This document shows positions 1 through 36,756 of a stretch of DNA of 36,756 bases, piece by piece. The DNA is from an uncultured bacterium. Lineage in GTDB: Bacteria; Bacillota; Clostridia; Lachnospirales; Lachnospiraceae. The notes beneath the pieces are model-generated. The model was not told the DNA's origin. It ran no database searches and worked only from the letters and a program-made list of their open reading frames with translations. Each line of letters opens with the position of its first letter. Position 1 is the first letter of the stretch. The position numbers and the translations under genes are program-made. Where the stretch lies: NCBI GenBank assembly GCA_947063875.1, contig CAMSTY010000037.1, positions 1-36,756 on the forward strand. Direction: 5' to 3'.

Positions 1-372
1 GCAATTATTACTTCCGAATACCGTGATATTACCAGCAATGACATGCATGTCATTGAGGCGGTCGGATTGGGAGAACCAAAGAACATGTCCGCCATTGCAA
101 AGTTGCTTTCTGTGACAGTCGGAACTTTGACGATTGCGATGAACAGCTTGGTAAAAAAGGGTTATGTGAACCGGGAACGGGGAAAAGAAGACCGCAGGGT
201 GGTCTATATTTCTCTGTCAGAAAGAGGGAAGCGTGCATACCGGCACCATGAAGAGTTCCATCGTCATATGATTGACGAGATTTTAAAGGATCTGACGGAA
301 GAAGAAACAGAAGCGCTGGTGAGGTCACTGGAAAAACTGGATCAGTGGTTTCGCAGATTTCAGGAGGACTAA
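1..372 (+). CDS. FabT-like MarR-family transcriptional regulator (5' end outside window)
   Basis: The reading frame is open from the first base, so the gene starts upstream of the window; the ATG at 43 is an internal Met (TSNDMHVIEAVG). About 123 residues are visible against roughly 145-150 for the family, so only the first helix is missing. The visible part is a winged helix: SAIAKLLSVTVGTLTIAMNS is the recognition helix region and KEDRRVVYISLSERG is the wing. The patterns SNDMHVIEA and RHHEEFHRHM resemble FabT, the MarR-type repressor of fatty-acid synthesis genes in Firmicutes; this is recognised from memory, not aligned. FabT binds DNA helped by acyl-ACP, so a fab cluster may lie upstream, off window. 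Sure of MarR, moderately sure of FabT type. The lipoprotein gene starts 19 bases after the stop and is probably cotranscribed. Confidence 0.85.
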   Translation, partial: AIITSEYRDITSNDMHVIEAVGLGEPKNMSAIAKLLSVTVGTLTIAMNSLVKKGYVNRERGKEDRRVVYISLSERGKRAYRHHEEFHRHMIDEILKDLTEEETEALVRSLEKLDQWFRRFQED

Positions 373-391
373 AGGAGGCAATTTTTTCATT

Positions 392-967
392 ATGAAAAAG
401 GTAAGTGTGCGATTTGTTAAAACTGTTTTATGTGTGACGGGCGCTATGATGATTTTGTCTATGACAGCTTGTACGCCGACAGATAAAGGTAGCGTCGGGG
501 GAGGAAATGAGACGACGGAGACAGCCGAATCGACGGCCCCGGCGAAGAATCCCGATCCGACGGCCCCGGTTCTGGATGTAGTGTCTATCTACAATGTCAG
601 TGAGGACGGAAGTACATTGGAAGGTACTATGGATGCCGTAGATGAATTGAATGAGGAAACGCTGGTATCGCTTTTGATTCAGTACGGAGTGCTGGAGGAA
701 GGCACAGAGGTTCTGGGATACGAGGCAGAGGGAACGCCAAGCAGCGAAGAGGTAGGACCGGGCGTGGTGAAGATTCCCGGAGTGGAAAGCGATGTGAAAG
801 AGTATGGAACATTGAATCTCAGCCAATTTCCGGATACGGAGAATAAGATGCTTTTGCAGGCAGTCGCCAATACCTTTATTGAGAATATGAATGTGATTTA
901 TTTGACCATTCAGGTGAACGGAGAGACTGTGGCAGAGAACCTGTCCATGACAGATGCCGGTAAGTAA
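392..967 (+). CDS. Predicted lipoprotein with GerMN-like domain
   Basis: 191 residues. The N-terminus is a lipoprotein signal: basic start (MKKVSVRF), hydrophobic stretch, and lipobox LSMTAC with the acylated Cys at residue 27, so it should be anchored on the outer face of the membrane. A Thr/Pro/Glu-rich linker follows to about residue 65. The rest has the pattern of a GerMN fold (GTLNLSQFP, then a helix with LLQAVANTFIEN, then IYLTIQVNGETV), known from spore-germination and other Gram-positive lipoproteins. GerMN is inferred from this pattern only. The start is set by AAAGGAGG at 371-378, which overlaps the stop of the MarR gene. The two genes form the end of an operon closed by the hairpin at 977-1020. 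Substrate or partner unknown. Confidence 0.8.
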   Translation: MKKVSVRFVKTVLCVTGAMMILSMTACTPTDKGSVGGGNETTETAESTAPAKNPDPTAPVLDVVSIYNVSEDGSTLEGTMDAVDELNEETLVSLLIQYGVLEEGTEVLGYEAEGTPSSEEVGPGVVKIPGVESDVKEYGTLNLSQFPDTENKMLLQAVANTFIENMNVIYLTIQVNGETVAENLSMTDAGK

Positions 968-976
968 AAGAGTAAG

Positions 977-1020
977 AAACGGACGCCGAAAGGAGCATAT
1001 CCTGTGGGCGTCCGTTTTTA
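977..1020. terminator. Rho-independent terminator between convergent genes
   Basis: Perfect 9-bp stem ACGGACGCC (979-987) with GGCGTCCGT (1007-1015), followed by TTTTTA on the plus strand. The loop holds a second small pairing (AGGA/TCCT). It ends the lipoprotein operon and lies 9 bases before the stop of the minus-strand DUF885 gene, so it may serve both directions. Confidence 0.85.
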
Positions 1021-1028
1021 TGATGCTA

Positions 1029-2864
1029 TTATTTCTGATTATTCAGCCAGGTAGTAAAGTATGCCTGAATCACGTCAAATGGTGCGTCTCCCATGTCCAG
1101 TAAGAAAGTGTGAAACGCTTTAGGATCAAAACGCTCTCCTAATTGCTTTTCTGCTGTTTCTCTCATATTCATGAATTCCATATAACCCACATAGTAGGAA
1201 AGATAATTGGAAGGATTTTCAATCATGGCGATATAAATAGCATCGGCCACAGAGTCAGGATTGCTGTAGTACTGCTGCAGATATTCCCGCACCTGTTCCC
1301 GGTCCCAGCCCATATAATTGATGTAAACATCCAGACAGGCATGCAGTCCTAAAGTTGCCGTGGAATTGGCGGCAAGCAGTTCGCCCATCTCCGGTTTCAG
1401 ACCGTTATCCATGGTATAAGCCAGATGTTCCACATAGGTTGCCCAGCCTTCGCTGTAACCCTTAAAGGAAAGCAGGTGCCGGATTTTGGAGTCGCAATGG
1501 GTGTGAGAATATACATTCTGGTATAAATGTCCCGGATAACCTTCATGAGCGAGGGTAGTGTATAGTTCATTGGAGGCAAAACGGGGATTCTCATTAATAA
1601 AAATAACATTGTCCTGGTAATCATCAATCGGAGAAACCAGATAAAATGCCGGACTGAGGGCCAGCTCAAGGGACTTGGGAACGGTTTTTAAAGTATAACT
1701 GCATTCTGCAAGGGAAGGGAATTCTTCCTGAGAAAGAACCTTCAGTTCTTCCATGATTGATTCCGGATTGGTCTGACGGTAGGAATAAGAATCCAGTTCC
1801 TCAGCTAATTCCGGATGAAAGCGGAGCAGCAGGGAGGTTTTCGTCAAATTTTTATCCATGGTAAGTTCCATATCCTTTAACAGCTCTTCGATAGAGCCAT
1901 AAGAAGTACCGGTATTGCTGTAGACCAGGTACTCATAATATTCCTTTCCTTTTGGATAGGCGCACAACCCCTTTTCCTCCTGGCCGGTGCCGCGTAGTTC
2001 GTTCAGGCCGTCAATCAGCATCTGATAAGCGGGGACAAAGTCGCTTTGCAGCAGGGATTCGTTCTGCTGACGGTAAGAAGCTTTTTCCTCTTCTGTCAGT
2101 TCCGGCAGATTTTCCAAACGGCTGTTGAAAGTATCGATCATAAAGTTATCATCAGGAGCCAGAAGATAGCCTTCACATGATTCAATCAGATGATCTAAAA
2201 GAAGATCGCTCATCATTAATCCGGATTCTGCCTTCAGGCGCTGAAAATCCAGCAGCTGCGCATAGTATTCATCGATGCCGGCCAGCAGTCCCAAATAATC
2301 ATCCACGTCCTGTTTGCGATAGAAGACATATTCGGACAGAAGAATGGGCAGCTGTGCCTGGACGCCGATGGTCACGGCCAGAGGCTGGCTGTATAGTTCC
2401 AGGCCATAGCTTTTCGTCTCAGTGCGAAGCAGGCTTTGAAGGACGCGCATGGTAAGTCTCTGATCCTCCGCCAGCAGGGAGGGATCAAAACTGTCCAGCT
2501 GACTCATAAGCTGCTGTTGCTCTTTTTTTGATTCTTCTATGGCATCCAGACTGAATTCACTATATATATTTTGTGCTTTGTCGATACCGTAAGCAGAAGG
2601 ATCTTTCAGCATAAAGTGTAGATCAACCTGACTGTTGCTGATTTCATCGCGAAACAGTTCTTCCATCAGTTGATCAAATTCCGTCTGTGCTTTTAACTGT
2701 GCTTCTTCAAAGTGTTCGTAATTTTCTGCCGTTTCCTCCGTATAAGGGGCGGCGGTGGTGGGGGCAGGTTCCTTTGAATGCCGTGAACAGCCGCCGGATA
2801 CGAAAGTGCAGAAAAGCAGAAAAACCAGCGCCAGGCCGGTCAGGCGCTTTTTGAAATCATTCAT
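1029..2864 (-). CDS. DUF885 family lipoprotein, probable zinc metallopeptidase
   Basis: 611 residues. A lipoprotein signal ends in VSGGC (Cys26), followed by a Thr/Ala/Pro linker, so the protein should sit outside the membrane. The C-terminal half carries HEGYPGH (residues 440-446) and EGWATYVE (472-479). These match the DUF885 family signature, in which the two His and a downstream Glu are thought to bind Zn as in gluzincins. The length fits the family. Substrate is unknown; peptidase activity is inferred from the motifs. The start is fixed by AGGAGG a few bases upstream. The gene lies 67 bases downstream of DUF4317 on the same strand and may be read from the same promoter. Confidence 0.88.
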   Translation of the reverse strand: MNDFKKRLTGLALVFLLFCTFVSGGCSRHSKEPAPTTAAPYTEETAENYEHFEEAQLKAQTEFDQLMEELFRDEISNSQVDLHFMLKDPSAYGIDKAQNIYSEFSLDAIEESKKEQQQLMSQLDSFDPSLLAEDQRLTMRVLQSLLRTETKSYGLELYSQPLAVTIGVQAQLPILLSEYVFYRKQDVDDYLGLLAGIDEYYAQLLDFQRLKAESGLMMSDLLLDHLIESCEGYLLAPDDNFMIDTFNSRLENLPELTEEEKASYRQQNESLLQSDFVPAYQMLIDGLNELRGTGQEEKGLCAYPKGKEYYEYLVYSNTGTSYGSIEELLKDMELTMDKNLTKTSLLLRFHPELAEELDSYSYRQTNPESIMEELKVLSQEEFPSLAECSYTLKTVPKSLELALSPAFYLVSPIDDYQDNVIFINENPRFASNELYTTLAHEGYPGHLYQNVYSHTHCDSKIRHLLSFKGYSEGWATYVEHLAYTMDNGLKPEMGELLAANSTATLGLHACLDVYINYMGWDREQVREYLQQYYSNPDSVADAIYIAMIENPSNYLSYYVGYMEFMNMRETAEKQLGERFDPKAFHTFLLDMGDAPFDVIQAYFTTWLNNQK

Positions 2865-2931
2865 AGAATGTCCTCCTGAGTGTTTGAACCGTCTAATTAT
2901 TAATAATAAACTATATTCAGAAAAAAATAAC

Positions 2932-4074
2932 TTATGTAGCAGAAATTTCAGCGTTGCCCTTTACCAAAATGCCGTTGACTTCCACACCGCCATCGACAGC
3001 AATGACCAGGCACTGGCGTCCATCGATCTCACGGGTTTCCACGAGATCTGTCCTTTCGGGGTTGATTTTGATAATGACATCAGGAGTCTTTACCTCAAAG
3101 GCACGCGGATTAATAATATTTCCTGCATAGATTGAAGCTTTTTCGCCGACGGCCTCATCAAAATTCTTATCAAAATTCTGTAATTGTTCTTCTTCCACTC
3201 CACTGTTTTCCAATAAGGATTTTACCTGGTGTTTGTCCAACATCAGCGGTTCAGGGGCATCCTTATGTTCTTCCAGCATTTCATTGAGATTATCATGAAT
3301 GGTTTTTACCGTATCATAATCACAGGCATCGCCCAGAGTCTCTTCAATGATTGCCTGGAAGGTTTCCTTCTGAAAGTCAGCGGCAAGAGGCAGCGGGCAG
3401 CCAAGAAGCTGCTCAATAAAAGCGTCATGAAGATCATTGGCATTCTTAGAATAGTACAAAGTGCTATGAATGTCTGTGGAACGGTCGTTAAAAGCAGGAA
3501 ATAAAAAGCCAAGTTCCGGCATTCCCACCACCCAGTCACGCGTACGGTTCTGGAAGGTATTTTGTGTTTCATTGTAGCTGAGGCCCGGTTTTGAAAGATC
3601 TACAGGACAAACGCAGCAGAGGATATAGCTGTATACTTCATCTGAAGCATCTTCCATATCCAATCCGTCTGAGGTCCGTCCAGGGATATCATAAGCATCA
3701 TGGATCAGCAAAATCAGATAATTGCCAACATATTCGTAAGTATCGATAATGCGGTCATAGAAAGAAGACAGCAGTTCATCATCCAAAAGCCTGCTGTTGC
3801 GCAGCCGAAGCAGGAATTCCTGCGTGCCCCCCTCTTTTTCCGTATCCAGGGGGAAATCGAGGTTTATCAGGTTCTTACCGACAGTACCGGAAAGCGTTTT
3901 GCGGAGAATCTCAAAATATTTGAACATATCTTCTTCCGGCAGAGAGAGAAAGGCCTCCTTAAATTCTGTTTTTTTATTTTTTTCTCCGTCAACGTAACAT
4001 CCGCAAATCCGTGAAATAGAACAACCGGATGGTGTGAATTGCCGTTTGATTTCAGAAATTTCTTTTTTTACCAT
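2932..4074 (-). CDS. DUF4317 family protein
   Basis: 380 residues, cytosolic: no signal peptide and no clear membrane segment. The start region (KRQFTPSGCSISRICGCYVDGE) and the block around WVVGMPELGFLFPAFNDRS match what I remember of the DUF4317 family, found mainly in Clostridia. The function of that family is unknown and the sequence adds no catalytic motif I recognise. The start is supported by GGAGGTGA just upstream and by the promoter at 4097-4125. It is transcribed away from gdpP, with DUF885 directly downstream. Family call good, function unknown. Confidence 0.85.
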   Translation of the reverse strand: MVKKEISEIKRQFTPSGCSISRICGCYVDGEKNKKTEFKEAFLSLPEEDMFKYFEILRKTLSGTVGKNLINLDFPLDTEKEGGTQEFLLRLRNSRLLDDELLSSFYDRIIDTYEYVGNYLILLIHDAYDIPGRTSDGLDMEDASDEVYSYILCCVCPVDLSKPGLSYNETQNTFQNRTRDWVVGMPELGFLFPAFNDRSTDIHSTLYYSKNANDLHDAFIEQLLGCPLPLAADFQKETFQAIIEETLGDACDYDTVKTIHDNLNEMLEEHKDAPEPLMLDKHQVKSLLENSGVEEEQLQNFDKNFDEAVGEKASIYAGNIINPRAFEVKTPDVIIKINPERTDLVETREIDGRQCLVIAVDGGVEVNGILVKGNAEISAT

Positions 4075-4096
4075 AGAATGTCACCTCCAAAGAAAT

Positions 4097-4125
4097 ATTG
4101 TATAACAAATAAATGGAAAAAACAA
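4097..4125 (-). promoter_or_regulatory. Sigma-A-like promoter of the DUF4317 gene
   Basis: On the minus strand TTGTTT (4120-4125), a 17-bp spacer and TACAAT (4097-4102), about 22 bases upstream of the start codon. The -10 box is 5/6 to consensus, the -35 box weaker. Confidence 0.55.
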
Positions 4126-4167
4126 TACCGTAGCCGTCCGCTCAGGGCAAGTGTTAAAGTGAATTAG

Positions 4168-4196
4168 TAGACGAAATTTCGTTTCTGTGGTATACT
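4168..4196 (+). promoter_or_regulatory. Promoter of the gdpP-rplI-dnaB operon with a palindrome in the spacer
   Basis: TAGACG (4168-4173), 17-bp spacer, TATACT (4191-4196), ending 26 bases before the gdpP ATG. A perfect 12-bp palindrome ACGAAATTTCGT (4171-4182) overlaps the -35 box and spacer, where a repressor would be expected to bind. A palindrome of this size is easily chance; no regulator is known. Confidence 0.55.
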
Positions 4197-4222
4197 TAGA
4201 ACCACCATAAGGAGATTTCAAA

Positions 4223-6262
4223 ATGAAAGAAACCATAAAAATAAAAGGTCAGCTCAAACTGTATTTGTCCTGGCCGCTGCTGCTTTCCTTGTTTGTGGTC
4301 TTTGGAAATATCGGCGTGAGCGCCGTAAGCAAGGCAGGAGCTTTAGTACTGTTTCCTTTTACGCTATGTTATGTAGGCATTGCTGTTTGGATTTATTTGT
4401 ATCGCCGGATTCGTGTTTTGGGAGGCTTGGTAGAATTTTCTGCCGAATATGCCTGGATTCAGAAACAGCTGCTTTCTGAGATGGCGGTTCCCTACGCGCT
4501 TGTGGATGAGGATGGCCGTATCCTTTGGAGCAATGATATTTTCCGGGATATCATAAAAGAAAAAAAGTCTGTCCGGAAGAATCTGCTGGCCTTGTTTCCC
4601 GAAGCAGGCAAGGCAGATTTGGCATCCGATGAACTGACCCAGATTCATACATCCTATGGCGGTGAGAAATTCCGCATGGATATCCGTCCGGTTTATGTTG
4701 CCAGTGACGAGGATAATGAGGACAGCGTTGTTTCCGGAACCCAGAAAATGCTGGCGGTTTATCTTTTCAACGAGACGGAGATTCTCCGGTACAAACAGGA
4801 GATTACCGAAGAAAAGATGGTGGCGGGATTGATTTATCTGGACAATTATGAGGAGGCGTTAGAGAGCGTCGAGGAGGTGCGCCGTTCTCTCCTTACGGCC
4901 CTGATTGACCGGAAAATCAACAAATACATCGGAGCGCTGGACGGAATCGTCAAAAAAATCGAAAAAGACAAATACTTTTTTATGATTAAGCAGAAACACA
5001 TGGAACAGATTCAAGAAGAACGTTTCAGTATTCTGGAAGACGTAAAGGCGGTAAATATCGGTAATGAGATGGCAGTGACCCTAAGTATCGGAATCGGTAT
5101 GAACGGTGAAAGCTACAGCCAGAACTACGAATATGCCCGGGTCTCGATTGATATGGCGCTGGGGCGGGGCGGTGATCAGGCTGTGGTAAAGGATGGGGGA
5201 AAGATTCAGTATTACGGAGGGAAGGCTCAGCAGCTGGAGAAGTCTACCCGCGTAAAAGCCAGGGTGAAGGCACATGCTTTGCGTGAATTGATGGAGACGA
5301 AAGACCGCCTGCTGATTATGGGCCATAAACTGGGAGATATCGATTCCTTCGGGTCTTCGATCGGAATTTACCGGATTGCTACTTCCCTGAATAAAAAATC
5401 GCATATTGTGATTAATGAAGTGACGACTTCTGTGGAGCCAATGATGGATCGCTTCCGCGGGAATCCGGAGTATCCGGAGGATTTGTTCCTGAATGGCGCT
5501 CAGGCCGCGGAATTGGTGGATAATAATACTATGCTGGTGGTAGTGGATGTGAATCGTCCAAGCATTACCGATGCTCCGGAACTTCTGCATATGGTGAAAA
5601 CGATTGTGGTATTGGATCATCACCGTCAGAGCAGTGAGGTAATCAGCAATGCGGTGCTTTCCTATGTGGAGCCTTATGCTTCTTCTGCCTGTGAGATGGT
5701 AGCGGAGGTGCTGCAGTATATTGCTGACGATATCCGGATCAAGCCGCCAGAGGCAGACGCAATGTATGCAGGGATTGTGATTGATACTTTGAATTTCACG
5801 AATCAGACCGGCGTGCGGACATTTGAGGCGGCTGCATATCTGCGGCGCAACGGCGCGGATGTCACCAGGGTGCGTAAACTGTTCCGTGACGATATGATGG
5901 AATATAAAGCAAAGGCAGCTGCGATTACTTCCGCAGAAGCTTACCGGGAGGCATTTTCGATTGGGGTTTGTCCGGCGGAAGGCTTGCAGAGTCCCACGAT
6001 TGTAGGCGCGCAGGCGGCAAATGAACTGCTGGATATCAAAGGAATGAAAGCATCCGTGGTATTGACCAAGTATCACGAGAAAATTTACATCAGCGCCCGT
6101 TCCATCGACGAGGTCAATGTACAGGTGATGATGGAACAGCTTGGCGGAGGCGGACACCGGACAGTGGCGGGGGCGCAGCTGGAAGGAGTTACCGTGGAGG
6201 AAGCAAAGAAAAAAGTAAAAGAAGTGATTGACAGCATGCTGCAGAAAGGAGATATATCATAA
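4223..6262 (+). CDS. gdpP: GdpP-type cyclic-di-AMP phosphodiesterase (DHH/DHHA1)
   Basis: 679 residues, the usual length for GdpP. Order: two membrane helices (about 13-35 and 39-58), a PAS-like segment (about 80-190), a degenerate GGDEF domain (about 195-330), then DHH and DHHA1 domains. Metal-binding motifs are intact: GHKLGDIDS (367-375), VVVDVNRPS (Asp442), DHH (465-467), VIDTLNF (Asp521), and the DHHA1 signature [10 protein letters not shown] (641-650). The family hydrolyses c-di-AMP to pApA and so sets potassium, osmolyte and cell-wall homeostasis; the PAS domain can bind haem in some members. RBS AAGGAGA lies 12-13 bases upstream. The stop overlaps the rplI start (TAATG), so translation is coupled. 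Confidence 0.96.
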
Positions 6263-6708
6263 TGGAAATTGTATTATTAGAGGATGTAAAGGCGCTGGGG
6301 AAGAAAGGGCAGGTTGTGAAGGTAAACGACGGATATGCCCGGAATTTTATTCTGCCTAAGAAGCTGGGAGTAGAGGCGACGACAAAGAATCTCAATGATT
6401 TGAAGCTGCAGAAGGCGAATGAGAAGAAGCTGGCGGCAGAACAGCTGGCAGCGGCAAAGGAAATGGCGGATAAGATTGGGAAGCTTTCCGTCACCCTTTC
6501 CATGAAAGCGGGGGAAAGCGGCAAAGCGTTCGGCTCCGTTTCAAGCAAGGAGATTGCAGCGGCGGCCGCAGATCAGCTGGGATTGGAAATTGACAAAAAG
6601 AAGCTGGTTTTGCCGGAGCCGTTAAAGACATTCGGGACTCATGAGGTGCCGTTGAAACTGCATAAAGATGTAACCGCGAAATTGGCAGTCAAGATTGTGG
6701 AAGCATAA
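6262..6708 (+). CDS. rplI: 50S ribosomal protein L9
   Basis: 148 residues, the normal L9 length. The N-terminal rRNA-binding domain is recognisable ([26 protein letters not shown]), followed by the long connecting helix rich in Lys, Ala and Glu and the C-terminal domain ([12 protein letters not shown]). L9 binds 23S rRNA near the L1 stalk base and affects reading-frame maintenance. The ATG shares one base with the gdpP stop; the RBS (GAAAGGAGA) is inside the end of gdpP. gdpP-rplI-dnaB is a well-known Firmicutes arrangement. Confidence 0.98.
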
Positions 6709-6712
6709 GATT

Positions 6713-8044
6713 ATGGATGAAGCTTTGATGAAGCGGGTGCTCCCGCATAATCTGGAAGCAGAACAATCACTGATCGGCTCGATGCTGATGGATAAGGAAG
6801 CCATTGTTTCCGCCTCCGAGATTTTGACAGAGGCGGATTTTTACCAGCGGGCTTATGGCGTTATGTTTGGGGCGATGGTTGAGTTATTTAACGAGGGAAA
6901 ACCGGTTGATCTGGTGACACTTCAGAATCGACTAAAAGAAAAGGATGTGCCGCCGGAGGTCAGCAGCCTCGAATTTGTAAAAGATATTATCTCGACATAT
7001 TATACCTCGGTCAATGCCGAACATTACGCCAGGATTGTGCGGGAAAAGGCAGTGATGAGGCGGCTGATTAAGGTGACAGAGGAGATCGCGAATACATGCT
7101 ATGTAGGGCGGGTGCCTCTGGAGCAGATTCTGGCAGATACGGAGAAATCTATCTTTAATTTGCTTCAGAGCCGTGATCTGGCAGAGTTTGTTCCGATTCG
7201 CCAGGTGGCGCTGAATGTGCTGGAAAAGATTGAGATAGCCTCGAGAAATCCTGGCACGGTGACAGGGATTCCTACCGGTTTTATAGATTTAGATTACAAG
7301 ACTTCCGGGATGCAGCCTTCTGACCTGGTATTGATTGCCGCCCGCCCTTCTATGGGAAAGACGGCTTTTGTGTTAAATCTGGTTGACCACATAGCAGTGA
7401 GAAGAGGACAGCCATGTATGATATTCAGTCTGGAGATGTCCAAGGAACAGCTGGTAAACCGTATGCTGGCCATGGAGTCTAATGTAGATTCTCAAAAACT
7501 GCGTACAGGTAATCTGACGGATGCGGATTGGGATGCCGTAGTAGAGGGAATCGGAGTGATCGGCAATTCAAAATTGTTTATCGATGATACGCCGGGAATA
7601 TCGATCACGGAACTTCGCTCAAAGTGCCGGAAAATAAAATTGGAATATGGCCTGAGCATAATTATCATAGATTATTTGCAATTGATGTCAGGCAGCGGCC
7701 GTTCCAGCGACAACCGGCAGCAGGAGATTTCTGAGATATCCCGGTCATTAAAAGCATTGGCAAGAGAGATGAATGCCCCGGTAGTGGCCCTGTCTCAGCT
7801 GAGCCGGGCCTGTGAAACCAGACAGGACCACCGGCCGATGCTCTCAGACCTGCGTGAATCGGGAGCGATTGAGCAGGATGCGGATGTGGTAATGTTTTTG
7901 TACCGGGATGATTACTATAATAAAGATACCGATACTCCGAATATCGCAGAAGTTATCATTGCCAAACAGAGAAACGGCCCGATTGGGACCGTGAATCTAT
8001 TATGGCAGCCGGAATTCACAAAGTTTGTAAATCTGGCCCGATAG
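6713..8044 (+). CDS. dnaB: Replicative DNA helicase DnaB
   Basis: 443 residues. The N-terminal primase-interacting domain starts MDEALMKRVLPHNLEAEQSL, the usual beginning of Clostridial DnaB, so I take the ATG at 6713 and not the upstream in-frame TTG at 6695, which overlaps rplI. The RecA-like domain has Walker A RPSMGKT (211-217), the catalytic Glu in FSLEMS (241), Walker B IIIIDYLQL (Asp320), SQLSRACE (361-368) and LRESGAIEQDAD. No intein is present. It unwinds DNA at the fork as a hexamer. It starts 4 bases after rplI with only a weak GGAAG site, so it is probably translated by coupling. A strong terminator follows. Confidence 0.98.
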   Translation: MDEALMKRVLPHNLEAEQSLIGSMLMDKEAIVSASEILTEADFYQRAYGVMFGAMVELFNEGKPVDLVTLQNRLKEKDVPPEVSSLEFVKDIISTYYTSVNAEHYARIVREKAVMRRLIKVTEEIANTCYVGRVPLEQILADTEKSIFNLLQSRDLAEFVPIRQVALNVLEKIEIASRNPGTVTGIPTGFIDLDYKTSGMQPSDLVLIAARPSMGKTAFVLNLVDHIAVRRGQPCMIFSLEMSKEQLVNRMLAMESNVDSQKLRTGNLTDADWDAVVEGIGVIGNSKLFIDDTPGISITELRSKCRKIKLEYGLSIIIIDYLQLMSGSGRSSDNRQQEISEISRSLKALAREMNAPVVALSQLSRACETRQDHRPMLSDLRESGAIEQDADVVMFLYRDDYYNKDTDTPNIAEVIIAKQRNGPIGTVNLLWQPEFTKFVNLAR

Positions 8045-8048
8045 GGTG

Positions 8049-8087
8049 AAAAAACACGCCGTATGTCTGACCGGCGTGTTTTATTTT
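8049..8087. terminator. Bidirectional terminator after dnaB
   Basis: Perfect 11-bp stem AAAACACGCCG (8051-8061) with CGGCGTGTTTT (8072-8082) and a 10-nt loop. There is a T-rich tract on the plus side and an A-run before the stem, so it can also end the minus-strand MerR gene, whose stop is at 8090. Confidence 0.92.
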
Positions 8088-8089
8088 GT

Positions 8090-8767
8090 CTATAATTTTT
8101 TTCCGCTTCTTCCGAATTTTTTTCGCTTAAAGAATGGAAGTCTGGTAGCAGCAGCCTCCGCCTTTCCTTTGCTTTCTTTTTGGTAAGCCCGCAGGGTTTC
8201 GTCTAATGCTTTAAAGCGTTCCTCAGCGCGCTCATCGTTGACCCGCATCATATATTCCAGTTCCTGTACCATTTTATCATTGACCTGACGGCTGATTTCA
8301 TCACTTAAGGCTTCATTGTTTTCCTGGATGGCTTGTCCCACAGCATGGCCGATAATCTGATTCATAATCTGCTGGAATTGTTCCATTTTTTCCGGATTGA
8401 AAGCAATGGCGGTGTTTTCCGCTTTCTGAATTGTTTTTAAGCTGGTATCATCTTCCATTTCGTCCCCTGCACTTCCTTCTTTTAAAATATTTACCGCATT
8501 TTGTTCCAACACCTGGTCCGGGTCGATCTCCTCGTCGCCGGCAATCATTTTTCGCAATACCTGTTCAATGGCCTTTAACTGGTATCCTTTTTCTTTTAAT
8601 TCTTTTATCTTTTGAAACAGGCGAATATGTAGTTCCGTATAGTAGCGATGGCTTTTCCCGTTTCGCGGTATATCAAGCTGCAATTCGTCTTCCCAGTAGC
8701 GGAGCACATGGGATTCTACCCCGACCAGCTTACCGGCTTCCGATATGGAATAGCGTGTTTTTTCCAT
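8090..8767 (-). CDS. MerR-family HTH regulator with C-terminal coiled coil
   Basis: 225 residues. Residues 1-70 are a MerR winged helix (YSISEAGKLVGVESHVLRYW, then NGKSHRYYTELHIRLF). A linker and a long helix-forming part (about 105-200, rich in Gln, Glu and Met) suggest a coiled coil, and the protein ends in a very basic tail (PFFKRKKFGRSGKKL). There is no Cys pair for metal and no effector domain I know. The layout (HTH, coiled coil, basic end) recalls chromosome-anchoring or sporulation MerR-like proteins such as RacA as much as a classical activator; this is only an analogy. RBS AAGGAGA lies 8 bases before the ATG. It is divergent from the NlpC/P60 gene across about 200 bases. Confidence 0.85.
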   Translation of the reverse strand: MEKTRYSISEAGKLVGVESHVLRYWEDELQLDIPRNGKSHRYYTELHIRLFQKIKELKEKGYQLKAIEQVLRKMIAGDEEIDPDQVLEQNAVNILKEGSAGDEMEDDTSLKTIQKAENTAIAFNPEKMEQFQQIMNQIIGHAVGQAIQENNEALSDEISRQVNDKMVQELEYMMRVNDERAEERFKALDETLRAYQKESKGKAEAAATRLPFFKRKKFGRSGKKL

Positions 8768-8882
8768 TTTTCGTCTCCTTATGTTTATTGTGAAGTACTC
8801 TTTTATGCAGATATAACTTTACTATTATCATATGAGATAAGTATGGAAATTATGACTAAAATATTAAAAAATTATGAGGGTG

Positions 8883-8912
8883 TTGTAATCTGACCGGAAG
8901 CTGTGCTAAAAT
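8883..8912 (+). promoter_or_regulatory. Promoter of the NlpC/P60 lipoprotein gene
   Basis: TTGTAA (8883-8888), 18-bp spacer, extended -10 TGCTAAAAT (hexamer 8907-8912), about 58 bases before the TTG start. Confidence 0.55.
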
Positions 8913-8970
8913 AAACAGTATTCGACAGAAAAGGCAAAGAATCGGAAACAGAGAAAGAGAAGGTGACATT

Positions 8971-10602
8971 TTGATCAATCTTATCGGAACAAGAAAGTCG
9001 GCAGGAAAGAGAAGCTTTGCGGGATATGGTTTGGGAACAGTGATACTGGTTGTGGGAATGGCCGTCAGCCTGGCCGGATGTGATGAACAGCAGATAGAAG
9101 AGACAGAGACTACCGTGCAAAAGATTGTGTTGATGGATGAGACGCTGAGTCCGACGGAGGCGGATGAGACCGTTATGGCTTTGACGCCGGATGGCCCGCT
9201 TCTGCCTTCGGTGGAGGGGGTATCGGCAGAATATACCGATCCGATTCCGGATTATCTGCGTCCGGGGATGCAGCATCCGGTAGTGGTGCAGCTGCAGGAG
9301 CGTCTGATGATGTTGGGATTTATGGATACGGATGAACCTACGGACCTTTACGGCGATGTGACATTGAATGCGGTAAAGATCTATCAGCGTCAGAACAAGC
9401 TGGTGCAGGATGGTGTGATAGGCCCTAATACCTTAAAGGCGATTCTTTCTCCGGATGCCAAGTATTATGCGGCACAGAAGGATGACGACGGAGACGATAT
9501 CGGCAGAATCCAGCAGAGGCTTTATGAACTGGGATATCTGGCAACTGCGGATATGGTGACAGGGCATTTTGGCGACAGCACGGAGACTGCCGTTAAGAGG
9601 ATGCAGGAGGTCAATGAACTGGAGCAGGACGGCAAGGTAGGAAGAAAGACCATGAACCTGCTGTACAGCGAGGAAGTAAAGCCGAATATGCTTTCCTTCG
9701 GTGAGACCAGCGACGTGGTGCTGGCAGCACAGAAGCGTCTGAAACTGTTGGGTTATATGACCTCGGAGCCGGATGGGAATTATGGCAATGATACCGTGAT
9801 GGCAGTCAAGCAGTTCCAGTCCAGAAACGACCAGATAGTAGACGGGTATCTGGGGCCTTCTACCCGGATTGCGCTGAACAGTGACACGGCAGTGCCCAAC
9901 GGACTGAGGCTTGGCGACAATGGGGATACGATTTCCCGGGTACAGGATATGCTGAGTAAACTGGGATATATCCATCCTGGTAATGTCACCGGATATTATG
10001 GGGAGATCACGGAAAATGCGGTGAAACTGTTCCAGCGGACCAACAATCTGTCCGTGGACGGTGCAGTCGGGGCTGAGACAATGGCGATGCTGACGGGGGG
10101 AAGCGCAAAGAAGGCGCCAGCCAATGCCCCACGGCAGACGACAGGCAGTTCCTCTGCAGGGCGGACACAGACGGGCGGAGGCGGCTCATCCTCCAGCAGA
10201 GGAAGCGGAGGCGGGATGCCGAATACCGGAACTGCCAGCGGAAGCGCTAGCGCTCTGATTTCCGTGGCGAAGTCCAAACTGGGATCTCCTTATGTGTGGG
10301 GAGCCAAGGGCCCGAATTCTTTTGACTGTTCCGGTTTTGTTTACTGGTGCCTGAATCAGGTCGGGGTTCGTCAGAGCTATATCACATCATCCGGATGGCG
10401 CAGTGTGGGCCGTTATACGAAGATCAGCAGTTTTTCCAATCTGCGGGCGGGAGATATTATCGTCGTCAGCGGCCATGTGGGGATTGTGGCGGAAGGCGGT
10501 ACCGTGGTGGATGCCTCTTCCGGTAATGGCAGAGTGGTACATCGTTCCTTAAGTTCCTGGTGGCAAAAGAATTTTATCTGCGGTTGGCGGATATTTGGAT
10601 GA
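8971..10602 (+). CDS. Lipoprotein NlpC/P60 cell-wall hydrolase with four peptidoglycan-binding repeats
   Basis: 543 residues from a TTG start with AAGGTG about 5 bases upstream; this start gives a complete signal with lipobox SLAGC (Cys37). Four PG_binding_1 repeats follow at roughly 97-160, 175-233, 242-304 and 314-376; each has a QxxLxxLGY-like helix, an aromatic-G turn and a DGxxGxxT end. A Ser/Gly/Thr-rich linker (376-425) leads to an NlpC/P60 domain (427-543) with the catalytic Cys in FDCSGF (453) and His in GHVGI (502). The third polar position, 12 residues after that His, is Asp514 where E. coli Spr has His. The family cleaves D-Glu-dipeptide bonds in stem peptides. Anchoring at the membrane plus four wall-binding repeats suggests a remodelling enzyme spanning membrane and wall. 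Monocistronic, closed by a terminator. Confidence 0.93.
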   Translation: MINLIGTRKSAGKRSFAGYGLGTVILVVGMAVSLAGCDEQQIEETETTVQKIVLMDETLSPTEADETVMALTPDGPLLPSVEGVSAEYTDPIPDYLRPGMQHPVVVQLQERLMMLGFMDTDEPTDLYGDVTLNAVKIYQRQNKLVQDGVIGPNTLKAILSPDAKYYAAQKDDDGDDIGRIQQRLYELGYLATADMVTGHFGDSTETAVKRMQEVNELEQDGKVGRKTMNLLYSEEVKPNMLSFGETSDVVLAAQKRLKLLGYMTSEPDGNYGNDTVMAVKQFQSRNDQIVDGYLGPSTRIALNSDTAVPNGLRLGDNGDTISRVQDMLSKLGYIHPGNVTGYYGEITENAVKLFQRTNNLSVDGAVGAETMAMLTGGSAKKAPANAPRQTTGSSSAGRTQTGGGGSSSSRGSGGGMPNTGTASGSASALISVAKSKLGSPYVWGAKGPNSFDCSGFVYWCLNQVGVRQSYITSSGWRSVGRYTKISSFSNLRAGDIIVVSGHVGIVAEGGTVVDASSGNGRVVHRSLSSWWQKNFICGWRIFG

Positions 10603-10628
10603 TATTTTGAAGCGATAAGATTCTATAT

Positions 10629-10665
10629 AAAAGACAGGGAAGATTATATCCCTGTCTTTTTGCAT
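10629..10665. terminator. Bidirectional terminator between convergent genes
   Basis: Perfect 12-bp stem AAAAGACAGGGA (10629-10640) with TCCCTGTCTTTT (10649-10660), 8-nt loop, T-run on one side and A-run on the other. It lies between the NlpC/P60 gene and the histidine kinase gene, which end towards each other. Confidence 0.93.
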
Positions 10666-10672
10666 GTCTCCA

Positions 10673-12967
10673 TCATTTTTTTACGATCATAAATCCCACG
10701 CGGGCTTTATATAAGTCGCCGTCAACCAGTATTTCAAACGATCCGCCCTGCAGCTTGGTCAGGCTCTGAGCTATGGAAAGCCCCAGTCCACTGCCTTCCG
10801 TAGATCTGGACACATCACCGCGGACAAAACGTTCCGTCAAATCTTCAGAACTGACATTCAGAGGATGTTCAGAGACATTCTTAATTGTGAAGTAAGCATA
10901 TTCGTTTTCGCAGGTGACTTCAGCAAAAACCCTGCTGTGTTCCATAGCATATTTAAATGCGTTGTTATAAAGATTCTCCAGTACACGCCAAAGATGGCGT
11001 CCGTCAGCTTGAATGATAATGCTTTGATCTGGCAGATGGGAAACCAGTTCCAGATTCCTTTCCGCAAATTTTTCTTCAAATTCTCCGTTTGTCTGCCAGA
11101 TCATTTCTACCAGGTCAAGCTGTGTCATTTCCAGCTTCAGGGTACCGGAACTTGCCTTGGAAGCTTCCAGAAGGTCTTCCGTAAGGGTTTTTAAACGCTG
11201 GGATTTCTGTTCCAGAATCTCCAGGTATTCCTGCACTTTTTTGTTCTGGACCTGTTCCCGCTTGATCAGATCCACATAATTGATAATGGATGTCAGAGGG
11301 GTCTTGATATCATGGGAAACATTGGTGATCAGATCCGCTTTTAAACGTTCGCTTTTTACTTTTTCCTGCAGAGCACGTTCGAGGCCTGTGCCAATCCGGT
11401 TAATCATTTTGGCAGTTGCCAGTTCTTTGCCGGACAACCCTTCCAGTCCCATCTGATAAGAAGTGTCGCCGCCGGCAATTTTGGCGATGGCATCCGCGAT
11501 TTTATCTTCCTGCCTGGTGGATAAAAACATTTTCTGAAAAGTAAGGTAATCGACCGTCAGTAAAGAAAACGCCAGCAGTACAAGTCCCCATTTGGCGGTA
11601 GGATGCGACCAACGGCAGACGGTCAGTAAAAACAGTGCGGCTCCGACAAACTGCACCAGCACAAAGGCGATAAATACGCAAAACAGACGATAGCTGAACG
11701 AACGATAGATAAAATACTGATCAATATTTTGCAGGATATGAAAAGTAAGGCTGTTTGACCAAAGCTGGTGACATTTATAACGGCGTAGCAGACTGAAGCC
11801 GGCAATAATTACACATCCATAAATGATGACAGCGGTGATCATTCGCTCCCCATAGGCCCAAGAAGATTCTGTTACCAGCAAATGTAAGATACGGTAACCG
11901 ATTTTTTCGCCCAGAAACAAGACAAACATTGTAAAAATTCCGGCGAGGACAATGAAGCATTCCGTGTAAATCAGGTCAAAACCGGAAAGAGAGAGGAGGG
12001 CGTAATTTTTATTCTTATATCCGGAGACCAGAACCAGATAATACAGGGTAACCAGACAACCGATTATGCCGATTGCCAGGCCCAGAAGTCCTTCCAAAAT
12101 GTGTGCGCGCAGCTGTCGGTAAAGAGCGGCATTTTCTGCATAGATATCATCTGCAGCATAGCTGGTATCTACGGCGGCTATCACATAATAATGATCCGCG
12201 TCGTAAAAATTATTTTTTTCCATAGAGGCGGTCATGTTGACCGGAAGCTCCAAAAGATTGGTTTCTATGATGGCGGAATCGCTGTCCAGGTAACAATACG
12301 CGCCCATTTGCCGAAGCTGTGTCAGGGGCATGTCCCCCGCGTTTGAATATAAAAGCTGTTCGCTTCCATTTTCATACAGAATGCGGAAATACATGTTGGA
12401 GGGATTGGCGATCATCCGATAATAAACTTTGTAGTAGGAACCGAGACAGTTTAAAACTTCTCGGGATAACTCGAGAAGCGAGGTATAGGCATCTCCAGGT
12501 TCAGTGATTTGCTGGTCCGTCATATAAGCGCGCCAGTTGATGCGGTAATCCTTGGCAGTGGCGGCGTTATCGTATACCAGCAAATCGCTGGAAACGTCGA
12601 AGTCACTGTTTAAATAGAATCCTTGGCTGCGTGCATAGCGGAGTACTTCTTCCAGAGTATAGATGATCTCCGGCCCGTCTCCGCGGCTGACTGAGAACAT
12701 CTGGCTGGAAAGATCCAATAAACCATCTTCCTCGAAGACATCCCGGTAAGAAGCATAGCGGAAAATGCTGTCCAGATCTTTCTGAAACTGTACCATAAAC
12801 TGTGGGGAATCCTCATAGGAGCGGTCGCGCAGCCAGGAGAGTCCGGACCCGGAGTCGGCATTCAGATACATAATGCTGAGCCCTCCGAGAGCCAGGGTCA
12901 GGAAGATCAGGTGCAGCAAAACGGCAATATTCTTTTTGATCAGCAATGAGTAGTCTTTGAATTTCAT
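10673..12967 (-). CDS. Sensor histidine kinase with large multi-helix membrane sensor
   Basis: 764 residues. TM1 is at about 13-34, an extracytoplasmic domain spans about 35-287, then further membrane helices lie near 288-313, 328-352, 375-394, 425-450 and 459-475. The cytosolic part has a HAMP-like linker (486-540), a HisKA domain with phospho-acceptor His552 in NVSHDIKTP, and a HATPase domain with N box LENLYNNAFKY (663-673), F-like ERFVRGD and G box GSGLGLSIA (725-733). It would phosphorylate the response regulator encoded 8 bases upstream. RBS AGGAGC is visible. No transporter or resistance gene is adjacent, so the signal cannot be guessed. Confidence 0.93.
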   Translation of the reverse strand: MKFKDYSLLIKKNIAVLLHLIFLTLALGGLSIMYLNADSGSGLSWLRDRSYEDSPQFMVQFQKDLDSIFRYASYRDVFEEDGLLDLSSQMFSVSRGDGPEIIYTLEEVLRYARSQGFYLNSDFDVSSDLLVYDNAATAKDYRINWRAYMTDQQITEPGDAYTSLLELSREVLNCLGSYYKVYYRMIANPSNMYFRILYENGSEQLLYSNAGDMPLTQLRQMGAYCYLDSDSAIIETNLLELPVNMTASMEKNNFYDADHYYVIAAVDTSYAADDIYAENAALYRQLRAHILEGLLGLAIGIIGCLVTLYYLVLVSGYKNKNYALLSLSGFDLIYTECFIVLAGIFTMFVLFLGEKIGYRILHLLVTESSWAYGERMITAVIIYGCVIIAGFSLLRRYKCHQLWSNSLTFHILQNIDQYFIYRSFSYRLFCVFIAFVLVQFVGAALFLLTVCRWSHPTAKWGLVLLAFSLLTVDYLTFQKMFLSTRQEDKIADAIAKIAGGDTSYQMGLEGLSGKELATAKMINRIGTGLERALQEKVKSERLKADLITNVSHDIKTPLTSIINYVDLIKREQVQNKKVQEYLEILEQKSQRLKTLTEDLLEASKASSGTLKLEMTQLDLVEMIWQTNGEFEEKFAERNLELVSHLPDQSIIIQADGRHLWRVLENLYNNAFKYAMEHSRVFAEVTCENEYAYFTIKNVSEHPLNVSSEDLTERFVRGDVSRSTEGSGLGLSIAQSLTKLQGGSFEILVDGDLYKARVGFMIVKK

Positions 12968-12975
12968 AGCAGCTC

Positions 12976-13671
12976 CTACTGTTTTTCAATCTTGTAGCCG
13001 ACGCCCCACACTACTTTCAGATAGCGGGGTTCCCGGGGATTAATTTCAATCTTTTCCCGGATGTGCCGGATATGAACAGCTACGGTATTGTCAGCGCCGA
13101 TGGCTTCCTCATTCCAGATCTGTTCGTAAATTTCATCGATGGAGAATACTTTCCCTGCATTTTTAACGAGTAAAAGCAGAATGTTGTACTCAATGGGGGT
13201 CAGCTTAATGGGATCGTCGTCCACCCATACTTCTTTGGTGTCATCATTGATCGTAAGTCCGCCGCACTTGTAAGTCTGGTCGTTGGCCTGCTGACTCATA
13301 TTACCGAGTTGGGTATAGCGGCGCAGCTGGGACTTGACCCGGGCAACCAGTTCCAGGGGACTGAATGGCTTAGACAAATAATCATCTGCGCCGATATTCA
13401 ACCCCAGGATTTTGTCCGTGTCTTCCGATTTGGCGGAAAGGATGATGATGGGGATGCTGCTGGTTTCACGAACCTTTAAGGTAGTGCGGATTCCATCCAG
13501 CCCCGGCATCATTACGTCTACGATCATAAGGTCAGCCGGCTGGCTTTCCAGAATTTCCAGAGCCTCATATCCGTCATAGGCTTTTATCACCTGGAACCCT
13601 TCGCCGGTCAGATATATGTCAATCGCATCCACGATCTGTTTATCATCATCACATACTAAAATTGTCTGCAT
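12976..13671 (-). CDS. OmpR-family response regulator
   Basis: 231 residues. Receiver domain: acidic pocket CDDD (8-10), phospho-acceptor Asp52 in LMIVDVMMPG, switch Ser79 in IILSAKS, and Lys101 in LSKPFSP. The C-terminal part is a winged helix of the OmpR/PhoB type (KLTPIEYNILLLLVKNAGKV, then DNTVAVHIRHIREKIE, ending VWGVGYKIE). It is the partner of the kinase downstream, 8 bases away. Start fixed by AAAGGAGC; a promoter lies about 53 bases upstream. Confidence 0.95.
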   Translation of the reverse strand: MQTILVCDDDKQIVDAIDIYLTGEGFQVIKAYDGYEALEILESQPADLMIVDVMMPGLDGIRTTLKVRETSSIPIIILSAKSEDTDKILGLNIGADDYLSKPFSPLELVARVKSQLRRYTQLGNMSQQANDQTYKCGGLTINDDTKEVWVDDDPIKLTPIEYNILLLLVKNAGKVFSIDEIYEQIWNEEAIGADNTVAVHIRHIREKIEINPREPRYLKVVWGVGYKIEKQ

Positions 13672-13724
13672 AATCCTCGCTCCTTTTTGATGGATTTTTC
13701 CTTTGACTTTTCGCTTATGTAAAT

Positions 13725-13753
13725 AGTATACAACAAAAGAGACCTCGCCGCAA
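13725..13753 (-). promoter_or_regulatory. Promoter of the two-component operon
   Basis: On the minus strand TTGCGG (13748-13753), 17-bp spacer, TATACT (13725-13730). The -35 box falls within the terminator hairpin of the upstream APH-like gene. Confidence 0.6.
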
Positions 13754-13764
13754 TCGGCAAGGCC
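13731..13764 (-). terminator. Terminator of the APH-like kinase gene
   Basis: On the minus strand a 10-bp stem (arms 13755-13764 and 13741-13750, two G-U pairs) with loop ATTG, followed by TCTTTTGTTG. It ends the gene that stops at 13787 and overlaps the promoter of the response regulator. Confidence 0.75.
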
Positions 13765-13786
13765 CCTTCAATGGAAAAAAATCGGT

Positions 13787-14539
13787 TTATTGGTAATCGC
13801 AGATATCTACCCATTTATGAAGAAGTTCTGCTTCCTCCGGGCGGTGTTTGGTCAGCTGTGCGGCAGCTACCAGCGGCAGCCACTGCTGTACATAGCGCCG
13901 GTCAGTTTCAGTCTTTTCGCAGAACAATTCCATATACTTATCTGCCCATTCCTGATCTTCCAGGCAAAGCAGCAGGTACGTACGGGCGGCGTCTGCACTG
14001 GCGTTGCCCTGAGTCGCATGAACCCAGTCCAGTACATACATGTCGCCATCGTTAGTTACGATGATATTGCTGGGCTGAAAATCTCCGTGGCACAGCTTTA
14101 CGTGTTTGGGCATACCGTCCAATCTGGTCAGGAGGTCATAACGATTGACAGAGTTTAATCCTTCCGCGTCAGAAATCTGCCGGATCATCTTGTCTTTCAG
14201 CTTGTTCAGTAAGGGGCAGACCTTGGAATGAATTGCCAACTGTAAGTCAACCATCTGCTCCATGTACTCATCCAGCTTATCCGGATTCTCATCCATCAGC
14301 TGTTTGAGGGTTTTGCCGTCAATGAAGTCTTTGGTAATGGACCAGCAGCCGTCCTCGTCAACAGAAACTGCCAGGGTTGCGGGGATATTAATATCGCCGA
14401 TTTCTTCCACCCGGGCGCTGATTAAAGCCTCATTTAATACTTCTGCTTTGGGAAATCCCTTACAGAAAGATTTGATTGCCTTGTCGCCATCGCGGTAGAC
14501 GCTTTTGGTCGCATTTTTGGATATTAACTCTCTTGCCAT
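13787..14539 (-). CDS. Aminoglycoside phosphotransferase (APH)-fold kinase
   Basis: 250 residues from the ATG at 14539, chosen because AAGGAGAG lies 6 bases upstream; an open frame continues 13 codons further but has no such site. The C-terminal lobe has the APH/choline-kinase catalytic motif HGDFQPSNI (His151, Asp153, Asn158) and the Mg-binding Asp171 in VLDWVHATQG. The N-lobe is short, with a Lys-rich strand (RDGDKAIKSF). Members phosphorylate small molecules such as sugars, choline, antibiotics or thiamine. Nothing nearby points to the substrate, and a housekeeping small-molecule kinase is more likely than drug resistance. Transcribed alone between its own promoter and terminator. Confidence 0.85.
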   Translation of the reverse strand: MARELISKNATKSVYRDGDKAIKSFCKGFPKAEVLNEALISARVEEIGDINIPATLAVSVDEDGCWSITKDFIDGKTLKQLMDENPDKLDEYMEQMVDLQLAIHSKVCPLLNKLKDKMIRQISDAEGLNSVNRYDLLTRLDGMPKHVKLCHGDFQPSNIIVTNDGDMYVLDWVHATQGNASADAARTYLLLCLEDQEWADKYMELFCEKTETDRRYVQQWLPLVAAAQLTKHRPEEAELLHKWVDICDYQ

Positions 14540-14593
14540 ACATAACTCTCCTTCCTTTTTTTGTTGCGGATATACCAATAGCCGATCAACTTT

Positions 14594-14622
14594 ATTTTAC
14601 TACAAACTGGGTAGAATGTCAC
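14594..14622 (-). promoter_or_regulatory. Promoter of the APH-like kinase gene
   Basis: On the minus strand GTGACA (14617-14622), 17-bp spacer, TAAAAT (14594-14599), about 55 bases before the ATG. Both boxes are 5/6 to consensus. Confidence 0.7.
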
Positions 14623-14729
14623 TTGTTTTTTTGATAAATTTTTAACAAAATCTTATTCGACAATTGTGACTTTTATGATTTATTGGCAGTCCCATGGCTT
14701 GGCGAACTGCCGATAAGCGATATGGCCGG

Positions 14730-16646
14730 TCAGGTAAAACGCAGGATTGCAGTGCCGTAAGCACTAAGGGGCAGCTTGATTGAGTAAGGCTGCCCATCGC
14801 AAGCCTCTTTGACGGCACGTATCACCGGCGGTTTTTCAGACGGCTGGTACAGGCCATGCTGATTGTCCAGCAGTAATGTGTAATTGCCCTTTTGCGGTAC
14901 TCCCAGGCAATAGTCCGGACGTTCTACCGGTGTAAAATTGCAGACAAATATCAGGCTCTTCTTATGGTCCTTTGCCCGCCTCATAAAGCTGAAAATGCTG
15001 CGGTCGGCATCGTCGGCATTGATCCATTGAAAACCGTCCCAGTCCTCATCCGCCTCATACATGGCCGGATATTTCTGATAAATGTGCAGCAGGTCGCGAA
15101 CATAACTTTGGAGGTTTTTGTGCTCTTCCTCTTCGGTTAAATACCAGTCCAGACTAACCTTTTCATCCCATTCATGCAGTTGCCCGAAATCCTGACCCAT
15201 GAACAGAAGCTTTTTGCCCGGGTGGCCAAACATAAAGGTATAGCCTGCCTTCAGGTTGGCAAATTTATCGACATGATACCCTGGCATCTTATTAATCATG
15301 GAACATTTTAAGTGGACAACTTCATCGTGGGACAGTACCAGAATAAAGTTTTCGCTGGTAAAATAGGTCAGGCCAAAAGTCATCTTATTGTGGTTGTATT
15401 TGCGGAAATAGGGGTCCAGCTTCATGTATTCCAGAAAATCATGCATCCATCCCATATTCCATTTGAAGGTAAAACCCAGTCCGTTGTCTTTGGGATCGTG
15501 GGTGACAGCCGGCCAGGCAGTCGATTCTTCGGCGATGACGATGGCGCCCTGGCCGCGGGTTTTTACAATACTGTTCAGATGACGGAAAAATTCAATGGCT
15601 TCCAGATTCTGGTTGCCTCCGTATTTGTTGGCCAGCCATTGGCCATCCCTCCGGCCATAGTCCAGGTACAGCATGGAAGCGACAGCATCCACTCGCAGTC
15701 CGTCAACATGGAATTCCTTGATCCAATAGAGGGCATTGGCAATAAGGAAATTGGTAACCTCGTGTTTTTCATAGTCAAAAACCTTGGTGCCCCAGTCCGG
15801 ATGCTCTCCTTTGCGGGGGTCGGCATATTCATAAAGGGGTTGCCCGTCAAAATCTGCCAGTCCGTGGGCATCTCGCGGGAAATGTGCAGGAACCCAGTCC
15901 AGAATCACTCCGATCCCCTTTTTATGTAGGTAATTCACAAAGTACATGAATTCCTTTGGGTCGCCATAGCGGGAAGTGGGGGCATAATATCCGGTAACCT
16001 GATAACCCCAGGAACCGTCATAGGGATGTTCGGCAATGCCGATCAGTTCCACATGGGTATATCCCATGTCTTTTACGTAATCAGCCAGTTCATGGGCAGC
16101 TTCTTTGTAAGTATAGTATCCTTCTTTTTCCGGCCGGTTTTTTTTCTTCCAGGACCCAAGATGGACTTCATAGATGCTCATGGGAGATTCCTGGGGAATG
16201 CTTTCCTGGCGTTTTTTCATCCAGGTGGCATCGCCCCATTTAAAACCGGCGAGATCGTCGGTAATCGATGCCGTCCCCGGCCGGTATTCACATTTGAAGG
16301 CATAAGGATCTGCTTTAAAAAGAACTTTTCCGGCAGTGGTTGTGATGGCATATTTGTATAATTCTCCTGTGCCAAGTTCAGGGACAAAACACTCATAGAT
16401 GCCGGAAGTTTCCAGCGCTTTCATAGGATTGGCTTCCGGGTCCCAGCGGTTAAAATCGCCGACCACACTGACAGAGGCAGCATGAGGAGCCCAGACAGCA
16501 AAATAAATGCCGCTTTTTCCTTTGTAGGTCATGGGATGCGCACCCAGCTTTTCATAAATCTCGTAATGAGTGCCATTACCGAACAGGTAGCGGTCCATCT
16601 CGCTGATGATGCCGGTTCCTGCCTGTCTTTTGTTTTTGCCAGCCAT
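14730..16646 (-). CDS. glgB: 1,4-alpha-glucan branching enzyme
   Basis: 638 residues. N-terminal CBM48-like domain (about 25-125, WAPHAASVSVVGDFNRWDP), then a GH13 barrel with the GlgB signature HPYDGSWGYQVTGYYAPTSR (207-226). The catalytic triad is visible: nucleophile Asp320 in GLRVDAVASMLY, acid/base Glu373 in VIAEESTAWP, and Asp441 in LSHDEVVH. The C-terminal beta domain is complete. It makes alpha-1,6 branches in glycogen. The ATG is one base after the stop of the GH13 gene (TAATATG), and its RBS GGAGG is inside that gene, so the two are coupled. No glgA or glgC is in the window. Confidence 0.96.
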   Translation of the reverse strand: MAGKNKRQAGTGIISEMDRYLFGNGTHYEIYEKLGAHPMTYKGKSGIYFAVWAPHAASVSVVGDFNRWDPEANPMKALETSGIYECFVPELGTGELYKYAITTTAGKVLFKADPYAFKCEYRPGTASITDDLAGFKWGDATWMKKRQESIPQESPMSIYEVHLGSWKKKNRPEKEGYYTYKEAAHELADYVKDMGYTHVELIGIAEHPYDGSWGYQVTGYYAPTSRYGDPKEFMYFVNYLHKKGIGVILDWVPAHFPRDAHGLADFDGQPLYEYADPRKGEHPDWGTKVFDYEKHEVTNFLIANALYWIKEFHVDGLRVDAVASMLYLDYGRRDGQWLANKYGGNQNLEAIEFFRHLNSIVKTRGQGAIVIAEESTAWPAVTHDPKDNGLGFTFKWNMGWMHDFLEYMKLDPYFRKYNHNKMTFGLTYFTSENFILVLSHDEVVHLKCSMINKMPGYHVDKFANLKAGYTFMFGHPGKKLLFMGQDFGQLHEWDEKVSLDWYLTEEEEHKNLQSYVRDLLHIYQKYPAMYEADEDWDGFQWINADDADRSIFSFMRRAKDHKKSLIFVCNFTPVERPDYCLGVPQKGNYTLLLDNQHGLYQPSEKPPVIRAVKEACDGQPYSIKLPLSAYGTAILRFT

Positions 16647-16647
16647 A

Positions 16648-17991
16648 TTATTGATCCTCCATGATCTTCAGGACAACTCCCTCGTTGCCTGATAATGTGA
16701 TAGAAAGCCTGCCGTCTTTTATGGGAATCATGGAACTATCCATCAGATTCTCGGCAGAAGATGCCCCGATGGGAACGGGTATCGATAAATCGGCGGGTTG
16801 ATCATCATTGTTGGCGGCAGTAATGACTACAGACCCTTTCGCGTGGCGGGCAAACGCATACTGACGGTTGGTCAACAGAAGTTCCTGATAGCGACCGCCG
16901 GCAAATTCCGGCTGGGCCGTATGGATATGGGCCAGTTCAGTGACAAAATCCGTCAGATCACAATGCAGGTCCTTGCTGTCTGACATGGCAATCTGCGGGC
17001 GCAATTCCGTATCGCTGTAGTTGGTGCGCATGCCTTCTATCCCCCATTCTCCGCCGTAATAAATGGAAGGGATGCCGGGTAAAGTAAATAAGAGCAGGTA
17101 GGCAAGCGGCAAATGTGATTTTAACTTCAGTTTGCTGGCAATCCGGTTTTCATCGTGATTGTCCACGAAGGTATAGAGTTTGGTGCCAATGGCCTCCAGA
17201 CGCCGTACGTTGTGGGCAATTTCAAAGAAATTATGGTCATTCAGTCCGGAATATAAGCTTTTATGTAGCTCATAATTCGTGACAGAATGGAGCATCTCCG
17301 GATTGACCCAGCGGGAATAATCCCCATGGATGACTTCTCCCATCAGCCAGAAATCTTCCTTCATATTGCTGGTCTGCTGACGCAGTTCCTTCATAAACTG
17401 AAAATCCAGTACATTGGCGCAGTCTAAACGAATGCCGTCGATGTCAAAGGTATCGATCCAGAAGCGGATTACATCAAAGAGATACTCTTTTACCTGCGGA
17501 TTCTGCAGATTCAGGCAGGGGAGTTCATAATGTCCCTGCCAGGCATCATAGCCAAAGGAATCTCCCAAGGGACTCCGCCAGCCAAAATTGACGCCTTTAT
17601 ACCAGCTGGTATAGGGGGAAGAGGCTCCTTTTTGCTGAATATCTTTAAAAGCAAAAAATTCGCGGCCGGTATGGTTGAATACGCCGTCAACAACCACGCG
17701 GATACCAGCTTTATGGCATAATTTCACGAAATGGGAAAAGTCCTCGTTGGTTCCCAGGCGGCGGTCTGTCAGCTTATAGTCACGGGTGTCGTAGCCATGG
17801 GAGGACGACTCAAAAAGGGGGCCGATATAGAGGGCGTTGCAGCCTAGCTTTTTCATATGGCCAACCCAAAGATCCAATTCGTCAAAACGTTTGGAAACCG
17901 TGTTTTCGGAATCCTGGTTCTCTTTGGGCGCGCCAGTCATACCCAGTGGATACATGTGGTAAAATACGGCTTTTTCGTACCAAGTGCTCAT
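16648..17991 (-). CDS. Intracellular GH13 alpha-amylase-like glycosidase
   Basis: 447 residues without signal peptide, so cytosolic. The GH13 barrel has conserved DGVFNHTG (102-109), nucleophile Asp190 in GIRLDCAN, acid/base Glu219 in LMGEVIHGD, and Asp280 in FVDNHDENR; the beta domain ends the protein. It is small, with no neopullulanase N-terminal domain. It should cut or transfer alpha-1,4 glucan such as maltodextrin or glycogen; the exact specificity cannot be read. RBS AGGAGG lies 9 bases before the ATG. It lies between the DUF2508 gene and glgB in one operon, so it probably works with glgB in glycogen turnover. Confidence 0.9.
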   Translation of the reverse strand: MSTWYEKAVFYHMYPLGMTGAPKENQDSENTVSKRFDELDLWVGHMKKLGCNALYIGPLFESSSHGYDTRDYKLTDRRLGTNEDFSHFVKLCHKAGIRVVVDGVFNHTGREFFAFKDIQQKGASSPYTSWYKGVNFGWRSPLGDSFGYDAWQGHYELPCLNLQNPQVKEYLFDVIRFWIDTFDIDGIRLDCANVLDFQFMKELRQQTSNMKEDFWLMGEVIHGDYSRWVNPEMLHSVTNYELHKSLYSGLNDHNFFEIAHNVRRLEAIGTKLYTFVDNHDENRIASKLKLKSHLPLAYLLLFTLPGIPSIYYGGEWGIEGMRTNYSDTELRPQIAMSDSKDLHCDLTDFVTELAHIHTAQPEFAGGRYQELLLTNRQYAFARHAKGSVVITAANNDDQPADLSIPVPIGASSAENLMDSSMIPIKDGRLSITLSGNEGVVLKIMEDQ

Positions 17992-18025
17992 TAATGTAAA
18001 CCTCCTGATCGATGCGAGTAATGGA

Positions 18026-18250
18026 TCAGAGCTCCTCTAATAATTTGAAGCGTCTGAGCAGAAACTGATATCGGAGCTGGGCCGCCTTTAATTCGTAGAT
18101 ATAACAGTCGATCAGCGTCGGATCTACTACATGTTCAAAATGATTCCGCGCAGATTCGATTGTGTTCCGGGTGCGGTCAATCTCCTCGATCAGTTCCTGG
18201 TTTTCCGGCGGCAGTTCCTGCTTTCGTCCGGATAAAAATCCTGCTTTCAT
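18026..18250 (-). CDS. DUF2508 (YaaL-like) small protein
   Basis: 74 residues starting MKAGFLSGRKQ. I use the ATG at 18250 because GGAGG lies 5 bases upstream, not the ATG at 18262. It is almost entirely helical and charged (two predicted helices, RTRNTIESARNHFE and YELKAAQLRYQFLLRRFK). The pattern fits DUF2508, a Firmicutes family that includes B. subtilis YaaL, of unknown function. Its link to glucan metabolism is only positional: it is the first gene after the promoter at 18328-18356, followed by GH13 and glgB. Family call from memory. Confidence 0.75.
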   Translation of the reverse strand: MKAGFLSGRKQELPPENQELIEEIDRTRNTIESARNHFEHVVDPTLIDCYIYELKAAQLRYQFLLRRFKLLEEL

Positions 18251-18311
18251 AATTTCCTCCATTTCCTGTGTGTTTCCATTTCTTTGATTGGTTCCTGATA
18301 TTGCATAGTAT

Positions 18312-18356
18312 TTTCCGGAAATGGAAAGTTATACAGGGAATGTGAAAAAATGTCAC
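18312..18356 (-). promoter_or_regulatory. Promoter of the DUF2508-GH13-glgB operon with a palindrome near +1
   Basis: On the minus strand GTGACA (18351-18356), 17-bp spacer, TATAAC (18328-18333); both boxes are 5/6. A 10-bp perfect palindrome TTTCCGGAAA (18312-18321) covers the expected transcription start and could be an operator. The palindrome is inference only. Confidence 0.65.
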
Positions 18357-18366
18357 CCAAAAGAAA

Positions 18367-18717
18367 TTACTCGGGGGTGAGGACTTCCTCTACCATAAAA
18401 CCTAGCTTCAGCAGGCGTTGGGTGGATTCCCGAAGCGTCAGCCGATAGTAGTTGGAAGTGCCGGATTCCCGAACCTGGACCAGTCCGGAATCCTTTAAAA
18501 TCTTCAGATGATGAGAGATAGCAGGTCGGGACAGACTGACCTGACTGGTAATCTCATTGACATTCAGTCCGTTATGATTACCGTTTTGGGCGGCATGGCT
18601 TAGAATCTCAATAATATTCAGCCGCATCTCATCACCTAATGCGATAAAAAGCGGCATGCATTCATGAAAATAAGCATCCAGCCGTTTACCGTCGATTGCT
18701 TTTTTGCAGTCTGCCAT
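18367..18717 (-). CDS. ArsR-family transcriptional repressor
   Basis: 116 residues. Winged helix typical of ArsR: FIALGDEMRLNIIEIL, then NVNEITSQVSLSRPAISHHL as the helix-turn-helix and HLKILKDSGLVQVRESGTSNYYRL as the wing. No CxC metal site is seen in the recognition helix; only two Cys occur near the N-terminus (residues 4 and 20), so the signal is unknown. RBS AAGGAGG. Transcribed alone from a near-consensus promoter with a symmetric AT-rich palindrome at the start site, as expected for autorepression. It is divergent from the pilus operon, with about 70 bases between the two -35 boxes. Confidence 0.9.
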   Translation of the reverse strand: MADCKKAIDGKRLDAYFHECMPLFIALGDEMRLNIIEILSHAAQNGNHNGLNVNEITSQVSLSRPAISHHLKILKDSGLVQVRESGTSNYYRLTLRESTQRLLKLGFMVEEVLTPE

Positions 18718-18730
18718 AAATCCCTCCTTG

Positions 18731-18782
18731 GTTTAAAAATTTAAACTGATAATATTCTACCACCAAAAACAGGTAACGTCAA
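18731..18782 (-). promoter_or_regulatory. ArsR promoter and probable operator
   Basis: On the minus strand TTGACG (18777-18782), 17-bp spacer, TAGAAT (18754-18759). Just downstream is the inverted repeat GTTTAAA-aa-TTTAAAC (18731-18746), between the expected start site and the RBS. Binding there would block transcription, so autoregulation is the natural guess. Confidence 0.65.
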
Positions 18783-18854
18783 CAAAAAGAACAAATGAAT
18801 TCAAAAGAATTTAGAAAAAGTGCATAAAATAAATCGAAAAAATTAAAAAAGGTA

Positions 18855-18883
18855 TTGACAGAACCGGGGAGGATGTGCATAAT
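18855..18883 (+). promoter_or_regulatory. Main promoter of the Tad/Flp pilus operon
   Basis: Consensus TTGACA (18855-18860), 17-bp spacer, CATAAT (18878-18883), preceded by A-tracts over 18826-18850 that resemble an UP element. Transcription should begin near 18890, leaving a leader of about 135 bases before the first pilus gene. No other promoter of this quality was seen before 29019. Confidence 0.75.
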
Positions 18884-18895
18884 GGAAAACATCAG

Positions 18896-18966
18896 TACCC
18901 GTTCTGGGTATGAAAGTTCTGATTTCGTTGGTTGTCCGAAGGAGAGAAATGTTCTTCCGGGCAGTC
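18896..18966 (+). promoter_or_regulatory. Structured leader of the pilus operon
   Basis: Two hairpins can be drawn. A small one, TACCC-gttct-GGGTA, lies at 18896-18910 next to the expected RNA 5' end. A larger one has arms 18934-18944 and 18952-18962 (ten pairs, one mismatch) and can be extended to 18930-18966. The AAGGAG of the leader ORF is in the 5' arm and its ATG in the loop, so folding would hide that ribosome site. It does not match a riboswitch I know. Confidence 0.4.
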
Positions 18967-19020
18967 CAGGCTATATCAGCAGTTTTTTCAGAAAAAGCGG
19001 AGGACATAAACAGAGAATAA
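18949..19020 (+). CDS. Possible 23-residue leader ORF of the pilus operon
   Basis: ATG at 18949 with AAGGAGAG at 18939-18946, 23 codons and TAA at 19018-19020, only 4 bases before the GTG of the prepilin peptidase gene. The peptide (MFFRAVQAISAVFSEKA, then EDINRE) could form a short amphipathic helix. It resembles no family. Its value would be translational coupling or attenuation, not the peptide. The spacing of the ribosome site is slightly short. Low certainty that it is translated. Confidence 0.35.
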   Translation: MFFRAVQAISAVFSEKAEDINRE

Positions 19021-19024
19021 GGGG

Positions 19025-19543
19025 GTGGAGTGTGTAAAGACAGGATTATTTTGCGTGATTTTGGCAGGAGCGGCTTGGACGGATGCGACAAAGGGAAAAG
19101 TTCGCAATTGGTGGCTGCTTATTGGGATGGCAGCAGGGATCTGGTATCAGAGAAAGGAGTTTTTTCCGGCTGCTGCATTGGTATTGTTTTTGACATTTTT
19201 ATTATTTCATCTGCGGATGATAGGAGCCGGGGACGGAAAGCTGATGGCATGGATTGCTGGATATCTGGGCATGGAGGCCGGGATAGAAGCGATTTTTGCA
19301 GGAATGATCATCGGGGCGTTGTGGTCGTTGTGCCGGTTATGGCATGACAAAAGTCTGAAAGCACATCTTGTTTATCTTACGGCATATCTCATGCGGTTAT
19401 TTCAGACAAAAGGGACAGAGAAATATTGTGAAGGAGCGCTGAAGGAAGCGTCGCGGACGATGCCCTTGGCGCCCTGCCTGGCAGCGGGCGCGTATCTTTA
19501 TCTGATGGCGTCAGGAGCGATGTCTATATGGATGAGAAAATGA
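19025..19543 (+). CDS. Prepilin peptidase, TadV/CpaA type (A24 family)
   Basis: 172 residues, strongly hydrophobic with about five membrane helices. The two catalytic Asp of A24 aspartic proteases are visible: one after the first helix (AAWTDATKGKVRNWW) and one in the GxGD motif (MIGAGDGKLMAW). It cleaves the leader of Flp-type prepilins on the cytosolic side. The GTG at 19025 is the only start keeping the whole first helix; the purine run AAGGGGG directly before it is too close to be an ideal ribosome site, so coupling to the leader ORF is possible. First gene of the pilus operon. A second A24 peptidase is encoded at 26992. Confidence 0.85.
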   Translation: MECVKTGLFCVILAGAAWTDATKGKVRNWWLLIGMAAGIWYQRKEFFPAAALVLFLTFLLFHLRMIGAGDGKLMAWIAGYLGMEAGIEAIFAGMIIGALWSLCRLWHDKSLKAHLVYLTAYLMRLFQTKGTEKYCEGALKEASRTMPLAPCLAAGAYLYLMASGAMSIWMRK

Positions 19544-19557
19544 AAGAAAGGAATTTT

Positions 19558-20565
19558 ATGAAAAGGATTATGGGGGTCTATGACGTAGATCCGTATTATG
19601 CAGAACGTTTTGCGGAATTTGCCAATCAGAAGGAACAGATCCCGTTTACGGTAGTAGCGTTTTCCAGCATTGCAAAACTGGAAGCATTCACCCAGCAACA
19701 ACAGTTGGAATTGCTGCTGATCGGGGATGAGGCAGATAAAACCCAGCTTTCAGGAGTAAAGGCAAAACAGATTGTGCGCCTGGCAGAGACACAGGAAACC
19801 CTGGGAGGAGAAATGCCGGCGGTCTATAAATATCAGGCGTCAGATGCAATCCTGCGGGAGGTGATGGCCTGCTACCAGGTGCAGCCGGAACAGATTCCTC
19901 TGACAGCAATAGGAAAAAAGAGCATGGTGATAGGGGTATATTCGCCGGTCAGCCGATGCGGCAAAACAGGATTTTGCATTACTCTGGGACAGATCCTTGC
20001 CAGGGAATCGCAGGCTCTTATGATAAGCCTGGAGGAGCATTCCGGATTATCAAGACTGACCGGAACGGAATATACAACCAGCCTTTCGGATTTGATTTAT
20101 GATTACCGGCGAGGTGATTACACACGGATGCGTCTGGGCGCGGTAGTACATAACTGGGGAGGGTTGGATTACATACCGCCGGCGCTTTACGCGGAAGACT
20201 TGGCAGAAATACAAGGAGAGGAATTGGCAAGGTTGACGGCACAGATCGCGGCAGAGGGTGTGTATCCTGTGATTTTGATGGATATTGGCCATCTGGGCAG
20301 AGGGTTGGAACCGGTTTTGGAATTATGCGGTGTGATTTATGCCCCGATAAAGGAGGACTGTGTGTCGGCGGCGAAATTAAGCGCCTGGCAGGATTATCTG
20401 GAATTGTGCGGGCGTGCATATCTATGGGAGAGGGTGCATCTGTTAAAGCTGCCGAGGCCAGGGGCAGTCTGGCAGGCGGAAACTTATCTGGAGCAGCTGC
20501 TCTGGGGAGAAATGGGAGATTTTGTCCGCAACCTTTTAAAGGGTCAGAAAGGGAGTGAGAGATGA
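19558..20565 (+). CDS. TadZ/CpaE-like pilus localisation ATPase
   Basis: 335 residues from the ATG at 19558, chosen over 19528 because AAAGGA lies 5 bases upstream. The N-terminal 110 residues look like an atypical receiver domain (MKRIMGVYDVDPYYAERF, LELLLIGDEAD). Residues 124-300 are a MinD/ParA-type P-loop domain with a degenerate deviant Walker A, SPVSRCGKT (129-137), which lacks the usual signature Lys near its start, and a Walker B-like PVILMDIGHLG. CpaE/TadZ places the pilus machine in the cell. The altered P-loop suggests weak or no ATP hydrolysis; this seems usual in Clostridial members as I remember them. It lies between the peptidase and cpaF, the usual order. Confidence 0.82.
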   Translation: MKRIMGVYDVDPYYAERFAEFANQKEQIPFTVVAFSSIAKLEAFTQQQQLELLLIGDEADKTQLSGVKAKQIVRLAETQETLGGEMPAVYKYQASDAILREVMACYQVQPEQIPLTAIGKKSMVIGVYSPVSRCGKTGFCITLGQILARESQALMISLEEHSGLSRLTGTEYTTSLSDLIYDYRRGDYTRMRLGAVVHNWGGLDYIPPALYAEDLAEIQGEELARLTAQIAAEGVYPVILMDIGHLGRGLEPVLELCGVIYAPIKEDCVSAAKLSAWQDYLELCGRAYLWERVHLLKLPRPGAVWQAETYLEQLLWGEMGDFVRNLLKGQKGSER

Positions 20566-20581
20566 TCGGGGAGGGATGCGA

Positions 20582-21799
20582 ATGAAAGAGGATAGAACTA
20601 TACTCGAGCAACTTAAAGAACGGGTGAGAGAGGAACTGCAGAATCAGAATCGGGTCGAGGAGGAGGAACTGAATTCCTGCATTGAGAGAAACATTGATGA
20701 AGCGGCGGCAGAGCATTATCTTCCGTTGAAGAAAAGGCTGGAACTGAGAATGAGACTGTATGACGCATTCCGCCGCCTGGATATTTTACAGGAGTTGGTA
20801 GATGACCCGGAAGTGACAGAGATTATGGTGAATGGCAAAGAGCATATTTTTGTAGAGAGGAAAGGGGCGATCAGCCGCTGGGAGCATAGCTTTGAGCGGG
20901 AGGAGCAGCTGGAGGATATGATTCAGCAGATTGTAAGCCGGATTAATCGCTCGGTCAATGTTTCACATCCGATAGCCGATGCGCGTTTGGAAAACGGCGC
21001 CCGCGTCCATGTGGTTTTGCCTCCGGTGGCACTGGACGGACCTGTGGTCACGATCCGAAAGTTCCCGGAGCCGATTACATCTGAAAAGCTGATTGCCATG
21101 AATTCCCTGACCAGGGAGGCGGCAGAATTTCTGGAGAAGCTGGTAAAGTCCGGATATAACTTGTTTATCAGTGGGGGGACCGGATCAGGGAAAACGACTT
21201 TTCTGAATGCTATGTCTGGCTTTATTCCGGCAACCGAGCGGATTATCACGATTGAAGATTCCGCGGAATTACAGATCCGCCAGATTCCGAATCTGGTACG
21301 GCTGGAGACACGCAATGCCAATGCAGAGGGGGAGGGCGCGATTGAGATCAGTGACCTGATTCGGGCGTCGTTGCGTATGCGGCCGGACCGGATTGTAGTG
21401 GGGGAGGTGAGAGGCAAGGAATGTCTGGATATGCTTCAGGCTTTAAACACCGGCCATGCGGGCAGTTTGTCTACCGGGCACGGCAACAGCCCCAAAGATA
21501 TGCTGTCGCGATTGGAGACTATGGCGCTGATGGGGGCCGACCTCCCGCTGCCGGCGGTGCGGAGCCAGATCGCGTCAGCGATTGATATTCTAATACATTT
21601 AGGGCGGTTGCGGGACAGATCCAGAAAGGTGCTGGAGATTGTGGAGGTGGGAAATTATGAGGAAGGAGAGATACGGCTCAACCCCTTGTTCCGATTTGAG
21701 GAGGAGCAGGGAAATACAAAAAGTGTCCGCGGACAGCTTAAAAAAACCGGCGAACTCCAGGCAGTCGGAAAACTCAGGGCAGCAGGCTATCAACTATGA
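20582..21799 (+). CDS. CpaF/TadA pilus assembly ATPase
   Basis: 405 residues. The start at 20582 is preceded by GGGGAGGG at 20568-20575; ATG 20576 and GTG 20555 are less well placed. N-terminal helices, then the secretion ATPase core: Walker A GGTGSGKTT (198-206), IEDSAELQI Asp box (224-232), Walker B with catalytic Glu in RPDRIVVGEVRG (267-278), and His box GHAGSLSTGH (291-300). It is the hexameric motor that drives Flp pilin assembly at the inner face of the membrane. It follows the CpaE-like gene and precedes TadB. Confidence 0.95.
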   Translation: MKEDRTILEQLKERVREELQNQNRVEEEELNSCIERNIDEAAAEHYLPLKKRLELRMRLYDAFRRLDILQELVDDPEVTEIMVNGKEHIFVERKGAISRWEHSFEREEQLEDMIQQIVSRINRSVNVSHPIADARLENGARVHVVLPPVALDGPVVTIRKFPEPITSEKLIAMNSLTREAAEFLEKLVKSGYNLFISGGTGSGKTTFLNAMSGFIPATERIITIEDSAELQIRQIPNLVRLETRNANAEGEGAIEISDLIRASLRMRPDRIVVGEVRGKECLDMLQALNTGHAGSLSTGHGNSPKDMLSRLETMALMGADLPLPAVRSQIASAIDILIHLGRLRDRSRKVLEIVEVGNYEEGEIRLNPLFRFEEEQGNTKSVRGQLKKTGELQAVGKLRAAGYQL

Positions 21800-21815
21800 C
21801 CGCTATCGGCTGAAC

Positions 21816-22526
21816 ATGAGAGAGTTTATTTTCGGATTGGGAAAAGGAAGCGTGGTATGTGCGGTTTTGGCTTTTACCTTTTACCGGAGCCTGAGAATTT
21901 TTCTGTGGATGCTTCCTTTTGCTTTTATCGGGCCGGTGATGGAGAGAAAGCGGTTGCTGGAGAAGCGAAAAAAGGAACTGGCAGGGCAGTTTAAAGAGAG
22001 CATGATGGTGCTGGCATCGTCTCTGAGTGCGGGATATTCGATAGAAAATGCGTTGGCGGCGAGTGTGGAAGAGTTATCGATGCTATATGGAAGAGAGGGG
22101 ATGATTGTTCAGGAATTCGCATTTATGGTACAGCAGATTCGGACAAACCGTTCGGTAGAACGTGTATTGGAGGATTTTGCCAGGCGGAGCGGATTGGAGG
22201 ATGTACAGAATTTTGCGGAAGTATTTTCCGTAGCAAAGCGTAGCAGCGGGGATTTGGGAGGCATAATGCGGCATACCGCAGAGATTATCCGGGATAAAAT
22301 GCAGGTACGTGAAGAGATTCTTACCATGACAGCTTCCCGCCAGTTTGAGCAGAAGATTATGAATTTGATACCGTTTTTTATTGTGTTTTATGTAGAAAGT
22401 GCATCTCCGGGCTTTTTTGGACAGATGTATGGAAGCAGTTTGGGACGGGTGCTGATGAGCGGATGTCTGGCAGTGTATCTGATTTCCTATATACTGGCGA
22501 AGCGGATACTGGAAATTGAGGTGTAA
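21816..22526 (+). CDS. TadB-like platform protein (type II secretion F family)
   Basis: 236 residues from the ATG at 21816. A hydrophobic N-terminus with two close helices (about 8-24 and 26-40) precedes a T2SSF cytosolic domain (ESMMVLASSLSAGYSIENAL, VQQIRTNRSVERVLEDFARR, FAEVFSVAKRSSGDLGGIM), and two membrane helices follow at the end. It forms the membrane platform driven by CpaF. The start is uncertain: 21816 lacks a ribosome site, while an in-frame ATG at 21657 has GGAGGTGG 6 bases upstream but would overlap cpaF by about 140 bases. The residues just before 21816 (YDRYRLN) look pilus-platform-like, so the true start may be upstream. Confidence 0.85.
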   Translation: MREFIFGLGKGSVVCAVLAFTFYRSLRIFLWMLPFAFIGPVMERKRLLEKRKKELAGQFKESMMVLASSLSAGYSIENALAASVEELSMLYGREGMIVQEFAFMVQQIRTNRSVERVLEDFARRSGLEDVQNFAEVFSVAKRSSGDLGGIMRHTAEIIRDKMQVREEILTMTASRQFEQKIMNLIPFFIVFYVESASPGFFGQMYGSSLGRVLMSGCLAVYLISYILAKRILEIEV

Positions 22527-22532
22527 AAGGAA

Positions 22533-23810
22533 ATGAGGCAAAGAACAAAAAACGGAGAGGAAAGCGATAAGAGAAAACAAAAGAAAGACCAGGCAGAAAG
22601 AAAAATATCGAGGCTGATGCCGGTATTCTGCATTCTGGGGGGTGTGATTTTGTACGGGATACTTACTCTGAATGCGAGCGGGCAGGATGTGATCACAGAG
22701 GGCGGGCGCATTTTAAGGGAAAATCATGGCGGAGAGGAGCAGGAATATCAGATATGGGTGGACGGGTTATGTGAAGAAGAGGTAGCAGTGGATGTCAGGA
22801 TAAGACCACAAAGATATACCAGGGAAGAGGCTGAGAGAACCTTTGAAGAGATTATGGATCAGATGGAAGCGAGTATCTGTAAAGAAAATCCTTCCCTGAT
22901 GGAAGTAAGGAGCGATTTGTCTTTGCCTTCCCGCCTGGATGGGGGAGTAAAGCTGCGCTGGCATTCTTCAAAACCGGAAGTAATCGATGCGTCCGGGAAA
23001 CTGGGAGAGGAGGCAGAGGAGGAGCAGACCGTAGCCTTGTCGGTGGAACTTTCTGCAGGTGCCTATCAGCAGAACTACGAGATTCCAGTGCGTGTGCTTC
23101 CACCGCAACGAAATCAGGAAGAACAGAGGGTGGCAGACTTTCTGAAGGAATTGCAGCAAAAGGATGAAGACGGACAGGAAGCCGCCTGGCTGGAATTGCC
23201 AGAAAGTTTTCAGGGGAAACCGCTTACATATCGGATAGATAAACAAACCGGATACGAGACAATTCTTTTGATCGGGGTGATTCTGGCAGTTCTTCTGACA
23301 GTGAGGGAAAAAAGTGAGGAAAAGCAGCAAAGACAGAAGCGGGAAAGAGAATTGCTGCTGGATTATTCGGATGTATTGTCCAAACTGATGGTGTTGATTG
23401 GCGCAGGCCTGACCGTCCGCAATGCCTGGGAAAGGATGATTTTGGATTATGAGATGGCACAAAAGCAGGGAAAGCAAAAGGAACGTGCTGCTTATGAAGA
23501 AATGAGGCGCACCTATTATCAGATGCAGAGTGGTATGGCTGAAGGAGAAGCTTACCAAGAATTCGGAAGAAGGTGCCGGCTGCAGCCGTATTTAAAACTG
23601 AGCGGTCTGCTGGAGCAAAATCGACGTTCGGGAACGAAAAACATGAGATCGATTTTGCAGGCGGAAATGACAGATGCCCTGGAACAGAGAAAGAATCTGG
23701 CGCGCCGTCTGGGAGAAGAGGCGGGTACAAGGCTGTTGATGCCGCTGTTTCTAATGCTGGGGATTATCATGGTAATGATTATGGTACCGGCAATGATGAC
23801 AATGGGATAA
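22533..23810 (+). CDS. TadC-like platform protein with an extracytoplasmic Ig-like insertion
   Basis: 425 residues. A basic N-terminus, TM1 at about 29-46, then about 195 residues outside the membrane, TM2 at about 242-257, a cytosolic T2SSF-like helical domain (274-395; SKLMVLIGAGLTVRNAWERM, YQEFGRRCRLQPYLKLSGLL) and a C-terminal helix (400-422). The outer region contains RYTREEAERTFEEIMDQM and a beta-rich stretch (LRWHSSKPEVIDASGKL, then EEEQTVALSVELSAG, ending YEIPVRVL) with the spacing of bacterial Ig-like (Big) domains. Ordinary TadC has no such part. The second half assigns it to the Tad platform; the Ig-like call is from the pattern. The stop of TadB is 6 bases upstream. Confidence 0.8.
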   Translation: MRQRTKNGEESDKRKQKKDQAERKISRLMPVFCILGGVILYGILTLNASGQDVITEGGRILRENHGGEEQEYQIWVDGLCEEEVAVDVRIRPQRYTREEAERTFEEIMDQMEASICKENPSLMEVRSDLSLPSRLDGGVKLRWHSSKPEVIDASGKLGEEAEEEQTVALSVELSAGAYQQNYEIPVRVLPPQRNQEEQRVADFLKELQQKDEDGQEAAWLELPESFQGKPLTYRIDKQTGYETILLIGVILAVLLTVREKSEEKQQRQKRERELLLDYSDVLSKLMVLIGAGLTVRNAWERMILDYEMAQKQGKQKERAAYEEMRRTYYQMQSGMAEGEAYQEFGRRCRLQPYLKLSGLLEQNRRSGTKNMRSILQAEMTDALEQRKNLARRLGEEAGTRLLMPLFLMLGIIMVMIMVPAMMTMG

Positions 23811-23840
23811 TATTTATGATAAAAAAGGAGGATTTAATCT

Positions 23841-24029
23841 ATGAAGTTATGGAATATCACAGAGGAAATAAGAGAATTTTTGCGGGAAGAGGATGGCGTT
23901 GGAGTGATTGAAGTGGTGTTGATTTTGGTAGTTTTGATCGGTTTGGTCATTATATTCAAAGGGCAGATCAATAAGCTTCTGGAGGATATCTTCAAGGAAA
24001 TCAATAGTCAGTCGAAAGAAGTATATTAA
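23841..24029 (+). CDS. Flp-type major pilin
   Basis: 62 residues. A short charged leader ends in Gly19, followed by the Flp processing pattern with Glu at +5 (G/VGVIEVVLI) and one hydrophobic helix (about 22-42), then a short polar tail. Flp pilins of Proteobacteria have Glu-Tyr at +5/+6; here it is Glu-Val. The prepilin peptidase should cut after Gly19, leaving a mature pilin of 43 residues. It has the best ribosome site of the operon (AAGGAGG, 9 bases upstream), as expected for the most abundant product. Confidence 0.88.
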   Translation: MKLWNITEEIREFLREEDGVGVIEVVLILVVLIGLVIIFKGQINKLLEDIFKEINSQSKEVY

Positions 24030-24066
24030 AAAAGAAAATCAAAAAGAGAAGGGAGACAGCGCGGAT

Positions 24067-26031
24067 ATGAGAGAGTTAAGAGGACAGGTGACAATTTTTA
24101 TCAGTATGATTATGATGTGCGTATTCGCGCTGTTTTGCTGTTTGCTGGAATCTTCCAGAACTGCAGGAGCCAGGTGGTATTTGCAGACAGCAGTGGCTTC
24201 GGCAATGGATTCCGTGTTCAGCCAATATCACCGCCGGCTATGGGATTCCTACCGGCTATTGTTCGCGGAATATGAGCGGGAGGAAGAACTGGAGGCAGAT
24301 TTTTCACTTTTTCTGCAGTCCTATCTGGATACGGAGAATTGGTATCCGATGGAACTGCAGACAGTGAAGCTGGAGGAGTGGCAAAAGGCTGTTGACAATA
24401 CTGGTATATATCTGGAAGAGGAGATTCTGGATTATATGAGGTATGGAATATGGGATATGGATTTTAATGAGGATACCGTCAGCAGCCTGTGGGCGGATGG
24501 AGAACAGGCAGACGCGGTGAAAACCGTAGCTGAGACTTACCGGGGCCATGCGGATGATGCCTTAAAGCTGGAAAAATCTTTAGAGGCAATTAGTGAAAGC
24601 CAGGAAAAACAGCTGAATATGAAACAGGAAGGGAGCGCCAGGCTGCGTAGTTATAATGGCGCTGGTTTCCGCCAGATTGCAGCTTCCCTGATCCGGGAAC
24701 AAAAAAGGATGCCGGGACTGGTAAAAAATTACCGGCGTCAGGCAGACGCACTGGCGGCAAAGCTAAACGCAAGCCGGAAAATGTTTACGGAAGAGAGCGG
24801 GCGGTGCAGCAGCCAGGTAGAAGATCAGTTAGATGGGGAAATTCAGCAGTTTGAGGCTTATGTGGATCAGGATGGAGAACGCCGGAGGGAGGTGGAATCT
24901 CTGGAAGGGCAATCTTATGAGCAGGTCGCTTTGGTAGAAGCCGTGATTCGGGAATCAGAGGAGGTAGAACGAATTATTGATGAATGGGAAAGCGATGATG
25001 AAGATGACGAAGGACCGGATTTGGAGGCGCTGTGGTCGCCGGTCATTCGGCATTTTGAACAGTTGACGATTCATTCCTTGTCTTTTACTCATGGAGTGAA
25101 AGATAAGGAAAAAGAAGGATGGCTCAAGCAAGTAGAAAAATTGTATCGCAGCGGAATGCTGGAACTTGTTTTGCCGGAAGGGACTGAGGTCTCAAAGGGA
25201 GTATTGGAAACGCCGGAGCTGCCATCAGAAAACGGATTGTTATCAGAGGGGAAACGGGGGATACCGCTTCTGAACCATCTCTTGGTAAATGAATATTGCG
25301 GAAAATTTTTTCGCTATTTTCCGATTGCGGAAGAACGGCAGACAGGAGAAAAAAACGGCCGGGAGGTAGGGGTGGAGGGTTCGGGCGGTCTGACTTATGA
25401 GATAGAATATCTGATTGGCGGAAAAAAACTGGATGAAGAAAATCTTGTTTACGTGGTAAACCGACTTCTGGCAATTCGGGAAGGACTGAATCTGATACAT
25501 ATTTTATCGGATAGTCAGAAACGGCAGGAAGCCCAAAAGCTGGCTATGATGATTACCGGAGTGGCGGGACTTTCGCCTCTGGTATTGCTTACGACATTTT
25601 TTGTGATGTCAGTTTGGGCGCTGGGGGAATCCCTGATGGATATCCGCGGGTTGCTGGCAGGAAAAAAAGTCATGATTTTTAAGACATCTGCGGACTGGAC
25701 ACTGAATCTTGAAAACCTGCTTACTATGGGGCAGGAAGGAGAAATCGGCACAGGGGGCAATGAGAGGGGATTGGGATACCTTTCATGGCTGAAGATTTTA
25801 TTGTTTATGGATGAGATTGTGTGTCAGGAATATCGGATGATGGATATGATTCAGATGAATATTTGCAGGGAGCAAAGCAGCTTCCGCATCCGGCGTGGGA
25901 TATATCGGGCGAGGATAAAGGGGATGTTGACTGGAAAGCATGTATTTTTTTCGCTTGGGTTTATGGAACATGCAACGGGAGGCAGAGATCATACCTATCC
26001 TATGGAAGCGACTATAGAACGAAAATATTAA
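24067..26031 (+). CDS. DUF5702 domain protein, TadE/TadG-like pilus component
   Basis: 654 residues. The N-terminus (RGQVTIFISMIMMCVFALFC) is a single membrane helix in the position of a TadE/TadG pilin-like segment, followed by SSRTAGARWYLQTAVASAMD and YHRRLWDSYRLLF, which I associate with DUF5702. The centre (about 160-330) is charged, Gln/Glu-rich and probably coiled coil. A second hydrophobic segment lies near 505-530 (AGLSPLVLLTTFFVMSVWAL). The family occurs in Tad loci of Clostridia; the exact role, perhaps pilus base or envelope crossing, is unknown. RBS GAAGGGAGA lies upstream. A weak codon-level charge bias is the only other oddity. Confidence 0.75.
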   Translation: MRELRGQVTIFISMIMMCVFALFCCLLESSRTAGARWYLQTAVASAMDSVFSQYHRRLWDSYRLLFAEYEREEELEADFSLFLQSYLDTENWYPMELQTVKLEEWQKAVDNTGIYLEEEILDYMRYGIWDMDFNEDTVSSLWADGEQADAVKTVAETYRGHADDALKLEKSLEAISESQEKQLNMKQEGSARLRSYNGAGFRQIAASLIREQKRMPGLVKNYRRQADALAAKLNASRKMFTEESGRCSSQVEDQLDGEIQQFEAYVDQDGERRREVESLEGQSYEQVALVEAVIRESEEVERIIDEWESDDEDDEGPDLEALWSPVIRHFEQLTIHSLSFTHGVKDKEKEGWLKQVEKLYRSGMLELVLPEGTEVSKGVLETPELPSENGLLSEGKRGIPLLNHLLVNEYCGKFFRYFPIAEERQTGEKNGREVGVEGSGGLTYEIEYLIGGKKLDEENLVYVVNRLLAIREGLNLIHILSDSQKRQEAQKLAMMITGVAGLSPLVLLTTFFVMSVWALGESLMDIRGLLAGKKVMIFKTSADWTLNLENLLTMGQEGEIGTGGNERGLGYLSWLKILLFMDEIVCQEYRMMDMIQMNICREQSSFRIRRGIYRARIKGMLTGKHVFFSLGFMEHATGGRDHTYPMEATIERKY

Positions 26032-26035
26032 AGAG

Positions 26036-26175
26036 GGGGACAGACAGGAATGCCTTTTTCCATGGAAGAAAAGAAAATCAAAAAAATCGTGACTCTCCAA
26101 GTACGAATCCTGAAAAAACACAACATTAATATTGTTCAAAACTGCCATAGGAGAAAGGCATTCCTGTCTGTCCCC
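26036..26175. repeat. 140-bp element bounded by 22-bp perfect inverted repeats
   Basis: Arms 26036-26057 (begins GGGGACAGACAGGAATG) and 26154-26175 are exact reverse complements over 22 bases and enclose 96 bases. The left arm contains the ATG (26050) of the next gene and overlaps its ribosome-site region. The element encodes residues 1-42 of that protein, and the pilin-like segment starts right after the right arm. It starts 5 bases after the upstream stop codon. No clear target duplication is seen. From memory, GGGGACAGAC-type termini occur on small palindromic repeat elements of other bacteria; this cannot be verified here. Confidence 0.9.
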
Positions 26176-26976
26176 GCGGCGTTGACATTAGAAACAGCCA
26201 TGTGCATGACATTATTTATTTTTGCTTCGGTTTGTCTCATTCTGCCAATGAAGATCATGAATACAGAGAGGATTGTGCAGGCTTCTCTGGAAGAATCCGG
26301 CGAGGATTTCAGCCGTTATGCCTATGTTTCAAATGCTTTGGAGAATAATAAAGCATTTGCGATAGTCGGAGCCGAAGATTTTGCGAAAGAATTCTGCCGT
26401 CATCTGGTATCCGGCGCAGCCAAGGGATATGCACAAATGCAGGTGATGGATCGCGTGGATACCAATGCCATGAGAGGGGTTAATATGCTGCGAGCTCAGG
26501 TTTTAGAGGATGGGGAAACCATTGATTTGATATTGGATTATGAAATCCGTCTTCCTTTTCCGGTATTAGGGCTTCCGGCTTTACAAAGATCAGCAAGATG
26601 CTGCCGCCGGGCCTGGATTGGAAAGGAAGGAAAGGACTATGACAAAGAAGGAGGACAGTCAGGCGAGGGAGAAGATCCCGTGGTTTATGTAGGAAAGAAC
26701 AGCACTCGTTACCACAAAAACCGAAGCTGTCATTATCTGGCAAATAATCTGAAGGGAGTACCAAAGGAGCAGATAGCAGAGTTGCGCAATAACGGCGGAG
26801 GAAAATACCGTCCTTGTGCTATCTGCGGAAATAATGCAGGCAATATGGTATATATTATGCCAAACGGAAGCAGCTACCATACAGGAAAGTATTGCTCGGC
26901 AATCGTGGCATATGCGCGGGCGGTGCGATTGTCGGAGGTAAGACACCTGGGAGCGTGTTCTTACTGCGGAAAATAG
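26050..26976 (+). CDS. TadE-like pseudopilin with tandem Cys/His C-terminal motifs
   Basis: 308 residues. The first 42 come from the inverted-repeat element. Then follows a TadE-like segment (AALTLETAMCMTLFIFASV, Glu48 at +5 if cut after Ala43; helix about 51-69), an extracytoplasmic domain (70-185), and a C-terminal tail with two similar modules: His222-x4-Cys227 with Cys256-x2-Cys259, and His277-x4-Cys282 with Cys303-x2-Cys306. Each begins YVGKNSTRYH- or YIMPNGSSYH-like. Such modules resemble short zinc-binding (Ada-like) motifs seen at the ends of secreted Firmicutes nucleases. If native N-terminal coding was disrupted, the real start may be a TTG at 26182. The TadE class is inferred. Confidence 0.72.
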   Translation: MPFSMEEKKIKKIVTLQVRILKKHNINIVQNCHRRKAFLSVPAALTLETAMCMTLFIFASVCLILPMKIMNTERIVQASLEESGEDFSRYAYVSNALENNKAFAIVGAEDFAKEFCRHLVSGAAKGYAQMQVMDRVDTNAMRGVNMLRAQVLEDGETIDLILDYEIRLPFPVLGLPALQRSARCCRRAWIGKEGKDYDKEGGQSGEGEDPVVYVGKNSTRYHKNRSCHYLANNLKGVPKEQIAELRNNGGGKYRPCAICGNNAGNMVYIMPNGSSYHTGKYCSAIVAYARAVRLSEVRHLGACSYCGK

Positions 26977-26991
26977 AGAGAAGGTGGGGAG

Positions 26992-27459
26992 ATGAGAATG
27001 GCGGTATTTATGGGATTTTTGCTGGTAGCGGCCGGTCAGGATCTGTATCGAAAAGGGATTAAGGTATGGGTATTTGCATTGTTTGGAATCATTGCACTGG
27101 CAGCAGACGGATATCTGTGGAGTCAGGCAGGCAGTGAGTTTTGCTGGCGGAGCCATTTGTGGAGTTGTGGTGTGGGGGCAGGATTGCTGCTGTTGGGGAA
27201 AATCTGTGGAGGAAGTATTGGAGCAGGGGACGGCTGTTTTTTTCTGATAAGCGGTCTGCTATTGGAATTCTGGGAGAACTTGATGGTACTTTGTATCGGG
27301 GTCATTTTGTGTGGCTCGTATGGATTGTGCCTATTTGTGTGGAAGAAGATTCGGACAGGGGAAAATATAGGCAAGCAAACTGTTCCGTTTCTCCCGTTTG
27401 CCGTGATCCCGGGAGTATGGATGGCAGTGGAAAACAATTTTTGGAGGTGGCAGAAATGA
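26992..27459 (+). CDS. Second A24-type prepilin peptidase
   Basis: 155 residues, about five hydrophobic helices. Both A24 Asp are in place: after the first helix (VAAGQDLYRKGIKVWV) and in GSIGAGDGCFF. It is shorter and only distantly like the peptidase at 19025. It sits between two TadE-like genes, so it could process those pseudopilins while the first one processes Flp. The start may be ATG 26992 or 26998; AAGGTGGGGAG at 26981-26991 fits 26998 slightly better. Its stop overlaps the next start (ATGA). Confidence 0.8.
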   Translation: MRMAVFMGFLLVAAGQDLYRKGIKVWVFALFGIIALAADGYLWSQAGSEFCWRSHLWSCGVGAGLLLLGKICGGSIGAGDGCFFLISGLLLEFWENLMVLCIGVILCGSYGLCLFVWKKIRTGENIGKQTVPFLPFAVIPGVWMAVENNFWRWQK

Positions 27460-27743
27460 TGGGAAAAGAGCTGGCGGGCAGTTATACGGTAGAAACGGCA
27501 GGCGTGATGGCTGTAGTGCTTTTTACAGTGATGATTTTACTAAACCAGGCCTTTCATGTCCGTGCGGAAACCGTGGGAAAATTCACGGTGCATGAAGCAG
27601 TAGAGCGGGAACGCCATGAGATTGCATATCGGGACAGACGGGAGATTACAAAACAGGAGAAAGGGATGCGCTGGGGGATCGAACTTACGGCACCGGTGTT
27701 TTGCCCGGAAGAGTCTTTGCGGATGTGGAGCCTGGCAGAATAA
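27456..27743 (+). CDS. Small TadE-like pseudopilin
   Basis: 95 residues. The longer open frame starting upstream overlaps the peptidase gene and is not real; the ATG at 27456 overlaps that gene's stop and has GGAGGTGG 5 bases upstream. The N-terminus has a pilin-type processing pattern, Gly8 followed by SYTVETAGVM with Glu at +5, then one hydrophobic helix (to about residue 30). The rest is charged, without a known fold, and ends APVFCPEESLRMWSLAE. Probably a minor pilin or pseudopilin of the Tad machine. Confidence 0.72.
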   Translation: MMGKELAGSYTVETAGVMAVVLFTVMILLNQAFHVRAETVGKFTVHEAVERERHEIAYRDRREITKQEKGMRWGIELTAPVFCPEESLRMWSLAE

Positions 27744-27762
27744 AAGGAGGCATGACATAGAA

Positions 27763-29019
27763 ATGAAGATCAGCTACCGCAGAGAATTTAAACATAATTA
27801 CCTGATTGTTGATCCGGAAGAGTTGTACTGGCAGGGTTATGAAAGCCAGATGTTGTCGAGAAATTCCGTGGAAGGAACATTGCGGTTTCAGATTCGGCAG
27901 ATGGATGACGGTGTACGTTTTTATTATGAGATCACGTCAAAACAGCCGTTGGCCAGAATCCTGGCCAACCGCAATATCCGGGCGGAAGAGATCCGAAAGC
28001 TGGTGACTGGAATCTTTGGGGTATTGGAACGGACGGAGGCATATCTGCTAAGGGAGGGAAGTATTTTGCTGGACCCGCAGTATTTGTATGTTGATCCTGA
28101 TACTTTTCGCATCTGGCTATGTTTGATTCCGGGGCTGAATCGGGTATTTCCAGAAGATTTTGGAAAACTGCTGGAGTATTTATTGGGCAGTGTTGACCAT
28201 CAGGATAAGGAAAGTGTTGTATTGGCGTATGGCCTGTACCAGGAAACAAGAAAGGAAAATTATGGATTGGAAGATCTGGGCCGTCTCCTGAGAAAGGAAA
28301 AGAAAAGGGATACAGAGAAAGCAGAAGGAGAGAACGAGGACAGACAGGGAGAAAAAGAAAATGATGAGGAAAGAACTCAGCTTAGGTTTTCAGGGGATAG
28401 TAAAAGAGAGCCGGAGGGACGGCAGAGAAATGGTTGTTTTAATAGTAAGGCAGAAGATGCAAAAGCCGGCAGCAGGAAAGAAAGAAAATGGAAGGCAAAG
28501 TGGAATCAGTGGAAAGGGAAGCTTATATCTGCGTCAGATAAGGAAGAGGATTCCATACCGGTGCGGGTTCCGTGGGAGATGATGTTCCGGCCGGAGCAGG
28601 AAGAATCCGGAACACAGGAGGAACAGGCAACACGATTTTCGAGGGCGGAAGAAAAAAGGTTACCAGAAAAAGAAATGCCTTTTGCAGGGCAGGGGACTGC
28701 TTTGCTGGCAGATTTTTCGGAAAGTAATGAGCAGAGAATGTTGCGGGCGCTTGATCCAGATGGGGTTGATATTCATATAGCTTATTATCCGTTTATTATT
28801 GGAAAACAGGCGAATCTGGTAGACTTTGTGCTGGAGAGGGATACTGTCAGTCGCCTGCATTTGAGAATAGACCGGGATGGTGAGCAGTATAAAATTAAAG
28901 ATCTGAATTCTACCAATGGCACGCTGCTCTGCGGGCGGTTGCTGGAAAATAATGAGGAAGCACAGTTGAATACAGGCGATGAAATCTGTATCTCACAATA
29001 TCGCTACCGTTTTGAGTGA
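27763..29019 (+). CDS. DUF6382 and FHA domain protein at the end of the pilus operon
   Basis: 418 residues, cytosolic. Residues 1-165 (MKISYRREFKHNYLIVD, YYEITSKQPLARILANR, LLDPQYLYVDP, IWLCLIPG) fit DUF6382, a domain found before FHA in Clostridia. A charged, probably disordered linker (about 175-335) joins it to an FHA domain (341-418) with the phospho-threonine pocket: Gly347 (GKQ), Ser363-Arg364 with His366 (SRLH), and NSTNG (382-386). FHA domains bind pThr proteins, so this may couple Ser/Thr kinase signalling to pilus assembly. AAAAGGAGG lies 12 bases before the ATG. No clear terminator follows; a weak hairpin lies at about 29036-29053. Confidence 0.82.
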   Translation: MKISYRREFKHNYLIVDPEELYWQGYESQMLSRNSVEGTLRFQIRQMDDGVRFYYEITSKQPLARILANRNIRAEEIRKLVTGIFGVLERTEAYLLREGSILLDPQYLYVDPDTFRIWLCLIPGLNRVFPEDFGKLLEYLLGSVDHQDKESVVLAYGLYQETRKENYGLEDLGRLLRKEKKRDTEKAEGENEDRQGEKENDEERTQLRFSGDSKREPEGRQRNGCFNSKAEDAKAGSRKERKWKAKWNQWKGKLISASDKEEDSIPVRVPWEMMFRPEQEESGTQEEQATRFSRAEEKRLPEKEMPFAGQGTALLADFSESNEQRMLRALDPDGVDIHIAYYPFIIGKQANLVDFVLERDTVSRLHLRIDRDGEQYKIKDLNSTNGTLLCGRLLENNEEAQLNTGDEICISQYRYRFE

Positions 29020-29075
29020 AAAGTGTGAAAATCATTTTTCGGCCATATCCGAAACGGTAGTAGATTCTTAAATTT

Positions 29076-29750
29076 GTGGTGAAGAAATGGTATGATAAAG
29101 CCACCCAATACAGAAGGGATTATGGTATGGGAAGCGTTTATGACGGCGTGTTCCGGACAATTTCAAATGACTGCCGGAAGCTGGTTATTCCCATAATCAA
29201 CGAGATTTTCGGGGAAACATATACAGGTGAGGAAGAAATCCGTTTTTTCCCCAACGAACATTTTTTAGATCAGCAGGATGAAGCGGATAAAGAACGAATT
29301 ACAGACACAAATTTTACGATTTTTGGAAAGATGCCAAGGAAATACCATGTTGAGTGTGAGAGCAGTCTGCCAGATGGAAAAATCACGATAAGGCTTTTTA
29401 AATATGACACGCAGATAGCGCTTGATGAGGGCAAGGTAACAGAGGAAACGCTGACAGTGACATTTCCCAATACGGCGGTTCTGTACCTTCGGGCCTACAA
29501 AAAGAAACCTGACAAAATGAAATATGTTATCATCACGCCGGGAGGGATGGTTCAGTATGACAGCTTGCAGGACTTCAGACCGTGTGAAATAGCAAACCAT
29601 ATCCGAAGATGGAGGATTGTTGACTTTTATAAAATTTTCGAGTATTATTGTTATCAAAGAAGAAATTTTGCAATATCTAAGGGCAGGACGAAAAAGTGTC
29701 TGGCCTATTTGAAAATATATGTTAGGATTATCGATGAAGTTCGACAATAA
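29076..29750 (+). pseudogene. Rearranged remnant of an Rpn-like PD-(D/E)XK transposase/nuclease
   Basis: The first 160 codons (DKATQYRRDYGMGSVYDGVF, EIRFFPNEHFLDQQDEADKE, ITDTNF, YHVECESSLPDGKITI, FPNTAVLYLRAYKK, VIITPGGMVQYD) are recognisable as the start of the Lachnospiraceae Rpn family, a PD-(D/E)XK recombination-promoting nuclease group. After MVQYD the expected long C-terminal part is missing. The remaining 55 or so residues do not fit the family and overlap a promoter for the next gene. No good ribosome site precedes the GTG at 29076. I therefore call it a truncated insertion, not a working gene. It separates the pilus operon from the rhomboid operon. Confidence 0.7.
29620..29648 (+). 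promoter_or_regulatory. Promoter of the rhomboid-HIT-sigma operon
   Basis: TTGACT (29620-29625), 17-bp spacer, TATTAT (29643-29648), about 110 bases before the rhomboid start and inside the odd tail of the Rpn-like ORF. Both boxes are 5/6 to consensus. Confidence 0.65.
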
Positions 29751-29758
29751 GAGCGGTA

Positions 29759-30415
29759 ATGGGCTATCATCGGAATTTGGAGATGATAGAATTGAAATGG
29801 CGTAACAGAAAGCGAGCCTGGGTCAATGGTACTCTGATTGTTCTGAATATTATGTATTTTCTATACCTGGAAATAGCAGGATCTAGTGAAGATACCTTGT
29901 TCATGCTGCATCATGGGGCAATGTTTGCCCCTTGGATTGTGGAGAAACATGAGTATTATCGGCTGTTGACATCCACTTTTATGCATTTTGGAATTCACCA
30001 TATAACAAACAATATGATTCTTTTGTTTGTATTAGGAGATAATATGGAACGCGCACTGGGAAGTGCAAAATATCTGCTCTTTTATCTGTTGTGTGGGATA
30101 GGGGCAAATGTGGCGTCACTTGTGGTTGAATTAAACAGTTCCGTCCAGGCAGTAGGCGCTGGGGCGTCCGGAGCGATTTTCGGAGTAATCGGCGGTCTCT
30201 TTTATGTAGTAACGATCAATTGGGGACAATTGGAGGATCTGAATACCACACAATTGGTAGTTATGATCCTATTATCTCTTTATCATGGATTTACAAGTAC
30301 CGGGGTAGACAATGTGGCCCATGTGGGAGGACTGGTGTTAGGGATGCTTTTGGCAGCGGTTTTATATCGGAAACCGAAACCAGAACCCAAACGGGAATAT
30401 TGGGAAATACGATAA
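29759..30415 (+). CDS. Rhomboid-family intramembrane serine protease
   Basis: 218 residues with about six membrane helices. The catalytic Ser137 is in GAGASGAIFG and its His188 in VDNVAHVGGL. The oxyanion region has FGIHHITNNM (77-86) and HYYRLLTSTF-like residues before it. The basic tail ends in KPKPEPKREYWEIR. Rhomboids cleave membrane proteins within the helix; the substrate is unknown, although the pilus pseudopilins next door are single-pass proteins. The start at 29759 has only a weak ribosome site. HIT and sigma genes follow closely. Confidence 0.93.
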   Translation: MGYHRNLEMIELKWRNRKRAWVNGTLIVLNIMYFLYLEIAGSSEDTLFMLHHGAMFAPWIVEKHEYYRLLTSTFMHFGIHHITNNMILLFVLGDNMERALGSAKYLLFYLLCGIGANVASLVVELNSSVQAVGAGASGAIFGVIGGLFYVVTINWGQLEDLNTTQLVVMILLSLYHGFTSTGVDNVAHVGGLVLGMLLAAVLYRKPKPEPKREYWEIR

Positions 30416-30432
30416 AAGGAGGAGATGTGAGG

Positions 30433-30858
30433 ATGAAAGACGACGGCTGTATTTTCTGCAAAATTGCAAATGGGGAGATTCCGTCTGCAACAGTTTTTGA
30501 GGATGAGGATTTCCGGGTGATTTTAGACCTGGGCCCGGCATCGAAAGGACATGCATTGATTCTGCCCAAACAGCATTTTAAAGATCTCTGTGAGGCAGAG
30601 TGTTCGACGATGGCGAAAATCCTTCCCTTGGCCGGGAGAGTAGGTCAGGGGATGAAGAAAGAGTTAGGCGCCAGCGGATTTAATGTGGTACAAAATAACG
30701 GCGTTAGCGCCGGACAGACGGTATTTCATCTGCATGTGCATGTGATTCCGCGATATGACGGCGGGCCGGTTATCGTGGGTTGGACTCCTGGAGCAGCTAC
30801 GGCTGAAGAACTGGCAGAAACGGCAGAGATGATAAAAAAAGGGATGCAGGAATTGTAA
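30433..30858 (+). CDS. HIT family nucleotide hydrolase/transferase
   Basis: 141 residues from the ATG at 30433, with AAGGAGGAG about 8 bases upstream; a longer open frame overlaps the rhomboid gene and is not used. N-terminal CIFCKIANGEIPS and the catalytic HIT triad HLHVHVIPR (His99, His101, His103) are intact. HIT proteins of this type hydrolyse adenosine phosphoramidates or dinucleoside polyphosphates. A common housekeeping gene in Firmicutes. It lies 17 bases after the rhomboid stop and 26 bases before the sigma gene. Confidence 0.96.
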   Translation: MKDDGCIFCKIANGEIPSATVFEDEDFRVILDLGPASKGHALILPKQHFKDLCEAECSTMAKILPLAGRVGQGMKKELGASGFNVVQNNGVSAGQTVFHLHVHVIPRYDGGPVIVGWTPGAATAEELAETAEMIKKGMQEL

Positions 30859-30884
30859 TATACGAATGGGAGATATGGAAAAGC

Positions 30885-31496
30885 ATGAATTCAAAAGAAG
30901 AACAGTTTCTTGCTATTTATGAAGCTTATATGCCATTGCTGCGTATTATTGCGAGAAAGAAAATGATTCCGCCGGATGATATCGATGATCTGATACAAGA
31001 GAGTTTTGCTTCTTACTACAGCCATTATCCTTTGGACTGGCCAGATTACAAAATAAAATCCACCTTGGCAAAGATTATCAGAAACCGGTGTACGGACTAT
31101 TATCGAAGACAGGGAACGAATCCTGTTACTTATTATGATCCAGCGATCATTCAGGAGGTTGCTTTGTCTGACAGTCGGAAAAGTGGCAGAGATAATCTGA
31201 GCATCCTTTTGGAACAACAGGAATGTGAGGCAGTATTAGCGGCAATCAGGAGTATGAAAGAGGAATGGGAACAGGTATTTACTTTGCATGTGATTGAGGA
31301 TCGGCCGATGACGGAAGTCAGCCGGATTTTAGGAGTCAGTCCAGAGGCGTGCAGGGCAAGATTATCCAGAGGAAGAAAGTATTTGAGGAAATGCCTTTGC
31401 CCGGAAGACCCGGAGAAGTACCGTCCTACAGCGAGGAGCAAGTCTTCTCCATTGGTTAATATATCAGAAGATAAAAAGCTTCCGGAAGGAACATAA
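30885..31496 (+). CDS. ECF-like sigma-70 family factor
   Basis: 203 residues. Region 2 (IDDLIQESFASYYSHYPLDW, then KIIRNRCTDYYRRQG) and region 4 (VFTLHVIEDRPMTEVSRILG, SPEACRARLSRGRKYLRK) are clear, with no region 1.1 or 3. A Lys/Ser-rich tail of about 30 residues follows. ECF factors usually sit beside an anti-sigma gene. Here the next gene on the same strand is the DUF4367-like protein at 32707, but murG on the other strand lies between. The target promoters are unknown. RBS GGAAAAG is weak. Confidence 0.88.
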   Translation: MNSKEEQFLAIYEAYMPLLRIIARKKMIPPDDIDDLIQESFASYYSHYPLDWPDYKIKSTLAKIIRNRCTDYYRRQGTNPVTYYDPAIIQEVALSDSRKSGRDNLSILLEQQECEAVLAAIRSMKEEWEQVFTLHVIEDRPMTEVSRILGVSPEACRARLSRGRKYLRKCLCPEDPEKYRPTARSKSSPLVNISEDKKLPEGT

Positions 31497-31508
31497 ATAC
31501 AGTCAAGA

Positions 31509-32576
31509 TTAAGTCTCTGCGAAGGATGAGATCAAGTCTATAATCGTAGAGACCGCATCATTTAATGTACTTTGTTCCATGGCAGATATATATTGCTGTC
31601 GGTTCTGAAATGTATCCTGAATGGCATGCAAAAGGTTATCATTGCTGATTTGCTCTTCTTCCAGAACTTTAGAGAAACCTTGTTTTTCAAAAGAACGGGC
31701 ATTCAGGATCTGATCGCCACGGCTGGCTGCTGCAGAAAGAGGAATCAGTATGTTGGGTTTGCGCAATGCCAGTATTTCACAGATGGAATTTGCCCCGGCC
31801 CGTGATATGATCAGATCTGCAGCAGCAAACAGGTGACGCAGAGGTGCATCTACATACTCATATTGTACATATCCGTTCTGGCCAATCAGATTTTCATCCA
31901 GATTGCCTTTGCCACAGATATGTATGATCTGGAAGGTGTCCAGAAGCGTTGGAAGAAGCTTTCGGACAGCATTGTTGACAGTAACAGAACCTAGACTGCC
32001 TCCAATCACGAGCAGAATGGGACGGCTGGCAGACAGTTTGGCGTAGTTAAGTCCGGTAAGACGATCACCTTCCAGTAACTCCCTGCGAATAGGAGAACCA
32101 GTAAGAACTGCTTTTTGCGGAGGAAGGTATGCCAGAGTTTCCGGAAAATTGCAGCAGACCTTGACGGCAGAAGGAATGCAGATTTTGTTGGCAAGTCCGG
32201 GAGTCATGTCGGATTCGTGGATAATGGAAGGAATCTTATAATGCCTGGCGGCCAGGACCACCGGTACGGCGACAAAGCCGCCTTTGGAGAATACCACATC
32301 CGGACGGAATTTTTTAATCAGTCTTAAAGCCTCCGTATAACCTTTCAGTACACGAAAAGGATCTGAGAGATTTTTTAAATCGAAATATCGGCGCAGCTTG
32401 CCGGAAGAAATGCCGTTGTATTCGATACCGGCTCCTTCGATCAGTTTTCGTTCGATTCCGTTATAGGAACCGATGTAGCGGATTTCGTAGCCGCGTTCCT
32501 TTAACGATGGAATTAGCGCCAGGTTCGGGGTGACGTGTCCGGCAGTTCCTCCGCCGGTCAGGATGATTTTTTTCAT
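31509..32576 (-). CDS. murG: UDP-GlcNAc:lipid I N-acetylglucosaminyltransferase MurG
   Basis: 355 residues from the ATG at 32576, which has GGAGGCC upstream; the open frame continues further but without support. N-terminal [11 protein letters not shown] (6-16) binds the lipid-linked acceptor side, and the C-terminal lobe has [23 protein letters not shown] and [10 protein letters not shown] for UDP-GlcNAc. It converts lipid I to lipid II at the inner membrane face. It stands alone here, outside any division/cell-wall cluster. It ends 12 bases from the sigma gene end, with no clear terminator between. Confidence 0.95.
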
Positions 32577-32589
32577 AAGAAGGCCTCCA

Positions 32590-32645
32590 TTGATGGTTCG
32601 CTGTAATTCTATATTATATAGTAATGATAACTGCCGAAAAGTCAA
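32590..32645. promoter_or_regulatory. Divergent promoter region between murG and the anti-sigma-like gene
   Basis: Minus strand, for murG: TTGACT (32640-32645), 16-bp spacer, TACTAT (32618-32623). Plus strand, for the downstream gene: TTGATG (32590-32595), 16-bp spacer, TATTAT (32612-32617). The -10 regions nearly touch, so the two would compete. Box quality is moderate. Confidence 0.4.
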
Positions 32646-32706
32646 CCCTGAATTTGTTCGGAGAACGTTGGAAAAAATGGAAGACTGTGAAAGTGGAGAG
32701 ATACTT

Positions 32707-33516
32707 TTGAAAAAATCATATGATGAGAAGCAAAGTCAAATAGAATCTTGGCTTCGGATAACGGCTGACATGGATGATGACAGTTTGCTGCGGGAAATGG
32801 AAGAAGCCGAGCGGGAATGGGAACAGGAAAAAGCCTTGCATCCAGAAGCGGCCGAAAGGATAAAGCAGGAGGCCCGTCTGGGAGCAAGTCTTGTCATGGC
32901 CAAGGTGGAGGCAGAAAAGGAGAGGGAATATAGGAGAAGGCAGACGGCCAGAAGAAAGCAGGTTACAAAGGTTGCGGCACTGACGGTAGTGATTGGAGGG
33001 ATGTTGGCTGGGGGGATTAGTTCGGCGGCAAGGAGTGAGCATCAATATCAACAGTTTCCTGAGCAGCGGAAAGGAAACATGCTGATAAAGCATAATGCAC
33101 CAGCAGAAATTATAAATGATAAACTTGATGAAGTTTACAAATTGATATATAAAGAATTGAATATACCAGTTTTAATGTTAGATTATATGCCAGATGAAAT
33201 GCAATTTGATAAAATGGAACTAAAAAAAGAGCACATAGTTCTTAAATTTTCATATAAAGGTCAATATATATATTTAAAAGAAGATAAAAATAAAGAGAAA
33301 AATATAATTTCCATATTAGATTCAGATCGGGATTCTCAGCTGGAAATATATAATGAATGGATTGAAAAGAATGTATATTTGGAAGAAAATAAACTGAAGA
33401 ATGGAGAGATAGAATATAGTGTGGGTATAGAAGGCGAAGAAGCATTTTACTATATTTCGGGAGTTATGGATAAAACAGAATTTATTGAAATAGTAAAGGG
33501 ACTAAGATATCAATAG
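32707..33516 (+). CDS. DUF4367-like membrane protein, candidate anti-sigma factor
   Basis: 269 residues from the TTG at 32707, which has GTGGAGAG 6 bases upstream; ATG 32677 is an alternative adding 10 residues. A charged cytosolic N-part (about 1-85, [20 protein letters not shown]), one hydrophobic helix (about 96-113, [20 protein letters not shown]), then an outer domain ending [20 protein letters not shown] and [12 protein letters not shown], the end pattern of DUF4367, common in Clostridial proteins paired with ECF sigma factors. Base composition changes sharply within the gene at about 33060-33100. The anti-sigma role is inference from layout and neighbourhood. Confidence 0.7.
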
Positions 33517-33533
33517 TTAAGAGGAAAAGGAGC

Positions 33534-34037
33534 ATGAAAAAATTTTTAAAAAATAGTTTAACTGTATGTTTATCGATAATGCTAATAATGGCATTAGTGA
33601 CTACAGCATATGCACAAAGTAAAACTTTATCAGATGAAACTGGTATAACAAGAACGTATGAAGGTGAAGATTTTGTTAGAATAGAAGCATCTCCGAGAGG
33701 GCAGTTAATATCTTCTGTTCAGCTAGAATTGTCAGAAGAAGGCTATCATAGATTGGGAATTTATTCTGAGATTTTATGTCATACAGATATGAGAAAGATA
33801 ATGATGTCTGTGACTTTGCAAAAGCTGGAGAATGGCAGCTGGACAAATGTACACCGTAAAGAGGTTCAATGGTTAGAGGAAGACTATCCTAATTTATCAA
33901 TGGCAACAGTCACTTATGAACTTTCAGGGATGTCAGCGGGAAAATATCGTCTAAGAGGAGGATATTCCGTTTTTGAATCAGATGGAAGTTTACAGGAGTT
34001 TAAAACAGTAACAACAGCTGCGTTGACCATCAATTAA
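33534..34037 (+). CDS. Secreted protein, possibly DUF6147
   Basis: 167 residues. A clear signal peptide (MKKFLKNSLTVCLSIMLIMA, cut after TTAYA near residue 27). The mature part is beta-rich with IRTYEGEDF-like, EEGYHRLGIYSEILC, VQWLEEDYPNLSMATVTYEL and AGKYRLRGGYSVFES. The pattern recalls DUF6147 proteins of Clostridia from memory; their function is unknown. AAAGGAG precedes the start. It lies 17 bases after the anti-sigma-like gene and shares its AT-rich composition, so the two may have arrived or evolved together. Ended by the hairpin at 34146-34191. Confidence 0.7.
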   Translation: MKKFLKNSLTVCLSIMLIMALVTTAYAQSKTLSDETGITRTYEGEDFVRIEASPRGQLISSVQLELSEEGYHRLGIYSEILCHTDMRKIMMSVTLQKLENGSWTNVHRKEVQWLEEDYPNLSMATVTYELSGMSAGKYRLRGGYSVFESDGSLQEFKTVTTAALTIN

Positions 34038-34097
34038 AGACATTATTTCCATAATTTCATACACAATGTTTTTTTGCAATGCCTACATTATATACCA

Positions 34098-34195
34098 AAT
34101 CCTAAGCCTACAAAATTCAAGACATAAAAATCAATGCTAAGGATTAAAAGGCTTATGGGCAAAGCCAAAATGCTTCATCCATAAGCCTTTTTCAA
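34098..34195. terminator. Bidirectional terminator between convergent genes
   Basis: Perfect 13-bp stem AAAAGGCTTATGG (34146-34158) with CCATAAGCCTTTT (34179-34191), followed by TTTC on the plus side and preceded by an A-run. Directly upstream is a second weak inverted repeat, AATCCTAAGC (34098-34107) with GCTAAGGATT (34136-34145), one mismatch. The rest of the 34038-34212 gap is AT-rich and holds nothing else I can name. Confidence 0.85.
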
Positions 34196-34212
34196 AAAAG
34201 CAATAAAATCTT

Positions 34213-35067
34213 TTAATCAAAAATACTCTCAATATCCCAATCCAGAATTGTTCCGGTAGCAGCATCTATCTCAAATTCATATTCCATAGTATCATAGAAA
34301 AATTCTCCATTAAAAATCAACCGGCCATCATCCTGTTCCTTATAGACTCTTCCCCAGGTAACCTGGTTCTCTTTTAATCCGGCTTTTTTTAATGCAATAG
34401 CCTTTGCATCGTCAAGACTGATAGCAGAGGCGTTATCTGCCGTAGATTGGCGGGCGGATTTGCTTTGCTTATTGGAGGCAGATTGGGAATTGTGTTTATC
34501 GGGAAGAGCATCGTATTGGCGGGCGTAGGCGCTATTGGAGTCGAAGTCCCAGGCAATGATTTCTCCGCTTTCAACATCAACTTTATATTCATATTTTTGA
34601 TAGTTGTCTGTATAAAACTCGATTTCATAGATAATTCGTCCGTCATCAAGATCAGTATCCTTCTTGATAAATGTCACTTGATCGGATGGCTTGCCGACGT
34701 GCTTCAGCACGATTTCTTCTGCTTGGGTTAAGGTGGTATTTTTAGCAGAACTTCCTTTTGAAGCGGGAAGAGACTTCTTTTTGTAATCGATTCCCAGGAT
34801 TTCTCCGGTTTCTGCCAGAATTTCGTAATCGTATTCTTCGTTGGTATTAGTTATAAATCCCACATCAAAAACAGTCTTACCGTCATCATGTTCCTGCTCT
34901 GAATGAATAAAAGTCACATCTTCCGCTTTTATACCGGCATTTTCCAGAGCGATGGATTTTGCGTTTTCTTCTGTGATCTGGGCAGCCAGTGCTGTTGTGA
35001 CAAATGCTGCCATCAGAAATCCGGTTGCAAAAACTGTTGATAAAAATAAACTTTTTCGCTTAATCAT
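34213..35067 (-). CDS. Secreted protein with three PepSY domains
   Basis: 284 residues. Signal peptide ending TTALAAQ (cut near residue 29, no lipobox). Three PepSY repeats: about 30-95, 112-176 and 213-283. Each has an A-K/E-xIAL-xxAG-like helix (SIALENAGI, EEIVLKHVG, AIALKKAGL), a DDG turn (HDDG, LDDG, QDDG) and an ETGEILG-like end (AETGEILGID, VESGEIIAWD, AATGTILDWD). A Gln/Ser/Lys linker lies between repeats two and three. PepSY domains are thought to inhibit or fold proteases; no partner protease is adjacent. RBS AAGGAGG and a near-consensus promoter suggest good expression. Confidence 0.9.
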   Translation of the reverse strand: MIKRKSLFLSTVFATGFLMAAFVTTALAAQITEENAKSIALENAGIKAEDVTFIHSEQEHDDGKTVFDVGFITNTNEEYDYEILAETGEILGIDYKKKSLPASKGSSAKNTTLTQAEEIVLKHVGKPSDQVTFIKKDTDLDDGRIIYEIEFYTDNYQKYEYKVDVESGEIIAWDFDSNSAYARQYDALPDKHNSQSASNKQSKSARQSTADNASAISLDDAKAIALKKAGLKENQVTWGRVYKEQDDGRLIFNGEFFYDTMEYEFEIDAATGTILDWDIESIFD

Positions 35068-35120
35068 AATGACCTCCTTACTTGAAAACGAATTTGTAAA
35101 CAGATAAAACAGCTATTATT

Positions 35121-35149
35121 ATTATAATAAAAAGAGAATTAAAAGTCAA
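35121..35149 (-). promoter_or_regulatory. Promoter of the PepSY gene
   Basis: On the minus strand TTGACT (35144-35149), 17-bp spacer, TATAAT (35121-35126). The -10 box is exact and the -35 box 5/6; about 53 bases before the start codon. Confidence 0.85.
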
Positions 35150-35199
35150 AAGGGTATATTTGTTTATTTGCCAGAAATAATGAAAATAAAAGTCATTTA

Positions 35200-35208
35200 T
35201 GATACAAT
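35200..35208 (+). promoter_or_regulatory. Extended -10 promoter of aat
   Basis: TGATACAAT at 35200-35208 (hexamer TACAAT), 60 bases before the ATG. No good -35 box at 16-18 bp spacing, so recognition would rely on the TG motif. Confidence 0.45.
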
Positions 35209-35268
35209 TATATTGAAGTATAGACAAAAAATGGTTCCTGGCAATTAGAACGAATAAGGGGTGATTTT

Positions 35269-35919
35269 ATGCCAGTGTTTCAATTAGATAAAAACGAACT
35301 GTGTTTTCCCAATCCGCAGCTGGCGGAGAAAGACGGCCTTCTTGCAGTAGGCGGCGATTTGAGCGTGGACCGGCTTCTTCTTGCGTATGCCAATGGTATA
35401 TTTCCCTGGTTTAATCCTGGAGAAGAAATTTTATGGTGGTGCCCTCATGAACGGTATCTGATTTTTCCGGGTTCGGTTCATATATCACATTCTATGAAAA
35501 AACATATCAAAAAACACAAAATACAGATTTTGATAAACAGGGATTTTCGGGATACCATGCATCGATGCCGGATTAAGCGGGAAGAGCAGGAAGGCACATG
35601 GATTGGCGACGAGATGGAGGAGGCCTATTTTGCGCTCCATCAGAAAGGTGCGGCAGTCAGCGTGGAGGCCTATGAGGATGGAAAACTTGCCGGGGGCCTT
35701 TACGGGGTAGCGATTGGAAAATGCTTTTTCGGAGAAAGTATGTTTTCGGAACGGAAGAGCGGTTCAAAGATGGCCCTGATTGCTCTTGCCGGATTGCTGC
35801 AGAATAATCATTTCCTTTTTATTGATTGCCAGTTTTACACGGAGCATCTGGAAAGCATGGGCGGGCAGTATGTGAGCTGGGAGAACTACCGGAAGCTTTT
35901 GGATGAAGGACTTCGGTAA
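35269..35919 (+). CDS. aat: Leucyl/phenylalanyl-tRNA-protein transferase
   Basis: 216 residues, normal length. Hallmarks: FPNPQLAEKDGLLAVGGDLS (28-31 onward region near the N-terminus), LLLAYANGIFPWFNPGEEIL, WWCPHERYLIFP, EGTWIGDEMEEAYFALHQKG, GGLYGVAIGKCFFGESMFS, and FIDCQFYTEHLESMGG. It moves Leu or Phe from aminoacyl-tRNA to N-terminal Arg/Lys, marking proteins for ClpAP/ClpS in Proteobacteria. It is less usual in Firmicutes but known in some Clostridia. RBS AAGGGGTG. Its last codons are part of a 13-bp perfect inverted repeat. Confidence 0.95.
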   Translation: MPVFQLDKNELCFPNPQLAEKDGLLAVGGDLSVDRLLLAYANGIFPWFNPGEEILWWCPHERYLIFPGSVHISHSMKKHIKKHKIQILINRDFRDTMHRCRIKREEQEGTWIGDEMEEAYFALHQKGAAVSVEAYEDGKLAGGLYGVAIGKCFFGESMFSERKSGSKMALIALAGLLQNNHFLFIDCQFYTEHLESMGGQYVSWENYRKLLDEGLR

Positions 35920-35930
35920 AAGCTTCCGGT
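35888..35930 (+). repeat. 13-bp perfect inverted repeat spanning the aat stop codon
   Basis: ACCGGAAGCTTTT (35888-35900) and AAAAGCTTCCGGT (35918-35930) flank a 17-nt loop; the right arm includes the last two bases of the TAA stop. No T-run follows (GTCGGAATAATAG), so it is a poor rho-independent terminator and may act as an mRNA end-protecting hairpin. Confidence 0.8.
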
Positions 35931-35959
35931 GTCGGAATAATAGCAGCTCACCTTAAGAT

Positions 35960-36756
35960 TTATCGCATTATAATATCATAAGTCATTTTTCCCAATAATT
36001 CTTTATGAAATTGATCTTTGTTCAGACTTGTTCCATAGAGAAGATAATTTTTTTCTTCTTCGGATAATGGGAGCCGCATTAATAGTTTATTTATTTTTTG
36101 AAAGTAACTTTTTGAGTACAGATAATGTTTTTGGAGGAGCCGCTGTATATCAGGCTTATGGTACTGATATACGTCATTCAGATGAAAAAGTTTAAGATTC
36201 TCCCGGATTTTGTCTGCCTTGTCAACAGGGACATAAGAAGGAATGTTCCAATGGATGTCAAAGCGGCCATTAAAGCCGAGGAGAGCCTTTGTGTCCCGGG
36301 CGCTGATTTCCAGAATACAGTCGTCATCAAAGCCGGCAGACTGCGGAGATAAAAGTTTTCTGTTGTATTGGCGCTTGAAAAGCTGATTGCATGGTTTGCA
36401 TACCGGAATGAGATTCCATAAAGACAGGGAAAACAGCGGATAGTAACTCTGAGGGTAAAAATGGTCCAGATCGCCAAAATAGGGCCCGTTATCCGTCAGA
36501 GAAGCGGTATGGATATATTGGCGGTTACAGTAAGGGCATACTGTGACATCCATTTTCCGAAACAGTTCGTAACGAGTCTCCTGGGACATCATGGAATAAT
36601 CCAGATATTTGCTGATCAGCAGGTTTGCTTCTGTGAGACATTGTTTCGCTTCTCTTTTCAACCTTCCAAAATTAGTCCAGTTTCGGATAAGTTCCTTTTC
36701 GCTGAGTGATATTTTTGAAATCAATGCGTTCAGATAGTGGCCTTTGTATTGAGCAA
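35960..36756 (-). CDS. HNH endonuclease-like protein (5' end outside window)
   Basis: The frame stays open past 36724, where the codon is only a TTG, to the edge of the window, so the start lies off window; 264 or so residues are visible. A zinc/HNH core is clear: CPYCNRQYIHTAS, then FGDLDHFYPQSYYPLFSLSL and WNLIPVCKPCNQLFKRQY, with two Cys pairs and the catalytic DxDH. The core resembles HNH nucleases of PtuB type, which in Septu and some retron systems pair with an AAA ATPase encoded just upstream; here that position is outside the window. The C-terminal part is helical. A role in phage defence is possible but not shown. Confidence 0.8.
   Translation of the reverse strand, partial: AQYKGHYLNALISKISLSEKELIRNWTNFGRLKREAKQCLTEANLLISKYLDYSMMSQETRYELFRKMDVTVCPYCNRQYIHTASLTDNGPYFGDLDHFYPQSYYPLFSLSLWNLIPVCKPCNQLFKRQYNRKLLSPQSAGFDDDCILEISARDTKALLGFNGRFDIHWNIPSYVPVDKADKIRENLKLFHLNDVYQYHKPDIQRLLQKHYLYSKSYFQKINKLLMRLPLSEEEKNYLLYGTSLNKDQFHKELLGKMTYDIIMR

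What the first reader, a model, noticed from the sequence alone, without database searches (positions are those of the whole stretch)
26036..26175. Inverted-repeat element supplies the start codon and N-terminus of a pilus gene
Two exact 22-bp inverted repeats enclose 96 bp at the start of the TadE-like gene. The ATG is in the left arm, and residues 1-42 are encoded by the element, with the conserved pilin-like helix beginning right after. The inner segment is 96 bp, a multiple of three. If it were inverted, the frame from the same ATG would read MPFSYGSFEQY and then stop, so inversion would switch the gene off. Alternatively it is a small palindromic insertion element captured as a new N-terminus. 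In mRNA the arms could pair and hide the ATG.
Basis: partly seen in the sequence, partly recalled or inferred. Interest (0 to 1): 0.75.

Follow-up and report, generated by a model that had tools for sequence, protein, structure and literature searches.

The report
Long mRNA hairpin over pilus-gene start
The inverted repeat is not a flipping or inserted DNA element but one copy of a long, conserved RNA hairpin that gut bacteria of one large family carry at the start of a pilus gene, where in this genome it should bury the gene's start signal.

Summary
In detail: exact 22-bp inverted arms enclose 96 bp, and the left arm holds the ATG. The DNA-element readings are not supported. The arms belong to a 32-pair RNA helix. 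In 30 relatives it shows 84 double-sided compensatory cells against 24.6 in shuffles, mostly wobble among the non-Watson-Crick cells, and frozen codons under the element. A covariance model finds it in 147 of 397 genomes of the family (taken as Lachnospiraceae). Of 90 hit regions inspected, 89 are at this gene. Of 40 DUF5702 loci sampled from family genomes without that hit, 35 still have a helix of at least 18 bp there. None of 20 sampled outside the family does. No reversed loop core was seen.

Best reading: a structured mRNA element that occludes the Shine-Dalgarno and start codon of a TadE-like minor pilin gene and gates its translation. The structure is near certain; the mechanism is inferred. 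In 15 of those 35 loci the start sits in the loop, so hiding it may not be the whole function. The window matches no Rfam family at threshold. The apical CUCUCCA hairpin may bind a trans factor.

The parts
26036..26068 (+). 5' arm of the basal helix: Shine-Dalgarno region, spacer, start codon and first codons
   Evidence: 26036-26057 is exact
26033..26039 (+). Shine-Dalgarno-like GAGGGGG, at the base of the helix
   Evidence: sequence; at least 4 of 6 SD-window bases paired in 117 of 118 elements
26050..26052 (+). start codon ATG inside the 5' arm
   Evidence: start and pilin motif in one open frame in the relatives
26087..26106 (+). apical core hairpin, loop CUCCA, one bulged purine (fold of the window bulges A26092; the consensus drawing bulges the G at 26091)
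   Evidence: third codon positions frozen; not found by RNAalifold
26106..26110 (+). conserved AAUCC at the 3' side of the core hairpin
26142..26175 (+). 3' arm of the basal helix, inside the coding sequence (KAFLSVP region)
   Evidence: 26154-26175 is exact
26050..26976 (+). TadE-like minor pilin / pseudopilin gene, 308 aa, leader followed by TLETAM... helix from codon 46
   Evidence: no Pfam hit and no NCBIfam hit near a cut-off, so the name rests on the pilin-like motif and the neighbours
24067..26031 (+). upstream gene of the operon, PF18960 (DUF5702); stop 18 nt before the TadE-like ATG
26992..27459 (+). neighbouring type IV leader peptidase-like gene (PF01478, E 1.1e-4, below its cut-off)

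Best explanation
A conserved structured element of the tad-type pilus operon mRNA. Its 5' arm is the ribosome-binding site and first codons of the TadE-like gene. Its 3' arm lies roughly 100-200 nt downstream, inside the coding sequence for the leader. On a completed transcript the arms form a long helix that buries the Shine-Dalgarno and start codon, so free 30S subunits should not initiate. Translation would then be possible mainly in the short time before RNA polymerase has made the 3' arm, or when something else (a ribosome finishing the upstream DUF5702 gene, or a factor binding the apical CUCUCCA hairpin) keeps the arms apart. That would make the minor pilin a low, timed or conditional product of the operon. 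Shown: the helix is kept by compensatory and wobble changes, it covers SD and start in this class, the leader frame stays open, and it sits at one gene in one family within the samples. Inferred: that it represses translation, how it opens, and that anything binds the core.
For: Basal and core helices on 30 relatives (MAFFT alignment, not fitted): 91.4% of cells paired versus 83.9% shuffled and 45-48% slid; 24 of 40 pairs with double-sided change; 0 of 500 shuffles reach any of the five measures. The 13 pairs whose 5' side is untranslated: 94.9% paired versus 85.4%, 41 double-changed cells versus 11.5. A 39-row set fitted to the model: 301 double-changed cells versus 95.9. In 23 basal pairs of the 30 rows: 609 Watson-Crick, 59 wobble, 22 other cells. 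Commonest-codon fraction 0.91-0.93 under arms and core versus 0.58 in 132 later columns of 22 rows. Start codon fully paired in 109 of 118 and SD window in 117 of 118 predicted folds, the start being taken as the NTG nearest the model position. Start and pilin motif in frame in 19 of 19 loci where frame was not imposed (4 of 23 not located by that rule); an open frame joining start, core and motif in 29 of 30 by the rule, the thirtieth being the window. Upstream stop 6-92 nt before the start, median 28, in 55 of 57 loci. The helix base falls at the Shine-Dalgarno although arm sequences differ (37 distinct 13-mers of 39). A second start-covering helix at the DUF5702 gene in part of the genus points the same way.
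Against: In 15 of the 35 helix-bearing loci the first usable start lies in the loop and in only 12 in the 5' arm; in L197 the arm AUG is lost while pairing is kept. So a helix is kept where it does not hide the start. The upstream stop lies 5' of the start in all 55 loci, so upstream ribosomes hardly enter the helix (in one search the 5' arm begins before the end of the stop in 6 of 35); the coupling review describes a case where a stop well upstream of a hairpin abolished coupling (PMC12548453, passages). In 60 further hit regions the stop distance is wider, 0-162 nt in 59. SD pairing with the core in the nascent RNA is predicted at P>0.5 in only 9 of 53. RNAalifold does not predict the core hairpin. 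In one search the count of pair types on the 30 rows (21) is equalled by the best of 500 shuffles. One of 30 folds has z only -0.75 (L089). 5 of 40 sampled family loci have no helix of 18 bp. No expression, probing or ribosome data.
Confidence: 0.55

Rival explanations
1. The helix is an RNase III (double-strand ribonuclease) site or stability barrier that splits or tunes the polycistronic mRNA between DUF5702 and the TadE-like gene; covering the start is secondary.
For: A long, nearly perfect duplex with varied arm sequences fits a structure-specific nuclease. It would explain both the start-in-arm and the start-in-loop forms.
Against: In the window's class the helix base falls at the SD, which cleavage alone would not need. 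Cutting would detach the ribosome-binding site from the gene in both classes. A stretch of the loop is frozen at nucleotide level, which a plain duplex would not require.
Confidence: 0.25
2. The apical core (CUCUCCARGUACGAAUCC) is a binding site for a protein or small RNA that opens or locks the gate, making the whole a regulated riboregulator.
For: Third codon positions ACT, CTC and CGA are invariant in 20 of 20, 22 of 22 and 20 of 20 rows. A core pair changes from A-U to C-G in 2 of 30 rows. CTCTCC is kept in 83 of 118 elements.
Against: 35 of 118 elements lack CTCTCC in the loop. No partner found. Three of four other own-genome near-matches of the core have no inverted repeat around them, and the fourth only repeats away from the core.
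Confidence: 0.3
3. Invertible DNA switch, as first proposed: recombination between the arms flips 96 bp and turns the gene off.
For: Exact arms; the flipped loop would stop after 11 codons.
Against: 0 of 118 elements show a reversed core. Non-Watson-Crick cells in the arms are mostly wobble. No recombinase search was made and no reads were available.
Confidence: 0.02
4. A small mobile palindromic element (REP, MITE or IS200-like) captured as a new N-terminus.
For: Family-specific leader extension: sampled loci outside the family mostly have short leaders and no helix of 18 bp. L163 is a second hairpin without the gene in one genome.
Against: No second copy in the genome, no Y1_Tnp, 89 of 90 inspected hits at this gene, arms differ between genera but co-vary.
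Confidence: 0.04
5. Selection on the leader peptide alone (MPFS...VTLQVRI...KKAFLSV), the repeat being a by-product.
For: The leader frame is kept and residues are conserved.
Against: The untranslated half of the 5' arm co-varies with the coding 3' arm. Codon choice is frozen under the element and less so in later columns.
Confidence: 0.03

Closest known systems
Translation-initiation hairpins that sequester SD/AUG, including the RNA-unfolding model of translational coupling (review PMC12548453; passages seen)
   Same: mRNA structure over the ribosome-binding site of a downstream operon gene, a few tens of nt after the upstream stop
   Different: The anti-SD arm is far inside the gene's own coding sequence, the upstream gene runs at most a few nt into the 5' arm, the helix is about 20-37 bp, and it recurs across a bacterial family
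Type I toxin mRNAs with SD-sequestering structures formed during transcription, e.g. Helicobacter aapA3 (PMC6733600; abstract and outline seen)
   Same: SD-sequestering hairpins in the 5' UTR and inside the ORF; timing during transcription proposed to matter
   Different: No antitoxin RNA was sought or seen here, the target is a pilin gene inside an operon, and the lock is one long helix
Structured RNA motifs with SD and AUG inside a stem, as in the 50-genome survey (PMC11109978; passages seen)
   Same: One motif there is described with SD and AUG at the bottom of a large imperfect stem, with covariation
   Different: Another gene; the terms pilus, Flp, tad and Lachnospir have no occurrence in that paper's main text
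Rfam cis-regulatory RNA families
   Same: conserved structured element at a gene start
   Different: No match to any of 4227 Rfam 15 models at gathering threshold in the window (relatives not scanned); 6 sub-threshold matches look like chance hairpins
Invertible promoters and REP/IS200-type palindromes (recalled, no call)
   Same: inverted repeats of similar size
   Different: no second copy in the genome, no reversed loop seen, RNA-type covariation

Membership tests
cis-acting SD/start-sequestering mRNA element | SD and start codon base-paired in the predicted mRNA fold | tested here: met
   117 of 118 and 109 of 118 elements; the arm start was used even where a loop start exists
cis-acting SD/start-sequestering mRNA element | pairing preserved by compensatory change | tested here: met
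   (fitted alignment)
cis-acting SD/start-sequestering mRNA element | pairing lowers translation, disruption raises it | not testable with these tools
   needs reporters
cis-acting SD/start-sequestering mRNA element | start hidden in all relatives that keep a helix | tested here: not met
   first usable start in the loop in 15 of 35 helix-bearing loci
Rfam family (any of 4227) | score above gathering cut-off | tested here: not met
   0 matches in the window
invertible DNA switch | both orientations occur | tested here: not met
   0 reversed cores in 118 elements; no reads available
invertible DNA switch | recombinase nearby | not tested
   no recombinase search was run
IS200/REP/RAYT palindromic element | Y1 transposase in the genome | tested here: not met
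   PF01797 in 0 of 1 own genome (92% complete); controls ring in 5 of 14
IS200/REP/RAYT palindromic element | several dispersed copies | tested here: not met
   of the second matches that one search lists, all but one (G106) are the opposite strand of the same place; its list is cut
TadE-like pseudopilin (host gene) | profile match to a TadE family model | tested here: not met
   no Pfam match, two sub-cut-off unrelated NCBIfam matches; the name rests on the S/A-x-T-L-E motif, the hydrophobic helix and the neighbours

The most novel reading that the evidence does not exclude
A new family-wide class of structured regulatory RNA that overlaps UTR and protein-coding leader. A duplex of about 30 bp locks a minor-pilin gene, and an ultraconserved apical CUCUCCA hairpin receives an unknown protein or small RNA that opens the lock, so that pilus assembly in gut Lachnospiraceae is set by an RNA switch inside the tad operon.
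Probability: 0.3. Interest if true: 0.82.

Novelty: new variant of a known kind. Interest (0 to 1): 0.65.

Why it matters
Lachnospiraceae are a major family of gut bacteria (recalled). Here is a strongly covarying RNA element at one pilus gene across much of that family, with no Rfam match in the window at threshold, overlapping a coding leader that is presumably cleaved off the protein (inference from the pilin type). It shows how an RNA control element can evolve inside a dispensable leader peptide. It also gives a concrete, easily tested lock on pilus expression.

Tried and rejected
IS200/REP origin: own-genome searches for the element and for PF01797 gave nothing further. Own-genome near-matches of the core: no inverted repeat around L032-L034; L035 has repeats elsewhere that do not involve the core. 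Rfam at relaxed threshold: 6 hairpin-like matches, judged chance. Viral scan for the core: 4 hits, judged chance; the 4 frames printed show no pilin. The Comamonadaceae hit L054 is not at a pilin gene. Twelve weak model hits outside the family: none at a TadE-like gene by my motif rule. By the same rule 2 of 5 new family loci (L098, L099) also fail, though they lie directly after a DUF5702 match (places). SD-to-core pairing in the nascent RNA as a general step: only 9 of 53. Literature searches: (PMC open-licence library only). DUF5702 occurs in 0 papers there; 'candidate structured RNAs' with Lachnospiraceae in 0. PMC11109978 and PMC8632094 were searched for pilus and tad terms with no occurrence (passages only). 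So 'not in print' is claimed only for those searches.

Rows dropped before counts, and limits: one search misaligned the minus-strand loci and was not used for counts; the script stopped with an error after part of its rows. A6 left out L004, L021 and L048 because their antisense strands also passed the threshold (versus 46); of 58 loci, L079 had no start by my rule and L008 and L076 no long upstream ORF in the stretch held; my regex found the pilin ORF in 53 of 60; by eye six of the other seven show the pilin motif in some frame and L163 does not. Six of the 147 R2 genomes have only weak matches (E 0.002-0.006) and were not inspected. One search prints '39 with TM' because a helix of 0 (L211) was dropped by the count; 40 were scored. 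The 40 family loci and the 20 loci outside it were picked from the top of the PF18960 score lists, not at random; one of the 40 (G071) lacks an R2 hit but had an R1 hit.

Full report
The observation. The two 22-bp arms are exact, 96 bp apart, and the ATG at 26050 lies in the left one. No other exact inverted repeat of 14 bp or more with seeds up to 300 apart exists in the window, and 1 of 20 shuffles reached 14. The RNA fold has z -8.17; 32 pairs join 26036-26068 with 26142-26175.

The gene and its place. The 308-aa protein has no Pfam family at E 0.001 and only two unrelated NCBIfam matches far below cut-off. It carries a pilin-like A-L-T-L-E-T motif and hydrophobic helix, and it stands among a secretion ATPase (PF00437), an F-type protein (PF00482), DUF5702 (PF18960) and a weak leader-peptidase match. 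I call it TadE-like on that basis. Orthologues were found in 22 of 23 other genomes of the genus.

Arms and core are conserved together. In the relatives the 5' arm (SD, spacer, ATG), a core GTGACTCTCCAAGTACGAATCC and the 3' arm recur in order, with variable spacers. Where frame was not imposed, start codon and pilin motif are in frame in 19 of 19 located loci (4 of 23 not located). One search finds an open frame joining start, core and motif in 29 of 30, and the thirtieth is the window, seen; distances are 120-234 nt. So the leader is very probably translated. A scan of 84,980 genomes for the core found 25 records; 24 sit at this gene and one, a Comamonadaceae MAG, does not. Seven of them form a second group (5 of 7 labelled Hungatella sp.) with different arm sequences that still pair. 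Named records include Brotaphodocola and Ventrimonas, both Lachnospiraceae; I therefore take the tool's unnamed family f1 to be Lachnospiraceae.

It is an RNA helix. On a MAFFT alignment of 30 sequences not fitted to any structure, 91.4% of cells pair (shuffled 83.9%, slid 45-48%), 24 of 40 pairs show double-sided changes, and 0 of 500 shuffles match any measure. RNAalifold on its own finds the basal helix with 27 pairs, 18 of them compensatory, but not the core hairpin. Restricting to the 13 pairs whose 5' side is upstream of the start codon keeps the signal in paired cells and double changes, while the number of pair types is equalled by the best shuffle. Non-Watson-Crick cells are mostly G·U (59 of 81 in 690). 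Codon choice is frozen under arms and core (0.91-0.93) and less so later in the gene (0.58). DNA recombination sites or peptide selection alone would not be expected to give this pattern.

Extent. Model R1 finds it in 59 of 397 genomes of the family; R2, built from 29 members, in 147 of 397 genomes and 128 of 334 genera, six of them weakly. The two hit lists are not nested. Of 90 hit regions inspected (30), 89 are at a gene with the pilin motif: 30, then 53 by regex and six more by eye; L163 is not. Folding z averages -6.1 over 30 elements, with 29 of 30 below -4. DUF5702 is present in 380 of the same 397 genomes. Of 40 DUF5702 loci from genomes without an R2 hit, 35 have a helix of at least 18 bp (33 of at least 22), against 3 of 400 shuffles; one search had scored the first 20 with an earlier rule, 19 of 20. 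Of 20 DUF5702 loci of other Clostridia families none reaches 18 (maximum 16). A pilin helix was called in 16 of these, one of them (L226) doubtful, and most have short leaders such as GSI-TVEA that leave no room for a helix. So, within the samples, the leader extension and the hairpin belong together and to this family.

Two architectures. In the window's class the start is in the 5' arm, and the helix base falls at the SD although the arms differ (37 distinct 13-mers of 39). In the other class a second SD and start stand in the loop (15 of the 35 helix-bearing loci, with 12 in the arm; also L137, L145 and L149). There the arm AUG can even be lost (L197). This is the strongest evidence that hiding the start is not the whole story, and it keeps the RNase III rival alive.

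Not a switch, not a transposon. The core is forward in 83 of 118 elements and reversed in none: three GGAGAG 6-mers, none extended, and 32 with neither. There is no second copy in the genome and no Y1 transposase hit. No recombinase search was made.

Mechanism. The upstream stop is 6-92 nt (median 28) before the start in 55 of 57 loci, and 0-162 nt in 59 of 60 further ones. A terminating ribosome could at best touch the helix base, so coupling by unfolding is weak here; the review PMC12548453 (passages) describes loss of coupling when the stop lies well upstream of a hairpin. A helix of this predicted stability should shut initiation on finished mRNA, which leaves the time before the 3' arm is made, or a trans factor. 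SD-sequestering structures formed during transcription are proposed for type I toxin mRNAs (PMC6733600, abstract). The core's CUCUCC resembles an anti-SD, but nascent folds pair it with the SD in only 9 of 53, so that step is not supported in general. All of this is inference; no expression data were available.

Novelty. No Rfam family matches the window at threshold, and the searches list no paper on it within an open-licence library. As a kind it is a start-occluding mRNA element; as a variant it is unusual in length, in having one arm inside the gene's own leader, and in its family-wide covariation.

Noticed in passing
window 24050-24069 with 24120-24139: A second start-covering helix (19 pairs) at the DUF5702 gene: SD and ATG pair with the coding stretch for CVFALF. 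At least 14 pairs near the start in 7 of 16 genus sequences in which a start was found (21 examined). By eye six pair locally (window, L243, L244, L245, L247, L249); L255 has a more distant partner. z in a wide window is only -1.87.
   Followed up: partly
L185-L187, L190, L194; L137, L145, L149: Start-in-loop members that share an RBS of the type GGAGAAGGATTCGTAC (with variants) before the ATG, most with CTCCCCTCA or CTCCTCAC after it; GGATTCGTAC is the reverse complement of GTACGAATCC of the class-1 core, which may be chance.
   Followed up: partly
L163 (second place in genome G106): A 16-bp SD/ATG hairpin of the same look without a TadE-like gene behind it; possibly a decayed copy.
   Followed up: no
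L035:819-1071 (own genome, another contig): Exact 50-bp inverted repeat with further arms inside (GGCAAAAAGACGGCAGT); looks like a separate repeat element, unrelated to the core.
   Followed up: no
window 26052-26059 (U-run after the start codon): GCCUUUUU directly after the ATG recurs in many relatives and could be a polymerase pause; untested.
   Followed up: no
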